Below, in pieces: positions 1-64,000 of a stretch of 64,000 nucleotides of DNA. The DNA lies in the NCBI GenBank assembly GCA_017513195.1, contig JAFXGM010000038.1, positions 43,400-107,399 of the forward strand, given 5' to 3'. The translations under genes were made by a program, and so were the position numbers. This DNA comes from Clostridia bacterium (lineage in GTDB: Bacteria > Bacillota > Clostridia > Oscillospirales > Acutalibacteraceae). How positions within the stretch are numbered: the stretch's first letter is position 1; each line of letters begins with the position of its first letter. The notes below the pieces were generated by a model. It saw only the letters and a list, made by a program, of their open reading frames with translations, was not told the origin of the DNA and ran no database searches.

Positions 1-1284
1 TTCGGCGGTGACCCAATGTGGATTACCGAGGCTGTTGGCGGTATGGGTGAAGATGGCAGAACCCTTGTTAGCAAGAGTAGTTTCCGCGTGCTTAATACAC
101 TTTATACTCTCGGCTCTTCACCAGAGCCTAACCTTACTGTCCTTTGGTCAAAGCAGTTGCCCGACGGCTTTAAAAAGTTCTGCGCAAAGGTTTCAAAAGA
201 CACCGACTCTATTCAGTACGAAAATGACGATATTATGCGTCCGATTTACGGCGACGATTACGCCATTGCTTGCTGTGTATCGGCAATGAAGCTTGGTAAG
301 CAGATGCAGTTCTTTGGCGCACGTTGTAATTTGGCAAAGCTTTTAAACATCGCGCTTAACGGCGGTTACGACGCTATGAGCGGCATACATATAGGTCCGC
401 AAATGGAGCCTGTCGCAGACGAAAAGCTTAACTTTGACTCTGTTATGGAGCGTTATGATATTTATATTCAGTGGCTTTCACAGTTGTATGTAAAAACCAT
501 GAACGTTATTCACTATATGCACGACGAATACTGCTATGAAAAGGTACAGATGGCGCTTCACGATACCGACGTTGAACGCCTTATGGCGTTTGGTATAGCA
601 GGTCTTTCGGTTGTTGCCGACTCGCTTAGTGCTATCAAGTACGGCTGTGTTAAACCGGTAAGAAACGAAGAAGGCTTTATTGTTGATTATGATACAACCG
701 GTGATTTCCCCAAATTTGGTAATGACGACGACCGCGTTGACTCACTCGCTCAAGATATGACCCACCGCTTTATTGAGGCTCTTCGCAAGACCGAAACATA
801 TCGTGGCGCTGTGCACACATTGTCTGTTCTTACTATCACTTCAAACGTTATGTACGGTAAAAATACAGGCGCTACACCCGACGGCAGAAAATCGGGCGAG
901 CCATTTGCCCCCGGTGCTAACCCAATGCACAATCGTGAAGAAAACGGAGCGCTTGCGTCACTTAACTCGGTAGCAAAAATCAGTTACGACGATTGCCGTG
1001 ACGGTGTTTCAAATACATTCTCTATCACGCCTGAGGCACTCGGCAAAACCGACGAGGAACGCATTGACAATCTTGTCACCATTCTCGACGGCTACTTTGC
1101 AAAGAAAGCACACCACATAAACGTAAACGTGCTTAACCGCGAAACGCTGATGGATGCATACGAAAACCCCGACAAATACCCCAACCTTACCATTCGTGTA
1201 TCGGGTTATGCCGTTAACTTTAACAAGCTCTCACGCGAGCATCAACGCGAGGTTATAAGCCGTACCTTCCACACAGTATTATGA
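1..1284 (+). CDS. pflB: Pyruvate formate-lyase, C-terminal part (5' end outside window)
   Basis: The reading frame is open from base 1, so about 427 C-terminal residues of a protein normally near 750 are visible. Formate acetyltransferase splits pyruvate and CoA into acetyl-CoA and formate by a glycyl-radical mechanism in the anaerobic cytoplasm. The adjacent catalytic cysteine pair (IACCVS, codons at 271-276) and the C-terminal glycyl-radical loop RVSGYAV (Gly codon at 1204-1206) are both present, so the enzyme looks intact over the visible part. The stop codon overlaps the ATG of the activase gene (ATGA), indicating translational coupling. Identification is very secure; the start and promoter lie outside the window. 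Confidence 0.97.
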
Positions 1285-1982
1285 TAAAAGGTAACATACA
1301 TTCATTACAATCTCTTGGCACAGTAGACGGCCCCGGTATTCGCTTTGTGGTGTTTATGCAGGGGTGTAACCTGCGTTGTGGCTGTTGCCATAACCCTGAC
1401 ACTTGGGAAATTAGTGGTGGCACCGAATACACACCCGAGCAGATACTCGAAAAGGTTTTGCGCTGTAAGGATTATTTTGGCAAAACGGGTGGTATTACCA
1501 TTTCGGGCGGTGAGCCACTGCTTCAAAGCGAATTTTGCTATGAGCTGTTTTCGCTATGTCACAATGAGGGCATTAACACCTGCCTTGACACCTCGGGCAG
1601 CATTTTAAACGAGGGTGCAAAAAAACTGCTGACAGTCACCGACCGCGTCTTGCTTGATATTAAATACACAAATGACGCCGATTACCTCGAGCACGTCGGT
1701 TGTGATATGCAAAAACCTCTCGAGTTTTTGACATATCTGCAAACACAAAAAATCCCCACCACCTTGCGGCAGGTAATTATACCCACCCTTACCGATAGTG
1801 AGGAAAATATAAAACTGTTAAAAGATATTGCCGAGGCTCACCCCGTGGTTGACAAAATTGAGCTATTGCCCTTTAGAAAAATTTGTCAGACGAAATATGA
1901 TAATATGAATATACCGTTTCGTTTTGGCAATATTCCGGAACCGACGCAAGAAACTATGAAAAATATAAATAAATTGCTATAG
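1281..1982 (+). CDS. pflA: Pyruvate formate-lyase activating enzyme (radical SAM)
   Basis: This 233-residue radical SAM protein installs the glycyl radical on pyruvate formate-lyase using S-adenosylmethionine and a [4Fe-4S] cluster. The cluster motif CxxxCxxC is at Cys29, Cys33 and Cys36, followed by HNPDTW, which is typical of PFL activases; the GGEP SAM-binding motif follows (SGGEPLL, near residue 77). Residue 35, usually Tyr in this motif, is Cys here. The length matches the family (about 240). The ATG overlaps the pflB stop by four bases, so the two are co-translated. A lipoprotein gene with its own ribosome site follows after 12 bases. Confidence 0.96.
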
Positions 1983-1994
1983 GAGGAATTTATT

Positions 1995-2825
1995 GTGAAA
2001 AAATTTGTAAACTTCAAATCTTTATGTGCTTTGGCGCTATGCTTTGTTATGCTGTTTGCGTTGTGTGCATGTAACGACACAGATCCTCTTTCCACCAACG
2101 ACGACACGTCTTCCGAAATATCGGCACCTGCCGACAGCTCGGTTAATAGTTCTATCAACGATGATAGCGACACAACAACCTCATCGGTGGATTCTAACGT
2201 CGACACTTCTTCAAAAGACGAAGATAAACCGGTTTCATCTTCAAGCTCTGATAACGAAAGCTCTAAACCTTCGGTTGATACAACCCCGTCAACCCCAATC
2301 ACTTCAACCCCAACCCCCTCAACGCCAACTCCTTCTGCGCCCGCACAAAAGACCGAAAAGGAACTTATTGTCGGCAAGTGGCGCGGAGCGGTAGATATGG
2401 CACCGATGTTTTCGGAGGAAATGGGCTTTGAATTTAAAGGTGACGCAACAGTGTGGTGTGATATGGAGTTCACATCAGATGGTGCTATCTACGAAATAGT
2501 TAATAGAGTATCGCTAGAAGAAGCGTATTTCAATGTGTATACCGAATGGGTAAATAACCTTATTGCAACCCAAGGATTAACTATAGAACAATTTGAGACC
2601 GGTGCCGGTATGTCGTTTGATGAATACGTTAACGTTCTTGTAGAAACTTCTATGCAAATGGTTCCTATATCTGCTACACATTCATATAAGTTTGAAGGAA
2701 GCAATTTGTACATACTTCAACAAGGTGAAGCTAACTTTGAAAAAACAGAATACTCTTTTGAAGGCGACGACAAACTAATTTTAAATCAAGATGGCATTAA
2801 TGTAACCTATAACCGCAACCAATAA
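1995..2825 (+). CDS. Putative lipoprotein with Ser/Thr-rich linker
   Basis: The protein has 276 residues and starts at GTG behind a strong AGGAGG. A Lys-bearing N-terminus and hydrophobic stretch end in a lipobox-like LCAC around residue 26, so it is probably a membrane-anchored, cell-surface lipoprotein. Residues ~30-115 are a low-complexity Ser/Thr/Asp/Pro linker, rich in SSS and TPT runs. The remaining ~160 residues form a folded-looking domain beginning IVGKWRG, a pattern seen in lipocalin-like secreted domains of Clostridia. No enzymatic motif is visible. It lies 12 bases after pflA but is functionally unlike it, so co-transcription may be incidental. Confidence 0.75.
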   Translation: MKKFVNFKSLCALALCFVMLFALCACNDTDPLSTNDDTSSEISAPADSSVNSSINDDSDTTTSSVDSNVDTSSKDEDKPVSSSSSDNESSKPSVDTTPSTPITSTPTPSTPTPSAPAQKTEKELIVGKWRGAVDMAPMFSEEMGFEFKGDATVWCDMEFTSDGAIYEIVNRVSLEEAYFNVYTEWVNNLIATQGLTIEQFETGAGMSFDEYVNVLVETSMQMVPISATHSYKFEGSNLYILQQGEANFEKTEYSFEGDDKLILNQDGINVTYNRNQ

Positions 2826-2900
2826 TCCCTCATATTATGATATTTCATATTTAAAGCAAACCTTTGCCGATAACAAAAAACTTAAGGTTTAATCTAATCC

Positions 2901-2958
2901 TTGCCTCCCTCTGACGAGGGAGGTGGATTTTTGCATAGCAAAAAGACGGAGGGAGAGA
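2901..2958. repeat. REP/MITE-like palindromic element, left copy flanking DUF559 gene
   Basis: This short GC-richer palindromic sequence contains CTCCCTCTGACGAGGGAG (2905-2922) and ends in GAGGGAGAGA. The inverted complement of both blocks occurs at 3303-3354 on the other side of the DUF559 gene, so the gene sits between imperfect inverted repeats of about 55 bases. The architecture resembles the elements at 14591-14639 and 42992-43037. Confidence 0.7.
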
Positions 2959-3012
2959 AATGAAAGAATATAACAAATCAAATATCCCTCTTGCAAAAGT
3001 GTTGAGGAAAAT

Positions 3013-3360
3013 ATGACCCCTTGGGAACGAAAACTTTGGTATACTTTTCTTAAAAACCATCCCTTCCGTTTTCAAAGACAAAAGGCCATTGGAAACCATA
3101 TAGTAGATTTCTATTGTGCAAAAGCCAAATTAGTTATAGAACTTGATGGCGGTGGACACTATACCGAAGAACAATCAAAAAATGATGTTATTCGCACAAA
3201 AGAATTAGAAAAATCGGGCTTGACCGTTTTAAGAATTTGTAATTTAGATATTGACCGTAATTATCGCGGTGTATGTGAATATATAGATTGGGCGGTTAAA
3301 AAATCTCTCCCTCAGTCAGCTTTGCTGACAGCTCCCTCGTCAGAGGGAGCCAAGCAGTAG
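3013..3360 (+). CDS. DUF559 domain protein, N-terminus split off by a frameshift
   Basis: The 115-residue product matches the DUF559 family of small, Vsr/endonuclease-fold-like proteins (motifs TPWERKLW, HIVDFYC, ELDGGGHY). Family members usually begin about 18 residues earlier with a segment ending LRKNMTPWERKLW. That segment is present in another frame: an ORF from ATG 2960 encodes MKEYNK...KVLRK, then one base appears missing in the A-run near 3008-3012, giving stop TGA overlapping ATG 3013. A restart at 3013 by coupling is possible. The C-terminal ~18 codons run into the flanking repeat. The function of DUF559 is unproven; nuclease activity is only an inference from fold. Confidence 0.7.
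   Translation: MTPWERKLWYTFLKNHPFRFQRQKAIGNHIVDFYCAKAKLVIELDGGGHYTEEQSKNDVIRTKELEKSGLTVLRICNLDIDRNYRGVCEYIDWAVKKSLPQSALLTAPSSEGAKQ
3303..3354. repeat. REP/MITE-like palindromic element, right copy
   Basis: This element reads CTCTCCCTCAG, an inner hairpin TCAGCtttGCTGA, then CTCCCTCGTCAGAGGGAG (3332-3349). It is the inverted counterpart of 2901-2958, sharing an exact 18-base block and an exact 10-base block. It overlaps the 3' end of the DUF559 reading frame, supplying its last codons. Confidence 0.7.
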
Positions 3361-3381
3361 ATTATTGATTGCGAAAATATT

Positions 3382-3408
3382 AAAAGCGAGGAGTATTCCT
3401 CGCTTTTT
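3382..3408. terminator. Bidirectional intrinsic terminator
   Basis: The hairpin AAAAGCGAGGA-gtat-TCCTCGCTTTTT has T-runs on both strands. It lies between the convergent DUF559 gene and the small minus-strand gene at 3410-3535. Confidence 0.85.
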
Positions 3409-3409
3409 G

Positions 3410-3535
3410 TTATTCTATAGTTTCATCGGTTTCTATGTATATTTCTTCACACGCTTGTTCGACATTTTTTAACATTTCAATAGCCGTTTCGACACTGTCA
3501 AGCAAGTTTAAGTACATTTGCTTATAATCAGGCAT
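3410..3535 (-). CDS. Small hypothetical protein (41 residues)
   Basis: I place the start at the ATG at 3533-3535 because AAAGGAGGG lies 7 bases upstream; the longer open frame to 3619 would run back through a terminator. The product MPDYKQMYLNLLDSVETAIE... is acidic and predicted largely helical, with no membrane segment or cysteine cluster. Similar short acidic helical proteins of unknown role are frequent in Clostridia and their phages. It is read downstream of the small RNA unit 3594-3738, whose terminator ends about 60 bases before this start, so some expression may come by read-through. No function can be assigned. Confidence 0.65.
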   Translation of the reverse strand: MPDYKQMYLNLLDSVETAIEMLKNVEQACEEIYIETDETIE

Positions 3536-3593
3536 AGATATACCCTCCTTTATAACAATATAAAATTTATTGTTACAACGGCCATTGAACAAA

Positions 3594-3738
3594 ATAAAAA
3601 AGTGCGCAACCGAAGTCACGCACCAAAAAAACGATGCTTAACTTCTGTTGCGACACAGTCTACCCTAAGCAGATAATTAAGTTAAGACATACATTTTTTT
3701 AAAATGTACATCTACTCAGGGTGAAAAATATGTGTCGC
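3594..3738 (-). ncRNA. Candidate structured small RNA, about 145 nt, own promoter and terminator
   Basis: The predicted transcript starts near 3738, just after a promoter, and ends in an intrinsic terminator. Three nested complementary pairs are visible: GCGACACA (3731-3738) with UGUGUCGC (3650-3657); a 13-bp helix of 3710-3722 with 3662-3674 using only canonical and G-U pairs; and an apical AU-rich hairpin. The terminator hairpin GUGCGUGAC-UUCG-GUUGCGCAC (3602-3623) has a UUCG tetraloop and is followed by UUUUUUAUUUU. There is no open reading frame of note. An asymmetric internal loop between the two helices recalls 6S RNA architecture, but it is shorter and I recognise no 6S signature. It could also be a leader of the 41-residue gene. 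Confidence 0.7.
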
Positions 3739-3744
3739 ACGATT

Positions 3745-3773
3745 ATCTTACCACAAATAAAAATTACCGTCAA
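3745..3773 (-). promoter_or_regulatory. Promoter of the 3594-3738 small RNA
   Basis: On the minus strand the -35 is TTGACG (3768-3773), the spacer is exactly 17 bases and the -10 is TAAGAT (3745-3750). The expected start is near 3738, exactly at the first base of the RNA's closing stem. Confidence 0.7.
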
Positions 3774-3855
3774 GTAATTCGACAAAACATTTCAAAATAA
3801 AATAAAATATTACAAAAAATCAATCCCCTGCCATACGTAGAGGATTGATTATAAA

Positions 3856-5217
3856 TTATGCTTTGTGCATTCGTAAACCTTTTGGGTAGTGATTTTTAGC
3901 CACACCGTTTGAAACTTTAGCGCCGCCAACTGATACGCCGCAAACGGTAACCACCGCCCAGCCGTTTGCACAGTCAGCCTTTATTTCTTCGCCGCGAAGA
4001 TATTTTTGCAAATCTTCACTATCGACAGCAAGGTCAATCTTGCGTTTAAAATTGTTGCCGTATGCCATAAACAGTTGATGATGCGGCAAAAGGTAGTTTT
4101 TCTTGATTTCACCTATTGTCACACCGCACATAAAGGCAGTGCCCTTTTTAATTTCGATACCGCCGCCATAAAAAACGGGTGTATCACCGTAAAGGGTTAT
4201 ATCGTCTTTATTATAGTTTTCGAGCGTATCATTTAAAAAGTCGATTAATACGGGGTTAGGTTTATCGTTTTTCTTTTGTGCGGTGCGGCTGTTGCTTGCT
4301 TTTTCACCATTGTGACGAAGAACCGCCATAAACTGACCCTCGCCACGTGTTTTGTGGGGGTAGCATCTACGTGCAAAGTTTATATTTTGGCACTCACAAC
4401 CGTCAAAACGCACGCCGTTTGACGTTGCTTTTTGCACGCAGTCGGCAGTGGGCACAATCTCAAAGTCGGGGTGCCGCTTTAAAAACGCATCTATTTGCAT
4501 TTCGTTTTCTTCTAAAGAAAAGGTGCAGGTAGCGTATATTATTGTGCCGCCGCTAGCCAAACATTTTACTGCATTTTCTAAAATATCGTGCTGACGCTGG
4601 GCGCACATTTTTACGTTTTCCTCGCTCCACTCGTCAATTGCTACCTGCTCTTTGCGGAACATTCCCTCGCCCGAGCAGGGCGCATCTACCATAATAACGT
4701 CAAACGTATCGGGAAAAGTAGCCGCAAGGCGTGCTGTGTCCATGCAGGTAGTAACACAATTTTTAAGACCTAATCGCTCTATGTTGCCTGTAAGTATTTT
4801 ACAGCGCGAGGGAACAATCTCATTTGACACAAGCAGTCCCTCGTCACCAATTTTATTTTTTAATTGAGTGCTTTTGCCACCGGGGGCGGCGCACATATCG
4901 AGTACCTTACTGCCTTTTGCAATATCAATACATTCGGCGGGCGCCATTGCGGCAGGCTCTTGAACGTAAATTAGCCCCGCGTGGTGAAAGGGGTGGTTTC
5001 CAACCTTTTCATAGTCAAGATAATACCCGTTTTGTACGTAAGGTATTTTTTCGTTGCCAAAAGGATTGATTTTTTCAAAGCTTTCTATGGAAATCTTATC
5101 GGTATTTATTCTGAATGCCTTTACGGGCGACTCGTTTACCGCCTTTTCATAAAGTGGATACTCATCACCAAGCAAGGCTTTCATTCGGTTTACAAAATCT
5201 TGTGGTAATTGTTTCAT
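3856..5217 (-). CDS. rsmF: rRNA cytosine-C5 methyltransferase, RsmF/NOL1-NOP2-Sun family
   Basis: The 453-residue enzyme transfers methyl from SAM to a cytosine C5 in RNA, most likely 16S rRNA. The SAM site LDMCAAPGGKS is at about residues 105-115, the first catalytic-type motif is DAPCSGEGMF, and the second cysteine is in YATCTFS, the TC motif of this family. The PCSGEGMFRK form and the ~150-residue C-terminal extension (PUA-like) point to RsmF/YebU rather than RsmB. The ATG overlaps the rsmE stop (ATGA), so the two rRNA methylases form an operon. The exact target base is inferred from the family, not from this sequence. Confidence 0.9.
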   Translation of the reverse strand: MKQLPQDFVNRMKALLGDEYPLYEKAVNESPVKAFRINTDKISIESFEKINPFGNEKIPYVQNGYYLDYEKVGNHPFHHAGLIYVQEPAAMAPAECIDIAKGSKVLDMCAAPGGKSTQLKNKIGDEGLLVSNEIVPSRCKILTGNIERLGLKNCVTTCMDTARLAATFPDTFDVIMVDAPCSGEGMFRKEQVAIDEWSEENVKMCAQRQHDILENAVKCLASGGTIIYATCTFSLEENEMQIDAFLKRHPDFEIVPTADCVQKATSNGVRFDGCECQNINFARRCYPHKTRGEGQFMAVLRHNGEKASNSRTAQKKNDKPNPVLIDFLNDTLENYNKDDITLYGDTPVFYGGGIEIKKGTAFMCGVTIGEIKKNYLLPHHQLFMAYGNNFKRKIDLAVDSEDLQKYLRGEEIKADCANGWAVVTVCGVSVGGAKVSNGVAKNHYPKGLRMHKA

Positions 5218-5960
5218 CAGTTTAGTTCCATTTCGCTATATAGCATACACATTGCAATGGTGGTTATTGCCGCCGTTTCGGTGCGTAATATACGGCTGCC
5301 TAACGATATAACCTTGCCGCCAATTTCTAATGCATCTTCAATTTCCTTTTGCTCAAAGCCACCTTCGGGGCCTATGATAATGCCAACGTTCATTCCGCTT
5401 TTTATCTCTGATAATGCGGTTTTTGTAGCCGACATACCATCGGCACATTCATAAGGCACAAGCAACAAATCAAGCTCTTTTGCCCGTGCTATGAATTCTT
5501 TATACGACAAAACATCACAAACCTCGGGTACCGCGGTGCGTTTGCTTTGCTTTGCGGCGGCTTCGGCTATTGCCTGCCAACGCTCACGTTTGCTCTTTTT
5601 CTTTTTATCGTCTATTTTTACAATGCTTCGTTTCATAGAAACAGGGGTTACGGTTGCAACACCCAATTCTACTGCCTTTTGAATTATAAGCTCTAGCTTA
5701 TCGCTTTTGGGTAGACCTTGGAAAAGGTGAATATTTATAGGCAAATTGGTGGATTGATAATTCGGCTTTATGATTTTTGCAACAACCGTGTCAATTTCGA
5801 TGCTTTCAAGCTCGCACAGGTCGCTTACACCCTCACAGCTTACCAAAAACTGCTCACCCATATTCATTCGCAAAACGTTTTTTATATGATTATAATCGGC
5901 TCCCGCTATAAAGTAACGGCCGTCTTTTTTTGCAGTGTTTTCAACAAAAAAGTTGTACAT
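5217..5960 (-). CDS. rsmE: 16S rRNA m3U1498 methyltransferase
   Basis: The protein has 247 residues, the usual RsmE length. It methylates N3 of U1498 in 16S rRNA. The C-terminal SPOUT-type knot motifs are clear: IIGPEGGF and SLGSRILRTETA. The N-terminal PUA-like domain starts MYNFFVEN. The start ATG at 5958-5960 follows AAGGGTG. It is the first gene of the rsmE-rsmF pair. Identification is secure. Confidence 0.95.
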   Translation of the reverse strand: MYNFFVENTAKKDGRYFIAGADYNHIKNVLRMNMGEQFLVSCEGVSDLCELESIEIDTVVAKIIKPNYQSTNLPINIHLFQGLPKSDKLELIIQKAVELGVATVTPVSMKRSIVKIDDKKKKSKRERWQAIAEAAAKQSKRTAVPEVCDVLSYKEFIARAKELDLLLVPYECADGMSATKTALSEIKSGMNVGIIIGPEGGFEQKEIEDALEIGGKVISLGSRILRTETAAITTIAMCMLYSEMELN

Positions 5961-6073
5961 TTAAATTCACCCTTTTATGCGCTATATATTTTAATTATAT
6001 AAAAATCTCTCGCAATTTCAATTCCTAATTTTGTTTTCAAAACCAAAACAATCTATACAGTGCAAACATTTAT

Positions 6074-6103
6074 TTGACAATTGTACGTTGCATAGGCTAT
6101 AAT
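6074..6103 (+). promoter_or_regulatory. Promoter of the CotH lipoprotein gene
   Basis: TTGACA (6074-6079), an 18-base spacer and TATAAT (6098-6103), both hexamers matching consensus exactly. The gene starts 34 bases downstream behind AAGGAG. Confidence 0.75.
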
Positions 6104-6137
6104 GACCTTGTAAACATATCTTATAAGGAGTGGTAAC

Positions 6138-7883
6138 GTGAAGAAATTATTGGCAATATTATTAGCGGTGATGCTCGTTATTTCATGCTGCTCTTGTGCG
6201 GCAGACAATTCTGACAAACAGTCTAGCACTAACGAACCGGTAACATCTACCCAAACCGACGCTAATGTTGATAACGACGATGCCGGTGATATAATCGACG
6301 ACGGTAATACCAATGAAGATGTTGCAAGCGATGAATCCTCAAGCGAGGAAAACTCCTCGGGCGATAAGCCAAACAATAGCAAGCCCGACACCACAAAACC
6401 CGATAAAGATGATAATACCAGCAGTGAAGATACCACCACAAAGCCGGAAAAACCATCCGATAAAGATGAGCAAGAGGAAGAAAAGGAAGACGAAAAGCCT
6501 GTATCCTCTGCTGGCTCTGCTACCTGCTCTCACACATACAAAAATGCCACCTGCACAAAGCCAAAGACCTGTAGTAAATGCGGAAAAACCATTGGCTCAA
6601 AGCTTGGTCACTCATACAAAGAAGCCACCTGTACAAGACCTAAAACCTGTACCGTTTGCGGCACTATGAGCGGCAACGCATTAGGTCATAATTATGTTTT
6701 GGGCGAATGCACAATATGTAAGGATTACAGCAAATCATACTGTCCAAAGCTATATTTTACGGGTGATATGTCAAAAATCACCGACCCAAAGCAAACCAGT
6801 AAAAAAATTGAGTGCGACATCGACTTTGAGTATAGAAGTCGAGGTCAAACTGTGGATGGCGCGGCAAAAATTAAAATTCAAGGTACTTCAAGTACACAAT
6901 ACGCCAAAAAGAATTATACAATCACTTTGTACGATGACTCGAATTATTCATCCAAAAAGAAGCTTGATGTCGGTTGGGGCGCTCAGAGCAAATATTGCTT
7001 AAAAGCCAACTGGATTGACAAGACCCATTCTCGTAATGTTGTTACAGCAAAGCTTGGCGCGCAAATGCAGGCTAAATACGGCTTGTTTAACGTAGCTCCA
7101 CACAACGGCACTGTCGACGGTTTTCCTGTTGAAATATACATAAACGGTGAATTTCACGGCCTTTATACCATGAACATTCCAAAGGATGAATGGATGTTTG
7201 GTATGGACAAAAACAACCCTAACCACATTGTTATTTGCGGCGAAAACTGGAACGACCCCGTTCTTTTCAAATCAATTCCCACGGATTTAAAGGACTGGAC
7301 AGTCGAGGCAGGTCCTGAAGACGACGCAACGCTCCAAAAGGTACAGCGTTTGGTTAAATTTGTTAAAGACAGCAGTGACGCTGAATTTAAAGCAAATTTT
7401 GACCAATATCTTAATTTTGATTCAACCATCAATTACTACATAATGATGAACTGCGCTTGGCTTTCTGATAACGCAGGAAAAAATATGTTGCTTGCAACCT
7501 ACGACGGCAAGGTGTGGTACCCAACGCTTTACGACCTTGATACAAGCTGGGGCACACACTGGAAGGGTACCAGCTTATACAACTACAGTAGCGGAGTTAT
7601 AAACGGTAGCAACAGCCTATTGTGGCAGCGTATAGAAAAGCTTTACAAAAAAGAAATTGCCGCCCGTTATTTTGAATTGCGCCAAAGCGTTCTCAGCAAA
7701 GAGAACATTATGGCAGAGTTTAACAACTTTAAGGCAAGCATTCCAAAAGAAGTGTTAGACCGCGAAACAGCTAAATGGAACACAGCAGAACACCCAATTC
7801 CCGGTTATGATATAAGTCAAATTGAAGAATATATTAATATCGTTTTTCCACGTCTTGATAATAGATTTAGCGGATGGAAATAA
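6138..7883 (+). CDS. CotH-family lipoprotein with tandem cysteine repeats
   Basis: The 581-residue protein starts at GTG behind AAGGAG. Residues 1-21 are a lipoprotein signal ending in a Cys-rich lipobox (SCCSCAAD). Residues ~25-130 are an acidic Asp/Ser/Lys linker. Next come two copies of a Cys motif (ATCTKPKTCSKCG and ATCTRPKTCTVCG, each followed by GH), possibly metal-binding. From ~residue 215 to the end is a CotH domain with IKIQGTSSTQYAKKNY, LKANW and the catalytic-type YDLDTSWG. CotH proteins are atypical protein kinases of spore coats; many Clostridial surface paralogues exist, so the role here is open. Export and anchoring are inferred. Confidence 0.85.
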   Translation: MKKLLAILLAVMLVISCCSCAADNSDKQSSTNEPVTSTQTDANVDNDDAGDIIDDGNTNEDVASDESSSEENSSGDKPNNSKPDTTKPDKDDNTSSEDTTTKPEKPSDKDEQEEEKEDEKPVSSAGSATCSHTYKNATCTKPKTCSKCGKTIGSKLGHSYKEATCTRPKTCTVCGTMSGNALGHNYVLGECTICKDYSKSYCPKLYFTGDMSKITDPKQTSKKIECDIDFEYRSRGQTVDGAAKIKIQGTSSTQYAKKNYTITLYDDSNYSSKKKLDVGWGAQSKYCLKANWIDKTHSRNVVTAKLGAQMQAKYGLFNVAPHNGTVDGFPVEIYINGEFHGLYTMNIPKDEWMFGMDKNNPNHIVICGENWNDPVLFKSIPTDLKDWTVEAGPEDDATLQKVQRLVKFVKDSSDAEFKANFDQYLNFDSTINYYIMMNCAWLSDNAGKNMLLATYDGKVWYPTLYDLDTSWGTHWKGTSLYNYSSGVINGSNSLLWQRIEKLYKKEIAARYFELRQSVLSKENIMAEFNNFKASIPKEVLDRETAKWNTAEHPIPGYDISQIEEYINIVFPRLDNRFSGWK

Positions 7884-7892
7884 TAAATAAAG

Positions 7893-7920
7893 AGCTCGGC
7901 TTTTAAAGGCCGAGCTTTTT
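7893..7920. terminator. Bidirectional terminator between convergent genes
   Basis: The AGCTCGGC...GCCGAGCT hairpin is flanked by A- and T-rich tracts. It serves the CotH gene and overlaps the last codons of the MmgE/PrpD gene on the other strand. Confidence 0.85.
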
Positions 7921-9234
7921 ATTTACGGTATCTACTATTTCTCTAATGGGCAAATCTTTATCTTGAGTAATAAGCTTTAGCAAAATCGCCTGACTGTCTT
8001 TTGAAAGCACAGGACCGGTTATTCGATAAAATTTATCACTTAACCAATCTATGCCTATGTTTTCTTTTGCTTCTCCGCGAGGCTCACATTCGCTTGATAT
8101 ATATGTATCGCCCTGTTTTGTTTTAATTTCTGCACGGCAAATACGTTCGGCAGGAAAACGTTTATCTAAATTTTCATCCACCTTAAATTCAAGACGGCTC
8201 ATCATATCAATAACGGTGCTGTCATTTAGATTTTCTTCTAAAACCTGTGTAAAACCAAAATCACCGTAAACAATAGACGATGCCACGGGGTAAGCTATGT
8301 TATATTGGGCTTCGTCGGCGGTTTGCGGCACTATTTTTGAAAGCATTGTAGCACGCTTAAAAGTATGAATGGTTACCTTTTCAATATCGCTTGGTGAAAT
8401 CTTATGCTCGCTTATAAGCTCAAGGCAGGCATCAATTGCGGGGTGTGCCCAACGGCAACAAGGGTACGGCTTAAAATAAAGATCCATAACCTGATACTTT
8501 TGACCTAAATCATCAAGGTAATGACGGTATTCGTCGGCTTCAAGCATATGCTTATTGCCGGTAAAGCCGCACGCAGTATCAAGTATTGCCAACACGCCCG
8601 TCATAACGCCAAACGGAACACCGTCTTTGTTCATAGATGGGTACTCAACACTGCGAATGCCGGGAACCAGCGGTGCGTTAAATTCGGCAACCGAAAGCGC
8701 ATTATTAAGCTGCTCTTTGTTAAAACCAAAAAGTCTGCCAACACCTGCGGCAACGCCAACCGCACCAAAGGTGCCGCTACTGTGCGCATAGTTATAGTAA
8801 TCCATTAAAGCGGCTCCCATACGAACGGTGGTTTCGTAAGCCACTAATAAAGCTGTTAAAAACTCGTTACGTGATACATTTTTATCGTATGCCGCGGCAA
8901 GTATAGCGCCTACAAACGACGTGCCCGGATGAGCGCGTGTTATGTTGTGCCCATCGTCTATATCATACGCGTTTGACGAATGTCCCATCGCGGTTGAAGC
9001 GCCTGCAAAGCTAAAGTGCTCGCCCGAGCCTATAACAGCAATATCTCCACCGCCAAAAACGCTTTTTGCAAGCTTTAAACCTGCGGCGAACTGCTGGCTT
9101 TTACTGCCCACAATAAGCGCGCCAAACAGGTCGATCATACATCCTTTAAGGCGGTCTTGTACCTCTTGAGGTAAATCTTGCCAGTTAGTATTAAGTATGT
9201 AGTTTTCTAATTTATAATCGGTTTTAAAATTCAT
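7903..9234 (-). CDS. MmgE/PrpD family protein
   Basis: The 443-residue protein belongs to the MmgE/PrpD fold, which includes 2-methylcitrate dehydratase, iminodisuccinate epimerase and cis-aconitate decarboxylase. Family features are seen in NAYDIDDGHNITRAHPG (aligned with the conserved DD/H region near residue 95), YKPYPCCRWAHPAIDA near residue 275 and the ERICRAEI stretch. No prpB/prpC neighbours are present, so propionate catabolism is not supported. It is the last gene of the yitT-dehydrogenase-prpD operon (4-base gap). A role in catabolising an amino acid-derived acid is plausible but inferred. Confidence 0.85.
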   Translation of the reverse strand: MNFKTDYKLENYILNTNWQDLPQEVQDRLKGCMIDLFGALIVGSKSQQFAAGLKLAKSVFGGGDIAVIGSGEHFSFAGASTAMGHSSNAYDIDDGHNITRAHPGTSFVGAILAAAYDKNVSRNEFLTALLVAYETTVRMGAALMDYYNYAHSSGTFGAVGVAAGVGRLFGFNKEQLNNALSVAEFNAPLVPGIRSVEYPSMNKDGVPFGVMTGVLAILDTACGFTGNKHMLEADEYRHYLDDLGQKYQVMDLYFKPYPCCRWAHPAIDACLELISEHKISPSDIEKVTIHTFKRATMLSKIVPQTADEAQYNIAYPVASSIVYGDFGFTQVLEENLNDSTVIDMMSRLEFKVDENLDKRFPAERICRAEIKTKQGDTYISSECEPRGEAKENIGIDWLSDKFYRITGPVLSKDSQAILLKLITQDKDLPIREIVDTVNKKLGL

Positions 9235-9238
9235 AATA

Positions 9239-10405
9239 TTAAAGCTTTATAAAATTATTACTCTTGGTTGTGGTAGCAGGTGGAGCAAAGTCTAACTTGC
9301 GGTCGGCAATACCCAAAATGTCTTCAGGTCTAATCCATGGCTTGTTTTGAATAGCGCTTGTCTCCTCATGGGTAAGATAACCCTTGTATGCTGTAAGGCA
9401 GCGGCGAATAAATCCGTCGCGCACGCAAGCTTCGGTAAGTCCGTTATTCATAATGTTAAGAAGAAGTGGTAGAGTTTCAGCCGCCAAAGCGACAGATGTC
9501 GAGTGTGCAACCGCACCCGGAATATTACTTACACAGTAGTGAACAACGCCGTTTACTACGTAACGTGGGTCGTCGTGGTGGGTTTCGCGGCTCGACTCAA
9601 TAGCGCCCGGATCATCATTAGAAATATCAACAAGCACGCTGCCCGGCTCCATAGTTTTAAGCATTTCTTTATCAATAAGGAAGTCCTTGCGTTCTTTTGG
9701 CCACTTAACACAGTTAATAACCATATCAGTTTGAGGGAGAATTGCGGCAATTGCCTCCTTTGTGCAGAACATGGTGTCTATTTTTTGATTATAACGGTCA
9801 GAAAGCATACGAAGCACGCCGGCATTAATGTCCATAACTGTAACCTTAGCGCCCAAAGCATAAAGCACAGATAATGCGCCCTGGCCTACTACACCGCCGC
9901 CAAGGATTAGCACGTTCATACCGGGGGCACCTGCAAAGCCGCCAACAAATTTACCCTTGCCGCCGTTTATTGTAAGCATTGATTCAAGACCAAACAATGC
10001 GCCCTGCTTGCCTGCCGCTTCACAGTTTGGTGAGCCGTAACGGTGAGAGTCCTCTGCAGTAAGAGCAATACATTTTGATTTAAGAATTGCGTCTACTTCT
10101 TCGGGGTGACCTGCCGGATGGATACAGCAGTAAACCAATTGATTTTCACGAAGTAGGTCATATTCGCAAGGGAATAATTCCTTAACCTTTGCAAGAAAAT
10201 CGCAACGGGCATACATTTCTTCCATAGTGTCTACAATCTCGGCACCTGCAGCCACATACTTTTCGTTAGAAAAGCCCGAGCCTACACCGCAGTCGCGCTG
10301 TGCGAGAACTGTATGACCTGCCGCTACAATAGATGCAACCTCAACAGGTGTGCAGATTACGCGGTTTTCGCCCTCTTTAATGTCCTTTAAAATACCAAAT
10401 ACCAT
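9239..10405 (-). CDS. Alanine dehydrogenase/PNT-family NAD(P) oxidoreductase
   Basis: The 388-residue protein starts at ATG behind GGAGG. The N-terminal half opens with LKDIKEGENRVICTPVEV, as in alanine dehydrogenase and transhydrogenase alpha subunits. The central Rossmann site is LILGGGVVGQGA near residue 170, with Asp at the end of beta-2 (VMDIN). The segment where alanine dehydrogenases carry HLAP reads CCIHPAGHPE here, so the substrate pocket is divergent; it may act on another amino or opine-type acid. It sits between yitT and the MmgE/PrpD gene, suggesting one catabolic operon. I would not call it ald without assay. Confidence 0.8.
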   Translation of the reverse strand: MVFGILKDIKEGENRVICTPVEVASIVAAGHTVLAQRDCGVGSGFSNEKYVAAGAEIVDTMEEMYARCDFLAKVKELFPCEYDLLRENQLVYCCIHPAGHPEEVDAILKSKCIALTAEDSHRYGSPNCEAAGKQGALFGLESMLTINGGKGKFVGGFAGAPGMNVLILGGGVVGQGALSVLYALGAKVTVMDINAGVLRMLSDRYNQKIDTMFCTKEAIAAILPQTDMVINCVKWPKERKDFLIDKEMLKTMEPGSVLVDISNDDPGAIESSRETHHDDPRYVVNGVVHYCVSNIPGAVAHSTSVALAAETLPLLLNIMNNGLTEACVRDGFIRRCLTAYKGYLTHEETSAIQNKPWIRPEDILGIADRKLDFAPPATTTKSNNFIKL

Positions 10406-10437
10406 TTTTGTTTCCTCCGATATATTAAAAATTAAAA

Positions 10438-11304
10438 TTATAAACTATCTTCGCTATATTCGCCAAAGCCCTCGCCCAAAACCTCTTTTGCATCGGTTAC
10501 TATAACAAAGCCTTTTGGGTCAAGCTCCATAACAGCCGCCTTAATGCGTGCTATTTTGTTTGGACGTGCCGCACACAAAAGCACGTTTTTTGTGTTGCCT
10601 GTAAACGCACCCTTACCGCTTATTATAGTAGCACCAAGCTCCATATCCATAAGCTTTTGGGTTATAGCGTCACTTTTGTCGCTGATTATGTATGCAAGCT
10701 TGGCATTTACCGAGCCATACACCACCATATCCATAGCAATGCTTGAAATATACATAGCTATTATTCCGTAAAGGGCGTTGTCTAAACTGCGGAACGTAAG
10801 TGCATAAATGCAAATTACGGTAACATCTATAATAAGACAAATTTTGCCGATAGATATGCTTTTAATAACATATTTAAGCAATCTTGCCGCAAGCTCGGTG
10901 CCGCCTGTGGTAGCGCTTTTTAGCATCATAATTCCAAGTGATATACCAAGCAGCACACCGCCGTAAATGCACGCGAGTAGCGGCTCAGTAGATGGAAATA
11001 CAAAAAAGGCGTCTATTGTGTCAATCATTACCGAGCTTGCAGCAACAGCATATACAGTTGTGAAAAGGATGGACCAACCCTGTTTTTTTATTCCTATAAT
11101 CATAAGAGGAATGTTCATAACAAAAACAGTAGCTCCTATCGGCAATGTAGGCATGAAGCGGTTAAGCACTTGCGCAATACCGGTGAATCCGCCCATGGCA
11201 AGATTGTTAGCGTCAAAAAAACATTCAAATGCAAACGAATAAAGCAAACAACCAATTGTGATTATAACATAATCTTTTAATGTTTTCAAACATTTACTTT
11301 TCAC
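10438..11304 (-). CDS. YitT-family membrane protein (DUF161/DUF2179)
   Basis: I choose the GTG at 11302-11304 because AAGGGGA lies 7 bases upstream; the product has 288 residues. Five or six hydrophobic helices fill residues ~10-200 (for example DYVIITIGCLLYSFAF), with the conserved GGFTGIAQ and TTGGTELAARLL segments. The last ~85 residues are a soluble DUF2179 domain (GKGAFTGNTKNVLLCA). The family is of uncertain function and sits in the inner membrane. It is the first gene of the operon that continues with the dehydrogenase and MmgE/PrpD genes. Confidence 0.88.
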   Translation of the reverse strand: MKSKCLKTLKDYVIITIGCLLYSFAFECFFDANNLAMGGFTGIAQVLNRFMPTLPIGATVFVMNIPLMIIGIKKQGWSILFTTVYAVAASSVMIDTIDAFFVFPSTEPLLACIYGGVLLGISLGIMMLKSATTGGTELAARLLKYVIKSISIGKICLIIDVTVICIYALTFRSLDNALYGIIAMYISSIAMDMVVYGSVNAKLAYIISDKSDAITQKLMDMELGATIISGKGAFTGNTKNVLLCAARPNKIARIKAAVMELDPKGFVIVTDAKEVLGEGFGEYSEDSL

Positions 11305-11338
11305 CGTAAAATCCCCTTGTAAAAATTTACCGCACACT

Positions 11339-11389
11339 ATTATATACAAGAAAAAGAGTATTGTAAAATTGATTTTTAAGTGTTATAAT
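11339..11389. promoter_or_regulatory. Overlapping divergent promoters for yitT operon and LysR gene
   Basis: Minus strand: TTTACA (11362-11367), 17 bases, TATAAT (11339-11344). Plus strand: TTGTAA (11361-11366), 17 bases, TATAAT (11384-11389). The two -35 boxes occupy the same six-base patch in opposite directions, so one bound regulator could affect both promoters. Confidence 0.7.
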
Positions 11390-11422
11390 ATAGAAAAGAC
11401 TCTATAATTAGGGGTGGTAAAT

Positions 11423-12295
11423 TTGACGAATTTGGAAATTGAGTGTTTTTTGAGCATTTGCAAACATAAAACCATAAGCCGCGCGGCAGAATCGCTATAT
11501 ATTACACAGCCGTCGCTTTCCAGTCGACTTAAAACGCTTGAACGCGAGCTTGGCGGAAAACTTTTTTTGCGGCAAAAGGGCAGCCGCGAAATAACCCTTA
11601 CCGCTGTGGGGAAAGAGTTTTACAAGCTAGCGCAACAGTACCAAGAACTTATGCAAAAGATGCAATCGGTTTTTGAAAAAGAGCAAGATCAACTTCGAAT
11701 ATCTTCACTTAACAGTCTTGATACGTTTCTTTTACCGCAGGTTTACGATCGCTTCTTGCAAGAATATCCACAAATAGAGCTTGAAATTAAGAATATGGAT
11801 TTACCCGCTGCAAGTCAAGGGATACATGCAGGGGATATAGATATTGCCTTCACAACCGGTAAAAGCACAGATAAAACACTTAAGCAAACATTGATTGTTT
11901 GTGAGCCGATGGTTATTGTGTGCAACAAGGGGCTAAAATTTGACGAGCCGGTTAAAGTAGAGGAATTACAGAAAAACCAAGAGCTTTTTGTTGATTGGAA
12001 CACGGATTTCGTTAACTGGCACAATAACATTTTTGGCGATAAACATCCTAGTCTTACAGTGTCGATAATGGCGCACATAAAACAGTTTTTAGAAAGCAAG
12101 CAATGTTGGGCGATTGTACCGATTAGTGTTGCGGATGGACTACAAACGGCAGGTGTTATAAAAAAAGTTTGCGCCGCATTTGAAATGCCCAGTCGCGAAA
12201 TATCGATTGTAACTTCGCCAACACAAGATGAAAACACGTCTATAGAAAAATTTTGTGATTGTCTTAAACGTACTGTATCAAAATATATTGTATAA
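11423..12295 (+). CDS. LysR-family transcriptional regulator
   Basis: The favoured start is TTG at 11423, 5-6 bases after GGGGTGG, giving 290 residues starting MTNLEIECFLSI; GTG 11414 in the same frame would lie inside that ribosome site. The N-terminal winged helix-turn-helix (KTISRAAESLYITQPSLSSRLKTLE, residues ~15-40) and a C-terminal periplasmic-binding-like effector domain are typical. It diverges from the yitT operon over shared promoter DNA, so it is the likely regulator of that operon and of itself. The effector is unknown. Confidence 0.9.
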   Translation: MTNLEIECFLSICKHKTISRAAESLYITQPSLSSRLKTLERELGGKLFLRQKGSREITLTAVGKEFYKLAQQYQELMQKMQSVFEKEQDQLRISSLNSLDTFLLPQVYDRFLQEYPQIELEIKNMDLPAASQGIHAGDIDIAFTTGKSTDKTLKQTLIVCEPMVIVCNKGLKFDEPVKVEELQKNQELFVDWNTDFVNWHNNIFGDKHPSLTVSIMAHIKQFLESKQCWAIVPISVADGLQTAGVIKKVCAAFEMPSREISIVTSPTQDENTSIEKFCDCLKRTVSKYIV

Positions 12296-12300
12296 ATAAA

Positions 12301-12332
12301 AATGTCACTTGATTGTCAAGTGACATTTTCTT
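12301..12332. terminator. Bidirectional terminator
   Basis: AATGTCACTTGA-ttg-TCAAGTGACATTTTC is an 11-bp stem between the convergent LysR and transporter genes. Confidence 0.85.
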
Positions 12333-13260
12333 TATCTTTTTTTATTGCGATATAACTTACACCAATCATTCGAATAAGAATAAGTGTAAATCCGATATAA
12401 TGGAAATAATATAATTTTTCGTCCAGGAATAAAACGCCGATGAGAATAGTGACTACTGTAGAAACACCACCGAATGCGGCCACGGTTGATGCTTGTAAAC
12501 GCGACATAGAATAGTTGTTCATAAGGGTACAGAATATGGTTGACACAATAGAAAGAGTTACAAAACCCAGTATGTTTTTCGGATCGAAATAAGGGTCAAA
12601 GTAGTGGATAATATCGTTTTGCCATAAATGTTTGATAATGCTTAGAACATTAAATACAACCGTTCCTAAAAGGCAAGAGAAGTATGTGATTTCTAACGCT
12701 GTAAACTGACCTGAACTTTTTCGTGAAAAAACAAGGTATGCAGGTCCTGCTATTACCGCAATAATTAAGCACAAAACTCCGATTACCGTATCGTTGCCGC
12801 TTGACGTGTTTGTGTTTATCGCTATGTAAATTACACCGATTATACCAAGGGCTAAAAATATTTTTTGCGATAACGTAGTGCTTTCTTTTAAAATTATTGA
12901 TTCAAAAATACAAGACGCTACGGGCATCAAAGATGTTATAACGCCTGCAGTTACCGCGGTCGTCATGGTAAATCCCATTGTCTCAAAAAGCATTTCAACC
13001 ACGGGTGAGAAAAGCGCCGCAAGAAACAACGGTTTTATATATTTGTGCTTTTCGGTGTTTTTAAAAACATCTTTAACACCAACGTTTATTTTTATAAGTT
13101 TTACAATCTTCAACAACCACAAAACAGCAAAACTGAACAAAAATCTAAGCGCCAAAATATCAATAGCGTCAAGGTTGTTTTCGTTTAATCCTTTTGTGAA
13201 AAAATTTGTAGTGCCGTAGATAGCGTTTTTTAAGAAAGTAAAAATATATGCTAATACCAT
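12316..13260 (-). CDS. EamA/DMT-superfamily transporter
   Basis: The 314-residue protein has about ten hydrophobic helices in two EamA repeats, the usual DMT arrangement, and a short positively charged tail (IAIKKDKENVT). The start ATG at 13258-13260 follows GAGGTAAC. The helix-loop pattern DAIDILALRFLFSFAVLWL near residue 35 is characteristic. Such proteins export or import metabolites, drugs or nucleotide-sugars; nothing in the sequence fixes the substrate. It is transcribed toward the LysR gene and ends at a shared terminator; it may follow luxS by read-through. Confidence 0.85.
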   Translation of the reverse strand: MVLAYIFTFLKNAIYGTTNFFTKGLNENNLDAIDILALRFLFSFAVLWLLKIVKLIKINVGVKDVFKNTEKHKYIKPLFLAALFSPVVEMLFETMGFTMTTAVTAGVITSLMPVASCIFESIILKESTTLSQKIFLALGIIGVIYIAINTNTSSGNDTVIGVLCLIIAVIAGPAYLVFSRKSSGQFTALEITYFSCLLGTVVFNVLSIIKHLWQNDIIHYFDPYFDPKNILGFVTLSIVSTIFCTLMNNYSMSRLQASTVAAFGGVSTVVTILIGVLFLDEKLYYFHYIGFTLILIRMIGVSYIAIKKDKENVT

Positions 13261-13301
13261 AAAATTAGTTACCTCTATAGTGCTTTATGATAAAGTTAAA
13301 A

Positions 13302-13766
13302 TTATTTGTATTGAAAATTTTTGTTTTTACACAAATCGTTTTTATATTTTTTGATATAATATTTTGCCATGTTTAGATTTTGCTCGGAATAATTTCCACA
13401 CTCAACGGGTGAAGCGCCTGGGATATCTCCTGCAAAATTTATAACAAAATCACACATATTAATGACAAGGTCGTATACATCTTGCGAAGTTAAATCGCCA
13501 AACATTACAAGGTAGCAGCCCGTGCGGCAGCCCATAGGTCCAAAATAGACAACATCGTCTTTTTGATCACTATTACGCAAAAATGTTGCGCACAAATGCT
13601 CTATTGTGTGAAGCGCGGGCACATCTATTACAGGCTCGCGATTAGGCGCGGTTATGCGCAGGTCAAAGGTAGTTACTACACAATCGCCCTTTTTATCGCG
13701 TCGCGAAACGTAAAGCCCCGATTCGAGTGTCAAGTGATTTATTTTAAAGCTTTCAATTTTATTCAT
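13302..13766 (-). CDS. luxS: S-ribosylhomocysteine lyase (autoinducer-2 synthase)
   Basis: The 154-residue enzyme cleaves S-ribosylhomocysteine to homocysteine and the AI-2 precursor DPD. Metal ligands are visible as HTIEH (His53, His57) and Cys123 in ECGNYSEQN; the catalytic cysteine is Cys84 in CRTGC. The length fits the family. Its ATG overlaps the nadE end (ATGAATAA), so it is translated from the nadE transcript. No pfs or metabolic partner is adjacent. Cytoplasmic. Confidence 0.96.
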   Translation of the reverse strand: MNKIESFKINHLTLESGLYVSRRDKKGDCVVTTFDLRITAPNREPVIDVPALHTIEHLCATFLRNSDQKDDVVYFGPMGCRTGCYLVMFGDLTSQDVYDLVINMCDFVINFAGDIPGASPVECGNYSEQNLNMAKYYIKKYKNDLCKNKNFQYK

Positions 13767-14499
13767 ACTTTATCTCCGGTTTAAAAGTGGGCATAAGCTG
13801 TAGCTTAAAAAGATTTAACTTGTGCTTGCGGTCAATTAGCTCTTTTTTAGCCATATCGTCAATTTCACCTGTGCGAATATAGCGGTCAAGCTCGGCATAG
13901 GTAAAGCCCAAATTTTCCTCATCGGTCTTACCGCAAAGGCCGTCAATCGGTACCTTGTCAACCAACACATCCGGCAGGCCTAATACACGTCCGATTTCCT
14001 TAACCTCGGTAACGGTTAGGTTTGCCATTGGTGAAAAGTCACCTGCTGCATCGCCGTAGCGTGTGGAGTAACCAACCCAATCCTCTGATAAATTACAGGT
14101 GTTAACAACGCGTCCGTTTACCGATTGACTAACGGCGTATAACACCGACATTCTGATACGTGGCGGCAAATTAACACGCGATTGCACCGATACGTTAAGG
14201 TTTTCGGGCATATTTTTAAGCACGCCCTCAATGGCATCCTTGATGTTTATTTCGTAATGCTTGATGCCAAGGTGGTTTACAAGCAAATACGCCATATCAA
14301 TATCGTGCTGCTCGCCCTGCGGCATAAGCACGCCGATAACTCGGTCGGCACCTAAAGCCTCTACGCAAAGTGCCGCCGCTACCGAGCTGTCCTTACCGCC
14401 CGATATACCAACAACCGCGTTACAGCCTTGGCCGTTTTGTTCAAAAAAATCTTTAATCCACTCTACACATTCGTTTTTAATTTTTTGTGCATCAAACAT
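13759..14499 (-). CDS. nadE: NH3-dependent NAD+ synthetase
   Basis: The start ATG at 14497-14499 follows AAAGGCGGTGG, giving 246 residues. The enzyme amidates deamido-NAD to NAD using ATP. The PP-loop SGGKDSS is at residues 33-39 and the substrate region NLSEDWVGYSTRYGDAAGDF is conserved. There is no N-terminal glutaminase domain, so it uses ammonia. A promoter (14522-14550) lies just upstream, separate from the RNA unit at 14645-15058. luxS follows in the same operon. Confidence 0.95.
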   Translation of the reverse strand: MFDAQKIKNECVEWIKDFFEQNGQGCNAVVGISGGKDSSVAAALCVEALGADRVIGVLMPQGEQHDIDMAYLLVNHLGIKHYEINIKDAIEGVLKNMPENLNVSVQSRVNLPPRIRMSVLYAVSQSVNGRVVNTCNLSEDWVGYSTRYGDAAGDFSPMANLTVTEVKEIGRVLGLPDVLVDKVPIDGLCGKTDEENLGFTYAELDRYIRTGEIDDMAKKELIDRKHKLNLFKLQLMPTFKPEIKYE

Positions 14500-14521
14500 T
14501 TTGCCACCGCCTTTTAAAGAT

Positions 14522-14550
14522 ATTATATAAAAGATTGGCGTAATTTTCAA
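14522..14550 (-). promoter_or_regulatory. Promoter of nadE-luxS
   Basis: On the minus strand TTGAAA (14545-14550), 17 bases, TATAAT (14522-14527). It lies downstream of the terminator at 14562-14588, so nadE does not need the upstream RNA promoter. Confidence 0.7.
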
Positions 14551-14561
14551 GAAAAATACAA

Positions 14562-14588
14562 ACAAAAAAAGTTGCCGCTATTGGCAAC
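14562..14588 (-). terminator. Intrinsic terminator upstream of nadE
   Basis: Read on the minus strand, AGTTGCC-aatagc-GGCAACT is followed by TTTTTTTG. It forms a second stop after the RNA terminator at 14655-14704, insulating nadE from upstream transcription. Confidence 0.7.
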
Positions 14589-14590
14589 TA

Positions 14591-14639
14591 TCCCCTCACC
14601 ACGCCTTGCGTGGTCCCCTCCCCTTTAGGCAAGGGGCGC
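14591..14639. repeat. REP/MITE-like palindromic element
   Basis: CCCCTCACCACGC...GCGTGGT is followed by CCCCTCCCCTTTAGGCAAGGGG. The two-hairpin layout matches 42992-43037 and more loosely 2901-2958 and 3303-3354, so it is one dispersed family. Confidence 0.6.
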
Positions 14640-14644
14640 ATATA

Positions 14645-15058
14645 AAAAACAAAATAGCTCTTGACCGACCGTTTCTTTACACGGTTTTTATCGGTCAAGA
14701 GCTATTTTTGTTCACTCTTGATATCTAACATCTTTTTGTTGTACCTCTACTTTCTTTAATTTGTCCTAAAGCTTACGTTCCTACAATTTCCTCTAATTAG
14801 CATTTTTATAAATTTTGCTACTCTCGTAAAGCGAGCTTCTCTTGAGGACTGAATTTTTTTGCTTTGGACATTCGCTATATAAAACTCTTACATTTTAACC
14901 GATTAAAAGGCGATTTATCTAAAATTTACACTTTACTATTTATATTCAATTTTTGGAGTTTCAAACTTTTTTGTTCTTTTTAACTTTTGCCTTTTATAAC
15001 AGTTAAACTTTAAGAGTATCTAACCGGAACATCGAGCTTTTTGTTCTCTTGTTCCGTG
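14645..15058 (-). ncRNA. Candidate large structured RNA, about 410 nt
   Basis: A good promoter precedes it and a strong terminator ends it; no ORF fills it. Complementary pairs visible by eye, in order: a 5' hairpin CGGAACA/UGUUCCG; a long rod of ACUCUUA/UAAGAGU, UUUAACUG/CGGUUAAA (8 bp with one G-U) and AAAAGGC/GCCUUUU closing an A-rich apical part; then UGUCC-AAAGC/GCUUU-A-GGACA (10 bp, one bulged A) closing a second domain that contains UCCUC/GAGGA and two hairpins, CUCGcuuuaCGAG and UAGCA...UGCUA. The 3' end AUCAAGAG could pair with the terminator arm CUCUUG as an antiterminator. It lies in a region without genes between nadE and the secreted nuclease. It is shorter than usual OLE, ROOL or GOLLD RNAs, and I recognise no known family. 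Confidence 0.68.
14655..14709. terminator. Strong terminator of the large RNA
   Basis: The arms TAGCTCTTGACCGA (14655-14668) and TCGGTCAAGAGCTA (14691-14704) are perfectly complementary over 14 bp, with a small inner hairpin (CCGT...ACGG). T-rich tracts lie on both sides (minus: TTTTGTTTTTT; plus: TTTTTG). Confidence 0.85.
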
Positions 15059-15063
15059 TCTTA

Positions 15064-15092
15064 AATATAACATATTTAAAGCCTTCGTTCAA
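15064..15092 (-). promoter_or_regulatory. Promoter of the large RNA
   Basis: Minus strand -35 TTGAAC (15087-15092), 17-base spacer, -10 TATATT (15064-15069). The expected start is near 15057-15060, directly before the first hairpin. Confidence 0.7.
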
Positions 15093-15166
15093 TTCGCATA
15101 TTTTATAAAATTAAAAGTCGCAAATTATGCTAAACAGAGAAATTATTTCTGCACAACAAAAAACTA

Positions 15167-15292
15167 TTGACGGCGGCATAAAATATATGTTAAAATAATT
15201 TTGTTGATTGTTTTGTTTGTTGGGAAGGGGCTTGTTCCTTCCGTTTTTTTGTTTATTTTGTATGGTAGGACTTAAATGTCCTGCCGTTTTTT
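15167..15292 (+). ncRNA. Possible short transcription unit with two tandem terminators
   Basis: The promoter is TTGACG (15167-15172), 17-18 bases, TTAAAAT (15190-15196). Only ~25 bases beyond the expected start is hairpin GGAAGG...CCTTCC with a T7 run (15222-15250), then a second, GGTAGGAC-ttaaat-GTCCTGCC with T6 (15264-15292). Any RNA would be about 48 or 90 nt. There is no coding potential. It may be an sRNA or simply insulation before the nuclease gene, which has its own promoter. Confidence 0.35.
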
Positions 15293-15332
15293 GTTTTATG
15301 TATATAAATATACATAATTCGTCAATTTAACA

Positions 15333-15361
15333 TTGCAAAATTCGGTAGTATATGCTACAAT
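15333..15361 (+). promoter_or_regulatory. Promoter of the secreted nuclease gene
   Basis: TTGCAA (15333-15338), 17 bases, TACAAT (15356-15361). The start site would fall near 15368, which excludes the in-frame ATG at 15367 and supports ATG 15400. Confidence 0.65.
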
Positions 15362-15399
15362 AAGTTATGAATTTTTATTTCAAACAGGGGGATGTCAAA

Positions 15400-18300
15400 A
15401 TGAAAATTACAATGAAAAAATCCTTAGCTGTAATTTTGTCACTTGTAATGTGCGTAAGCATGTTGTTCGGGCTTAGTTTTTCAGCACAGGCAGCGGTAGA
15501 CGTTACCTATGTATCAGAGAACGGTTATGTATATAACTGGGGTACACGTGGTACTGTTGCAACATCGTTATCTCCAATGGCAGAGTCTTTTTATGCTAGT
15601 AGTGGAGTAGCGTATTCCGAACTTAAAGAAATCGCAGGTGACAGTAACCAAAATACTGTTTCCGAAAGCGCACTTTTTGAAGAATTGTACGACATAATGT
15701 CATCAAAACATAAAAACTTAACTACCTACGATGGTACACGAACATTGTACAAGTATACCGAATGCGAAAACAGTAACAAAACTCAGCTTTCTTTGTTCTA
15801 TTCTGGTGAAACTGTTTCGTCTACTTGGGATGCTGGCGAAACATATAATCGCGAACACACTTGGCCAAAAAGCAAGAGTACTTCAGGTAAGGTTGGTACG
15901 CGCGCATCTGATATAACCATGCTTAGAGCAACCAACCCAAATAACAACTCCCAACGAGGCAACACACCGTATGGCGAAAGCTCCGGATACATTAACCCTT
16001 ACACTTATAATTTTAAACTTCCCAACGAAAACGGTTACGACGTACGTGGTGACGTAGCACGTAATATTCTTTATGTTTACGTGCGTTGGGGTGCCGATCC
16101 AACATATCACGACGGCGCACTAGATAATATGTGGGGTAAAGATGGCGTAATGGAAAGCAAAGAAGTTTTGCTTTCTTGGATGGCGGCCGACCCGGTAGAC
16201 ACATGGGAAATGGGTCGTAACGACTCTACCCAATCCATTACCGGAACTCGTAATATTTTTATAGACTACCCAGAACTTGCTTTTGAATTATTTGAAACTT
16301 CTGCTCCTAGCGACTATAATACACCTTCCGGAGGCAACGACATTGAAGGCGGAACAACCGGCGGAGATAGCGGTAGCACTCCTGACGATGACGACAACAC
16401 CGGTAGCGAAACTCCCGATACCCCAACAGATACAGTTGACCATTATATTAAAGTTACTACAGAGCCTGAGGATTGGTCAGGCAGATATCTTATTGTTTAT
16501 GAAGATGGCAATATTGCTTTTGACGGAAGCGAAACAACACAATCCGCTCTAGATACCGCAGGAAACAGCGTTGACGTAACTATCAACAAAAATACTGGTA
16601 TTATTGACGCAAGCAATGCCGATGTTGCACTATCGTTAAGTAAATCGGAATTTATTATCGCTAAAACCGAAACTAATTATACTGTGAAAACAGCAAGCGG
16701 TTTGTATATTGGTAGAGACGCCAATAGCAACGGATTAAATGCAAATAAATCCACTCAATATACCAATACACTTTCTTTAAATAGCGACGGCAGTGTTAAT
16801 ATAATTGGAAAAGGTGGGGCATATTTTCGATATAATCTTTCTGCTAAAATGTTCCGATACTATAAATCCTCCTCTTATAATAGTCAAAAACCAATAGCTC
16901 TTTATAAGTTTGTAAAGGGTGCTGCTGCCACAAGTTATACTATAACCGCTTCATCAAACAATACTTCTTGGGGTGAAGTTACAGTTAACGGTGACACAAT
17001 TAATGCAGTTCCAAAATCGGGTTATGAAGTTTTAGACTATACCGTTTTAAGCGGCACAGTTACCGGCGTTACACAAAATGGAGATTCATTTAAAATTTCT
17101 GCTACAAGCGATGCCGAAATTCAAATTAACTTTGTTAAGCGTGAAACAAGCGAAATTACCTTCTACCAACACGGTGGCGTTGTTGCAGGAACCGATAGCG
17201 AATATACCGGTGATGAGGCAATCTTACCTGAACACATCGGTGCCGTACCACAAGGTTGGTCTTTTGTGGGCTGGGTAGAAAATAGTATAAACGAAACTAC
17301 AACTAGACCTACCTTCTATTCCTCTGGAGACGAATATACAGTAGACGAAGACACTGCACTTTATGCGCTTTATTGTCGTAGTGAAGAAGATGCTGGTGGA
17401 GGCTCGGCAAACGATAATGTTTTTGAACTTTATAGCGGCGATATCACCGAGGGAGATTATATAATCGTTTACGACAACTCTGCAATGAATACCTCGTATA
17501 ACAACAACGTTCGCTTAAACTACACAGATGTAATTATTAACGACAACACCATCACCACAGATGATGAGACCATAATTTGGCACATCGCTCCTGTTGACGA
17601 CAATCTTTGGACTCTTTATAACGAAGCTGCTGCAAGTTATGCTGCGGGCACTGGTACTAAAAATCAAGCTACTTTGATCGGCGAAATTACCGACTTTGCT
17701 AAATGGAAAGCAACCGGAACCTATGAATTTGTAAATTTGGGCAACGAAAACAAGGGTGTTAACAAAACCTTGCGTCGTAATGGCTCGTTTGGTTTTGCTT
17801 GTTACGCAACCACAACCGGAGGTGCTTTAAGTCTTTATAAGCGCTCTGAATCAGGCATTTCAACTATTTATTACTATTTCACGGATGGCGAAACAGCTTC
17901 TGATACCGAAACGGACGGATATTATATAAAGGTGACCGAAGAACCGACTGATTGGACTGGCGACTATCTTATCGTAGCTACCGATAAATCCGAGGAAAAT
18001 GTAGTATTTGATGGTAGTAGGAAAGGTGATAGCCTCGATGTAGGTAACAACGTTATCACCAACGTAGTTGTTAATGGCGATATCATAAAAGCCTCCGCCG
18101 TTTTGAAGGCGGCACAGTTTACTGTTGCCGCATCCGACGAAAGTTATAGCATTAAATCTGCTAGTGGTTATTATATTGGCAACAGCAAAGACGAAAACGA
18201 TCTAGAAACAAACGCTTCTACAAGTTTTGCTAATACTTTTTCACTTAACGATGATAACACCGTTAACATTATTGGTAGTGGTGGTGCTTATTTGCGTTTT

Positions 18301-19242
18301 AATTCAAATAGCGGCATAGATAATTATCGTTTCCGTTATTACAAATCAACCTCTTACACCAATCAAACCCCTATAACTCTTTACAAATATGTACCTTTTA
18401 ATTCTGAGATAGTTGCGGCGCAAATAGAGATTAGCGCAGACCTGTCTGTTAACTACTACGTGTCGCTTGAAAACGAAGAATTAATAGATGTTAATGATAT
18501 GTCAATGCGATACACCATTGACGAAGATGTATTTACAACCGATATTTTCACCAAGATGGATGAAAATTATGTTTTTGTTTTTAATGGTATTGCGCCCCAG
18601 CGCATGACCGATAATATTAAGGCTGAATTGTTGTTAAATGGTGACGTGCTTGAAGTTTTGGAAAATTATAGTGTTCAAACCAATGCAAAAAATCTATTGG
18701 AAAAATATCCTGAAAACGCAACGCTTAAAACCTTTATTGCAGATATGTTATATTACGGTGCAGCTGCACAGACTTATGCAAATTACAAAACCGACACTCT
18801 AGCTACCGATGGCTTAGACCTATCGTTCTCTGAAGCAACACCAGAAGAATTATATGCAAACATATCTGAAAGCACCGGTTCTTCAAGCTTTAGATCTGCT
18901 ACAGTTTGGTTTGATTCTACCAATAGTCTTATTGTAAAGGTAAGAGAACGCACCGAAAACACAAAGGTTACTGTAACGGTTAACGGTAATACAGTTCCTC
19001 TTGAGTACAACGATACCATTGACGGTTATAAAACACCTGATATTTTAGCTACAGATTTTGGCACAACCTACACGTTTAAGCTTTATGAAGGCGATACAGC
19101 CGTTCAGACGCTTGTTTACAGCGTTAACACCTATGCATATTCTAAATACACCACTGGTAAAACCCAGAGTATGAAAGACCTTGCATTGGCGCTTTACCGC
19201 TATGGTGTTTCGGCTAAAGCTTATTACGACAGCATATCTTAA
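15400..19242 (+). CDS. Very large secreted endonuclease I-family protein
   Basis: With ATG 15400 (behind GGGGGATG) the product has 1280 residues. A signal peptide covers ~1-33, ending SFSAQA. Residues ~40-295 match the endonuclease I / EndA family of non-specific extracellular nucleases (NREHTWPKS, with the catalytic His, and ITMLRATNPNNNSQRGN). An acidic Gly/Thr/Asp linker follows. Two copies of a ~160-residue module (YIKVT-EP-DWSG-YLIV ... YIG ... FRYYKS) and a shorter relative near residue 680 flank an InlB/Listeria-type repeat-like region (ITFYQHGG...FVGWVEN). The C-terminus (LKTFIADMLYYGAAAQTYANY and ALALYRYGVSAKAYYDSIS) resembles C-terminal modules of other Oscillospirales surface proteins. 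Extracellular DNA degradation for nutrients is inferred. Confidence 0.85.
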   Translation: MKITMKKSLAVILSLVMCVSMLFGLSFSAQAAVDVTYVSENGYVYNWGTRGTVATSLSPMAESFYASSGVAYSELKEIAGDSNQNTVSESALFEELYDIMSSKHKNLTTYDGTRTLYKYTECENSNKTQLSLFYSGETVSSTWDAGETYNREHTWPKSKSTSGKVGTRASDITMLRATNPNNNSQRGNTPYGESSGYINPYTYNFKLPNENGYDVRGDVARNILYVYVRWGADPTYHDGALDNMWGKDGVMESKEVLLSWMAADPVDTWEMGRNDSTQSITGTRNIFIDYPELAFELFETSAPSDYNTPSGGNDIEGGTTGGDSGSTPDDDDNTGSETPDTPTDTVDHYIKVTTEPEDWSGRYLIVYEDGNIAFDGSETTQSALDTAGNSVDVTINKNTGIIDASNADVALSLSKSEFIIAKTETNYTVKTASGLYIGRDANSNGLNANKSTQYTNTLSLNSDGSVNIIGKGGAYFRYNLSAKMFRYYKSSSYNSQKPIALYKFVKGAAATSYTITASSNNTSWGEVTVNGDTINAVPKSGYEVLDYTVLSGTVTGVTQNGDSFKISATSDAEIQINFVKRETSEITFYQHGGVVAGTDSEYTGDEAILPEHIGAVPQGWSFVGWVENSINETTTRPTFYSSGDEYTVDEDTALYALYCRSEEDAGGGSANDNVFELYSGDITEGDYIIVYDNSAMNTSYNNNVRLNYTDVIINDNTITTDDETIIWHIAPVDDNLWTLYNEAAASYAAGTGTKNQATLIGEITDFAKWKATGTYEFVNLGNENKGVNKTLRRNGSFGFACYATTTGGALSLYKRSESGISTIYYYFTDGETASDTETDGYYIKVTEEPTDWTGDYLIVATDKSEENVVFDGSRKGDSLDVGNNVITNVVVNGDIIKASAVLKAAQFTVAASDESYSIKSASGYYIGNSKDENDLETNASTSFANTFSLNDDNTVNIIGSGGAYLRFNSNSGIDNYRFRYYKSTSYTNQTPITLYKYVPFNSEIVAAQIEISADLSVNYYVSLENEELIDVNDMSMRYTIDEDVFTTDIFTKMDENYVFVFNGIAPQRMTDNIKAELLLNGDVLEVLENYSVQTNAKNLLEKYPENATLKTFIADMLYYGAAAQTYANYKTDTLATDGLDLSFSEATPEELYANISESTGSSSFRSATVWFDSTNSLIVKVRERTENTKVTVTVNGNTVPLEYNDTIDGYKTPDILATDFGTTYTFKLYEGDTAVQTLVYSVNTYAYSKYTTGKTQSMKDLALALYRYGVSAKAYYDSIS

Positions 19243-19254
19243 GAAAGGGGACAA

Positions 19255-19407
19255 ATGAATATGAACAAAATTATTAAGCTCCCCTTTGAGGCAGCAGAGA
19301 TTGAAATTGTTAAAATGAGCAACGTTGACGTTATAACAGCAAGCCCACTTGGACCGATACCGTTCCCTGGTGAAGATGACGAATTTGATCCGCTTTATTG
19401 GGAGTAA
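19255..19407 (+). CDS. Small conserved-looking protein between nuclease and lipoprotein
   Basis: The 50-residue ORF starts at ATG 19255, 5 bases after AAAGGGG (a second in-frame ATG is at 19261). The sequence runs MNMNKIIKLPFEAAEIEIV, then DVITASPLGPIPFPGEDDEF and ends PLYWE. There is no signal peptide or membrane segment. The form, a basic/hydrophobic head, a DVIT(A/T)S block and an acidic Pro/Gly-rich tail, resembles small proteins I associate with Clostridial surface-protein loci; function is unknown. It lies 12 bases after the nuclease stop and 4 bases before the lipoprotein ATG, so all three form one operon. It could be a peptide precursor or partner of the exported proteins. Confidence 0.7.
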   Translation: MNMNKIIKLPFEAAEIEIVKMSNVDVITASPLGPIPFPGEDDEFDPLYWE

Positions 19408-19411
19408 TAAT

Positions 19412-19834
19412 ATGAAGCTCAATAAACTATTTAAAGGTTTGGTATTGGTTTGTTGTCTAATGTTAGTATTTGGACTTGTCGCTTGTAAGGAAGATGCTGT
19501 AAGCGACAAGGCTGACAGCTCGTCAAAGGTTTCGTCAGACGAACCGTCAAGCAACGACAAGACCGAGAGCACTACATCGGGCATTGAGCTTGAGGAAGAC
19601 GTTTTTGATGATGACAACGAAAGCCGTCCATCAAACAACTCGGCTTCAATCGGCACCGATAACAAGGACAATCAATCAGCCGATAAGAACGAGAGTAATA
19701 CATCATCTGATAAGACAGAAAGTAATAACTCATCGGGCAATAATTCCTCAACCGAAAGCGGCGAAACCTCTAGTGACGAGGACTTAACCGAATCGGATAA
19801 CGGAACGGTAAAATTACCAATAGATTGGTTTTAA
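19412..19834 (+). CDS. Ser/Asn/Asp-rich lipoprotein
   Basis: ATG 19412 follows GGGAG; the longer open frame runs into the preceding small gene. The 140-residue product has a lipoprotein signal ending in LVACKED (Cys ~25) and is then almost entirely low-complexity Ser, Asp, Glu, Asn and Thr, with a short hydrophobic end KLPIDWF. No folded domain is apparent. It is probably a cell-surface anchored, disordered protein, third gene of the nuclease operon, closed by the terminator at 19841-19877. Confidence 0.75.
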   Translation: MKLNKLFKGLVLVCCLMLVFGLVACKEDAVSDKADSSSKVSSDEPSSNDKTESTTSGIELEEDVFDDDNESRPSNNSASIGTDNKDNQSADKNESNTSSDKTESNNSSGNNSSTESGETSSDEDLTESDNGTVKLPIDWF

Positions 19835-19840
19835 AAAATT

Positions 19841-19877
19841 AAAACAGCGAAGTGAAATTCACTTCGCTGTTTTTTTA
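19841..19877. terminator. Bidirectional terminator
   Basis: AAAACAGCGAAGTGAA-ATTCACTTCGCTGTTTTTTT is a 13-bp stem with T-runs both ways. It separates the lipoprotein gene from the convergent HAD gene. Confidence 0.9.
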
Positions 19878-20666
19878 TTTCTTTAAATCTTCGAGCAAGG
19901 TTTTAATATCTTTATATATATAATCGGGTTGTACCTTGTAGCGTTCAATATCTTCCATTGTTCCCTCGCCCGACAGTACAAATATGCCGTTTATATTAGC
20001 ATTTTTTGCACAGGCAATATCGGTATAAAGTCGGTCGCCTATAAGTGCGGTTTGCTCTCTCTTAAAACCTGTTTTTTCGACAGCCAAGTCAACCATTAAA
20101 GAGTTTGGCTTGCCAATAAAGAAAGGCCTTTTGCCCGTAGCGTTAAATATCATCTCACTTACCGAGCCGCAATCGGGTACCGAGCCATACCACGTTGGAC
20201 ACACAAGGTCGGGGTTTGTGGCAATATAGTCGATATCTTCTCGCAGCAAGATGCATGCATCCTCAAGCTTGCGGAAAGAAAGCTCGGTATCAAAGCCCAT
20301 ACAAAGACAGTCGATACCGTCCTCTAGCTTGTCGGTTATGGGCAGGCCCTCGACTTTTAGCTGGCTTTTAAACGATTCAGTACCTAAAGCATATATCTTT
20401 TTATATTTTTTGGGCTCAAGATAAAAGACGGTTGCATCAACAGAGGTCAAAAAATCATCTGCTGTAGCTGTAATGCCAAGTGATTTCAATTTTTCGATAT
20501 ACTTATCCACACTTTTTGACGAATTATTGGTAAGAAACATATATCTGCCGCCCACCGATTTAACGTGTTCTAAAAATTCTATAACACCGTCAAACAAACA
20601 CTCGTCAAGGTAGATTGTTCCGTCCATATCTAATAGATATAGCTTTATGTTTTTTAAAGTCTGCAT
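19875..20666 (-). CDS. HAD-IIA family sugar/polyol phosphatase
   Basis: The 263-residue protein shows the HAD motifs LLDMDGTIYL (catalytic Asp pair), FLTNNSSKS, a Lys in FFIGKPN and ALIGDRLYTDI. The large cap between motifs II and III marks subclass IIA (NagD/AraL/phosphoglycolate phosphatase type). It ends the glycerol-3-phosphate oxidase-type operon, overlapping DUF1667 by one base. Some HAD-IIA enzymes dephosphorylate glycerol 3-phosphate, so a link with the neighbouring GlpA-like proteins is possible, but the substrate is not shown by the sequence. Confidence 0.85.
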   Translation of the reverse strand: MQTLKNIKLYLLDMDGTIYLDECLFDGVIEFLEHVKSVGGRYMFLTNNSSKSVDKYIEKLKSLGITATADDFLTSVDATVFYLEPKKYKKIYALGTESFKSQLKVEGLPITDKLEDGIDCLCMGFDTELSFRKLEDACILLREDIDYIATNPDLVCPTWYGSVPDCGSVSEMIFNATGKRPFFIGKPNSLMVDLAVEKTGFKREQTALIGDRLYTDIACAKNANINGIFVLSGEGTMEDIERYKVQPDYIYKDIKTLLEDLKK

Positions 20667-21016
20667 TATTTACTCCTATTTTGTGTAGCAACGATATTAC
20701 TGCCACACACGTTTTTTATAATTACATCGCCTATTTTTATCGGCAAGCGCGCCGTTGTGGAATTGATAACTTCCAAACACTCAAATATTTTTTCTTTGGG
20801 TATGGGCTCGTCAGTCTTTACCGAAACCGTACATCCATCCTCACACAATACGGTTGAAGTCACCGTTCTTTTGGGGTTGGTACACTCATTTTGTGCGTAA
20901 GCCTCGCCGCGCTTGCAGGTATTACCTCGTACCTCAAGCACACGATTTTCTTCTAAAGTTACAGTAAGCTCGCAACCAAGCGGACAAACTATGCAGGTAA
21001 GTTTTCTTTCTATCAT
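20666..21016 (-). CDS. DUF1667 protein, probable Cys-rich oxidoreductase subunit
   Basis: The 116-residue protein starts MIERKLTCIVCPLGCELTV; the CxxCPxGC pattern plus CKRG is typical of DUF1667, resembling Fe-S or Mo-cofactor binding modules. In Clostridia and Thermotogae it is regularly encoded next to GlpA-like and GlpB-like FAD proteins, as here (4-base gap to the preceding gene). It is likely a small subunit of that glycerol-3-phosphate dehydrogenase-like complex. The Fe-S role is inferred from cysteine spacing. Confidence 0.9.
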   Translation of the reverse strand: MIERKLTCIVCPLGCELTVTLEENRVLEVRGNTCKRGEAYAQNECTNPKRTVTSTVLCEDGCTVSVKTDEPIPKEKIFECLEVINSTTARLPIKIGDVIIKNVCGSNIVATQNRSK

Positions 21017-21020
21017 ATTA

Positions 21021-22253
21021 CTACACCTCCAAACAAAAATGCAACTCTTTTACGCTTTTTATTTGCTCGGCCTTTAACGTTATTTTTTCCATCTCGCCGG
21101 GCGCCAGCTTTGCTTTGTTTTTTGATAAAACAGTTTTGTTACCATCGGTTATAACTATTTTTGCGTTTTTATAGACGTCACTTACCCTAAAATACACCGT
21201 TACGTCCTTTGCCTCGGTTATAATTTGCGGCACGGAATATCTGATTTTACCATCGGCTTTAATTGGAATAACAAATGATTGCTTTTTGCCGCTTTTTATA
21301 TATTCTGCGGCTGATTTTCCGGCAATTTCCGCCTCTTTAGACACAAAATCCACCAAATCGTGTACGTGAAGAACGTTACCGCAAGCAAATATTCCCTCAC
21401 ACGAGGTGTGACGGTCTTGGTCTACAACGGCACCGTTTGTTACACCGCTTAGCTTAATGTCGGCTTTTTTAGAAAGCTCATTTTCGGGGATAAGCCCCAC
21501 AGACAATAGCAGCGTATCGCACGGAATATATTCCCTTGTTTCAGGAATCGGTTTTCGGTTTTGGTCAACCCTTGCAACGGTTACGCCCTCCAAACGATCC
21601 TTGCCGTGTATTTCAACAACGGTGTGCTCGAGGCGCAGCGGTATGTTAAAATCATTTAGACACTGCTCTATATTTCGGGCAAGTCCTCCCGAATATGACA
21701 TAAGCTCACAAACGGCGTGAACCTTTGCGCCCTCTAACGTCATTCGCCTTGCCATAATAAGTCCTATGTCGCCGCTACCTAAAATTACTACATTTTTCCC
21801 CGGCAAATAGCCCATAGTGTTTACGTATTTTTGCGCTGTGCCGGCGCTGTATATACCTGCCGGACGAGTGCCCGCAATATTAAGCGCGCCCTTAGAACGC
21901 TCACGACAACCCATAGCAAGAATTATTGCCTTCGCCTTAATTTGAAATACTCCATCGCTTGAGTTGGTAGCCGTTATTATCTTATCTTCTGTAATGTCAA
22001 GCACCATAGTATTTAGCTTGTACTCTATACCTAATTCATTTACCTTTTTTTCATATTTCCACGCATACTCGGGGCCTGTTAACTCTTCACCGAACATATG
22101 CAGCCCAAAACCGTTATGTATGCATTGCTGTAAAATGCCGCCAAGCTGACCGTCACGTTCTAAAATAAGTATATCTTGTATACCGCTTTCGCGCGCAGCT
22201 ATTGCCGCGCTCATTCCTGCAGGGCCGCCGCCAATAATAACCAAATCTCTCAT
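21021..22253 (-). CDS. FAD/NAD(P)-dependent oxidoreductase (GlpB-position subunit)
   Basis: The 410-residue protein has two dinucleotide folds: GGGPAGMSAAI near residue 8 for FAD and VILGSGDIGLIMA near 155 for NAD(P), as in the pyridine nucleotide-disulfide family. The C-terminal ~85 residues look like a small beta domain. It overlaps the upstream GlpA-like gene by four bases (ATGA) and precedes DUF1667, so it is very probably the partner flavoprotein passing electrons from the glycerol-3-phosphate oxidising subunit to NAD or another acceptor. The name follows context rather than sequence to E. coli GlpB. Confidence 0.85.
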   Translation of the reverse strand: MRDLVIIGGGPAGMSAAIAARESGIQDILILERDGQLGGILQQCIHNGFGLHMFGEELTGPEYAWKYEKKVNELGIEYKLNTMVLDITEDKIITATNSSDGVFQIKAKAIILAMGCRERSKGALNIAGTRPAGIYSAGTAQKYVNTMGYLPGKNVVILGSGDIGLIMARRMTLEGAKVHAVCELMSYSGGLARNIEQCLNDFNIPLRLEHTVVEIHGKDRLEGVTVARVDQNRKPIPETREYIPCDTLLLSVGLIPENELSKKADIKLSGVTNGAVVDQDRHTSCEGIFACGNVLHVHDLVDFVSKEAEIAGKSAAEYIKSGKKQSFVIPIKADGKIRYSVPQIITEAKDVTVYFRVSDVYKNAKIVITDGNKTVLSKNKAKLAPGEMEKITLKAEQIKSVKELHFCLEV

Positions 22254-23689
22254 TGGGGTGCACCTCCCTTTGTTTTTGCAACGTTTATTAATGATTGTCC
22301 GCCAAATTTTGTAACCTTATCAAAAGGAATTTCAAGCTCTCGTGATAAAATCTCGGTTATATAAGGTCCGCAAAAACCGCCCTGACATCGCCCCATTTGA
22401 GCGCGCGTTCTGCGCTTGATGCCATCTAAATCGCGCGCACCCGGATTACGATGAATAGCATCTATGATTTCACCCTCGGTTATACCCTCACATCGACATA
22501 CTATTCTGCCATAAGATGGATTTTCTTTTATCATTTTATTCTTTTCTTCTGTTGAGGCTTCAAAAAATGTATGGCTCGACATTCTGATAGGATTATAGTT
22601 TTGTTTTTTCACAAGCGTTAGGCCTTGCTCGCTTAAAAGCTCTACAATATATTTTGCTATTGCAGGAGAAGCCGACAACCCCGGTGACTCTATACCTGCG
22701 GCGTTTATAAAATGCTTTTTGGGTGAATTTATTATAAAATCTCCGGTGCTGCCCACGGCTCTTAGGCCGCAAAAGGATGTTATTGTTTTTGCAAGCGGTA
22801 AGGTTACTAAATTTTCCTTTGCTTTTTTTATTATTTCGTCAATTCCGTCCTGTGTGGTGGCTTTGTTTTCCTTGTCAGTAATATCTACCGATGTTGGTCC
22901 TAACAACAAATTGCCGTCAACCGTAGGCGATACCAAAATTCCCTTTCCCATCTTGGTGGGTGTTCTAAAAATGGTATGGGTTACCATACCACCACACTCT
23001 TTATCAAGCAAGATGTACTCTCCTCGGCGGGCGTGAACGTCAAAGCCATTATCTCCTGCAAGAGCAGCTATTTTATCACTATAAATACCGGCACAGTTTA
23101 CTGCAAAACGCGCTTCAACGCTGTCGTTTTGCGATTTGATTATATAACCGTTTAAGGTGTCATCAATACTTTCGACCGCAAAATTGCGTTTTAACTCGGC
23201 ACCATTATCCATAGCATTGCCAATAGCCGCAATGGTAAGGTCGTACGGGCAAATTATAGCACCCGTTGGAGCATATAACGCACACAACACATCGTCAGAA
23301 AGGTTAGGTTCCATTTGCTTAAGCTCTTGCTTTTCTACAATACGCAACCCTTCTACACCGTTTTTTATTCCCCTATTTAAAAGCTCGTTTAAAGTGTTTC
23401 GGTCCTCGTCATCAAAGCCTATTACTAATGAACCGTTATTTTTATACTTAACGCCGAGCTCCTTGCAAACCGCAGGCATCTTTTTTGAGCCTTGCACATT
23501 AAGACGAGCCTTTAGGCTACCAACTTTTGCGTCAAACCCTGCATGAACAATAGCAGAATTTGCCTTGGTAGCACCCATTGCAACGTCGTTTTCTTTTTCT
23601 AAAATGCATATTTTTAAATTGTATTTTGACAGTGTACGTGCTGTCATTCCGCCAATAACACCCGCTCCAATAATTGCTACGTCGTACAT
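22250..23689 (-). CDS. GlpA-like FAD-dependent glycerol-3-phosphate dehydrogenase with BFD domain
   Basis: The 479-residue protein starts MYDVAIIGAGVIGGMTARTL, a DAO-type FAD site. The final ~100 residues hold a BFD-like [2Fe-2S] domain with CRC...CQGGFC spacing (VCRCEGITEGEI and RCQGGFCGP), as in anaerobic GlpA. It likely oxidises glycerol 3-phosphate to dihydroxyacetone phosphate at the membrane face. It is the first gene of the four-gene operon and has a promoter overlapped by a putative DeoR operator. Related 2-hydroxyglutarate oxidases share the fold, so the substrate stays probable rather than proven. Confidence 0.85.
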   Translation of the reverse strand: MYDVAIIGAGVIGGMTARTLSKYNLKICILEKENDVAMGATKANSAIVHAGFDAKVGSLKARLNVQGSKKMPAVCKELGVKYKNNGSLVIGFDDEDRNTLNELLNRGIKNGVEGLRIVEKQELKQMEPNLSDDVLCALYAPTGAIICPYDLTIAAIGNAMDNGAELKRNFAVESIDDTLNGYIIKSQNDSVEARFAVNCAGIYSDKIAALAGDNGFDVHARRGEYILLDKECGGMVTHTIFRTPTKMGKGILVSPTVDGNLLLGPTSVDITDKENKATTQDGIDEIIKKAKENLVTLPLAKTITSFCGLRAVGSTGDFIINSPKKHFINAAGIESPGLSASPAIAKYIVELLSEQGLTLVKKQNYNPIRMSSHTFFEASTEEKNKMIKENPSYGRIVCRCEGITEGEIIDAIHRNPGARDLDGIKRRTRAQMGRCQGGFCGPYITEILSRELEIPFDKVTKFGGQSLINVAKTKGGAPQ

Positions 23690-23704
23690 TGGTAAATCCT
23701 CCTA

Positions 23705-23791
23705 TTGACAAGGTAAAATCATATATATTATAATAAAACAATCAAAAATGATTGTCAACGAACGGCCAAAACAACGATAAACAATCAAAAA
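23705..23791. promoter_or_regulatory. Divergent promoters with palindromic operator (glp-type operon / DeoR gene)
   Basis: Minus strand: TTGACA, 17 bases, TATTAT for the oxidoreductase operon. Plus strand: TTGACA (23705-23710), 18 bases, TATAAT (23729-23734) for the regulator. A perfect palindrome ACAATCA-aaaa-TGATTGT at 23738-23755 covers the minus-strand spacer and the plus-strand start site; a second half-site ACAATCAAAAA lies at 23781-23791. Binding by the DeoR-type protein is inferred from position. Confidence 0.65.
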
Positions 23792-23812
23792 CGCTCAAAA
23801 AAGAGGTGCGAT

Positions 23813-24559
23813 ATGTTAAAAGAGGAACGCTACGATAAAATTCTAACCGTGTTAGAAAGTGAAAAATACATTTCGGCTCAAAAATTAAGCCAAATGCTTT
23901 TTGTAAGTCTGCCTACCATTAGGCGCGACCTTGCCGAGCTTGACCGCAGAAATCAGATTATTCGCAGTCACGGTGGCGCAAAAGCCATAGAGCCCGAGCA
24001 CGTTGTGGCTCCGCTGGATTTTAGAAAATCCCTTCACTCTACACAAAAGCGCAAGCTTTGTCAAGCGGCGGCAACATTAGTAAGTGACAATGATATTATA
24101 TTTATTGATTCTTCGACTACCACACTGCAAATGGCCGATTTTTTGAGTGAGAAAAAGAATATTACCGTAATTACAAACGGTATTTCACTTGCCGTTTTAT
24201 TGATTAACAGGGGAATAAAAACATACTGCACGGGTGGCGAAATTTTTGAGAATTCTTTGGCGCATTTTGGCAGCTTTGCCGAGGATTTTATCAGAAGATT
24301 TAATATAGACGTTATGTTTTTTTCGTGCCACGGTGTAAACGACAACGGAATGCTTACCGACCCCTCTTTGCCCGAAACGCAAATTCGCAAGGTAGCCATT
24401 AACCAGTCAAAAAAATCGGTTTTTCTTTGCGATGAATCAAAATTTTCTTTGTCAACTCCATATAATTTAATGCATATCGAAGACGTTGATTATATTATCA
24501 CCGACTCTGACACCGTAAATCAATTTATCAAAGAAAAAGGGGAAATAATTATTGTATAA
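23813..24559 (+). CDS. DeoR/GlpR-family transcriptional repressor
   Basis: The 248-residue protein has a DeoR helix-turn-helix at residues ~18-50 (ISAQKLSQMLFVSLPTIRRD, then HGGA) and a C-terminal DeoRC sensor domain resembling phosphosugar isomerases (FIDSSTTTLQMADFL). ATG follows GAGGTGCG. Divergent orientation to the GlpA-like operon with a shared palindrome makes it the probable local repressor, relieved by a sugar or polyol phosphate such as glycerol 3-phosphate. The effector is inferred from context only. Confidence 0.9.
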   Translation: MLKEERYDKILTVLESEKYISAQKLSQMLFVSLPTIRRDLAELDRRNQIIRSHGGAKAIEPEHVVAPLDFRKSLHSTQKRKLCQAAATLVSDNDIIFIDSSTTTLQMADFLSEKKNITVITNGISLAVLLINRGIKTYCTGGEIFENSLAHFGSFAEDFIRRFNIDVMFFSCHGVNDNGMLTDPSLPETQIRKVAINQSKKSVFLCDESKFSLSTPYNLMHIEDVDYIITDSDTVNQFIKEKGEIIIV

Positions 24560-24565
24560 TATATG

Positions 24566-24593
24566 AAAAAGCGAGGCATATGCCTCGCTTTTT
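24566..24593. terminator. Bidirectional terminator
   Basis: AAAAAGCGAGGCA-TGCCTCGCTTTTT lies between the convergent DeoR and Gfo/Idh/MocA genes. Confidence 0.9.
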
Positions 24594-24615
24594 ATGCTTT
24601 TTAGTAAATGTAATC

Positions 24616-25830
24616 TTAAAATTCGCAAACGTCTTTACGTGGTCTTGTTTGCCATTTGCCGTTTGTAAAGTCGGGCATTGCTTGTGGCATACCGCCCTGT
24701 GCAATAGACATTTCAGAAAGTACAGATATTGCCTGCCATGTAGCCGCGTCATAAACGTCGATCGGCATTTCATCGCCCGTAATAAGTGCATCAACAAAAG
24801 CGTTGTACGCAAAAAAGTCCATGCCGCCGTGACCAGACGCAATCTCTTCGGGTGTAATGTTTTTCCAACAATCAGGAAGCAAATCTGCCTCGTATTTTTC
24901 GCCGTTGTTAAAGCTTTCTTTATAGAAGTTTACCGGTTCAAAATATTCTTTATCGCCATCAAAGAAGAACATATTAACGTCCTGCATATACATACCCTTT
25001 GTGCCGCGAACGGTAAAATCACGACTGTATGAACGAGGCAGGGTTGTATCAAGACGTAGTGTTACGGTCTCACCATTAGCGCAGGTAAGCACGGTAGTAA
25101 CAATGTCGCCCTGTAAAAACTTGGTGTTTTTCATTTCGTCGGTGGCATCTTCGCGAGTTTTTATATAATCCTCGAGTCCTGCCGCCTTTGAAGCAAAGGA
25201 AGACACCGTTAGTATGCGGTTGCCGCGATTTATATCAAGCAGCTTTGCAATAGGACCAAATTCGTGAGTTGGGTAATTGTCGCAATTGCGGTGCTTATAG
25301 TTATCAAAACGATAGTGACGATTTACGTGACCGTAAGATACCTCTTTTCTCAGGTCGTGTGAATATGAGCCGGCACAGTGCACAACCGTACCAAACATAT
25401 TTTTTCTGGCGGCCGACGTTGCTAATAATTCATCCTTACCCCAACAACAGTTTTCCATAAACATATACGGAGTACGTGTCTTTTCCCACGTTTTTACAAG
25501 TTTATAGCAGTTTTCCAAAGAATATTCGCAGCCAACCTCGCTACCTACGGCGATGCCGTGCTCCATAGCGTAAACCGCCATCTCGGTGTGAGTGCTCCAA
25601 TCGGTAAAGATAAATGCCGCTTGTACACCCTCTACAGCCATAGCCTCTTTGTAATCGGTAAAGCCAAGGGCTGTTTGATTGGCATTTTTTAAAGTTTCAA
25701 GTGTTCTTTCAATTCGGTCCTCATAAACGTCGCAAACCGATACAATTTCTAATTTGTCAATTTTTAAAAGCACGTCACGGGTAAGCATATGACCTCGCTG
25801 TCCCAATCCTATAACGCAAGCCTTAATCAT
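24616..25830 (-). CDS. Gfo/Idh/MocA-family NAD(P)-dependent oxidoreductase
   Basis: I place the start at ATG 25828-25830, nine bases after GGAG; the in-frame ATG nine bases earlier abuts the ribosome site. The 404-residue product begins MIKACVIGLGQRGHM with the Rossmann GxGxRG loop; SEVGCEY near residue 100 occupies the place of the usual EKP motif. The C-terminal alpha/beta domain contains the HYRFDNYKHRNCDNYPTHEFG stretch, typical of glycoside-processing members of the family. It probably oxidises a sugar or sugar acid, or acts as an NAD-dependent glycosidase. A divergent AraC-type gene is the likely regulator. Confidence 0.85.
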   Translation of the reverse strand: MIKACVIGLGQRGHMLTRDVLLKIDKLEIVSVCDVYEDRIERTLETLKNANQTALGFTDYKEAMAVEGVQAAFIFTDWSTHTEMAVYAMEHGIAVGSEVGCEYSLENCYKLVKTWEKTRTPYMFMENCCWGKDELLATSAARKNMFGTVVHCAGSYSHDLRKEVSYGHVNRHYRFDNYKHRNCDNYPTHEFGPIAKLLDINRGNRILTVSSFASKAAGLEDYIKTREDATDEMKNTKFLQGDIVTTVLTCANGETVTLRLDTTLPRSYSRDFTVRGTKGMYMQDVNMFFFDGDKEYFEPVNFYKESFNNGEKYEADLLPDCWKNITPEEIASGHGGMDFFAYNAFVDALITGDEMPIDVYDAATWQAISVLSEMSIAQGGMPQAMPDFTNGKWQTRPRKDVCEF

Positions 25831-25864
25831 AAAAAACATCTCCTAATACAAGTTTTGCGATTCG

Positions 25865-25893
25865 ATTATAACAACCACCTGCTATATTTACAA
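25865..25893 (-). promoter_or_regulatory. Promoter of the Gfo/Idh/MocA gene
   Basis: Minus strand TTGTAA (25888-25893), 17 bases, TATAAT (25865-25870). Confidence 0.7.
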
Positions 25894-25930
25894 TGCAATT
25901 ATTTATCAAAAAACTGTGTTTTTTTATCAT

Positions 25931-25959
25931 TTGCAATTTAAAACACGCTGTGTTATAAT
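25931..25959 (+). promoter_or_regulatory. Promoter of the AraC-type gene
   Basis: TTGCAA (25931-25936), 17 bases, TATAAT (25954-25959). The -10 contains the upstream in-frame ATG 25958, which therefore cannot be the translation start. Confidence 0.7.
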
Positions 25960-25978
25960 GGCTTTTGGTGAGATTTTT

Positions 25979-26794
25979 ATGGGAAATTTTATTAAAGAAA
26001 GTTCTTTTTGCAAGTTTTTTTATTATAATCAAGCTTTAAGCATAGCGCATATCGGGTATGATGATTTCAGCGTTGTAAAGCCTGAAAAAATATTCCGCAC
26101 ACAAAAGACGTATACCTGGCACTTTGTGTTGTCAGGCAGTGGCACGTTAGAAATATATGACAAAAAGTATAAAATTCGTGCGGGCGAAATGTTTTTTATA
26201 CCTCCAAAACAAAAAATGCGCTACTACCCAAACAAAAACGACCCTTGGGAATACGTGTGGTTTGCCTTTTCGCGTGACGAAATAGCGCAATACAGCGCGC
26301 TTGCAGGATTTTCAGCAAACGCACCGGTAAGCCGCATCAAAAACTTTGAAAAAACGAAGTACATTCTTAAAAAATTATTTGATAAGCTTTTATTAAATGA
26401 GTGTGGGCATTTTAAGGCGTTATCTGCCTTTTTTGATATTTTAGAGCAGTATAACGAAAACGACGAGCCGACGGGTATCAAGCTTGTTAAAAAACTGATT
26501 GATGAAAACTTTGCATCCGCCAGCTTTAATATAGAGCAGCTTTGTCGCGACGTTAATATCAGCCACGCGCATCTCCTTAGACTGTTTAAAAAAGAATATG
26601 ATATTACGCTTGTAAAATACATAATTTCCAAACGAATTGCCCTTGCGTGCGAGCTGCTTTGCACAACCGATCTGTCGGTAAGCTCGGTTGCTTTTTCGTG
26701 CGGCTTTACCGACGAAATACATTTTATGAAAAGCTTTAAAAAAGCGACGGGCTATTCAGCAACCAAGTTCAGAAAACAGCACACTGTAAGTTGA
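25979..26794 (+). CDS. AraC-family transcriptional regulator with cupin sensor
   Basis: ATG 25979 follows GGTGAG and lies after the promoter; the product has 271 residues. Residues ~20-110 form an AraC-binding cupin (WHFVLSGSGTLEIYDKKYKIRAGEMFFIPP). Residues ~175-270 contain the two helix-turn-helix motifs (FNIEQLCRDVNISHAHLLRLFKKE and VSSVAFSCGFTDEIHFMKSFKKATGYS). Divergence from the Gfo/Idh/MocA gene suggests a sugar-responsive activator of that gene. Its stop overlaps the -35 region of the following alkaline phosphatase promoter. Confidence 0.9.
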   Translation: MGNFIKESSFCKFFYYNQALSIAHIGYDDFSVVKPEKIFRTQKTYTWHFVLSGSGTLEIYDKKYKIRAGEMFFIPPKQKMRYYPNKNDPWEYVWFAFSRDEIAQYSALAGFSANAPVSRIKNFEKTKYILKKLFDKLLLNECGHFKALSAFFDILEQYNENDEPTGIKLVKKLIDENFASASFNIEQLCRDVNISHAHLLRLFKKEYDITLVKYIISKRIALACELLCTTDLSVSSVAFSCGFTDEIHFMKSFKKATGYSATKFRKQHTVS

Positions 26795-26819
26795 CTTTTG
26801 TGGGCTGTTATTATAAAAT
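26791..26819 (+). promoter_or_regulatory. Promoter of the alkaline phosphatase gene
   Basis: TTGACT (26791-26796) overlaps the AraC-gene stop codon; 17 bases later TAAAAT (26814-26819). I saw no convincing PhoP box. Confidence 0.65.
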
Positions 26820-26847
26820 TAAAGTATAAAATTTAAGGAGTTTTAGT

Positions 26848-28041
26848 ATGAAAAAGCTTTTAGCACTTTTACTTTCTTTAATACTTGTTTTTTCGTTTAC
26901 CGCCTGCGGTGATAACAGCGGCGACGCAAAAAACGAAACAAATTCAGCGGTAACTGCCGTTACCCACAACGGTTGGTATACCGAGGGCGATATCACAATA
27001 ACAAAGGATCAGGTTGATGAAATTATCAACCAAAAATATACCACACCAAAAAACGTTATTGTTATCATAGGTGACGGTATGGGACCAAACGATATAACTC
27101 TTGCCGAGGAAAACGTTAAGGGCGTATATGATTTTGGCCTTGTGTTAAACAGAATTAAAAATCACGGTCTTGCTACTACGCACTCAGCCGATGCCGAAAT
27201 TACTGATTCGGCGGCTTCGGGTACCGCGCTTGCGACCGGCAGTAAAACCAACAACGGCTACATAGGCAAAGACGTAAATGGTAACGACCTTAAAAATATG
27301 GCGGAAATCGCGCGTGAAAACGGTAAAAAAATTGGTATTATTACCGATGAAGATTTGCCCGGTGCTACGCCTACCGCATTTACGGTGCACAACATTTCGC
27401 GTGACAATCGCAAAGAGCTTGCCAACGATATGGTAAAATTTAAGCCCGACGTGCTAATGTGCAAGGATTATATGGGTGTGTTTGCACTGCTTGACGCTGA
27501 CACCCAAAAGATTTTTAACGACGAATATCTTGTGGCAAAAGATTTTAAGCGTTACAAAGACGTGCTTAACACCGATAAGGAAAACAAAAAACCGTTTTTC
27601 GGCTTTTTAGACGGCTATTCGCCTGTGGCTACCTATAACCTTGCCCATTGTGCCGAGGTTGCATTCGAACGACTTGAAAATGATAAGGGATTTTTCTTGC
27701 TTGTTGAAAGTGCAGGCACCGATAAATTCGGTCACGACAACAATATGAACGGCAAACTGCAAAGCGTGGTAACGCTTGACCGCACGGTAGCGGCGGCGCT
27801 AAAGTTTATGAAAGATAACCCCGACACTTTACTACTCATTACTTCCGACCACGAAACCGGCGGTGTAAAGCTGCCCGAAGGTGATAACTATAAGTTAAAC
27901 GAACTACTTACACAAAACTCGCACACCGATACACCTGTTCGCGTTTTTGCAGTGGGTAAAGGCAGCGAATATTTTAAAGACAAAACAGTCGACAACACGG
28001 ATATTGGAAAATTTTTAATAAACGCCATCGAAGGCGAATAA
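26848..28041 (+). CDS. Alkaline phosphatase, lipoprotein form
   Basis: The 397-residue protein has a lipoprotein signal with lipobox FTAC (Cys20), so it is probably anchored outside the membrane. Metal and catalytic motifs of the PhoA superfamily are present: IGDGMG (~75-80), the nucleophile in TDSAASGTA (Ser121) and SDHETGG near residue 332. It would release phosphate from external phosphomonoesters. ATG follows AAGGAG. It is monocistronic, with promoter at 26791 and terminator at 28113. Length is slightly short compared with E. coli PhoA, as common in Firmicutes. Confidence 0.93.
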   Translation: MKKLLALLLSLILVFSFTACGDNSGDAKNETNSAVTAVTHNGWYTEGDITITKDQVDEIINQKYTTPKNVIVIIGDGMGPNDITLAEENVKGVYDFGLVLNRIKNHGLATTHSADAEITDSAASGTALATGSKTNNGYIGKDVNGNDLKNMAEIARENGKKIGIITDEDLPGATPTAFTVHNISRDNRKELANDMVKFKPDVLMCKDYMGVFALLDADTQKIFNDEYLVAKDFKRYKDVLNTDKENKKPFFGFLDGYSPVATYNLAHCAEVAFERLENDKGFFLLVESAGTDKFGHDNNMNGKLQSVVTLDRTVAAALKFMKDNPDTLLLITSDHETGGVKLPEGDNYKLNELLTQNSHTDTPVRVFAVGKGSEYFKDKTVDNTDIGKFLINAIEGE

Positions 28042-28112
28042 ACACTGGATTTTCGAGCTGTTTTTGAAGAAAAATTTTTGACAAAAACAGCATATTTTGA
28101 CCGACACATAGC

Positions 28113-28141
28113 AAAAGCGAGGTGAAATTCACCTCGCTTTG
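28113..28141 (+). terminator. Terminator of the alkaline phosphatase gene
   Basis: AAAAGCGAGGTGAA-ATTCACCTCGCTTT stem, 13 bp; the T-run is short on both strands. Confidence 0.75.
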
Positions 28142-28170
28142 TGACTTTTTATTTGTTTAATAAATTTGAT

Positions 28171-29745
28171 TTATGAATTTATTTCAGTTGGAATATTTAT
28201 AAAAGAATCATCCACTCCATAAATATCAATCAAATTATTTAAGTCATCTGCATCCAACTTTGATATTATTTTTTTTGCTAAAAGTATTTTAACGTGTTTT
28301 TTGGTCAAACACCTGTATTTTTCGCAAATATTCTTAAATCTATCATATGAAAGAACACCGCGAGAAATGCAGGAAGTGTAAAAATCTTCTATCTCTTTTG
28401 TAGAACCATGATGTATTAAGGAATGGTTTTGCGGACCTAAACAAATTAAATTATCGGTAATATCGGGACCCCCTTCGCCATTAAATTCAATGATGTGGTG
28501 TGCTTCCACATAGTTTTTCCCGTTCCTACCTTCAAACGATGGAGCGCGTGTTAATTCGTCTAAATAGTTTGCTTTGATTTTGGCGACTTCACTAATAAGA
28601 CGATTTCTTGTTCTTTTTCCGTTTTTAATTATTGGTTTTTTTATGTTTCGCACATTTAGCTTGTAAACTAAATCACCATCTTCTTGAATTGCTTTTGTAA
28701 TGGCATCAGTACGTTTGTGTATAATTATATCCGCCAACTGACTATCTTGATAAGTTTCATCTTCGATTTTTGATAGAAGCTTTTCTAAATCAACCATTTC
28801 CATAGGAATATCTTCAGATACGATTTCTTTTGCATATTTAGTTATAGAAATCGTATGAGGTGCACTTCTTGAATAATCATACGAAATCAAACCAAAAGCA
28901 TCCATTAAAATTAGATATGGTTTAAATTTAAATTCCGGATTTTGTGATGCGCTATATTCAAACTTGACTTTCTTCTCGGTTTTCCATCCCATACAACCAA
29001 AAATATATTTTTCTTGGTCTTCTCTATTTGAAGGTAAAGTTTTTCCTATACTTAATGCTCGCGATAATATATCTTCTTCTTTTTGAAGGTCGTCTACTCG
29101 ACCTAGAAGTATGGCTATTTCAAAATCTGTAACTTCTCTTCCTATTTCATGGCAGTATCTTAATATAGTCCGACAAGGCCTATAATCGGCTTCTTCCTTT
29201 ATAGATATACCTCTTATTACAGAGACAAAAGGATTGTTAGAAATATTGTCATTAAGTAACCTGCTACGTAAAACATCAAATAGTATTTCTTCAGAAGATA
29301 ACACCAATTCGTTAAGTGCATCTATATCAATAACTCTATGGTTAATGTTTTTTCCTATCTTGAAATAATTGAAAAAGGTGAAAAATGCGATGTAATGCCT
29401 AAACATTCGTCCTCGCTTACCTTTATCACCATATAACCAGTCAAAATCAGCATCTATGTTTAAATAGTAGTTTTCAAATTCGGGGCTTCTGTTTTTACTA
29501 GGAATAATACCGCGTTTATAATTATTAAATATTTCGTGATAAATTTCCTTAATTCCAATTTCGGAATTTAGTTTTTCTTTGTCTATTAAGACTATATATG
29601 ACGCTATATTTTTCATCAATCTAACGATAGAAGGAATTTCGCTGAAAGTTGGGCGTGGCATATTAATTACATTATTGTGAAATTCTTCGAATTTATCCAC
29701 AGTATTCAAATAATCTTTATAATGCTCTGCTATTATATTTGACAC
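28171..29745 (-). CDS. HNH endonuclease-domain protein, probable restriction subunit
   Basis: The 524-residue protein has an HNH core near residues 420-455 (YVEAHHIIEFNGEGG ... NLICLGPQNHSLIHH). The N-terminal ~400 residues are not recognisable; they could hold DNA recognition. It is the last gene after two DNA methyltransferases, overlapping the second by one base, so it is best read as the nuclease of a restriction-modification system. Base composition is visibly AT-richer than the flanking housekeeping genes, suggesting horizontal acquisition. Restriction activity and the target are inferred. Confidence 0.8.
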   Translation of the reverse strand: MSNIIAEHYKDYLNTVDKFEEFHNNVINMPRPTFSEIPSIVRLMKNIASYIVLIDKEKLNSEIGIKEIYHEIFNNYKRGIIPSKNRSPEFENYYLNIDADFDWLYGDKGKRGRMFRHYIAFFTFFNYFKIGKNINHRVIDIDALNELVLSSEEILFDVLRSRLLNDNISNNPFVSVIRGISIKEEADYRPCRTILRYCHEIGREVTDFEIAILLGRVDDLQKEEDILSRALSIGKTLPSNREDQEKYIFGCMGWKTEKKVKFEYSASQNPEFKFKPYLILMDAFGLISYDYSRSAPHTISITKYAKEIVSEDIPMEMVDLEKLLSKIEDETYQDSQLADIIIHKRTDAITKAIQEDGDLVYKLNVRNIKKPIIKNGKRTRNRLISEVAKIKANYLDELTRAPSFEGRNGKNYVEAHHIIEFNGEGGPDITDNLICLGPQNHSLIHHGSTKEIEDFYTSCISRGVLSYDRFKNICEKYRCLTKKHVKILLAKKIISKLDADDLNNLIDIYGVDDSFINIPTEINS

Positions 29746-30584
29746 TATATTTCTTCCTTTCTAAAATTTATAATATTCTGATGCATATGGTTGATTTTGT
29801 ATGCATAGGGATAGCCGAACGGATAAAGCGGTTTATTATCTTGCAGTAAGATAGTAGTACCAACAAACTCAAAGCCTATCTCGGTCATCATTTTAACAAT
29901 ATCCGCCTGAACACAAACTTCCTTTTTGTCCACGGTAAAATCACTTATAACAATAGTGCAATACTTCTTGGGATTTAAGATGTCGTAGCAATTTTTCATT
30001 ATCTTTTGAAGCATTGCTATAAAATCTTCATATGTCTCTTGGTTGCCTAAATCGTTTTCCTTGTCAGAATAATATTCAACACCCTGACGAGAGCCGTTCC
30101 TAAAACCCTTATCACTTTTATCGCTTCTCAATCCTTGCGATTTATTCTTTAAAATATTGTGATATGGAGGAGAAGTAATTATATAATCTACTGGTTTCAA
30201 ATTCTTTACAACTTCCATTGAATCTCCGAGAATATATTTATAATCGTTATCTGTCATTCCTTTTGCTTCAAATCTTGTTAATGCCAATGACTTATATTCT
30301 TCGGATAAATCCACACCAACACTTTTGCGACCAAGATTATATGCAGCAATGGCAGTAGTTCCCGAACCCATAAACGGGTCTAAAACAGTCATCCCTTTTT
30401 TGGTAAAAAATGAAATCATTTTTTCTATATCCTTTATAAGAAAAGGTGCAGGATGTCCGAAAGCTGCCTTGTCATCGGCACATTTTTCCGAGAAAAAGAA
30501 ACTTTTTGTAGATTTTATCCATTCTTTACCCGTTAAATCGTTCAACTGATTTCGGGTATCGAATTTTCCTTCTGTGTTGCTCAT
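29745..30584 (-). CDS. Site-specific DNA methyltransferase with SPPY motif
   Basis: The 279-residue amino-methyltransferase has the SAM motif DPFMGSGTT at residues 69-77 and catalytic SPPY at 138-141. SPPY is usual for N4-cytosine enzymes, though some N6-adenine enzymes share it. Motif I precedes motif IV. Sequence after ~150 likely contains target recognition. It lies two bases after the first methyltransferase gene and overlaps the HNH gene, an RM operon. Two different methyltransferases suggest an asymmetric recognition site, one enzyme per strand. Confidence 0.88.
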   Translation of the reverse strand: MSNTEGKFDTRNQLNDLTGKEWIKSTKSFFFSEKCADDKAAFGHPAPFLIKDIEKMISFFTKKGMTVLDPFMGSGTTAIAAYNLGRKSVGVDLSEEYKSLALTRFEAKGMTDNDYKYILGDSMEVVKNLKPVDYIITSPPYHNILKNKSQGLRSDKSDKGFRNGSRQGVEYYSDKENDLGNQETYEDFIAMLQKIMKNCYDILNPKKYCTIVISDFTVDKKEVCVQADIVKMMTEIGFEFVGTTILLQDNKPLYPFGYPYAYKINHMHQNIINFRKEEI

Positions 30585-30586
30585 AG

Positions 30587-32017
30587 TTACACTCCTAATT
30601 TTGAAAATACAATTTGTTTGAGATTGTCACTCTTGTCTCGTCCAGACTTTGACAAAATAATATAATAGTCTGAAATAGCCTGTCCCGTCTTGGCGGCAAC
30701 ATTCGCTTCGCTTGACCGTAAGTTGTTTTGAGAAAAATAATCAACTATATTAAAACCGCTATTTTTAATAGATGTGAGTATCAATTCCCAATCTTTTATT
30801 CTATTACTATTGAATGTTAAAATGCATTTTCCTTTGTCCTTTAAGATTGTTTTACATACATTAAAGACGGAAACCATATCCAGTACATACTTGTTCTCGC
30901 TGTTCTCGTCTTTAACAATAATTTCATCGGTCAAGTCTATTCTGTATTGTGGATACATTTTAGTCAACCATACATTCCATATCACACATAATTCGCCGTA
31001 TTGAATTATATTTCCATACGGTGGGTCAGTAATGATTAAATCAACCGATTTTTCGGGTAATTGTAAAGATTTTGCATCACCATATAAAGAGATGCCCGAA
31101 ATCGAATTAGAAAACAAAACCTCACTACTATATTTATATGGTTTTAAATAGGTGTCTCTTGAATTGAACGCATTTACAATACCATTCGGGCCAGAAAAAG
31201 CCCTTTTGAATTGAATAAGCGGGTTTTGCTCTAATCGGTTTTTAAGGTACATATATGCGGGTCTTCCCCAGCTAGTTGATAACGGTCTGTTGGTTTTTTC
31301 CGAACGAGCAGCACACATTTTTGTTGTTAAATGTACGGTTTGTAAAAAAGCAAATGTCAAAACCTTTCTATAAGGTTCTGGGGTTATAGAAATATAGTGA
31401 AAAATAGCCGACAATATCTGCAATGCATTTTTAGGCCAAATATTTTTTATGTCTGCTCCACCAAATCTTTCTAATGTGCTTTTGCAAATCGTTTGAAAGT
31501 TAGAAATATCATAATTTGGCAACCAAAATTTTAATTCTTCGCATTCTGGTATGTGATTTATAGGTTCAGAAATTGTTGCTCCACAGTGTTTGCATTTATA
31601 AGAAATTTTTGTACACACATCTTTTTCAAATAAATAATTATAGATATCAGTTTCGTTTCCACATTTTTTACATTTGCATAAATATGTGTCTTTATAAGTT
31701 TTTATCGAGCAAACACTTTTTGTTATTTTATCAAAATAGTTATTAAGTTCCCTATAATCTATTGAACTGGAATATACATCAACAAGAAAGTTTGTTAAGG
31801 GGTTAATATCACTCACAATGGGAAATCGACCTGCTTTTATACTTTCGAAGAATGTCAAGCCCGAACCTGCGAAAGGGTCAAAAATAATATCCATTGGTTT
31901 ACTATATTCGCATATTATTTCATTCCAAATATTATGGGGTTTTTTACCCCAATATTTTAAAGCACGATACATTGCTGGACGGGTTGTTTCCAAGTATCGA
32001 TTTTCATTTTTTTCCAT
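30587..32017 (-). CDS. DNA methyltransferase with DPPY motif and zinc-ribbon insert
   Basis: The 476-residue protein has DPFAGSG at residues 47-53 and DPPY at 331-334, giving order motif I, long insert, motif IV. The insert contains Cys pairs CKCKKC (114-119) and CKHC (142-145) that look like a zinc ribbon, followed by a long region likely used for target recognition. DPPY favours N6-adenine methylation. It is the first structural gene after the HTH regulator and 2 bases before the SPPY methyltransferase. RM function is inferred from the cluster. Confidence 0.87.
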   Translation of the reverse strand: MEKNENRYLETTRPAMYRALKYWGKKPHNIWNEIICEYSKPMDIIFDPFAGSGLTFFESIKAGRFPIVSDINPLTNFLVDVYSSSIDYRELNNYFDKITKSVCSIKTYKDTYLCKCKKCGNETDIYNYLFEKDVCTKISYKCKHCGATISEPINHIPECEELKFWLPNYDISNFQTICKSTLERFGGADIKNIWPKNALQILSAIFHYISITPEPYRKVLTFAFLQTVHLTTKMCAARSEKTNRPLSTSWGRPAYMYLKNRLEQNPLIQFKRAFSGPNGIVNAFNSRDTYLKPYKYSSEVLFSNSISGISLYGDAKSLQLPEKSVDLIITDPPYGNIIQYGELCVIWNVWLTKMYPQYRIDLTDEIIVKDENSENKYVLDMVSVFNVCKTILKDKGKCILTFNSNRIKDWELILTSIKNSGFNIVDYFSQNNLRSSEANVAAKTGQAISDYYIILSKSGRDKSDNLKQIVFSKLGV

Positions 32018-32094
32018 GATAACACCTTTCTAAAACGCTTGCTCTTTATTATTAAAAATTTACAATAATTACTGTACCATAAAACGGACTTCGC

Positions 32095-32289
32095 TTAGTT
32101 CTCGAATAAATCGCTTAGGGATTTCCCCAATTCTCTACATATTGCCTTACATAGTTTGAGAGAAGGATTGCAGTTGCCTTTTTCTATGCTTACTATTGTT
32201 TGACGGGAGACTCCAACGGCGTTTGCTAAATCTTTTTGAGTCAGAGCCAGTTCGGCTCTAGCGATTATAATTTTTCGATTTTCTGCCAC
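32095..32289 (-). CDS. Small XRE-family HTH regulator (probable RM controller)
   Basis: The favoured start is GTG 32287-32289, about ten bases after AAAGGAG (the in-frame ATG at 32298 directly abuts it), giving 64 residues. The product is one Cro/CI helix-turn-helix: LTQKDLANAVGVSRQTIVSIEKG, then NPSLKLCKAICRELG. It is the promoter-proximal gene of the methyltransferase-HNH cluster and may act as a controller protein timing restriction after methylation, though short YgzD-like regulators of this form occur elsewhere too. Confidence 0.8.
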   Translation of the reverse strand: MAENRKIIIARAELALTQKDLANAVGVSRQTIVSIEKGNCNPSLKLCKAICRELGKSLSDLFEN

Positions 32290-32322
32290 CGTTATCATCT
32301 CCTTTCAAAATATTTCATTTTT

Positions 32323-32351
32323 ATTTTAACAAAACCATAACGCCGTGTCAA
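32323..32351 (-). promoter_or_regulatory. Promoter of the RM-like cluster
   Basis: Minus strand TTGACA (32346-32351), 17 bases, TAAAAT (32323-32328); near-consensus. Confidence 0.72.
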
Positions 32352-32468
32352 CTATATTTGATAAAAAGTAAAATATATACGACATTATAAAATGCAGAAA
32401 GCCAAGTATAAATTTCTTTTATTAACAAATACTAACATCACGATTTGAAATTAAAGGAGAATTTATAT

Positions 32469-32996
32469 ATGAAAGCAACAGGTATTGTACGTCGCATAGA
32501 CGACCTTGGTCGTGTGGTTATTCCAAAAGAAATTAGAAGAACTATGAGAATCCGTGAGGGAGACCCGTTGGAAATATTTACCAATAATGGTGAGGTTATA
32601 TTTAAAAAATATTCGCCCATAGGTGAGATGGCGTCTTTTGCCACCGATTATGCTGCGGCTTTGGCCGAGGCGACAAAGCTTACAGTAATTATTTGTGACC
32701 GCGACCGCTGCATTGCGGCGGCAGGTGCGCCAAAACGCGAGCTGATTGAAAAGGCAGTTTCGTCCGACCTTGAAAAGCTTTGCGAGGAACGCAAAATTTA
32801 TATAGCTGAATCCGCCACTGTTAATGCACTCGACGGCAACGAGCGCAAAATATGTGTTGCGGCGCCAATAATTGCGGCAGGTGATATTACCGGTGCGATA
32901 GCACTGCTTGAAAACGAGGAGCACACAAAACCCACCGACACCGACATAAAGCTTTGCGAGGTTGCGGCAAAATTTTTAGGCAGTAGAACGGAATAA
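32469..32996 (+). CDS. spoVT: Stage V sporulation protein T (AbrB-family regulator)
   Basis: ATG 32469 follows AAAGGAG; the product has 175 residues. Residues 1-50 are an AbrB swapped-hairpin domain (MKATGIVRRIDDLGRVVIPK, EIRRTMRIREGDPLEIF) and the rest is the GAF-like sensor domain (VIICDRDRCIAAAG) that distinguishes SpoVT from AbrB. SpoVT tunes late forespore sigma-G genes, so the organism likely sporulates. It is monocistronic, ending at the terminator at 33008. Confidence 0.92.
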   Translation: MKATGIVRRIDDLGRVVIPKEIRRTMRIREGDPLEIFTNNGEVIFKKYSPIGEMASFATDYAAALAEATKLTVIICDRDRCIAAAGAPKRELIEKAVSSDLEKLCEERKIYIAESATVNALDGNERKICVAAPIIAAGDITGAIALLENEEHTKPTDTDIKLCEVAAKFLGSRTE

Positions 32997-33007
32997 GTTA
33001 AAAAAAT

Positions 33008-33031
33008 TAAAGCGCCCTATTGGGCGCTTTT
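33008..33031. terminator. Bidirectional terminator
   Basis: AAAGCGCCC-TATT-GGGCGCTTTT between convergent spoVT and acpP. Confidence 0.9.
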
Positions 33032-33035
33032 AAAA

Positions 33036-33263
33036 TTACATATTTTCCTGAATATATTCAACAACCTGACCTACGGTCTTAAGGCTTTCAATCTTTTCGT
33101 CGGGAATTTCAATTTCAAATTCGTCTTCTATAGACATAAGCATTTCAACAACGTCAAGGCTGTCGGCACCAAGATCATCCTGAATATCGGTTTCAAGAGT
33201 GATGCTGTCTGCGTCAGCGTCAAGCTGTTCTGCCAAAATCTTTTTCATTTTTTCGAATACCAT
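33036..33263 (-). CDS. acpP: Acyl carrier protein
   Basis: The 75-residue acidic protein carries the phosphopantetheine site [11 protein letters not shown] with Ser35. It shuttles acyl chains in fatty-acid synthesis in the cytoplasm. ATG follows CGGAGG. No fab genes are adjacent, so it is a stand-alone locus with its own promoter at 33327-33355. Confidence 0.95.
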
Positions 33264-33326
33264 AATAGTTCCTCCGTATCAGGCAAAAATTTGCCGAAAG
33301 TTTTTTAAAATTTATCTTATATAAAA

Positions 33327-33355
33327 ATAATATGTGCTATTCCCCCTTTTGTCAA
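33327..33355 (-). promoter_or_regulatory. Promoter of acpP
   Basis: Minus strand TTGACA (33350-33355), 17 bases, TATTAT (33327-33332). I saw no FapR-type palindrome. Confidence 0.7.
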
Positions 33356-33462
33356 TAGTTTTTTTGTAAATTTTAACACCAAAGCACAAAAATACATATT
33401 GCTTTTTATCTTGTTTTTTGATAAAATTATAGTGGAAAAATATGATAATGGAGGTTGACTTA

Positions 33463-34605
33463 ATGAAAGCCATCATCAACGGAAAAATCATCTTAAAAGA
33501 CCGCGTTGTAGAAAATATGGCGCTGCTTTACAGCGACGTAATTGAAGGTGTTGTGCCTTGCGACAAGGTACCTGCCGACGCCCAAATTATCGATGCGTGC
33601 GGCGGCTATGTATCACCGGGTCTTATTGACATTCACATTCACGGTTATCTTTCTAAAGACGTTTGCGACGGCGAGGCTGACAGCATTCGCACAATAGCAG
33701 GCGGTATTGTTAAAAACGGTGTAACCGGATTTTTGCCAACTACTATGACTGTAGATATGGCAGTTATCCGCAAAGCTCTTGAAGTTTGCCGTGATTTAAA
33801 AGAAGAAAGCAAAACCTGGGCAGGCTCACAAATTCTTGGTTGCCATGCTGAAGGTCCATTTATCAGTGAAAGCAAAAAAGGTGCTCAAGACCCTAAATAC
33901 ATATTAAAACCCGACGCTAAATTTGTAAAAGAATATGCTGATATAATCAAGATTATTACTTTAGCGCCCGAAACCGACACCGAAGATTTTGCCGCTATTC
34001 GCGAAATTGCTCGTGATACCGACGTTGTAATCTCTATGGGTCATACAAGCGCTGATTATGATACGGCAATGGCCAGTACAAATGTTGGCGTAAAACACGC
34101 AACTCACCTCTTTAACGCTATGACACCTCTTGCACACCGTGCACCCGGTGTTGTAACAGCCGCATTTAACAGCGACGTTACTTGTGAGGTTATTGTTGAT
34201 ACCTTCCACGTAAATGCTTGCTTCTATGATTTACTTTATAAAATCAAGGGCAGAAAGCTCTGCTTTATTACCGACTGCTTGCCGGCAGGCGGCCTGCCTT
34301 ACGGCGAATATACCTTGGGCGGTACAAAAATTATCTATAACGATATTGTTTGCCGACTTGAAGACGGCACCGTTGCAGGTAGTGTGTTGCCACTTAACCA
34401 AGGCGTATGGAACGTTTACACCAACTCTAACATTCCGCTTAACGAGTGCGTAAACGGTGCAACACTTAACCCGGCTACTGCAATCGGCGTTGCCGACCGC
34501 AAGGGCTCACTTGAAGTAGGTAAAGATGCTGATATCATTATCACCGATAACAGCTTTAACGTACAAAAAACCATTATTGGAGGAGAAGTAAGATATGAAT
34601 CTTAA
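33463..34605 (+). CDS. nagA: N-acetylglucosamine-6-phosphate deacetylase
   Basis: ATG 33463 lies behind GGAGG, giving 380 residues, the family length. The amidohydrolase signatures are LIDIHIHG (metal ligands), GCHAEGPFIS, MGHTSADY, HLFNAMTPLAHRAPG and the catalytic Asp in ITDCLPAGG. It removes acetate from GlcNAc-6-phosphate in amino-sugar and cell-wall recycling. It overlaps the downstream kinase-like gene by 11 bases, so the two are coupled. nagB is not in the window. Confidence 0.95.
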   Translation: MKAIINGKIILKDRVVENMALLYSDVIEGVVPCDKVPADAQIIDACGGYVSPGLIDIHIHGYLSKDVCDGEADSIRTIAGGIVKNGVTGFLPTTMTVDMAVIRKALEVCRDLKEESKTWAGSQILGCHAEGPFISESKKGAQDPKYILKPDAKFVKEYADIIKIITLAPETDTEDFAAIREIARDTDVVISMGHTSADYDTAMASTNVGVKHATHLFNAMTPLAHRAPGVVTAAFNSDVTCEVIVDTFHVNACFYDLLYKIKGRKLCFITDCLPAGGLPYGEYTLGGTKIIYNDIVCRLEDGTVAGSVLPLNQGVWNVYTNSNIPLNECVNGATLNPATAIGVADRKGSLEVGKDADIIITDNSFNVQKTIIGGEVRYES

Positions 34606-35971
34606 AGTAAATGCTAAACTAGACCCAAAATTTGCCCCAATGTCTGTTGTTTGCCGCGATATGCGCGAAGCAACCAAAGAAAACGGACAGGACATTGTTA
34701 TCGCCGTAGAGCGTAACAAGGGCTACACCACTACATATAAAACCCGTATTTTCAAAGACGGCACAGGCAAAGACGCTGAAAACTTTGCATTTGTAGAGCG
34801 TATTGTTAAAACTCTTTTGTGGGTTGCTGGTGGTTATAAGATTATCATCGCAGGTAGCGACGTAGTAGCCGAAAAGATTAAAGAGGCTTACAGCTACGGC
34901 GGCGCACGCGACTTTGACGTTAAGTTTATGGAACGCGTTTATGAAGAAAAGTTTAGTGTTTCTAGCGTGGCCCTCGCTGACGCACCACAGGATAAATCTT
35001 CTGCTTCTCCGGTAGGTCGTCATCTTGACGGATGCCGTATCGGTTTTGACGCAGGCGGCTCTGACCGTAAGGTTAGCGCAGTTATCGACGGCGAAAGCGT
35101 TTACTCTGAAGAGGTTGTTTGGTTCCCTAAGACCAACTCTGACCCTGATTACCACTATCAAGGCATACTTGAAGCAATGAAAACTGCCGCTTCAAAAATG
35201 CCACGCGTTGACGCTATTGGTGTTTCAAGTGCCGGCGTTTACGTTGATAATCGTATAATGGTTGCTTCCCTTTTCTTAAAGGTTAACGACGATGACTTTG
35301 AGAAAAAGGTTAAGAATATGTACATTGACGTTGCACGTGAAATCGGCGAAAACATTCCTATTGAGGTTGCAAACGACGGTGACGTTACAGCTTTGGCCGG
35401 TGCTATGAACCTAAATGACAATTCTGTTCTTGGTATTGCTATGGGCACTAGTGAGGCTGCTGGCTACGTTGACCCACAGGGCAACATTACCGGCTGGCTT
35501 AACGAGCTCGCATTTGCGCCTGTTGACTTCTGTCGTGACGCCATGGTTGACGAATGGTCGGGCGACTATGGTTGCGGCGTTAAGTATTTCTCACAAGATG
35601 GCGTTATCAAATTGGCTCCATTTGCAGGCATTGAGCTTGACGAAAGCCTTTCACCAGCCGAAAAGCTTAAGGTTGTACAAAACCTTATGAAAGAGGGCGA
35701 CGAAAGAGCAGCTGCAATTTACGATACCATTGGCGCATACTTTGGTTACGCAATCGCTTATTACAGTGAATTCTATGATATTAAGCACGTTCTTATTATG
35801 GGCCGTGTAACCAGTGGTAAGGGCGGCGAAATTCTTCTTGAAAGAGCACAAGAGGTTCTTGACAAAGAATTCCCTGAGCTCGCAAAGAAAATCAACCTTA
35901 ACATTCCTGATGAAAACGCACGTCGCGTTGGTCAGTCCGTTGCAGCAGCAAGCTTACCAAAGCTTAACTAA
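34595..35971 (+). CDS. ROK-type sugar kinase-like protein with N-terminal extension
   Basis: The 458-residue protein has an ASKHA nucleotide-binding core from about residue 148 (CRIGFDAGGSDRKVSAVIDG), the ROK-like VANDGDVTALAGA near 265 and LGIAMGTSEAAGYVD. The canonical ROK zinc motif CxCGxxGC is not evident. The first ~140 residues form an extra domain of unknown role (SVVCRDMREATKENG). It overlaps nagA, so an amino-sugar substrate such as GlcNAc or ManNAc is a reasonable inference. ATG follows GGAGGAG. Confidence 0.8.
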   Translation: MNLKVNAKLDPKFAPMSVVCRDMREATKENGQDIVIAVERNKGYTTTYKTRIFKDGTGKDAENFAFVERIVKTLLWVAGGYKIIIAGSDVVAEKIKEAYSYGGARDFDVKFMERVYEEKFSVSSVALADAPQDKSSASPVGRHLDGCRIGFDAGGSDRKVSAVIDGESVYSEEVVWFPKTNSDPDYHYQGILEAMKTAASKMPRVDAIGVSSAGVYVDNRIMVASLFLKVNDDDFEKKVKNMYIDVAREIGENIPIEVANDGDVTALAGAMNLNDNSVLGIAMGTSEAAGYVDPQGNITGWLNELAFAPVDFCRDAMVDEWSGDYGCGVKYFSQDGVIKLAPFAGIELDESLSPAEKLKVVQNLMKEGDERAAAIYDTIGAYFGYAIAYYSEFYDIKHVLIMGRVTSGKGGEILLERAQEVLDKEFPELAKKINLNIPDENARRVGQSVAAASLPKLN

Positions 35972-35984
35972 TAAACAAAAATTA

Positions 35985-36017
35985 ACCCCGAGGGTAATTC
36001 CTCGGGGTGTTTTTTTA
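35985..36017. terminator. Bidirectional terminator
   Basis: ACCCCGAGG-GTAATT-CCTCGGGGT followed by T8; between the kinase gene and the convergent QueG-like gene. Confidence 0.9.
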
Positions 36018-36788
36018 TTTAATTAAATTATCATAATTTCTTTTTATTACGCTCTCACCGCGCCAGGTATATGGGCGATTTGCGGTATCTTCGCCCGGTG
36101 AATACTCATTGCGATAGCCGTTTATAAACTCATTTATATAGGTTTTTTGCGCGTTTTTGTTCATAGGGCATATATTTTGGCATATATCACAGCCCCATAA
36201 AATATTGTTTTGTTTTAATGTTTTAAGCTCGCGGTCTACGAGCTTCTTTTTTTGGCTTAAATTTGATAAGCATTTTGTTTTGTCAAGTTTTACGGGGCAA
36301 GCGGTTTTACACTTACCGCAATGAATACACTCGTTATATTCGTTTTCGCAATCAATATGTAAATCGGTGACAATTTCACCCAAGAAAACAAAACTACCGT
36401 ATTCTTTTGTTATAAGCAGCCCGTTATCACCTTTTACGCCAAGTCCCGATACAGCGGCGGTATGTACCTCTGGTATGGGTGAATTATCGCAAAAATACTC
36501 AAATTCGTTTTGTGGGTATTTTTCTTTAAGTTTTTTGCAAGCCGCCGATAACATTTCACCACACACGGTATGGTAATCGGGTATTGCGGCATAACGGCTT
36601 AAAAATTTTGGCTCGTTTTCTTTTACTTTGTAAGGGAACACGCATATTATTATAGTTTTACTGTTTTTTGGTAATCTTTCTTTTGCGCGGCATTCAAGTA
36701 AATGCTCTTTTACATCGTTAAAAGCGCAAAAACCGACATTTTTAATGCCTGTTTTGCTTAAAATGTCGGTAATTGTCGTTTTAATCAT
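36015..36788 (-). CDS. QueG-like epoxyqueuosine reductase, short form
   Basis: The 257-residue protein has a DUF1730-like N-terminus and two [4Fe-4S] cluster motifs, CIHCGKCKTACPVK and CDICQNICPMN. Queuosine reductases reduce epoxyqueuosine in tRNA with cobalamin; they are usually 310-380 residues, so this lacks C-terminal sequence, as in many Clostridial homologues. GVKGDNGLLI corresponds to the conserved active-site stretch. It overlaps tadA by four bases, forming a tRNA-modification pair. The exact substrate remains uncertain because of the shorter length. Confidence 0.8.
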   Translation of the reverse strand: MIKTTITDILSKTGIKNVGFCAFNDVKEHLLECRAKERLPKNSKTIIICVFPYKVKENEPKFLSRYAAIPDYHTVCGEMLSAACKKLKEKYPQNEFEYFCDNSPIPEVHTAAVSGLGVKGDNGLLITKEYGSFVFLGEIVTDLHIDCENEYNECIHCGKCKTACPVKLDKTKCLSNLSQKKKLVDRELKTLKQNNILWGCDICQNICPMNKNAQKTYINEFINGYRNEYSPGEDTANRPYTWRGESVIKRNYDNLIK

Positions 36789-37225
36789 TTTCTTACACCC
36801 TCAAAAAAATCGGTAAGTATTTTTTTGCATTCGTCCTCTTTTATTCCACCATAAACGGTTATGTTTGCAAACGGTAGCGACGTGATACTTGTAACCGAAT
36901 CTATACAACCCATTGTTTTGTCATAGGCGCCAAACACAAGCTCGCTTATACGCGCATTTACAATAGCCCCTGCACACATAGGACACGGCTCAAGCGTGAC
37001 GTACATTGTACAACCGTCAAGTCGCCAATCGCCCAAATAATTACAGGCGGCATTTATTGCTTCGGTTTCGGCGTGAGAGAGGGCATTTTTCTTTTGCTCG
37101 CGCATATTGTAGCCCTCGCCTATTATCTTGCCGTCTTTTACAACAACCGCACCAACCGGCACCTCGCCCTTATCGGCGGCAAGGCGCGCAAGTTCTATTG
37201 CTCTTGACATAAATTTGCTTTTCAT
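36785..37225 (-). CDS. tadA: tRNA-specific adenosine-34 deaminase
   Basis: The 146-residue deaminase has the zinc site HAETEA (His51, Glu53) and PCPMCAGA (Cys81, Cys84). It converts wobble A34 to inosine in tRNA-Arg(ACG). The start MKSKFMSRAIELA fits the family. It is first of the tadA-queG-like pair. Guanine deaminase-type paralogues exist, but the sequence after the PCxxC motif (AIVNARISELVFGAYD) is tadA-like. Confidence 0.92.
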   Translation of the reverse strand: MKSKFMSRAIELARLAADKGEVPVGAVVVKDGKIIGEGYNMREQKKNALSHAETEAINAACNYLGDWRLDGCTMYVTLEPCPMCAGAIVNARISELVFGAYDKTMGCIDSVTSITSLPFANITVYGGIKEDECKKILTDFFEGVRK

Positions 37226-37241
37226 CTGCCGATGACACTTC

Positions 37242-38384
37242 CTAATATCCGTTTATAAATTGTATTATTTTTGCATAAAAACTAGAATAGGTAAATGCTT
37301 CAAAAGCATTTAAACAAAGAAATACTATTATTGCCCAAGAGGTAAAAAGCCACGTGTATTTTTGTTTTTCGGTAATTTTTTCATCAACCTTATCTAACGC
37401 ATACTTTTCTTCACTGTTTTTTGCAAACAATAACACACCAACTATGGCCGCGAGCATACTGATAATAAGATATATTAGATATAAAAGGTTTTGTGTGTTT
37501 ACGCTTACTACGCCTGAAAGATAGGTAAAAATAACCGAAATGGCATTATTTATGCAGTGCACTGCAACACATACCCATATACTTTTGGTTTTTACGTAAA
37601 TGTAACCTAATATAAATCCGACCAGCGTAGCAAACGGAATTTGCTCGAAATTGCCGTGCATAACACCGAAAATTATTGACGAACTAATTATAGCAAAGCC
37701 TTCACCATATTTTTTAAGCATTCCAAGTACTATTCCTCGGCAGGCAAATTCTTCTACCAATGCGGGTACTATTGCCGTTGTGATAAAGGAAAGTAAAAAG
37801 CCAAAAATGCCTTCTGGGTTTGCGCCAAAATCAACACTATACTCTGCATTTATACCAAGAAATTCTAAAAAACTTGATATATAGCTTGAAGCATAGCTGG
37901 TAGCAACGTTCGAAAATGAGCAAAAGCCTATGCCGAAAAACAAAAACGGTAAAAACGTACCCTTTTTTGCTTTGTCAAACATTATCAAGCTACTAATTTT
38001 TACCTTTAAACACTTTGCGCCAATGGTAAATGGTATTAAAAACATAAGACAGGACAAAACTATCTGTAATACCTGCTGTACGGCAGGATTATCTAACATT
38101 TTTACCGCATCATTATATGACATACCAAAGAATTTTTTTGTAATAAAAAGATATACAAAATACCACAAAAATCCAATAACCGAAAGGCTGATTGCAGGAA
38201 GTCCTATTGCAAGACCTATGCGGCGTAAATCACGCTTCCTTTTATATTCCTCAGGATTTTGAATAACGACAGGCTGTACATATACCGGTTGTTGATATGG
38301 TACCTGCACATATTGCGGTGGGTATTGTGGTTGAGGTGGAACGTTTTGATCCTCGTAAAAATTATTGTTGTTATTTTCTAACAT
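37242..38384 (-). CDS. CPBP-family intramembrane metalloprotease
   Basis: The 380-residue membrane protein has a Pro/Gln-rich cytoplasmic N-terminus (residues 1-45), eight or so hydrophobic helices, and the CPBP/Abi motifs EEFACRG (near 213), FGVMHGNFEQ (near 250) and a third with HCINN (near 285). Such CAAX-processing-like proteases act in the membrane; roles include bacteriocin self-immunity and protein maturation. No substrate gene is adjacent. ATG follows AAGGAG. Confidence 0.88.
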   Translation of the reverse strand: MLENNNNNFYEDQNVPPQPQYPPQYVQVPYQQPVYVQPVVIQNPEEYKRKRDLRRIGLAIGLPAISLSVIGFLWYFVYLFITKKFFGMSYNDAVKMLDNPAVQQVLQIVLSCLMFLIPFTIGAKCLKVKISSLIMFDKAKKGTFLPFLFFGIGFCSFSNVATSYASSYISSFLEFLGINAEYSVDFGANPEGIFGFLLSFITTAIVPALVEEFACRGIVLGMLKKYGEGFAIISSSIIFGVMHGNFEQIPFATLVGFILGYIYVKTKSIWVCVAVHCINNAISVIFTYLSGVVSVNTQNLLYLIYLIISMLAAIVGVLLFAKNSEEKYALDKVDEKITEKQKYTWLFTSWAIIVFLCLNAFEAFTYSSFYAKIIQFINGY

Positions 38385-38430
38385 AGAAATACTCCTTTTA
38401 TCTTAGAGTGATTTCCTCAAAACCTTAAAT

Positions 38431-38461
38431 TATTTTTTGGGCGGATAAAAATCCGCCCAAT
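38431..38461. other. Hairpin between gyrA and CPBP genes, no clear U-tract
   Basis: TTGGGCGGAT-AAAA-ATCCGCCCAA is a perfect 10-bp inverted repeat. On the gyrA strand it is followed by A-rich, not T-rich, sequence, so it is a weak case for an intrinsic terminator; it may stabilise the mRNA end. Confidence 0.5.
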
Positions 38462-38467
38462 TAAATT

Positions 38468-40993
38468 TTATTCTTCTGTTGAATCAACTGCGCCTGCGTC
38501 GGCATCTGCCTCTTCAGGGGTGTCGTTTACCTCGGCTTCGTCGTGCTCGGCCTTAGCAACCGACAATATTCTTTCACCCTCGGCAACACGCATTACCCTT
38601 ACACCCTTTGCAGGACGGGCGAATTCAGAAATAGTGTCACCAAAAATACGAATAACTATACCATTTGAAGCAATCATGATGATATCTTCATTACGCTCTA
38701 TTGGAAGAACTGCGGCTACGTCACCGTATTTTTCTACCTTGTAGTTGGTAAGACCCTTACCACCACGTGACTGCAAGCGGTAGTGTGAAATTGAGCTGAT
38801 ACGACCGTAACCCGTTTCGGTAACGGTGAGGATTCGTGTATCCTCTTTACAAAGAGCCATATCTACAACAATATCGTCCTCAGCCATATTTATTGCCTTA
38901 ACACCACGAGCTGTTCTGCCCATAGAACGAACCTGATGCTCGTTAAAGTGAATTGCCTTACCCTTTTTGGTAGCAACAAGCAAATTATTATCGCCGTCGG
39001 TCATTCTTACGTGAGCAAGCTCGTCGCCTTCGTCAATAGAAATAGCAATAATACCGCTCTTACGTGTGTTTTTAAAGTCAGAAAGCTTTGTACGCTTTAC
39101 TACACCCTGACGGGTAATCATACAAATATATCTTTCGTCTTCATCGGTAGCAGTAACCGGAATAATAACGTTAATTTTTTCACCCGGCATAAGTGGTACA
39201 ACGTTTACAAGGTTCATACCCTTTGAGGTGCGTGAGCCCTCAGGAATTTCGTATGCCTTAATGCGATATACTCTACCCAAGTTACTAAATAGCATAATAC
39301 GGTCATGTGAAGAGCATACAAACATATTTTCTACGCTGTCTTCTTCACGTGTGGTCATACCCGTTATGCCGCGTCCACCACGATGCTGAACGTTATATGT
39401 GTCAGAAGGCAGGCGCTTAATATAACCGTTAACAGTCTTTGTGATAACGCACTCTTCAAGCGGAATAAGGTCTTCAATATCAACCTCGCCCGCAACGTCA
39501 GAAATTTCAGTGCGGCGCTCGTCGCTATATTTATCACGAAGATTAAGACTTTCTGTCTTAACAATATCAAGAATTCTCTCGCGGGATGCAAGAATTTCAT
39601 CACATTCTTTGATAAAGTCAAGTTTTTCTTGCAATTCGTCAAGAATTTTTTGTTTTTCAAGACCTGCAAGCTTACCTAACTGCATTTGAACAATAGCAGT
39701 AGTCTGAACATCGTCAAAACCAAATCTATCGGTAAGAGCCTGCTTACTTTCTGGAATGGTCTTGCTGTTACGAATAATAGCAATAACCTCGTCAATAAAG
39801 TCAAGTGCTGTCTTTAATGCCTCAAGAATATGAGCGCGTTCAGCCGCCTTTTTGCGTTCAAACTCGGTACGACGTCGAATAATCTCATACTGGAAGTCAA
39901 TGCTATTTTGAAGCATTTCTTTAAGGGTTAGAATTTGTGGCTTGCCGTTTACAATAGCCAAAAGAATTGCGCCAAAGGTTGACTGCAAGGCAGTATAGCT
40001 GTAAATCTTGTTAAGAACTACCTGCGGGCTTGCATCACGCTTAATATCAACAACAATTCTAAGTCCGCCGTCACGCTTTGAAGAATAGTCAACTACGTCG
40101 TCGATACCCTCAATTTTCTTTTCAGCAGCAAGGTCATAAATGTGCTTAACAAGATCTTTTTTACGTACCTTATATGGAATTTCGGTAATAACTATACGGA
40201 ATTTGCCGTTTTTGGTTTCCTCAATTTCAGCCTTACCGCGAACAACTATTTTACCGCGACCTGTGGCGTATGCGGCACGAATACCGCTGCGGCCCATTAT
40301 TATACCACCTGTTGGAAAGTCAGGTCCTTTTATATGCTCACAAAGCTCAGGCAGGTCTGCGTCCGGATTGTCTATAAGACAGCACATAGCATCAATTACT
40401 TCACCTAAATTGTGAGGCGGAATTTCGGTAGCCATACCAACGGCAATACCGCTTGAGCCGTTTACAAGTAGCTGTGGAAAGCGAACAGGTAAAACCTCGG
40501 GCTCTTCGAGTCGGTCATCGTAGTTAGGTAGCATATTAACGGTATCTTTTTTGATATCGTCAAGCATACTGTATGAAAGACGGTTCATTCTTGATTCGGT
40601 ATAACGGTAAGCAGCAGCAGGATAGCCGTCAATATTACCAAAGTTACCGTGACCGTCAATTAAAGGATAACGAAGTGAGAAATCCTGCGCCATACGAACC
40701 ATTGCGTCGTAAACAGAAGCGTCACCGTGTGGATGATAACGACCAAGCACGGTACCAACCGTATCGGCGCACTTACGGTATTTACTTTCAGGAGAAAGTC
40801 CGTTTTCATACATAGTATAAAGAATACGGCGGTGAACAGGCTTTAATCCGTCACGCACGTCGGGAAGCGCACGGCCTACAAGCACCGACATAGAGTACTG
40901 AAGCATACTGCTCTTTACTTCATCGGTAATCTCAACAGGAACAATATTTGTTTCTTCACTGCTGGGCCAATAAACATTTTCTTGTTTTGCCAT
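38468..40993 (-). CDS. gyrA: DNA gyrase subunit A
   Basis: The 841-residue subunit cuts and rejoins DNA. The catalytic tyrosine is Tyr131 (AAAYRYTESR). The quinolone region reads HPHGDASVYDAMVRMAQ, with Ala92 at the position equivalent to E. coli Ser83 and Asp96 equivalent to Asp87. The C-terminal beta-pinwheel carries the GyrA box QHRGGRG, distinguishing it from ParC, and there is an acidic tail. It follows gyrB by 17 bases in the origin operon. Confidence 0.98.
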   Translation of the reverse strand: MAKQENVYWPSSEETNIVPVEITDEVKSSMLQYSMSVLVGRALPDVRDGLKPVHRRILYTMYENGLSPESKYRKCADTVGTVLGRYHPHGDASVYDAMVRMAQDFSLRYPLIDGHGNFGNIDGYPAAAYRYTESRMNRLSYSMLDDIKKDTVNMLPNYDDRLEEPEVLPVRFPQLLVNGSSGIAVGMATEIPPHNLGEVIDAMCCLIDNPDADLPELCEHIKGPDFPTGGIIMGRSGIRAAYATGRGKIVVRGKAEIEETKNGKFRIVITEIPYKVRKKDLVKHIYDLAAEKKIEGIDDVVDYSSKRDGGLRIVVDIKRDASPQVVLNKIYSYTALQSTFGAILLAIVNGKPQILTLKEMLQNSIDFQYEIIRRRTEFERKKAAERAHILEALKTALDFIDEVIAIIRNSKTIPESKQALTDRFGFDDVQTTAIVQMQLGKLAGLEKQKILDELQEKLDFIKECDEILASRERILDIVKTESLNLRDKYSDERRTEISDVAGEVDIEDLIPLEECVITKTVNGYIKRLPSDTYNVQHRGGRGITGMTTREEDSVENMFVCSSHDRIMLFSNLGRVYRIKAYEIPEGSRTSKGMNLVNVVPLMPGEKINVIIPVTATDEDERYICMITRQGVVKRTKLSDFKNTRKSGIIAISIDEGDELAHVRMTDGDNNLLVATKKGKAIHFNEHQVRSMGRTARGVKAINMAEDDIVVDMALCKEDTRILTVTETGYGRISSISHYRLQSRGGKGLTNYKVEKYGDVAAVLPIERNEDIIMIASNGIVIRIFGDTISEFARPAKGVRVMRVAEGERILSVAKAEHDEAEVNDTPEEADADAGAVDSTEE

Positions 40994-41010
40994 TTTTCTT
41001 TCTCCTTTCC

Positions 41011-42960
41011 TTAAATATCCAAATCGGTCGCATAAATTGCGTTATCTTCAATAAATTTACGTCTTGGCTCTACATCTTCACCCATTAAAATGGTAAAGGT
41101 TTCGTCTGCCAAAGCGGCATCGGCCATAGTAACCTGCAAAAATGTTCTATGTTCGGGGTCAAGTGTAGTCTCCCAAAGCTGTGTAGGATCCATTTCACCA
41201 AGACCTTTATAACGCTGAACGTCAACGCCTGCACCAAGTTCTTCTACCTTTGCAGCCTTTTCCTCATCAGTGAATACGTCAAAGTGCTGTTTGCCCTTTG
41301 AAATGCGGAAAAGTGGCGGTTGAGCAAGATATATATGTCCTGTTTCAATAAGCTCGGGCATATAGCGGAAGAAGAAGGTAAGCAAAAGTGTTCTGATATG
41401 GCTACCGTCAACGTCGGCATCGGCCATAATAACAATTTTGTCGTAACGAAGCTTATTTATATCAAAGTTTTCGCCAATACCCGTACCCAATGCGGTAATA
41501 ACAGGTGTAAGCTTATCGTTACCGTAAACCTTATCCTCACGCGCCTTTTCAACGTTAAGCATTTTACCCCAAAGTGGCAAAATTGCCTGGTAGGTTGCGT
41601 TTCTGCCCTCAACCGCACTACCACCTGCAGAGTCACCCTCTACGATGTAGATTTCAGTTTTAGTAGGGTCATTAGAAATACAGTCGGTAAGCTTTTCAGG
41701 CATACGGGTTTTGCTGCCAATACCTGCCTTATTACGTGATGCTTCGCGTGCTTTTTGAGCAGCTTCACGCGCATTTGATGCGGCAATTGCCTTATCAATT
41801 ACAATTTTTGAATCAGCAGGGTTTTCTTCTAAATATTTATAAAGCTGGTCGTTTACAATATCTCGAACCAACTGACCTATTGATGTGTTACCAAGCTTTG
41901 CTTTTGTTTGGCTTTCAAACTGTGCGTCGGCAAGCTTAACCGAAACTACAGCTACCAAGCCTTCCATAATATCGTCTGCCTTAAGATTATCGGAAGATTC
42001 TTTTAACTTTTTAAAGTCATGAGCGTATTTATTTACAACACGGGTTACTGTTTGACGGAATGCTTGCTCGTGAGTACCACCGTCAATGGTGTGAAGAGTG
42101 TTTGCAAACGAAAGAATTTTATTATCATAAGCGGTGGACCACAAAAGTGCTATTTCGGCCATTTCATCGCCCTTTGAGCCTGAAAGATAGATAACGTCAT
42201 TTATAAGACTTTCCTTCTTAATTCCTGCAAGCAAATACTCAACGTAAGATTTAATACCGCCCTCAAAGCAAAGGTCGTCACTCTTGCCAATTGTTGCAAT
42301 AGTTTCATCGGTACGCTTATCGGTAAGAACTACACGAATACCTGCATTAAGAAATGCCTGCTCACGTAAACGATTAAGCAATATATCATAATCGTAGGTT
42401 GTAGTATCGGTAAATATTGTTGGGTCAGGTTTAAATGTAACGGTGGTACCTGTTTCGGTAGTATCACCAATTATTTGGAGGTCGGTTACGATAGCGCCCT
42501 TTTCATAACGCTGCTTGTAAATATGTGTACCGTCTTTAACCTCAACCTCAAGCCAGTTAGAAAGTGCGTTTACAACCGATGCACCAACGCCGTGCAAACC
42601 GCCCGATACCTTGTATCCGCCACCGCCAAACTTACCGCCTGCGTGAAGTATGGTAAATACAACCGTTACGGTAGGAATACCTTTTTGTGCATTTATACCT
42701 ACAGGTATACCACGACCGTTATCACTGACACGAATTATACCATCATCAAGTATTTCAACATCAATTTTAGTGCAATAACCCGCAAGAGCCTCGTCTATAG
42801 AGTTATCTACTATTTCGTAAACAAGATGGTGCAAACCGCGTTCACCGGTAGAGCCTATGTACATACCGGGGCGCTTTCTTACAGCCTCAAGTCCTTCCAA
42901 AACCTGTATAGACGATTCGTCATATTTTTCGGTTACGGGCAAATTTAATTCTTCGCTCAT
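41011..42960 (-). CDS. gyrB: DNA gyrase subunit B
   Basis: The 649-residue ATPase subunit has the GHKL ATP site (EIVDNSIDEALAG, near 50; GRGIPVG, near 82; GGLHGVGASVVNALS), transducer domain and Toprim motifs EGDSAGGSA and DADVDGSHIRTLL. Length and C-terminal MGEDVEPRRKFIEDNA are typical. A palindromic repeat element separates it from remB upstream. It supercoils DNA together with GyrA. Confidence 0.98.
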   Translation of the reverse strand: MSEELNLPVTEKYDESSIQVLEGLEAVRKRPGMYIGSTGERGLHHLVYEIVDNSIDEALAGYCTKIDVEILDDGIIRVSDNGRGIPVGINAQKGIPTVTVVFTILHAGGKFGGGGYKVSGGLHGVGASVVNALSNWLEVEVKDGTHIYKQRYEKGAIVTDLQIIGDTTETGTTVTFKPDPTIFTDTTTYDYDILLNRLREQAFLNAGIRVVLTDKRTDETIATIGKSDDLCFEGGIKSYVEYLLAGIKKESLINDVIYLSGSKGDEMAEIALLWSTAYDNKILSFANTLHTIDGGTHEQAFRQTVTRVVNKYAHDFKKLKESSDNLKADDIMEGLVAVVSVKLADAQFESQTKAKLGNTSIGQLVRDIVNDQLYKYLEENPADSKIVIDKAIAASNAREAAQKAREASRNKAGIGSKTRMPEKLTDCISNDPTKTEIYIVEGDSAGGSAVEGRNATYQAILPLWGKMLNVEKAREDKVYGNDKLTPVITALGTGIGENFDINKLRYDKIVIMADADVDGSHIRTLLLTFFFRYMPELIETGHIYLAQPPLFRISKGKQHFDVFTDEEKAAKVEELGAGVDVQRYKGLGEMDPTQLWETTLDPEHRTFLQVTMADAALADETFTILMGEDVEPRRKFIEDNAIYATDLDI

Positions 42961-42991
42961 TTTAAATCTCCTTTTTTTATATAGAGGAATA

Positions 42992-43037
42992 TCCCTCCAC
43001 CGCTTATGCGGTCCCCCTCCCTTTAAACAAGGGAGGC
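42992..43037. repeat. REP/MITE-like palindromic element between remB and gyrB
   Basis: CCCTCCACCGC-tta-GCGGT is followed by CCCTCCCTTTAAACAAGGGAGG; the same two-hairpin design as 14591-14639. It abuts the remB stop codon. Confidence 0.6.
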
Positions 43038-43301
43038 TTATAATGAATCTATATAGCCTGTACGCTTTAATAGCGTCTGAGATGATATTTGTGAAATATA
43101 AACTTTTGAATCTTTTAGAGTTTTTCCTGCAATTACAAAAGAACGTGGCAAATCATAGCTTATAGTTATAACTCTACCTTCTTTTTCTGCTTTGTTTAAA
43201 AAATCACGCGTTCTTTTTGAAATTGAAGTATTTTCAAGGTCAAAAATACCTATTATATCGCTTGTTGGCAGCATTACATTATTTCCTAAATGTATATACA
43301 T
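43038..43301 (-). CDS. remB: RemB/YaaB-like extracellular matrix regulator (DUF370)
   Basis: The 87-residue protein begins MYIHLGNNVMLPTSDIIGIFDLE, matching the RemA/RemB family, and lies between recF and gyrB exactly as yaaB/remB does in Bacillus subtilis. RemA-type proteins bind DNA and control biofilm and osmoprotectant genes in Bacillus; the role in Clostridia is less known. It overlaps the recF stop by one base. Confidence 0.85.
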   Translation of the reverse strand: MYIHLGNNVMLPTSDIIGIFDLENTSISKRTRDFLNKAEKEGRVITISYDLPRSFVIAGKTLKDSKVYISQISSQTLLKRTGYIDSL

Positions 43302-44365
43302 TATATAACACCGCCGTTTCTTATATTTATAACCTTGCCTGCCTTTAAATTTTTAATATTAGAGGTATCACAGCAGGTAATAAAGGATTGCCAATTTCTT
43401 ATATGATTTAAAATATAGTTTTGTCTGCCTTCGTCAAGCTCACTCATAACGTCGTCTAAAAGACATATCGGGTATTCCCCGCTTATTTCTTTAATAACCT
43501 CGGCTCCTGCAAGTTTAAGTGACAAGGCAACGCTTCGTTTTTGACCTTGTGAGCCAAAATTTCTAGCATTTATACCGTTTATTTTAAAACTCATATCGTC
43601 ACGGTGAGGACCCACAGATGTGGTAGAAGTAAACATATCAACCTCGCGTGAATTTTTTAACTTTTCATGGTCTAAAATATCACCGTTTTTTGCAATATAT
43701 GATATTTCAATATTTTCTTTTCCCGATGATATGCCGCTATATATTTTTGAAACGTATTTATTCAAAACATTTATATATCTTTTACGGTAATCTGTAATTT
43801 TGTTACCCATTTCAACAATTTCAGCCTCAAAAACATCAAGCATAATAGAAATTGTTTTATCATAACGGTAATCTTTTATAATCTTATTTCTTTGCATTAC
43901 CGCGCGCGAGTAGCTGCGTAAAATTTCAATATAATTTGGATATAATTGTCCAATAGCTATATCGAGAAAACGTCTGCGTTTTTCGGGTCCGTCGGTAACA
44001 AGTGTTAAATCTAACGGAGAAAAAATAATAGCATTATATTTTCCTGCAAGGCTTGAGGTGTTTGGCAACTTTTTATCGTTTAAAAACGCGGTTTTTTTAT
44101 CGTTAAATGTGATTGCCGCTTGATTTTCTACACCAAGCATTTCAAAATCTACCGATATTTTAGCACTTTTTTCGCCAAATTTTAAAAATTCGTTATCTTT
44201 TGAATTTCTAAAACTTTTAGCGCCCGAAAAAAGCCACAACGCCTCTATTATATTTGTTTTTCCCTGCGCATTTTCACCGCATATTACGTTTATTTCATCA
44301 TCAAATACAAGTGAAATATCAGATATATTTCTAAAATTTTGAATTTCTAACTTTTTAACCTTCAT
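43301..44365 (-). CDS. recF: DNA replication and repair protein RecF
   Basis: The 354-residue SMC-like ATPase has Walker A GENAQGKT at residues 30-37, the signature FGSQGQKRSVALSLKLA near 270 and Walker B CLLDDVMSELD. It helps load RecA at gapped DNA. It overlaps the S4-domain gene by 11 bases and remB by one base, so the origin block is tightly coupled. Confidence 0.97.
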   Translation of the reverse strand: MKVKKLEIQNFRNISDISLVFDDEINVICGENAQGKTNIIEALWLFSGAKSFRNSKDNEFLKFGEKSAKISVDFEMLGVENQAAITFNDKKTAFLNDKKLPNTSSLAGKYNAIIFSPLDLTLVTDGPEKRRRFLDIAIGQLYPNYIEILRSYSRAVMQRNKIIKDYRYDKTISIMLDVFEAEIVEMGNKITDYRKRYINVLNKYVSKIYSGISSGKENIEISYIAKNGDILDHEKLKNSREVDMFTSTTSVGPHRDDMSFKINGINARNFGSQGQKRSVALSLKLAGAEVIKEISGEYPICLLDDVMSELDEGRQNYILNHIRNWQSFITCCDTSNIKNLKAGKVINIRNGGVI

Positions 44366-44570
44366 TTTTTATAACAAAAGTAGCGTTTTCAAATTCTACG
44401 GTGTCACCATTACGTAGCTTTTTACCACGCATGGTACAAATCTCGCCATTTACAAGAACAAGACCGTCTTGTATTACCATTTTTGCTTGACCGCCGGTAC
44501 CTATTGTACCCGAAAATTTAAGTGCTGCATCAAGTCTTATAAATTCGTCACGAATATAAATTTCCTTCAT
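44355..44570 (-). CDS. yaaA: S4-domain RNA-binding protein YaaA
   Basis: The 71-residue protein has the S4 fold core FIRLDAALKFSG...GGQAKMVIQDGLVLVNGE. It is conserved between dnaN and recF in Firmicutes and is thought to bind rRNA, linked to ribosome assembly. Its ATG directly abuts the dnaN stop. Confidence 0.93.
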   Translation of the reverse strand: MKEIYIRDEFIRLDAALKFSGTIGTGGQAKMVIQDGLVLVNGEICTMRGKKLRNGDTVEFENATFVIKNEG

Positions 44571-45683
44571 TTATTTTAACCTCATAGGCATTATAAGATA
44601 GAGCATATCCTGTGCATTTTCGTCATCAGGAGTAATTGTAACGCCTGCATTTGCACCATTAAATTTAAAGGTAATTTTTTCGCATTCGCAAGCTCTTAAT
44701 GCCTCTAATAAATAGCGGCTGTTAAGACCCATTTCAAATTCGTTACCTTCAAGATTAATAGCCATTTTTTCCTTTGCGCGACCTAAAGCCGTTGAACAGC
44801 TTATAAGTAATTCTTCTTTAGAAAATGCGCAACGAATAGGTGTTGAAAAGCTATCATTTATAAGTAGTGATACACGCTCAACACTGTCTATAATCTCGTC
44901 ACAAACAACTGTTGTTGTCTGAATATGATCAGCAGGAATAATTTTTTCATAGTTAACAAACTCACCCTCTAAAAGACGGGCAATGAAAACGTAACCTGAA
45001 ATTTTAAATAGTATTAATCTTTTACCTACTTTAATTTCAATTTCTTCGCTATTTTCGTCAATAAGCTTTACAACCTCATTAAGCGCTTTGCCTGAAACTA
45101 TAAATTCAATATCATTGCTAATATTTATATCAACTGCTTTTCTGCGGATAGCAAGACGGTAACCGTCGATTGCTACAAACTGTAAAACACCGTTTTTAAC
45201 CGAAATATTTATACCTGTAAGAATAGGACGAGTACCCTCTATCTGTGATACTGCAAAAATTGTACCCTTTACAAGCTCACAAAAATCCTCGCCGTTAAGC
45301 ACAAGATTTTCACCCTCGGTAAGAGATGGCATTTCGGGAAAATCGTTTGCTTCCATGCCCATAATGTCAAATACAGCCTCACCGCTTCTAATATGGCACA
45401 CAAGACGATCATCGCACTCAATTTCTACGTCGATACCGCGAAGCTTACGTAAAATATCTGCAAGAAGACGAGCATTTATTACAATATCTCCCTCTTCTTC
45501 ACAAGAAGCGTACATTTCTTTTTTCATACCCATTTCAAGATTATATGCCGAAAGGGTTAAAAGACCCTTTTCTGCCGACATTAAAATACCTTCAAGAACA
45601 GGCATCGAGCTTTTAGCACCTACTATTTTTTGCATTTTTAATACCGCATCTAATAAAGTAGCTCTTTCTACTCTTATTTTCAT
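44571..45683 (-). CDS. dnaN: DNA polymerase III sliding clamp (beta subunit)
   Basis: The 370-residue clamp begins MKIRVERATLLDAVLKMQKIV and ends YLIMPMRL, the clamp family's conserved C-terminal hydrophobic patch. Three similar domains of ~120 residues tether the polymerase to DNA. ATG follows AAGGAG. It is separated from dnaA by a 223-base AT-rich gap with DnaA-box-like sites. Confidence 0.97.
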   Translation of the reverse strand: MKIRVERATLLDAVLKMQKIVGAKSSMPVLEGILMSAEKGLLTLSAYNLEMGMKKEMYASCEEEGDIVINARLLADILRKLRGIDVEIECDDRLVCHIRSGEAVFDIMGMEANDFPEMPSLTEGENLVLNGEDFCELVKGTIFAVSQIEGTRPILTGINISVKNGVLQFVAIDGYRLAIRRKAVDINISNDIEFIVSGKALNEVVKLIDENSEEIEIKVGKRLILFKISGYVFIARLLEGEFVNYEKIIPADHIQTTTVVCDEIIDSVERVSLLINDSFSTPIRCAFSKEELLISCSTALGRAKEKMAINLEGNEFEMGLNSRYLLEALRACECEKITFKFNGANAGVTITPDDENAQDMLYLIMPMRLK

Positions 45684-45906
45684 AAAAATTTTCTCCTTTT
45701 TATTTAAAATAAAATTTTAAAATTATAACAGTAATATTATGCTATGTTAATAATGTGGAAAACTACCACAAGCCCTTTAATTTAAAGGAAAAACAAATTT
45801 TAAAAACACGTTTTATAAAAATTTGAAAAGTTTAATAAGTTATCATAAAACTTAATAAGTTGAATATCTTTAATTTAATTAAGTTGAATAATGTGGAAAA
45901 CTTTTC
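45684..45906. other. Candidate oriC (incDnaN-side region between dnaA and dnaN)
   Basis: This strongly AT-rich gap contains two copies of TGTGGAAAA (45754-45762 and 45892-45900), one mismatch from the DnaA box complement TGTGGATAA. Between them are three near-repeats built on TTAATAAGTT / TTAATTAAGTT (about 45832-45888), resembling an unwinding region. Position between dnaA and dnaN matches the downstream origin half in Bacillus. A further DnaA box lies upstream of dnaA. Exact boundaries are not determined. Confidence 0.7.
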
Positions 45907-47238
45907 TTAATTTACGCTCTTTAAATTTTTAATTATATCTTCTATCAATTCTTTTTCATAAGGCTTGTCTTGTAAAAATGTTTCAATACTTTGCACACTA
46001 TATAAAACAGTGGTGTGGTCTTTACCAAAAGCCTCGCCTATTTGTTTGTATGAAAGATCGGTAATCTCTCTGGTAATAAACATTGCCGATTTACGTGCAA
46101 GCACCAAATTTGCAGTTCTGCGGTTTGATAAAATATCATTTTCCGATACGTTATAAGAACGAGCAACCTCGCTTATAATTTTTTCAACGCTTATTGGTGC
46201 GTTTTCGGTATCATTTATAATATCTTTTATAAATGACTGAACAATAGAAATATTTGGCTTTTTATTTTCTATTTTTATTAAAGCGTTTAGTTTGGTCATA
46301 ACACCCTCAATTTGACGGGTGTTAGATTTTATCTTTTCAGCAATATAGAAAACAAGATTTTCATCAAGCTCTATATCATATTGCTGTGCCTTACGATTGA
46401 TAATACCTACTCTTGTTTCAAAGTCAGGGAGATTAATATCGGCCGAAAGACCGGCTGAAAGACGGCTTTTTATACGCTCGTCAAGGGTTTTAACCTCTTT
46501 AATAGGTCTGTCAAGAGTTACAATTATCTGCTTATTGTTTTGGAACAAAGCATTAAAGGTATTAAAAAATTCTTCTTGAGTTTGTTCTTTACCGGCAATA
46601 AAGTGAATATCGTCTATCATAAGAACGTCGGCGTTACGATATTTATTTCTAAAATCGTCTATGGTTCCCATGCCAAGTTTACCTTCGTGTAGAGATTTTA
46701 TAAGCTGGTTTGTAAAATCCTCACCGCGAACAAATTCAACCTTTTTATAAGGAAAGTTTTTCTTAATTTGATTTTTAATAGCGAGAATAAGGTGGGTTTT
46801 ACCAACACCAGATGGGCCATATATTACAAGTGGATTGTAAATAATGTTTGGATTTTCTGCTACCGAGTGAGCTGCCGCATAAGGAAAACGGTTTGTTGAG
46901 CCTACAACAAAGTTTTCAAATGTAAAGAAAGACTCAAATGTTAAACCCTCGTTTTCTTCCTCGGCTTTTTTAATTTTTTCCTCGTCGTCAGCAACCACAA
47001 ATTTAGCGGGAATTTTAATACCCATTATCTTTTCAATAGCGTCGTTTATAATTTCGCTATATACGCTTTGAATCATGCCTTTTATGTAATCGTTAGAAGC
47101 TGATAAAACAAATTCCTCTCCCGAGATTGATTCGGGTTTTAAATATTTAAAAAATGTGTCAAACGCAATATCAGAAATTTTTAATTTACACTCATCACAA
47201 ACAGCATTCCATATATCATTTATTGAATTAACTGCCAT
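45907..47238 (-). CDS. dnaA: Chromosomal replication initiator protein DnaA
   Basis: The 443-residue AAA+ initiator has Walker A GPSGVGKTH (141-149), Walker B VLMIDDIHFI and the domain IV DNA-binding signature GKDHTTVLYSVQSIE near the C-terminus. The short variable domain II (~residues 85-100) is acidic. ATG follows GAGGGGG. A promoter with an embedded DnaA box lies 55-83 bases upstream, suggesting autoregulation. Confidence 0.98.
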   Translation of the reverse strand: MAVNSINDIWNAVCDECKLKISDIAFDTFFKYLKPESISGEEFVLSASNDYIKGMIQSVYSEIINDAIEKIMGIKIPAKFVVADDEEKIKKAEEENEGLTFESFFTFENFVVGSTNRFPYAAAHSVAENPNIIYNPLVIYGPSGVGKTHLILAIKNQIKKNFPYKKVEFVRGEDFTNQLIKSLHEGKLGMGTIDDFRNKYRNADVLMIDDIHFIAGKEQTQEEFFNTFNALFQNNKQIIVTLDRPIKEVKTLDERIKSRLSAGLSADINLPDFETRVGIINRKAQQYDIELDENLVFYIAEKIKSNTRQIEGVMTKLNALIKIENKKPNISIVQSFIKDIINDTENAPISVEKIISEVARSYNVSENDILSNRRTANLVLARKSAMFITREITDLSYKQIGEAFGKDHTTVLYSVQSIETFLQDKPYEKELIEDIIKNLKSVN

Positions 47239-47292
47239 TTAAAAATCCCCCTCTTATATTTATATATAATATATTAAATAATAATTACATAT

Positions 47293-47321
47293 AGTATAGC
47301 ATAAGTTATTCACATTTTCAA
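47293..47321 (-). promoter_or_regulatory. dnaA promoter containing a DnaA box
   Basis: Minus strand TTGAAA (47316-47321), 17 bases, TATACT (47293-47298). The spacer holds TTATTCACA (47306-47314), which matches the TTATNCACA DnaA box. Confidence 0.72.
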
Positions 47322-47350
47322 TAGATTTTACTTAAAAATTACTGACAAAA

Positions 47351-47384
47351 AGCGGAGTATTTTACCTAAAAATACCCCGCTTTT
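47351..47384. terminator. Intrinsic terminator of trmO
   Basis: AAAAAGCGGAGTATTTT-acct-AAAAATACCCCGCTTTTG; the long imperfect stem has T/A runs on both sides. It stops trmO before the dnaA promoter. Confidence 0.85.
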
Positions 47385-47385
47385 G

Positions 47386-48060
47386 TTATATTTTATTTAT
47401 TTTTAAAATTTTTGCCGTTTTTTCATTTATCTCTACGCAAATTTCATAGTCAGAAAATAAAAAATTGTACTCTTTATTTTCGTCTTTATATGCAGGTTTT
47501 GGGTCCTGTTCTATAATTTTAATTATGTTTTCTTTATCGGTTTTTTCTATACCAAAAAACACACTTTCGTCATATAAAACCTCTATTTTGTAATCCTTGA
47601 ATTCATCGCTGAATGAGCCTGTGGCTTGTGGTTTACAATCACAGTATGGAATATATGGTTTTATATCGTAAATTGGTGTGTTATCGAGTAAATCAACGCC
47701 GCTTACTATTAAAATATTTCCAAGTTTTTCGTCGTATTTTACACCCTCAAATTTTACGCACGAAAGACCTAAATTGTTTGGTCTAAAGGGCGAGCGCGTT
47801 GCAAAAACACCAACGCGAGTATTTCCACCAAGACGTGGAGGTCTTACAGTAGGTGAAAAACTGTCACGATGATTAAGTGAAAAATCAAATATAAGCCAAA
47901 GATGAGAATATTCTTCAATACCACGAAGCGCATCCGGATGACGAAACTGTTTTTCAAAAACAATTTCACCCGTAATATTTTCAACTATACCGCTTTGACG
48001 CGGAATGCCAAATTTTTCTTTAAAATTTGTTTTTATAAAGGCGATTGGTTTTATTTCCAT
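47386..48060 (-). CDS. trmO: TrmO-like tRNA (t6A37) N6-methyltransferase
   Basis: The 224-residue protein is of the TsaA/UPF0066 (TrmO) beta-barrel family, with FGIPRQSGIV, the Trp-containing HLWLIFDFS segment and TRVGVFATRSPFRPNNLGLS, the hallmark stretch. TrmO methylates N6 of threonylcarbamoyl-A37 in tRNA using SAM. Length and motifs fit. It lies between dnaA and the DUF5058 operon, where rpmH-rnpA would be in Bacillus. Confidence 0.92.
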   Translation of the reverse strand: MEIKPIAFIKTNFKEKFGIPRQSGIVENITGEIVFEKQFRHPDALRGIEEYSHLWLIFDFSLNHRDSFSPTVRPPRLGGNTRVGVFATRSPFRPNNLGLSCVKFEGVKYDEKLGNILIVSGVDLLDNTPIYDIKPYIPYCDCKPQATGSFSDEFKDYKIEVLYDESVFFGIEKTDKENIIKIIEQDPKPAYKDENKEYNFLFSDYEICVEINEKTAKILKINKI

Positions 48061-48163
48061 AAAAAATCCTTTTTTATTTTAATTATATCAAAATTTTTTA
48101 AAAATTCTATACTTTGCAATATTTTTGTGTTAAAATATTTTTAAAACGAAAGGAGAAATAAAT

Positions 48164-48901
48164 ATGAATTTTAGCGTAAATCATCCTATTTTATTTTTAA
48201 TTGTAGGAATAATAATTTTCTTTGTTTTAGCTCAATCGGTTTTCTTTCTTGTAAAGGCTTTAAAACGAGCAAAAGAGTTAGGAATGGACACCAAAAAAAT
48301 TAGAAAGATTATAATTTCTGCATCTATTTTTACCATAGCGCCTGCAGTGGCAATAGTTGTAAGTGTTATTGCTTTGGCAAAGGATTTAGGTATAGCGCTA
48401 CCCTGGCTTCGTCTTTCGGTGGTGGGTTCCATGTCTTATGAAACAATAGCGGCAACCAATGCGCTTAGCGGTATGGGTCTCGAATTTGGCAAGGTTGCAG
48501 AGCTTAATGCTACACAATTTGTTACTATAGTGTTTGTTATGACAATAAGTATAATGGTTGGTATTTGGCTTGTTCCTGTGCTTTGTAAGAAAATGAAGAC
48601 AGGCCTTGTTAATATGAAGAAAAAAGATGCAAAATGGCTTGATATTTTCCAATCAGCAATGTTTATTGGTATGATTTCAGCTTTTGTAGGTTTTGTATTT
48701 TGTGATTTTTCGGGCGTTTTCAAAGGTCAAACGCAGGGTCTTATTCCTGTTTTAGTAATGGCTGTTTCTGCAGTTACTATGCTAATTTGCGGAGCTTTGA
48801 TGAAGCTAACAAAGGCACGCTGGATTAACGATTATGCACTACCTGCAAGCCTTATTATAGGTATGGCAAGCGCAATACCTATTACTTCGTGGTTAGGTTA
48901 A
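48164..48901 (+). CDS. DUF5058 family membrane protein
   Basis: The 245-residue protein has about seven hydrophobic helices, beginning HPILFLIVGIIIFFVLAQSV, and the central conserved SVVGSMSYETIAATNALSGM. It matches DUF5058, often encoded with a second membrane protein and an M20 peptidase, exactly as here. The pair is probably a two-component transporter, but transport is unproven. ATG follows AAAGGAG. The downstream partner begins 15 bases after the stop. Confidence 0.82.
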   Translation: MNFSVNHPILFLIVGIIIFFVLAQSVFFLVKALKRAKELGMDTKKIRKIIISASIFTIAPAVAIVVSVIALAKDLGIALPWLRLSVVGSMSYETIAATNALSGMGLEFGKVAELNATQFVTIVFVMTISIMVGIWLVPVLCKKMKTGLVNMKKKDAKWLDIFQSAMFIGMISAFVGFVFCDFSGVFKGQTQGLIPVLVMAVSAVTMLICGALMKLTKARWINDYALPASLIIGMASAIPITSWLG

Positions 48902-48916
48902 GAAATGGAGGTAAAA

Positions 48917-49582
48917 ATGATGAAAAACAATAATTCATATATTGAAAAAGTTTATTCATGGGGCAATAAGTGGAATATTTTTATGATGATTCTTTTACTT
49001 GCTTTTCCGTTTTTGGTTTCTATTATTTTTAATACTTCACCCGATTGGAACGGTCTATTCAAAGGGCTTGTTGCAACGGCGCCTATGTATTGGGCTGTAG
49101 GTGTGGTAGAGGTTATAACCTATATTCCAATGTTAGGGGCCGGCGGTTCATATCTTTCATTTGTAACCGGTAATATTTCAAACCTTAAATTACCTTGCGC
49201 TTTGGGTGCGCTTGAGCAGGCAGGAGTTTCTGCCGACAGCGAAGAGGGCGAGGTTATTTCTACCATTGCTATCGCGGTATCAAGCATTGTTACTACGGTT
49301 ATAATCATTATTGGCGTACTACTTATAATACCGCTTCAGCCAATTTTACAAAGTCCAATATTACAGCCGGCATTTAATCAAATTTTACCGGCACTATTTG
49401 GTGGACTTGGCGTAGTATTTATATCAAAAAATTGGAAAATTTCAATAGCGCCCATATTGCTTATGTTAATTTTATTTATATTTACAGGTCTTGGATCCGG
49501 TGAAGTAGGCATAATGGTTCCCGTTGGTGTAGTATTTACAATAGCAATAAGCCGCATTATGTATAAAAAGGGTTGGCTATAA
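48917..49582 (+). CDS. Membrane partner of DUF5058 protein
   Basis: The start ATG 48917 lies 5 bases after GGAGG; an in-frame ATG at 48905 precedes that site. The 221-residue protein has about five or six helices (IFMMILLLAFPFLVSII, TVIIIIGVLLII, LLMLILFIFTGL). A Gly-rich AGGSYLSFVTGNISNLKLPC segment may line a substrate path. Together with DUF5058 it likely forms a membrane complex; the M20 peptidase that follows suggests a peptide or acyl-amino acid substrate. I do not recognise a named family. Confidence 0.75.
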   Translation: MMKNNNSYIEKVYSWGNKWNIFMMILLLAFPFLVSIIFNTSPDWNGLFKGLVATAPMYWAVGVVEVITYIPMLGAGGSYLSFVTGNISNLKLPCALGALEQAGVSADSEEGEVISTIAIAVSSIVTTVIIIIGVLLIIPLQPILQSPILQPAFNQILPALFGGLGVVFISKNWKISIAPILLMLILFIFTGLGSGEVGIMVPVGVVFTIAISRIMYKKGWL

Positions 49583-49584
49583 TT

Positions 49585-51021
49585 ATGGAAATATTATTTG
49601 GTTTTTTAGGTCTTGTTGTAATTTTTATTGCAGTAATATTAATTCGTACACTTACTTTCAAACCGCAACCACAGCCAAAAATTTTGGACGATAGTGCAAA
49701 TTTTAAACGTGATGAATCAATAAAGGCACTGCAAGAGCTAATAAAATGTAAAACGGTTTCTTATTATGACTCATCCCTTGAGGATGATAATGAATTCAAA
49801 AAGCTTATATCGCTTTTACCATCACTCTACCCTAATGTTTTTAAGGTATGCGAATTTAATCAACTTCCCGACCGAGCATTACTTTTTAAATGGGCAGGAA
49901 AAGACAAAGGAAAACCTACCGTTTTGATGGCGCATTACGACGTAGTGCCTGTTGAAGAGCAGTCTTGGGAAAAACCACCATTTGACGCTATAATAGAAGA
50001 CGGTGTTTTATGGGGACGAGGCTCACTTGATACAAAGGTTACCTTTAACGGTGTTTTATTTGCCGCAAATACCCTAATAAATGAGGGCTATGTACCTGAA
50101 AATGATATTTATTTTGCCTTTTCGGGCGGAGAAGAGGTAAACGGCAATGGTGCGGTAAATATAGTAAACTACTTTAAAGAAAACGGTATTGAGCCTGCAT
50201 TGGTTGTTGACGAAGGCGGCGCTGTGGTAGAAAACGTTTTTCCGGGAGTAAAGGCACCCTGTGCCATGGTTGGTATTGCAGAAAAAGGTATGTTAAACCT
50301 TACGTTTTCAGTAAAATCAAATGGCGGACATGCGTCCTCCCCTGCTCCGCACACGCCAATAGGTATTTTATCACGCGCGTGCTGCAAGGTAGAAAACAAT
50401 CCGTTTAAAATGCACATTACAAAGCCAGCTGCCGAAATGTTTGACACACTCGGCCGTCATTCAAATTTTGTTTTTCGTATGATTTTTGCAAATATGTGGC
50501 TTTTTAAGGGTGTGCTGAATATGATTTGCAAAAAATCGGGTGGCGAGCTTAATGCACTGTTGCGTACTACAGTTGCCTTTACCCAAAGTGAAGGCAGCAA
50601 CGCACCAAACGTAATACCACCGAGTGCTACAATGACAGCAAATTTGCGACTTAATCCAAAAGATACGGTTGACAGCGCAGTAGAGTATATAAGAAAAACT
50701 ATTGGCGATGACAACGTTGAGCTGATACTTGGCAGTAATACAAATCCAAGTCGAATATCACAAACAAATTGCGAAGCGTATAACAAGGTAGCTTCTGCCG
50801 TGGCAAACACCTGGAAAGGTTGTATAGTATCACCTTATTTGATGGTGCAGTGTTCTGACTCGCGTCATTGGGGTGTTATTAGTGATAAGGTTTACCGTTT
50901 TTCTGCAATGGATTTGACTAGTGAAGAACGTAAAACAATTCACGGTCATAACGAGCGAATTCGCCTTGAAACCGCAAACAGCGCCGTAGAATTTTATATT
51001 AGACTGATGAAACAATGTTAA
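49585..51021 (+). CDS. M20-family metallopeptidase, membrane-anchored
   Basis: I prefer ATG 49585 to the upstream TTG 49573; the product has 478 residues. An N-terminal helix (~1-22) anchors it. Zinc-binding residues of the M20 carboxypeptidase S/ArgE group are seen in AHYDVVP, WGRGSLDTK, SGGEEVNG and DEGGAV, with a dimerisation lid between. It would hydrolyse peptides or N-acyl amino acids. It is the third gene of the DUF5058 operon and ends at the terminator 51021-51056. Confidence 0.9.
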   Translation: MEILFGFLGLVVIFIAVILIRTLTFKPQPQPKILDDSANFKRDESIKALQELIKCKTVSYYDSSLEDDNEFKKLISLLPSLYPNVFKVCEFNQLPDRALLFKWAGKDKGKPTVLMAHYDVVPVEEQSWEKPPFDAIIEDGVLWGRGSLDTKVTFNGVLFAANTLINEGYVPENDIYFAFSGGEEVNGNGAVNIVNYFKENGIEPALVVDEGGAVVENVFPGVKAPCAMVGIAEKGMLNLTFSVKSNGGHASSPAPHTPIGILSRACCKVENNPFKMHITKPAAEMFDTLGRHSNFVFRMIFANMWLFKGVLNMICKKSGGELNALLRTTVAFTQSEGSNAPNVIPPSATMTANLRLNPKDTVDSAVEYIRKTIGDDNVELILGSNTNPSRISQTNCEAYNKVASAVANTWKGCIVSPYLMVQCSDSRHWGVISDKVYRFSAMDLTSEERKTIHGHNERIRLETANSAVEFYIRLMKQC

Positions 51022-51056
51022 AAAAAGACCTAACCGTTTTCGGTTAGGTCTTTTTT
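51021..51056 (+). terminator. Terminator of the DUF5058-M20 operon
   Basis: AAAAAAGACCTAACCG-TTTT-CGGTTAGGTCTTTTTT, a 12-bp stem with T6. Its T-run merges with a copy of the tRNA-Pro 3' end. Confidence 0.92.
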
Positions 51057-51073
51057 GGTCGAGATGACAGGAT
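51051..51073 (-). repeat. Fragment copy of tRNA-Pro 3' end with CCA
   Basis: The 23 bases are identical to 51248-51270: T6 followed by GGTCGAGATGACAGGAT, the complement of the tRNA-Pro acceptor 3' strand with CCA. The sequence then diverges. About 170 bases of palindrome-rich sequence separate it from the intact tRNA. Confidence 0.75.
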
Positions 51074-51214
51074 ACGGTGCGCTCTTGGTTTTGTCGACCG
51101 CTCCGAGCGGTTGCGCCAAAACATTCGTGCTCCCGACTTCGCAGTCTGCAAAAACCTAACGCGGTTTTGCAGCTGCTTCGACGAACCTGCGCAGGTTCTT
51201 ACCTTAATCGCAAA

Positions 51215-51253
51215 TAAAAAACCAAGGACACCAAAAGGCATCCCTGGTTTTTT
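51215..51253 (-). terminator. Terminator of the tRNA-Pro gene
   Basis: On the minus strand, immediately after CCA: AAAAACCAGGGATGCC-TTTT-GGTGTCCTTGGTTTTTT, a long stem and T6. Confidence 0.8.
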
Positions 51254-51329
51254 GGTCGAGATGACAGGATTCGAACCTGCGGCTTCTGCGTCCCGAACGC
51301 AGCGCTCTACCAAACTGAGCCACATCTCG
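51253..51329 (-). tRNA. tRNA-Pro (anticodon CGG), CCA encoded
   Basis: The minus strand folds as a cloverleaf: acceptor CGAGATG/CATCTCG, D-stem GCTC/GAGC with TTGGTA loop, anticodon stem CTGCG/CGCAG around loop TTCGGGA (anticodon CGG, reading CCG), T-arm with loop TTCGAAT, then ACCA. The C at position 1 and overall sequence are typical of bacterial tRNA-Pro. The gene ends in a terminator. Partial copies of both ends lie nearby. Confidence 0.93.
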
Positions 51330-51504
51330 ATATTAATTAAAATTTATAGTTGTTTTAAATGTGCTTTTTATCTTTTCGCGCTGCTACTCCGCTTGACTCT
51401 TGCGGAACCCAAAATTTTTTGCGGCTTGTAGCGCCTAAAAATTTTGACCGCTGCGCCTTTTGAAAGCTCTCTTTATCTGCCACAGGCAGCGTTCGCATTC
51501 AAAA

Positions 51505-51530
51505 CTACCAAACTGAGCCACATCTCGATA
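51505..51530 (-). repeat. Fragment copy of tRNA-Pro 5' end
   Basis: These 26 bases are identical to 51307-51332, covering the tRNA-Pro acceptor 5' strand and D-arm on the minus strand, after which homology to the tRNA body is lost. With 51051-51073 this suggests partial duplication or insertion around the tRNA. The 337-base gap 51330-51666 otherwise holds palindromic, non-coding sequence. Confidence 0.75.
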
Positions 51531-51666
51531 GATGTATATACTAAATTAGCCTATTTATTATATAAAAATCAATTTAAAAAGTCAACATAAAATTTGCCCC
51601 TTGATTTTACAGTGTTAATTATTTTTGTCTTGAGAAAAATATTAGTAAAACAACAAGGGGATTTTT

Positions 51667-52776
51667 ATGAAAAAGGTGTTTTTAGTTTTTCTTGTTTTGT
51701 GCGCAATATTACTTATTGTTCCAATTTACGCATCTGATGAAGATAGTACAAAAAACAAGCTTTTTTGCGATAGTAACGGCAATTTTACAATTCTTGTGGT
51801 TTCTGACCCACAATGTGATACAAAATCACAGTGGGTTGAAGCCCGTGATGAGTTAGAAACACTTATAAAGCGTTCAAAACCCAACTTTGTGCTTATTAAC
51901 GGCGATATGAATTCCCGAAATCAAATACCCTATGATATGTGTGAGCTGTTTATCTCCCCTGCCACCAGCCGTAATATTTATTGGTCAACCACAAACGGTA
52001 ATCACGATCCTTTTGTAAAAAGATATTATAAAATGTTTAAAAGCTATAATACCTGTCTTAATTCTATGGTAAATGCGGGTAGTATATATTACGAGAGCGA
52101 TAGACCAATGAACTACGTAATACCTGTATATTCAAATAATAAGAAAAACGTGATTTTTGCAATTTACGGCATGGATACGGGAGTGTCTAACGGCTACGGA
52201 TATGAGGGACTTACAAAAAAGCAGATAAACTGGTATATAGAGCAGTCAAATTCACTTAAAAAGCAAAATGGCGGCAATGCGGTGACAAGCCTTGTTTGTA
52301 TGCATATTCCACTTACGCAAACGCTTGATATGTTTTATAGCTCCAATACTAAAACCGCCACAGCAAAGAAGTCGGGAGAAAAATATAAAATTTTTGGTGT
52401 TACAAATCAAGATGGTGCTGCAATAGAAAATTACACCTGCGAAAACGGCACTTTTATAGATAAAACCTATATTCACACCACGGCAAAAGAAAATGACCGC
52501 GGATTTTTTGATGTAGTACTTCGGCAAGGTGACGTAAAGGCAATAATATTCGGTCACGAGCACAAAACAAATATTGTTGGCTCATATAAGGGTGTGTTAC
52601 TTGGCTTTGCAGGCAAGCTTTCAACCGGATGTTATAGTGATAATCTTTGCCGAGGCGGCAGAGTGATTAGGTTTAACCAACAAAATCCCGAAAAATTTAC
52701 GGTTAGCTGGTTGGGCTCTATGCCCTCCTCTGCAGATCAGCCTGCAATTTACTCTGATGGAACTTTAGCAAAATAA
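51667..52776 (+). CDS. Secreted calcineurin-like metallophosphoesterase
   Basis: The 369-residue protein has a signal peptide (VFLVFLVLCAILLIVPIYAS, residues 4-23). Metal-binding motifs of the family follow: VVSDPQCD, LINGDMNSR, GNHDPF, VCMHIPL and FGHEHKTN. It probably acts outside the cell on phosphodiesters or phosphoproteins; substrate unknown. ATG follows AAGGGGA. It is monocistronic by spacing. Confidence 0.88.
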   Translation: MKKVFLVFLVLCAILLIVPIYASDEDSTKNKLFCDSNGNFTILVVSDPQCDTKSQWVEARDELETLIKRSKPNFVLINGDMNSRNQIPYDMCELFISPATSRNIYWSTTNGNHDPFVKRYYKMFKSYNTCLNSMVNAGSIYYESDRPMNYVIPVYSNNKKNVIFAIYGMDTGVSNGYGYEGLTKKQINWYIEQSNSLKKQNGGNAVTSLVCMHIPLTQTLDMFYSSNTKTATAKKSGEKYKIFGVTNQDGAAIENYTCENGTFIDKTYIHTTAKENDRGFFDVVLRQGDVKAIIFGHEHKTNIVGSYKGVLLGFAGKLSTGCYSDNLCRGGRVIRFNQQNPEKFTVSWLGSMPSSADQPAIYSDGTLAK

Positions 52777-52842
52777 AAATGTTGAAACCAAACTGCAAAA
52801 ATGCTATTATTTAGGTAATAAAATTAAAAGTAGGACATCAAA

Positions 52843-53616
52843 TTGAAACTAAACGCAAAACGTATAGAACGTAAAACAAAATTTTTAAAAGTTAATAGTT
52901 ATGATTGCGTTGATTCGACCAACAACATAGCAAAAGCTATGGCTTTAGACGACTGTGACGAGGGTATTACCGTTGTGGCGACTAAGCAGACAGCCGGTAG
53001 AGGTCGACTTGGCAGAAGCTTTTTGTCTAAACGGGGCGGAGTGTATTTTTCTATTATTTTGCTCCCTAAAAAGCAAGAAAAAGAAACACTGTTTATTACC
53101 GTTGCCGCGGCCGTTGCCGCCGCGCGTGCTATTGAGTCGGTATCGGGTAAAAAATGCGATATAAAGTGGGTAAACGACATTTATATAAACGGCAAAAAGG
53201 TGTGCGGAATACTTGCCGAGGGCTCAAACGATTATGTTGTTTTAGGTGTAGGCATCAATCTTTTTGCACCAAAAGGTGATTTTCCAAAAAATTTACCCCT
53301 TGCAGGCAGTGTATTTAGCAAAAAGTGTAATATCTTCCGCAAAAATGTAAAAAAAGAGCAAATAATAGCAGAATTTGCTAATAATTTCTTCTCTTTCTAT
53401 CAAAAATTAAGCCAAAAAGAGTTTATAACCGAGTATCAAAATCGCTCTTTTCTTACGGGAAAAGAGATTACATATACTAAAAATGGAGAAAATCACAAGG
53501 CTACTGTGATAGGCATAGACAATGATGCAAATTTGGTTGTAAAAAGCGGAGAATTAGAGCAAAAACTCTCTTATGGCGAGATACAAATAGTAGGTATGGA
53601 GCAACAAGCGGTATGA
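52843..53616 (+). CDS. birA: Biotin-[acetyl-CoA carboxylase] ligase, class I
   Basis: The start is TTG 52843 after GTAGGA; the product has 257 residues. The ligase motifs are VDSTNNIAK, the biotinoyl-AMP loop GRGRLGR and KWVNDIYINGKKVCGILAE, followed by a C-terminal SH3-like domain. There is no N-terminal helix-turn-helix, so it attaches biotin without regulating genes. It overlaps bioY by four bases, a biotin ligase-uptake pair. Confidence 0.94.
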   Translation: MKLNAKRIERKTKFLKVNSYDCVDSTNNIAKAMALDDCDEGITVVATKQTAGRGRLGRSFLSKRGGVYFSIILLPKKQEKETLFITVAAAVAAARAIESVSGKKCDIKWVNDIYINGKKVCGILAEGSNDYVVLGVGINLFAPKGDFPKNLPLAGSVFSKKCNIFRKNVKKEQIIAEFANNFFSFYQKLSQKEFITEYQNRSFLTGKEITYTKNGENHKATVIGIDNDANLVVKSGELEQKLSYGEIQIVGMEQQAV

Positions 53617-54137
53617 AAAAGGTTAAAATTAAAAATATAGCATTATGCGCGCTTTTTACCGCAATAATTGCCGCAACTGCTTGGGTGTCGGTGCCTACCC
53701 CGTTTGGTATAAATTTGGCTTTTACCATATTTGGTGTAAGTGTTACAGCGTTTTTACTTGGTGTAAAGGGTGCGGTGGTGGCAACTGCCGCTTACATAGC
53801 AATAGGTGCTGTGGGGCTACCTGTTTTTTCGCAGTTTCAGGGTGGACTTGGCATTTTGTTTGGCGCATCGGGCGGATTTTTATGGGGCTTTTTTGCTATA
53901 GCAGTTTTGTGCGGTGCCGCTAAATGTGCACAAAAAAAGACGGTTAAATATCTGCTTATGATAATGTCGGTAATTATTTGCCACATTGCAGGTGTTGTAC
54001 AGTACAGCATAGTTACGGGAAACGGCATTATTGCGAGCATTGTTACGGCTTCCCTACCCTTCTTGCTAAAGGATTTTGCAACTGTATTTTTAGCACAATA
54101 TATATCGTTAAAAATATTAAAGAGAGGCTTGATATAA
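53613..54137 (+). CDS. bioY: Biotin transporter substrate-binding component BioY
   Basis: The 174-residue membrane protein is an ECF transporter S component with about six helices and the BioY stretches WVSVPTPFG, GAVGLPVFSQFQGGLGILFGASGGFLWGF (key Gly-rich loop near residues 68-92) typical of biotin binding. ATG follows GGAG within the birA end. The energising EcfAAT module is not in the window. Confidence 0.94.
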   Translation: MKKVKIKNIALCALFTAIIAATAWVSVPTPFGINLAFTIFGVSVTAFLLGVKGAVVATAAYIAIGAVGLPVFSQFQGGLGILFGASGGFLWGFFAIAVLCGAAKCAQKKTVKYLLMIMSVIICHIAGVVQYSIVTGNGIIASIVTASLPFLLKDFATVFLAQYISLKILKRGLI

Positions 54138-54147
54138 AGTCTCTCTT
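54121..54147. terminator. Terminator between bioY and the convergent flippase gene
   Basis: AGAGAG-gCTTgatatAAAGt-CTCTCT hairpin followed by TATCTTTT; on the other strand the downstream tract is weaker. Confidence 0.6.
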
Positions 54148-55666
54148 ATCTTTTGCGTATAAAATTTATGTCGTCTTGGTTTATTATTCCAAGAAAATAT
54201 AAAATCACAAGGTATAACGGCAGGCAAACTGCCACAATAATAACCACAAACAGCAGATTTGAAATGCCAAGAATGTTTAATAAAAAGCTCATGGCTAAGC
54301 ATAGCGAAAATCCACAGCAAACAGGAATAAAAAACTGACCGCATAAGTCAAAGCTTACCCTACTTGCCTTAATAAGCTTTTTTGTGTTTAAAAAACCGGT
54401 AATAAAATTAGAAAAATACATAATCAAAATAAATGCTTTTATACCAAAACGAGGCAAAAAAAGCAAGATTAGCAAAATCCTGACCGCCGAATCCCCTACC
54501 GATGTAAAAAAGGTAAATTTTTGTTGGTCAAGACCCTTTAAAATGCCGTCTGAAATAGCATCAAGATACATAAATGGTATTATTGGCGATAGCGCGCACA
54601 GCAACAGCCCCACGTCAGCATCGTTATAAATTAAAACGCCAAGATTTTTGCCACAAACCAAAAATATACCCGAAAATATAATCGACAAAATGCAACAACT
54701 TTTGATAATTCGGGCAACTATACTGCGTACAACACCCGTTCGGTTGCATACCGAAGCCTCTGATATTTCGGGTAGTAGCAGGGTTGACAGCGTACCAAGT
54801 AAGGTTGATGGAAAAAACAAAATTGGAAGCGCCATACCCTTTATCATACCAAAAAGTGAGATACCGTTTGATGCGGCAGAAAATGCCGATAAGCATATAG
54901 GGACTAAAATGTTTTCTATCATACGAAGCAGGGAATTTAGGTATTTTCCGGCAGAAATGGGTAGCGCTATATGTGATATTACGGGCAAAAGCCGATACGC
55001 CTTTTGTGCTGTGTGCGGAGCTATTTTTAGCCTTTTAAAATCAAATTTATACACAAAATAAACGTATGCGCACGACGCCGCCTCGGCTAATACATCACCA
55101 ACCAAAATAGCAGCACATGAATATTCAAGGCCAATGGCGCTATATTTTGACACAAGCGGTATAATCACTATAATTCTAACAATCTGCTCAAGTATTTGTG
55201 AAAATGACGACGGTGCGGCTTTTCTGCGCGCCATAAAATACCCTTTTATGCAGCTGCAAACACTCATAAAGGGAAGGGAAAAGCCTAATATTTTAAGTGA
55301 TAGAGCGGCACGGGTATCACGAAGAATATTTTTTGCTATAAAATCGCCGCCAAAATATAAAAGCGAAATGGTTATAATTGAAATACCGACAGAAAGCATT
55401 ATACAACGCGATAAAATGCGCCGTATGCCGCCCTTGCTACCTATTACAAGTTCTTCGCTTATAAGGCGTGTAACTGCCGTGCAAATACCGCTTGTAGCAA
55501 AGGTTGCCGCAAACATATATACCGAAAAAACAAGCTGATACAAGCCAATACCCTCGGCATTTATCTTGGCGGCAAGCCAGACCTTAAAAAATATACCAAC
55601 AAACCGTAATAAAAGGGAAGATGCCGTCAGTATTGCGGCGTTTTTTATAAAAATTGTCTTTTTCAT
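54146..55666 (-). CDS. SpoVB/MviN-like polysaccharide or lipid-linked precursor flippase
   Basis: The 506-residue protein has about 13-14 hydrophobic helices over its length. It begins MKKTIFIKNAAILTASSLLLRFVGIFFKVW with the basic-then-LLRxxG pattern of MATE/MOP-fold polysaccharide exporters, and EGIGLYQLVFSVYMFAATFATSGI is a strong SpoVB-type match. Such proteins flip lipid-linked cell-wall precursors; SpoVB acts in spore cortex synthesis. Several paralogues are common, so spoVB itself is not certain. Confidence 0.87.
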   Translation of the reverse strand: MKKTIFIKNAAILTASSLLLRFVGIFFKVWLAAKINAEGIGLYQLVFSVYMFAATFATSGICTAVTRLISEELVIGSKGGIRRILSRCIMLSVGISIITISLLYFGGDFIAKNILRDTRAALSLKILGFSLPFMSVCSCIKGYFMARRKAAPSSFSQILEQIVRIIVIIPLVSKYSAIGLEYSCAAILVGDVLAEAASCAYVYFVYKFDFKRLKIAPHTAQKAYRLLPVISHIALPISAGKYLNSLLRMIENILVPICLSAFSAASNGISLFGMIKGMALPILFFPSTLLGTLSTLLLPEISEASVCNRTGVVRSIVARIIKSCCILSIIFSGIFLVCGKNLGVLIYNDADVGLLLCALSPIIPFMYLDAISDGILKGLDQQKFTFFTSVGDSAVRILLILLFLPRFGIKAFILIMYFSNFITGFLNTKKLIKASRVSFDLCGQFFIPVCCGFSLCLAMSFLLNILGISNLLFVVIIVAVCLPLYLVILYFLGIINQDDINFIRKR

Positions 55667-55763
55667 ATTTTCACCCGAATTATATTTATGTCTTTTACAG
55701 TTGAAAAAGAATAAATTTTAATGTAAAATAATAATAATTAAATGTGTTTAAGGGGGCGGGTAT

Positions 55764-57023
55764 ATGCAAACACCGCTTGCAGACAGAATAAGACCAAAAA
55801 ACATCGACGAGGTTGCAGGTCAACGCCATTTAATAGGGGAAGGCAAGATACTGCGAAAGATAATTGAATCGGGCGATATACCAAACCTTATTTTTTACGG
55901 ACCGTCGGGCGTGGGAAAGACCACCATTGCCAAAATTATTGCGTCACAAACGGGCAAAAAGCTTTGTTATCTTAACGCTACTACCGCTTCTACTGCCGAT
56001 ATAAAGGAAATAATAGGCGAGATAGGCACAATGGAGGCGGCGGGTGGAATACTTTTATACCTTGACGAAATTCAGTATTTTAACAAAAAACAACAACAAA
56101 TACTACTGTCTTACATAGAAAACGGCGATATAACACTTATTGCATCTACCACCGAGAATCCATATTTTTATGTATATAACGCTATTTTAAGCCGTTCCAC
56201 AGTGTTTGAATTCAAAACGCTTTCAAGTGAAGATATAGCAGTGCTTTTAAAACGCGCGATAGGCATATTGTGTGAGGAACACGGCAGTGAAATTACCGCA
56301 AGTGATGAAAATGTTGATCAAATCGCACGTGCTGCCGCAGGTGACGTAAGACGCGCGCTTAATATGTTAGAATTATGCGTTATGTTAACCTTAAATTCCG
56401 AAAAAACCGAAATTTCAAACGACATTGTCGAGCAAATTCTTGAAGGCAATTCGGTGCGCTACGATCGTGAGGGAGATGCACACTACGATATAATATCTGC
56501 ATACCAAAAATCTATGCGAGGCTCGGACCCCGACGCCGCAATTTACTACCTTGCGCGACTGCTTGCAGCCGGCGATCTACCCAGCGCTTGCAGACGTCTT
56601 TTAGTGTGCGCTAACGAGGACGTGGGACTTGCATATCCTCAGATAATTCCTATAGTTAAAGCGGCTGTTGATACTGCAATGATGGTGGGACTACCCGAGG
56701 CAAGATTACCTTTGGCAAACGCGGTAATACTAGTATCCACAAGCCCAAAATCGGTATCGGCACATGATGCTATAAACGCGGCGATGGCCGACGTAGAAAA
56801 GGGAATAGGCGGCGATATACCGCGCCATTTACAAAACAAACATTTTGATGGTGAGGACGCCGAAATCAAAGGTCAACATTACCTTTATCCGCACTCGTTC
56901 CCTATGCATTATGTAAACCAACAATATTTACCTGATAATATAAAGAATAAAAAGTATTATAAATTTGGAGATAATAAAAACGAACAAAGTTTTAAAGAAT
57001 ATTGGGACAAAATAAAAAAGTAA
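55764..57023 (+). CDS. rarA: Replication-associated recombination protein RarA/MgsA
   Basis: The 419-residue AAA+ ATPase begins PLADRIRPKNIDEVAGQRHLIG, then Walker A GPSGVGKTT (near 47), Walker B LYLDEIQYFNKKQQ and sensor STTENPYF, with the C-terminal tetramerisation region (GLAYPQIIPIVKAAVDTA; YLYPHSFPMHYVNQQYLP). It acts at stalled replication forks. ATG follows AAGGGGG. Confidence 0.95.
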   Translation: MQTPLADRIRPKNIDEVAGQRHLIGEGKILRKIIESGDIPNLIFYGPSGVGKTTIAKIIASQTGKKLCYLNATTASTADIKEIIGEIGTMEAAGGILLYLDEIQYFNKKQQQILLSYIENGDITLIASTTENPYFYVYNAILSRSTVFEFKTLSSEDIAVLLKRAIGILCEEHGSEITASDENVDQIARAAAGDVRRALNMLELCVMLTLNSEKTEISNDIVEQILEGNSVRYDREGDAHYDIISAYQKSMRGSDPDAAIYYLARLLAAGDLPSACRRLLVCANEDVGLAYPQIIPIVKAAVDTAMMVGLPEARLPLANAVILVSTSPKSVSAHDAINAAMADVEKGIGGDIPRHLQNKHFDGEDAEIKGQHYLYPHSFPMHYVNQQYLPDNIKNKKYYKFGDNKNEQSFKEYWDKIKK

Positions 57024-57052
57024 AAACTCTTTTCTGAAAGGAAAATGTAATT

Positions 57053-57466
57053 GTGATTTTTACTTTGCCCGCAAAAACCAAAACGCTATGGCAGATACGC
57101 ATTGTGCTCGCCATAGCGTTTTTATGTCTTTTTTTGGCGCTGTTTATAAATAAATATATTATGATTGTTATCTTTTTTATTATTGCAACAGGCTTGCTTT
57201 TTGCGTTTTGCTATATTCCGTTTTATTTTAAAAGTTATAAAATTACTATTGATACCGGATTTATAAGTATTTCTAAAGGTGTTTTCATAAAAAGAACCAA
57301 TATTATGCCTTTTCCGCGGCTTGTTTACACACAAAGTTATTCCACGCCATTATCATCGCTATTTAATATGAAAATTCTTTTATTAAAGGCAGCTCGAAGC
57401 TGGTTGTTGATACCCGAACTGGAAAATAACACTGCACAGCTACTGCTCGAAGCTATGAGGACGTAA
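57053..57466 (+). CDS. Small bacterial PH (DUF304/YdbS-like) membrane protein
   Basis: The 137-residue protein starts at GTG after GAAAGGA. Two adjacent hydrophobic helices cover residues ~15-60, and a bacterial PH-like domain follows (YKITIDTGFISISKGVFIKRTNIMPF). It pairs with the larger PH-domain gene two bases downstream, the same arrangement as ydbS-ydbT of Bacillus subtilis, associated with resistance to bacteriocins. Function here is inferred. Confidence 0.82.
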   Translation: MIFTLPAKTKTLWQIRIVLAIAFLCLFLALFINKYIMIVIFFIIATGLLFAFCYIPFYFKSYKITIDTGFISISKGVFIKRTNIMPFPRLVYTQSYSTPLSSLFNMKILLLKAARSWLLIPELENNTAQLLLEAMRT

Positions 57467-57467
57467 A

Positions 57468-58907
57468 ATGATTGGTTTTGAATTTAAAGCTCATCCGCTG
57501 ATGTTTTTTAAGATAATCAAGCCGTATATATTTGTATTGTTTTTGCCTTTTTTGCGTGCAATTGTGCAGTACCTAACGATAGGAAAAACAAGTGGCACAA
57601 TGTTTTTAGAGTTTGTGGCTATATTTGTCATATCGGTTATTGCGTTTTTTGGCTATAAATCGATTAAAATTAGCGTCAAAGGTAATAGGGTTACAATAAA
57701 AAGGGGATTTCTTATAAAAGACGAGGTAAGTATTGATATTTCACGCATTTCGAGTATATCAACAAAGCAAAACCTTCTTGATTTACTTTTTGGTAGCGTT
57801 AGCTGCTTTATAAATACTGAAGCGGGCAGACCTAAAAAGGACGATTTTAATCTAAAATTATATAAAAAGGATGCAAAAATATTATGTATTTTGGTAAATG
57901 GTAGCGAAAAGGTAAAAAAGATTAGCTTTTCTACCTTTAGGATTGCGTTATTGGCCGCGGGCACCTCGTCGGTGCTTACCGGTATGATTATCGCCGTTCC
58001 TGTAGTTAAAAAGACGGGAGACATAATAAATGTGGCGCTGACCGACCTGTTATTAGAGCAAATGAGCGATATTTCGTTAAAAATTGATAATTATTTACCA
58101 TCGTTTGTTAATTATGTAACTGTATTCTTTGTTTTTGCTTATATGGCGTCGTTTGTGATAACCTTTTTTAAAAGGGTAAAGTTTAGGCTAATTGTTGGCA
58201 AAAAGACCATTGAAATAGAATCCGGGTTAATTACAAGAAAAAACATCATATTTAAAAAATCAAAAATTAACAACATTTGTTTTGAGCAGACTTTTCTTAT
58301 GCGAATTTTAAAAAAACACTCAATGTCTGTCTCTATTGCCGGGTATGGTAATAAAAAGGGGGAGCGCGCAACCGTTGTGCCTATTGGAAACAAAAACTCA
58401 ATAAAAAATCAGGCAAAGGCAATTTATGGTGCGTTTGATTACTATGCAAATAAAATTGTGCCGAAACAAAATCTTGCAAGCCTAAAAAACTTTTTATTTG
58501 TACCTATGCTGATATTTTTGGCTTTGATTACAACTGTTACGGCATTATTGTTGGTTTTTCCGCGCGTTAGGCGGTTTATATTGCTTTTTGCGTTCATAAC
58601 ATTGTGTTTCAATCTTTACTCTGTCAGTATATGTTATTATGATTATAAGCATAGTTTCGTTTGTTTTTCCGACGTAATTTTAGCTTCTGCATCTAAAAAA
58701 CTATCGGTACAAGAGCTTTGTTGTAGCAAAAATAAGGTAGGTGTAATCAAGATAACGCAAACACCTGCGGACAAACGGCGCAAAACCTGCAAAACGAAAA
58801 TTACCGTTTGTAGCGAAAGTGCCGACAGCGCAAGAGTAAAGCATATTGATTTAAAATCGGTTATTGAAGGCATAAATCGCACCTACGATGTAAAAATCAA
58901 TGTATAA
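57468..58907 (+). CDS. Multi-PH-domain membrane protein (YdbT-like)
   Basis: The 479-residue protein has hydrophobic helix pairs near 15-60, 160-180, 205-230 and 340-385, and at least two PH-like segments after them: ISVKGNRVTIKRGFLIKDEV and KTIEIESGLITRKNIIFKK. The pattern of repeated bPH2 domains fits YdbT. It is translated from the gene two bases upstream and likely forms a membrane complex with it. A small final PH-like domain (HSFVCFSDVILASASKKL) may be present at the C-terminus. Confidence 0.82.
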   Translation: MIGFEFKAHPLMFFKIIKPYIFVLFLPFLRAIVQYLTIGKTSGTMFLEFVAIFVISVIAFFGYKSIKISVKGNRVTIKRGFLIKDEVSIDISRISSISTKQNLLDLLFGSVSCFINTEAGRPKKDDFNLKLYKKDAKILCILVNGSEKVKKISFSTFRIALLAAGTSSVLTGMIIAVPVVKKTGDIINVALTDLLLEQMSDISLKIDNYLPSFVNYVTVFFVFAYMASFVITFFKRVKFRLIVGKKTIEIESGLITRKNIIFKKSKINNICFEQTFLMRILKKHSMSVSIAGYGNKKGERATVVPIGNKNSIKNQAKAIYGAFDYYANKIVPKQNLASLKNFLFVPMLIFLALITTVTALLLVFPRVRRFILLFAFITLCFNLYSVSICYYDYKHSFVCFSDVILASASKKLSVQELCCSKNKVGVIKITQTPADKRRKTCKTKITVCSESADSARVKHIDLKSVIEGINRTYDVKINV

Positions 58908-58941
58908 AACCGGTAAACAAACAAAAAATATACTCGTATAA

Positions 58942-58957
58942 TGTTTCACGTGAAACA
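58942..58957. promoter_or_regulatory. parS site
   Basis: TGTTTCACGTGAAACA is a perfect match to the 16-base Firmicutes ParB-binding palindrome. It lies 14 bases upstream of the spoVAE start and about 1.3 kb from parB. Confidence 0.95.
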
Positions 58958-58970
58958 ATGAGGTGATATT

Positions 58971-59336
58971 TTGAGTTTGTTTGTAGATTGTTTAAAAGCC
59001 TTCGTTGTTGGTGGCTTTTTGTGTATGATTGGTCAAGTGCTAATAGATTATACAAAGCTTACTCCTGCGAGAATACTGGTGACCTATGTAGTAAGTGGTG
59101 TAGTGCTTACGGCAATAGGAATTTACGAGCCGATTGTAAACTTTGCGGGGGCGGGCGCCACTGTTCCGCTTACAGGCTTCGGCTATTCGCTTGCTAATGG
59201 TGTTGTGGACGCGGTAAAACAATACGGATTTATAGGTGCGCTTTGCGGAGGTCTTACTGCAACTGCGGCAGGAATAACGGCGGCCATGTTTTTTGGCTTT
59301 GTTATGTCGTTATTGTTTAAATCGGGAGATAAATAA
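58971..59336 (+). CDS. spoVAE: Stage V sporulation protein AE-like (SpoVAE)
   Basis: The 121-residue membrane protein starts at TTG after GAGGTGA. Helices cover most of it and the family segment AGAGATVPLTGFGYSLANGVV is clear. SpoVAEb is part of the SpoVA channel that moves dipicolinic acid in sporulation and germination. spoVAC and spoVAD are not adjacent, so this is an isolated copy. parS sites lie on both sides of it. Confidence 0.92.
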   Translation: MSLFVDCLKAFVVGGFLCMIGQVLIDYTKLTPARILVTYVVSGVVLTAIGIYEPIVNFAGAGATVPLTGFGYSLANGVVDAVKQYGFIGALCGGLTATAAGITAAMFFGFVMSLLFKSGDK

Positions 59337-59383
59337 ATTTTTGTTTACAACACGTAAAAAAATATGTATAATAAAGACAGTGA

Positions 59384-59399
59384 TGTTTCACGTGAAACA
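59384..59399. promoter_or_regulatory. parS site
   Basis: A second perfect TGTTTCACGTGAAACA, 100 bases before parA. Both copies are identical. Confidence 0.95.
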
Positions 59400-59498
59400 T
59401 TACTGTCTTATTTTTTAACAAACGCAACTTAATTTATATATTATATATTTATAATTAATATACTTTCATATATAATACAAACTACGGAGGATACCATT

Positions 59499-60269
59499 TT
59501 GGGTAAAATTATTTCTGTCGTTAATCAAAAGGGTGGCGTCGGTAAAACGACCACCGCGGTAAATCTTGTTGCTGGTATCGGCCTTGCCGGCAAAAAAGTG
59601 TTGCTTGTAGATGCTGACCCTCAGGGAAATTCTACCAGTGGATACGGCATAAGCAAAAAGTCGGGTGGCGCTACTACCTACGAATTGCTTATAGGCACAG
59701 CAAAGGCGGCAAACGCCATAGTAGGGACACAGTTTAAAAACGTTGATGTTATTCCCGCTTCTATGGATTTGGCGGCCGCCGAGGTTGATTTGATTGAAAT
59801 CGAGCATCGCGAATCGGTGCTTAAAAATGCCCTTGCTCCAATTAGAGAAAACTATGATTACATATTTATCGACTGTCCGCCATCGTTGGGTCTTATAACC
59901 ATCAATGCGTTAAACGCAGGCGATACGGTGCTTGTTCCGATTCAGTGTGAGTATTTTGCACTCGAAGGTCTTTCACAGCTTATGGCCTCTGTTCGTCAGG
60001 TAAAGCGCCTTTATAATCCCATGCTTGAAATCGAGGGTATCGTGCTTACCATGTTTGATGGCAGACTTAATCTGACTCAACAGGTAGTAGGCGAAATAAA
60101 GAAATTCTTTGCGGACAAGCTTTACAAAACCGTTATTCCGCGCGGTGTAAGACTTTCAGAGGCGCCAAGTTATGGTTGCCCGATACAGTATTACGATAAA
60201 CGCTCAAAGGGCTGTGCGGCTTACAACGACCTTGCAAAAGAGTTTTTAAGGAGAAATAGGAGGGGTTAA
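59499..60269 (+). CDS. parA: Chromosome partitioning ATPase ParA/Soj
   Basis: The 256-residue protein starts at TTG after GGAGG. The deviant Walker A is NQKGGVGKTTT (Lys16 region), with DADPQGNSTSG and YIFIDCPPSLG following. It drives separation of ParB-parS complexes and, in Bacillus, influences DnaA. parB follows after three bases. Confidence 0.97.
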   Translation: MGKIISVVNQKGGVGKTTTAVNLVAGIGLAGKKVLLVDADPQGNSTSGYGISKKSGGATTYELLIGTAKAANAIVGTQFKNVDVIPASMDLAAAEVDLIEIEHRESVLKNALAPIRENYDYIFIDCPPSLGLITINALNAGDTVLVPIQCEYFALEGLSQLMASVRQVKRLYNPMLEIEGIVLTMFDGRLNLTQQVVGEIKKFFADKLYKTVIPRGVRLSEAPSYGCPIQYYDKRSKGCAAYNDLAKEFLRRNRRG

Positions 60270-60272
60270 TTT

Positions 60273-61115
60273 ATGGCAGCAGTAAAAAAAGGCGGCCTTG
60301 GCCGCGGCCTTGACGCATTGTTTAACGAAAACGCAACCGACGAAAAGGGCGTTGTTACACTTCGTCTTTCCGAAATAGAGCCAAATCGCAACCAACCAAG
60401 AACAAGTTTTGACGAAGATGCACTCATAGAGCTTGCCGACAGCATTCAAAAGCACGGGCTTATTCAGCCGATAGTTGTGCGCCCCACCTCAAGTGGTGTA
60501 TACCAGATTGTAGCGGGCGAGCGTCGTTGGCGTGCGTGCCGTATGGCAGATCTTCAAGAAGTGCCGGTTGTTATAAAAGAATTAGATGACCAAAAATACT
60601 ATGAGGTAGCACTTATAGAAAACCTACAGCGCGAAGACCTTAACGCCGTTGAAGAGGCGCAGGGCTACAAAACTCTTATAGACGTTTATAGTCTAACTCA
60701 AGAACAGGTTGCCGAAAGCGTTGGCAAATCACGAAGCGCCGTTACAAACGCCCTACGATTGCTCAATCTTAACGACAAGGCTCTTGAGGCGCTTAAAAAC
60801 GGTGATATTACGGCGGGTCACGCACGAGCAATACTTGCGGCCGACAGTGATGAAATTGCCACAGAAATGCTAAAAGCGGCGCTTGCAGGCGCATCTGTGC
60901 GCGAGCTTGAGGCTATGACAAAATCAAAGCCAAAGGCTGCTAAAAAAGCACCTAACGCAAAAAACAATTTTTACAGCGAGGTCGAAATTTCACTTAAAAA
61001 TGAGCTTGGCAGAAAGGTTAGCATTAAGTCAAAGGGTAAGGGCAAAGGCACGATCACCTTAGAGTTCTACAGTGATGAAGAGCTTGCCGACTTTGCTCGC
61101 AAACTTTCGGAATGA
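60273..61115 (+). CDS. parB: Chromosome partitioning protein ParB/Spo0J
   Basis: The 280-residue CTPase/DNA-binding protein has the conserved IEPNRNQPRTSFDE entry, GERRWRA CTP-binding motif, ENLQREDLNAVEEAQ, and a helix-turn-helix LTQEQVAESVGKSRSAVTNALR that binds parS. It carries a C-terminal dimerisation domain. It clamps on DNA from the two parS sites at 58942 and 59384. ATG follows AGGAGG. Confidence 0.97.
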   Translation: MAAVKKGGLGRGLDALFNENATDEKGVVTLRLSEIEPNRNQPRTSFDEDALIELADSIQKHGLIQPIVVRPTSSGVYQIVAGERRWRACRMADLQEVPVVIKELDDQKYYEVALIENLQREDLNAVEEAQGYKTLIDVYSLTQEQVAESVGKSRSAVTNALRLLNLNDKALEALKNGDITAGHARAILAADSDEIATEMLKAALAGASVRELEAMTKSKPKAAKKAPNAKNNFYSEVEISLKNELGRKVSIKSKGKGKGTITLEFYSDEELADFARKLSE

Positions 61116-61237
61116 TAAATGTATGACAAAAAGACATAGAAATCGAGCTGCCAACAGGCACTTTCGCAGAAGACCGCCCCCAATACACTTCATAAATTAA
61201 AAATATTTTATTTAATTATTTGTGGAGATGAAAATTT

Positions 61238-62146
61238 ATGTGGATATTTTTTACTTTAGCCACCACGTTAATTTGGGGCTTGGCAGAATTATTTTATAAA
61301 AAAGGCTCTCATGACAATGAAAAATACAGCCATTTAAAGGTTTGTATTTTCGTTGGTTTGGTTATGGGCCTACACGCTGTATTTACCTTGTGCACACAAG
61401 ATGTTGGATTTAAACTGACACATATAATTGATTATTTGCCGGTATCTCTTTGCTATATAGGATCTATGGCGTTATCTTTCTTTGGAATTCGCTTTTTAGA
61501 GGAGTCTATCTCCGACCCTATCGAAAACACCTCTGGCGCAATCTGCTCTATTTTGTGCTTACTGTTTTTAAGACAAAGCATATCTATTTATGCGTGGATT
61601 GCAATAGCCATTATTGTTATCGGTATCTTGGGTGTAGGCTTTTTAGAGAAAAAAGAAGGCCGTCGCGCAAGCAAATATGGTAAAAGGTTGGCAATTGTTG
61701 CATTTATAATGCCTTTTGGTTACGCAATAATCGACGCTATAGGCAGTTTCTTGGACGTATACTACCTAGACACAGAAATCACACCTCTTAGATTTGTTAA
61801 TGAAGAAAACATAGAGTTGGTTGCAAATACTGCCTATGAATTAACCTTTGCTTTGGTTGCACTTGTTTTGTTTGTTTTTATGAAAATAAAAAAGGTAAAA
61901 TTCGAGTTAACAAAGCAAAAAGACAAGATGTTAGCTGCGGTTTGCGAAACAGCAGGTCAGCTTACATACGTATATGCAATGAGCGGCAATGGCGCAATAG
62001 CCGCGCCGATAATTTCCTCTGTTTGTGTGGTATCATTGCTTTTATCAAGAATATTCTTAAAAGAAAAGTTGTCCGCAAAACAGTATTTGTTTATTACAAT
62101 TATTATCGTGGGCATACTTATGCTGGCTGTTATTGAAGGCGAATAG
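61238..62146 (+). CDS. EamA-like DMT-superfamily transporter
   Basis: The 302-residue protein has ten hydrophobic helices in two halves. It begins MWIFFTLATTLIWGLAELFYKKG, then has ENTSGAICSILCLLFL around residue 105 and a second half ending LFITIIIVGILMLAV. It is related to nucleotide-sugar/drug transporters; substrate not predictable. ATG follows GGAGATG. It is 122 bases after parB, and that gap holds a 25-codon basic ORF of doubtful status. Confidence 0.8.
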   Translation: MWIFFTLATTLIWGLAELFYKKGSHDNEKYSHLKVCIFVGLVMGLHAVFTLCTQDVGFKLTHIIDYLPVSLCYIGSMALSFFGIRFLEESISDPIENTSGAICSILCLLFLRQSISIYAWIAIAIIVIGILGVGFLEKKEGRRASKYGKRLAIVAFIMPFGYAIIDAIGSFLDVYYLDTEITPLRFVNEENIELVANTAYELTFALVALVLFVFMKIKKVKFELTKQKDKMLAAVCETAGQLTYVYAMSGNGAIAAPIISSVCVVSLLLSRIFLKEKLSAKQYLFITIIIVGILMLAVIEGE

Positions 62147-62180
62147 AAAAAACTATTGCATTTAGTGCATTAAAGTGATA

Positions 62181-62218
62181 AAATAACCATTGTCTTTACA
62201 ATGGTTATTTTTTATTTT
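62181..62218 (+). terminator. Terminator after the EamA gene
   Basis: AAATAACCATTG-tcttta-CAATGGTTATTTTTTATTTT, a 12-bp stem with T6. Confidence 0.85.
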
Positions 62219-62230
62219 AGGAGTTTTTAT

Positions 62231-63655
62231 ATGTCGACACAAACAAAAAAAGGCGGCTTTAGCGGCAGTATAGGCTTTGTTCTTGCGGCTGCCGGCAGTG
62301 CGGTAGGTCTTGGAAATCTTTGGCGTTTTCCAACCCTTGCCAACAAATACGGCGGAGGATTATTTTTAATAGTATATTTAATACTGGTTTTAACCTTTGG
62401 CTTTTCGTTGCTTATTACCGATATTACTATTGGTCGAAAAACCGGAAAAAGCTCGCTCGAGGCATTTAAGGCGGTTCACCCAAAATGGGGATTTTTAGGC
62501 AAGCTTACCTTTTTGGTGCCTTCGATTATAGTTACATATTATGTGGTTATTGGTGGCTGGATACTTAAATATATGGTGTCATCGGTTACCGAGTTTAAGG
62601 CTACTGCCGGGGCGGGATATTTTGATTCCTTTGTTTCCGATAAAGATTCTCCTATGATATTCTGGATGCTAATATATCTTGCTATAACGGCATTTATTGT
62701 TTATTGTGGCGTAGAAAAGGGAATAGAAAAGTTTTCCAAATACATTATGCCGGCACTTTTGATACTTATTATTGGAATAGCGGTATTTGTGCTGTTTTCT
62801 AAAAATGATGCAACCGGCAAAACCGGCTTTGAGGGCTTTATAGGCTATATAAAACCAAACTTAAACGATCTTAAGACAGACGGTAGTATAGATATTTCAA
62901 AGGTTATGAACCTTTTGCTTGATGCTATGAGTCAGCTGTTCTTCTCGTTGTCTGTAGCGATGGGTATTATGATTACTTACGGTTCTTATGTAAAAAAAGA
63001 TATCAATCTCAACAAGTCGGTAAAGCAGATAGAAATATTTGATACAATAGTAGCTTTTTTAGCAGGTATGATAGTAATTCCTGCGGTATATACCTTTGCT
63101 TCTCTTGGCAATATTGCAAAGCCGGGCCCGGGCGTAATATTCGACGTATTACCAAAGGTGTTTGCGTCTATGGGCGTAGCGGGTAGATTTATCGGCCCCA
63201 TATTCTTTGTCATGGTTGCGTTTGCCGCGCTTACTTCAAGCGTATCTATTATGGAGGCAATTGTTGGTGCCTGCAGCGAAACCTTTAAAACAAGCCGTAA
63301 AAAGATTAGCCTTATCATAGCCGGTATTGCGGCGGTGGCAGCTGTGGTCGTGTGCTTGGGTTATAGTTCGTTAAGCTTTGGTGTTACATTGCCAACTGGC
63401 GCCCAAAATCAGAATCTGCTTGACATTCTCGACTACGTAAGCAATAACCTTCTTATGCCTATTATATCTTTGCTAACATGTATTGTTATTGGTTGGGTTG
63501 TAAAACCAAAATGGATCGTAGAGGAAATAGAAAGCAGCGGTCACAAATTTAAAATGCGCACGTTCTATACCATTATGATAAGATACGTAGCGCCCATAAT
63601 GATGGTGTTATTATTGCTACAATCATTAGGCGTATTTAAATTTTTAAGCAAGTAA
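62231..63655 (+). CDS. Sodium:neurotransmitter symporter (NSS) family protein
   Basis: ATG 62231 follows AGGAG, giving 474 residues. The sodium/substrate core of helix 1 reads GSAVGLGNLWRFPTLANKYG. Eleven or twelve helices follow, consistent with bacterial LeuT-type carriers. It imports amino acids or related compounds with sodium. It is followed by a terminator and the rRNA-type promoter. Substrate is not predictable. Confidence 0.93.
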   Translation: MSTQTKKGGFSGSIGFVLAAAGSAVGLGNLWRFPTLANKYGGGLFLIVYLILVLTFGFSLLITDITIGRKTGKSSLEAFKAVHPKWGFLGKLTFLVPSIIVTYYVVIGGWILKYMVSSVTEFKATAGAGYFDSFVSDKDSPMIFWMLIYLAITAFIVYCGVEKGIEKFSKYIMPALLILIIGIAVFVLFSKNDATGKTGFEGFIGYIKPNLNDLKTDGSIDISKVMNLLLDAMSQLFFSLSVAMGIMITYGSYVKKDINLNKSVKQIEIFDTIVAFLAGMIVIPAVYTFASLGNIAKPGPGVIFDVLPKVFASMGVAGRFIGPIFFVMVAFAALTSSVSIMEAIVGACSETFKTSRKKISLIIAGIAAVAAVVVCLGYSSLSFGVTLPTGAQNQNLLDILDYVSNNLLMPIISLLTCIVIGWVVKPKWIVEEIESSGHKFKMRTFYTIMIRYVAPIMMVLLLLQSLGVFKFLSK

Positions 63656-63657
63656 TA

Positions 63658-63696
63658 AAAAGTGGATAATTTCGTGCGAAGTTATCCACTTTTTTC
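63658..63696 (+). terminator. Terminator of the NSS transporter gene
   Basis: AAAAAGTGGATAA-tttcgtgcgaag-TTATCCACTTTTTT, a 12-bp stem with T6. Confidence 0.92.
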
Positions 63697-63739
63697 TTGT
63701 GTAATTGTGCTTAATAATCGCCAAAAAACACAATATATA

Positions 63740-63828
63740 GTGCAAAAAAATGCTGCGAAAAAAAGTTTAAAAAAAGTTTTAAAAAAATGAAAAAAAGTGT
63801 TGACAAACCGGTTTTGGTATGGTAATAT
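63740..63828 (+). promoter_or_regulatory. rRNA-operon-type promoter with UP-like A-tracts
   Basis: TTGACA (63800-63805), 17 bases, TAATAT (63823-63828). Upstream, about 63744-63797 is a run of A-tracts (AAAAAAA, AAAAAAA, AAAAAAA, AAAAAA) spaced by short T-rich or GC-containing breaks, consistent with an UP element. Very strong promoter expected. Confidence 0.75.
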
Positions 63829-63834
63829 AATCGG

Positions 63835-64000
63835 GCACCTTTGAGAGAGGGTGCGTTTAGAGTGCCCAAAAGGGTGCAAACGAACCTTGAAAATTAAACA
63901 ACGACAAGATAATAAGGACCCGACAATTCTAAAGAGAAATCTGAAAGAAATCAAGGACAATTATTAATGCGTCAGCATTAAGTAAATGAGTCGAAAGAAC
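63835..64000 (+). other. Probable rRNA operon leader (16S gene expected just outside the window)
   Basis: From the expected start at about 63835 the leader has GGGCAC (63833-63838) pairing with GTGCCC (63862-63867). Then comes CCTTGAAAATTAAACAACG (63885-63903), which resembles the boxA/pre-16S sequence of Firmicutes. No ORF is present. The window ends before a 16S start motif, so the identity is inferred from layout. Confidence 0.7.

Follow-up and report, generated by a model that had tools for sequence, protein, structure and literature searches.

Locus organisation

The window (the whole 64,000-nucleotide stretch of DNA that was analysed) carries on its minus strand, at 14645-15058, a predicted transcript of about 414 nt that is delimited by a promoter and a terminator and is backed by its fold (z −7.5) and by full-length relatives. 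The promoter (15064-15092, minus strand), recognised by consensus match, has the −35 box TTGAAC, a spacer of 17 nt and an extended −10 box TG-n-TATATT; the spacer is 17 in 94 of the 97 relatives scored, in a search that slightly favoured this length. The intrinsic terminator (14645-14709, minus strand) consists of a hairpin at about 14709-14651 followed by U-rich sequence, and the stop codon of a short reading frame, ORF2, lies inside its 5′ arm. With promoter, fold, terminator and relatives in place, the preliminary description of an independent structured RNA gene, with a 17-base promoter spacer and a terminator of its own, is borne out. The same description called this a region without ORFs. 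No ORF of 60 or more residues covers it, yet 14731-14702 is a conserved nine-codon ORF behind a strong Shine-Dalgarno sequence. This 3′ micro-ORF was overlooked, as were the three-codon ORF at the 5′ end of the relatives and a divergent promoter-terminator unit. In view of these elements, the RNA is probably not purely noncoding. An antiterminator had also been suggested, with UCAAGAG in ORF2 pairing with CUCUUGA in the terminator; the complementarity is perfect in the window but is broken by CCCUUG in many relatives, and so the element is not conserved.

Downstream on the same strand is nadE (NAD synthase, 13302-14565), with luxS directly downstream of it. A promoter-like site for nadE at 14550-14522 agrees with the consensus at 11 of 12 positions, and an extra terminator-like site at 14589-14570 separates the RNA from nadE (both consensus matches only), as had been proposed. 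For 124 places with enough flanking sequence, crude ORF calls put the first ORF downstream on the strand of the RNA in 56 and in convergent orientation in 65, and find none in 3. The random orientation points to a stand-alone gene and, taken with the nadE promoter, agrees with the earlier view that this is no simple nadE leader. The conserved same-strand downstream gene expected of a leader-peptide attenuator was not found, the most frequent neighbour protein family being shared by at most 8 of 144 loci (crude ORF caller). A nadE leader or attenuator was rejected on the grounds of the nadE promoter, the extra terminator, the random orientation and the lack of a common neighbour.

The segment 14586-14642, between the RNA terminator and nadE, is a G+C-rich dispersed repeat with inverted arms; similar copies occur at many sites in genomes of the genus and in at least one other genome of the order. 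Directly beyond the divergent unit, on the plus strand, 15367-19242 encodes a protein of 1291 residues whose N-terminus resembles a signal sequence and which contains an Endonuclease I domain (PF04231).

Comparison with known RNA families

Scanning the whole window with the Rfam 15 covariance models gave nothing above the gathering threshold except one tRNA elsewhere in the window. With permissive filters the RNA region gave eight chance-level matches (E 1.9-9.4), all far below gathering, and at the loci of 20 relatives only tRNAs and one T-box reached gathering, none of them over the RNA. The comparison covers OLE, ROOL, GOLLD, tmRNA, RNase P and raiA as far as the library contains them. Membership of an Rfam family was rejected on these scores, and the preliminary statement that no known family is recognisable still stands. 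A search of the window with ARAGORN for tmRNA, with its tRNA-like ends and tag ORF, found a tRNA-Pro only. The exact peptide MLDIKSEQK encoded by ORF2 gave no match in a literature search of 5.39 million papers, and other literature searches returned nothing recognised as this element, as judged from titles, the openings of abstracts and some passages. The RNA belongs to a family of stand-alone genes in gut Clostridia that is apparently undescribed.

Fold of the RNA body

The main RNA has a minimum free energy of −100.3 kcal/mol, while shuffled sequences average −65.5 (z −7.5), and none of 100 shuffles is as stable; these values include the strong terminator. Fold prediction and arm-swap tests identify two domains on the minus strand: domain 1 (14884-15017), a three-part rod closed by ACUCUUA/UAAGAGU, and domain 2 (14762-14877), with a long closing helix. 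Domain 2 contains a hairpin, CUCG-CUUUA-CGAG (14823-14835, minus strand), that is conserved in the A4 alignment.

From a MAFFT alignment of the 14 full-length RNAs, RNAalifold retrieved 25 pairs, which make up the terminator and two short hairpins and nothing else. The bodies align badly, which explains this low yield, and the arm-swap test was used instead on 13 of the 14 RNAs (L041 omitted), with domain 1 arms recognised in nine. In domain 1 (9 RNAs) an RNA's own arms pair at −16.8 kcal/mol compared to −9.3 for swapped arms; in domain 2 (13 RNAs) the values are −9.5 and −6.4. The criterion was the observed sum, which none of 20000 permutations reached in either domain. Not every RNA beats all of its swaps, and those that do not were kept in the count: L040 in domain 1 (one of eight swaps is as good) and L033, L034, L036, L038 and L040 in domain 2, where L039, L051 and L100, whose arms are clearly misplaced, were also retained. 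The tests in relatives thus support the three-part rod and the closing helix of the second domain that had been proposed from the window. Compensatory arm changes are visible by eye: where the window has UUUAAC/GUUAAA, for example, L031 has UUAAUC/GAUUAA.

Across the families, 92 bodies of 109-410 nt have a mean z of −2.42, and 54% of them fall under −2. Of 97 bodies, 24 have a hairpin with a CUU(U)A loop, compared to 1 of 97 shuffled ones. Two loci that carry two copies each allow a part-by-part comparison. The L129 copies share 88% from promoter to ORF1, 46% in the body and 85% from the ORF2 Shine-Dalgarno sequence to the terminator; the corresponding figures for L188 are 49%, 39% and 96%. 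The 3′ block is thus constant and the body variable, while the 5′ part is constant in one pair only. On these comparisons we regard the body as fast-evolving but truly folded.

Two ORF2-terminator blocks on the same strand were seen at L188, G114:C52, G330:C15, G405:C70, G391:C5 and G196:C43, at spacings from a few hundred bases to 7.6 kb; the part-by-part comparison above concerns L188 and L129. Within the genus the GCUUUAC hairpin could well form a kissing contact with the terminator loop GUGUAAAGAAAC; this candidate was rejected, the loop varying widely elsewhere.

The 3′ micro-ORF

In an alignment of eight homologues the best-conserved part is no helix but GAGGTACAACAAAAAGATGTTAGATATCAAGAGTGAACAAAAATAR, just 5′ of the terminator, which reads as a Shine-Dalgarno sequence, then ATG and MLDIKSEQK, then a stop. 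In the window the Shine-Dalgarno sequence AGAAAGUAGAGGU lies at 14743-14755 and ORF2 (ATG TTA GAT ATC AAG AGT GAA CAA AAA TAG, MLDIKSEQK*) at 14702-14731, both on the minus strand. We extracted 144 sequence-distinct copies with 64 peptide variants, of which exact MLDIKSEQK accounts for 34 copies. The pattern used demands GNGG upstream and leaves little freedom in codons 1, 2, 3, 5 and 9 and the stop, so that only codons 6-8 of this set are free evidence. The coding argument consequently rests on hits of the covariance model R2 described below, itself built from pattern-picked copies. For the recount, one place was taken per locus, positioned by likeness to the consensus, with duplicates removed and the opposite-strand echoes L042-L049 excluded.

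Of the 68 strong places, 67 have a start, a Shine-Dalgarno core and a frame that closes after 7-11 codons, the exception being L053, which has no stop. Leu-Asp is kept in 66 of the 68, L283 having Thr-Asp. The Leu codon is TTA in 55, CTA in 6, TTG in 3 and CTG in 2; the Lys codon two after Leu-Asp is AAG in 57 and AAA in 9; and the stop is TGA in 34, TAA in 20 and TAG in 12. Some lineages have one added in-frame codon (MTLD, MKLD, MRLD, MVLD), and one has a GTG start. The synonymous Leu and Lys codons and the in-frame insertions point to the amino acids as what is kept, and ORF2 looks coding by this signature. Variation in codons 4 and 6 falls mostly on the second base, which does not favour a plain peptide function. 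One L063 copy, which is outside the strong-place count, is frameshifted to MMLDIKSERNNS.

The 20 weak places behave differently: 15 have the Shine-Dalgarno sequence, start and stop after 7-11 codons, but only 7 have Leu-Asp. Peptides found there are MIEPKSFGK, MIEPIHFVK, MLEPASEMK, MSDPKETEE and MKLQIDSEQK, and L293 lacks a stop. Because the frame is kept at these places more than the peptide, the length and position of ORF2 appear to be more conserved than its letters. In the copies inspected the stop codon is at the base of the terminator arm, and MLDIKSEQK and most of its variants are hydrophilic by inspection. We note a possible second subfamily among weak hits (L289, L290, L292, L301, L304), with an ORF2 of the form M-[LI]-E-P-... 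and the same length, Shine-Dalgarno sequence and terminator position.

The 5′ end and ORF1

In most relatives the RNA opens with AGAAAGGGTGATACCAATGTACAGGTAA or near variants, within about 30 nt of the predicted start. ORF1 was recognised in 105 of the 144 copies and not in the other 39; it is exactly three codons long in 82 of the 105 and at most four in 99, the commonest form being M-Y-R (27 copies). In a test of pairing with the 16S tail, the 30 nt in front of ORF2 score a median of −13.6 kcal/mol (144 copies) and those in front of ORF1 −12.6 (105), with −9.5 for long ORFs (396) and −3.9 for random 30-mers (640), a comparison biased by the fact that both micro-ORFs were picked partly by Shine-Dalgarno-like letters, of the AGG type in the case of ORF1. 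Two consecutive three-codon micro-ORFs, each behind a Shine-Dalgarno-like stretch, were seen at the 5′ end of L156, L175, L207 and L062.

The window departs from this arrangement. By sequence and fold, a 5′ hairpin (15025-15056, minus strand) takes the place of the ORF1 Shine-Dalgarno sequence, and ORF1 itself is reduced to a putative relic, MFRLDTLKV* (15003-15032, minus strand), where relatives have M-[YFN]-[RK]-stop and similar forms. ORF1 with its Shine-Dalgarno sequence is likewise lost in L037, which has a hairpin (by eye) instead; the other members of the full-length alignment have a Shine-Dalgarno-like 5′ end.

Stem-loops and bound ribosomes near the 5′ end can serve as 5′ stabilisers in Firmicutes, STAB-SD and stem-loop elements being examples. 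A passage of PMC3997798 describes 5′ roadblocks that stabilise Bacillus RNA. The present RNAs resemble the elements of that passage, where a ribosome or stem-loop near the 5′ end blocks decay, but here the ribosome site is a complete three-codon ORF and the stabilisation is putative. For the axe-txe leader, PMC8708949 reports that a two-codon mini-ORF raises expression of the downstream gene, possibly by mRNA shielding. The likeness to that leader is an ORF of two or three codons in front of another ORF, thought to shield the mRNA; the difference is that a toxin gene follows there and a structured RNA with a micro-ORF here. From these precedents and from the replacement of ORF1 by a stem-loop, we infer that ORF1 is chiefly a 5′ guard.

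The divergent unit

The stretch between the divergent −35 boxes (15093-15166) is conserved and, across 97 loci, carries motifs at fixed positions; these probably serve as operators and resemble TTTTGTACAAA in the relatives. In L031-L078, palindrome-like TTTTGTACAAA/TTTTGCATAAA sites that lie 5′ of the main promoter are candidate operators. On the plus strand follow a divergent promoter recognised by consensus match, TTGACG-18-TAAAAT (15167-15196), and a tiny predicted transcript (15203-15252, its start presumed) that consists essentially of a terminator hairpin and a T-run.

Of 99 loci, 68 have a near-consensus promoter, 60-190 nt 5′ of ORF1, that faces away from the main RNA; among 99 shuffles there is none. 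In 64 of these 68, GTTG or GTTA occurs within 16 nt after the −10 box, and in 55 a terminator-like hairpin lies within 85 nt of it, compared to 4 of 68 control windows further out. The hairpin begins at a median of 9 nt past the −10 box; the layout at 15167-15252 is similar, with the hairpin somewhat further away. The divergent promoter looks like one that drives a terminator-only transcript of about 30 nt. In 68 of the 75 loci in which both promoters are above the score, the gap between the −35 boxes is 64-65, 74-75 or 85-86 nt. Steps of one helical turn, with the motifs at fixed positions, suggest that one regulator governs the two promoters.

A role of the tiny RNA as antisense to the main RNA was considered and rejected, its own partner being no better than others: over the first 22 nt of 72 pairs the mean rank of the own main RNA was 0.50, and the mean pairing energies are −15.0 kcal/mol with the own main RNA and −14.4 with others.

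Distribution and inheritance

Homologues had been called for as a check, and a DNA search of 60 related genomes found them. A covariance model of the 3′ block (R1) has matches in 11 of 70 genomes of the genus, where the gene is accordingly patchy, and in 43 of 295 genomes of the order. The broader model R2, built from 81 of the 144 copies, finds 74 of 394 order genomes and 38 of 168 genera at E 0.01, and 21 of 391 class genomes and 13 of 222 genera at E 0.001, the window's own genome being included in each tally. At E 0.001, 1 of 398 phylum genomes matches, and this is again the window's own, so the other 397 double as a specificity control for R2. Some of the weakest matching genomes are doubtful: at G046 and G350 the match is confined to the terminator half, and at G124 and G537 (L300, L308) no ORF2 was seen. 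Absences are soft, owing to the stricter filters used for searches of more than 40 genomes. The genome from which the window comes has a single strong place. When named genomes were scanned with a pattern, at least 116 stretches were found; among the 80 titles listed, 70 say Oscillospiraceae, Ruminococcaceae or Clostridia, and the remaining 10 carry other or broader Firmicutes names, with one unnamed bacterium.

The exact ORF2 pattern is absent from IMG/VR viral contigs. In blastn searches, which distant copies would escape, the 171-nt 3′ block of L054 matched no phage record among 50,697 and a single plasmid record among 72,556, namely the 861-kb replicon of the cultured Vescimonas fastidiosa MM35. 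The empty viral and phage searches, with this single large replicon among the plasmid records, do not support a phage- or plasmid-borne element, and a phage origin was rejected. The replicon carries a complete unit (M-T-stop and MMLDIKSEG-stop) between a TetR gene and spoVAC, at a place where the PLSDB gene table, which holds no RNA genes, is empty.

Within the genus, the RNA is present in 9 of the 10 relatives that rank highest by nadE match score behind the window's own (nadE identity 85-93%). G062 (nadE 86%) lacks it and G071 (nadE 75%) has it. That presence tracks nadE similarity suggests that inheritance has been mainly vertical, within one subclade of the genus.

Discussion

Judged from sequence, the family combines a promoter and shared upstream region with an ORF1 of mostly three codons, a folded body and an ORF2 of 8-10 codons. 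Dual-function bacterial RNAs such as SgrS, RNAIII and SR1 are stand-alone and regulated, with a small ORF and an intrinsic terminator. The present RNAs resemble them as regulated stand-alone RNAs of a few hundred nucleotides with a small ORF and a terminator, but have two micro-ORFs, one of three codons at the 5′ end and one of 8-10 codons running into the terminator, as well as a hypervariable body without a match in Rfam. Leader-peptide attenuators of the erm and lmo0919 types have a short ORF with its stop at a terminator; that likeness is clear, but here there is no common regulated downstream gene. IstR/TisB-like pairs consist of a short RNA divergent from a small-ORF RNA, with a regulatory region in common. 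The divergent short RNA and common region are found here too, but the tiny RNA is not specially complementary to its neighbour and the peptide is mostly hydrophilic.

The reading that we favour, tentatively and at a little short of even confidence, is that of a regulated stand-alone micropeptide mRNA that would also act as a structured RNA (dual function). A regulator would bind the shared upstream region and switch both promoters. The 5′ end would be protected against decay by ribosomes loading on ORF1 and terminating soon afterwards, or by the stem-loop that stands there instead, and the body would space ORF2 or control access to it. ORF2 would then give a short cytosolic peptide as at least one functional product. 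Peptide drift at the weak places has lowered our confidence in this reading from an even chance. The same result made us give more weight to its main rival, a small RNA with ribosome caps, which we consider a serious if less probable possibility. Here a trans-acting structured RNA would work through its variable, species-specific body, perhaps by base-pairing with targets, while the micro-ORFs would be ribosome-loading end caps and the peptide irrelevant. The folding of the bodies across the families fits this, as do the two copy pairs, in which bodies shared at 46% and 39% stand against 3′ blocks shared at 85% and 96%. So do the weak places, which keep Shine-Dalgarno sequence, ORF length and stop more often than Leu-Asp (15 and 7 of 20), and the stem-loop that replaces ORF1 in the window and in L037. 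An irrelevant peptide would leave the strong places hard to explain, where synonymous codons preserve Leu and Lys and any extra codon is in frame; and the L188 copies, with 49% shared from promoter to ORF1, show that the 5′ end is not always constant.

The end sites could instead be the function itself, in a ribosome-sensing or -sequestering RNA whose two 16S-complementary sites titrate 30S subunits or report translation status. Both Shine-Dalgarno sequences are stronger than those of most long ORFs (in a selection-biased comparison) and the three-codon ORF1 would allow fast re-initiation, but ordinary strong Shine-Dalgarno sequences explain as much and conservation of the peptide would be unnecessary; we regard this as improbable. 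Rather less credit is due to an attenuator in which a ribosome on ORF2 opens the terminator and polymerase reads into the downstream gene, here nadE. The stop codon at the base of the terminator arm and the alternative pairing in the window speak for it, and so does the fact that 7 of 144 loci, all of them within the genus, have nadE as a same-strand gene downstream. Against it, that pairing is unconserved, nadE is served by a promoter of its own and preceded by a further terminator, the first ORF downstream is convergent in 65 of the 124 places, and beyond the genus there is no downstream gene in common. The least likely of all seems to be a type I toxin-antitoxin-like system in which the ORF2 peptide is the effector and the divergent tiny RNA its antisense regulator. 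A short RNA does adjoin a small-ORF RNA and the copies are stand-alone and sometimes repeated, but the peptide is short and mostly hydrophilic (by inspection), not of the hydrophobic toxin type, and a mean rank of 0.50 is not that of an antisense partner.

More broadly, and with slightly more reserve than for the micropeptide mRNA, we suggest that these loci may represent a new class of micro-gene, in which a helix-phased region fires an RNA of about 30 nt in one direction and, in the other, a folded RNA that has micro-ORFs at its ends and a hypervariable payload between them. If so, the last ORF would specify one of the shortest conserved stand-alone protein products (8-10 residues); if translated, the unit would be among the smallest conserved genes. 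The cassette offers a test case for how micro-ORFs guard RNA ends and for the purpose of a promoter that fires into a terminator. ORFs of three and nine codons are far below the usual sizes for ORF lists and annotation, and a unit found in nearly one-fifth of the sampled order genomes is therefore easily overlooked.
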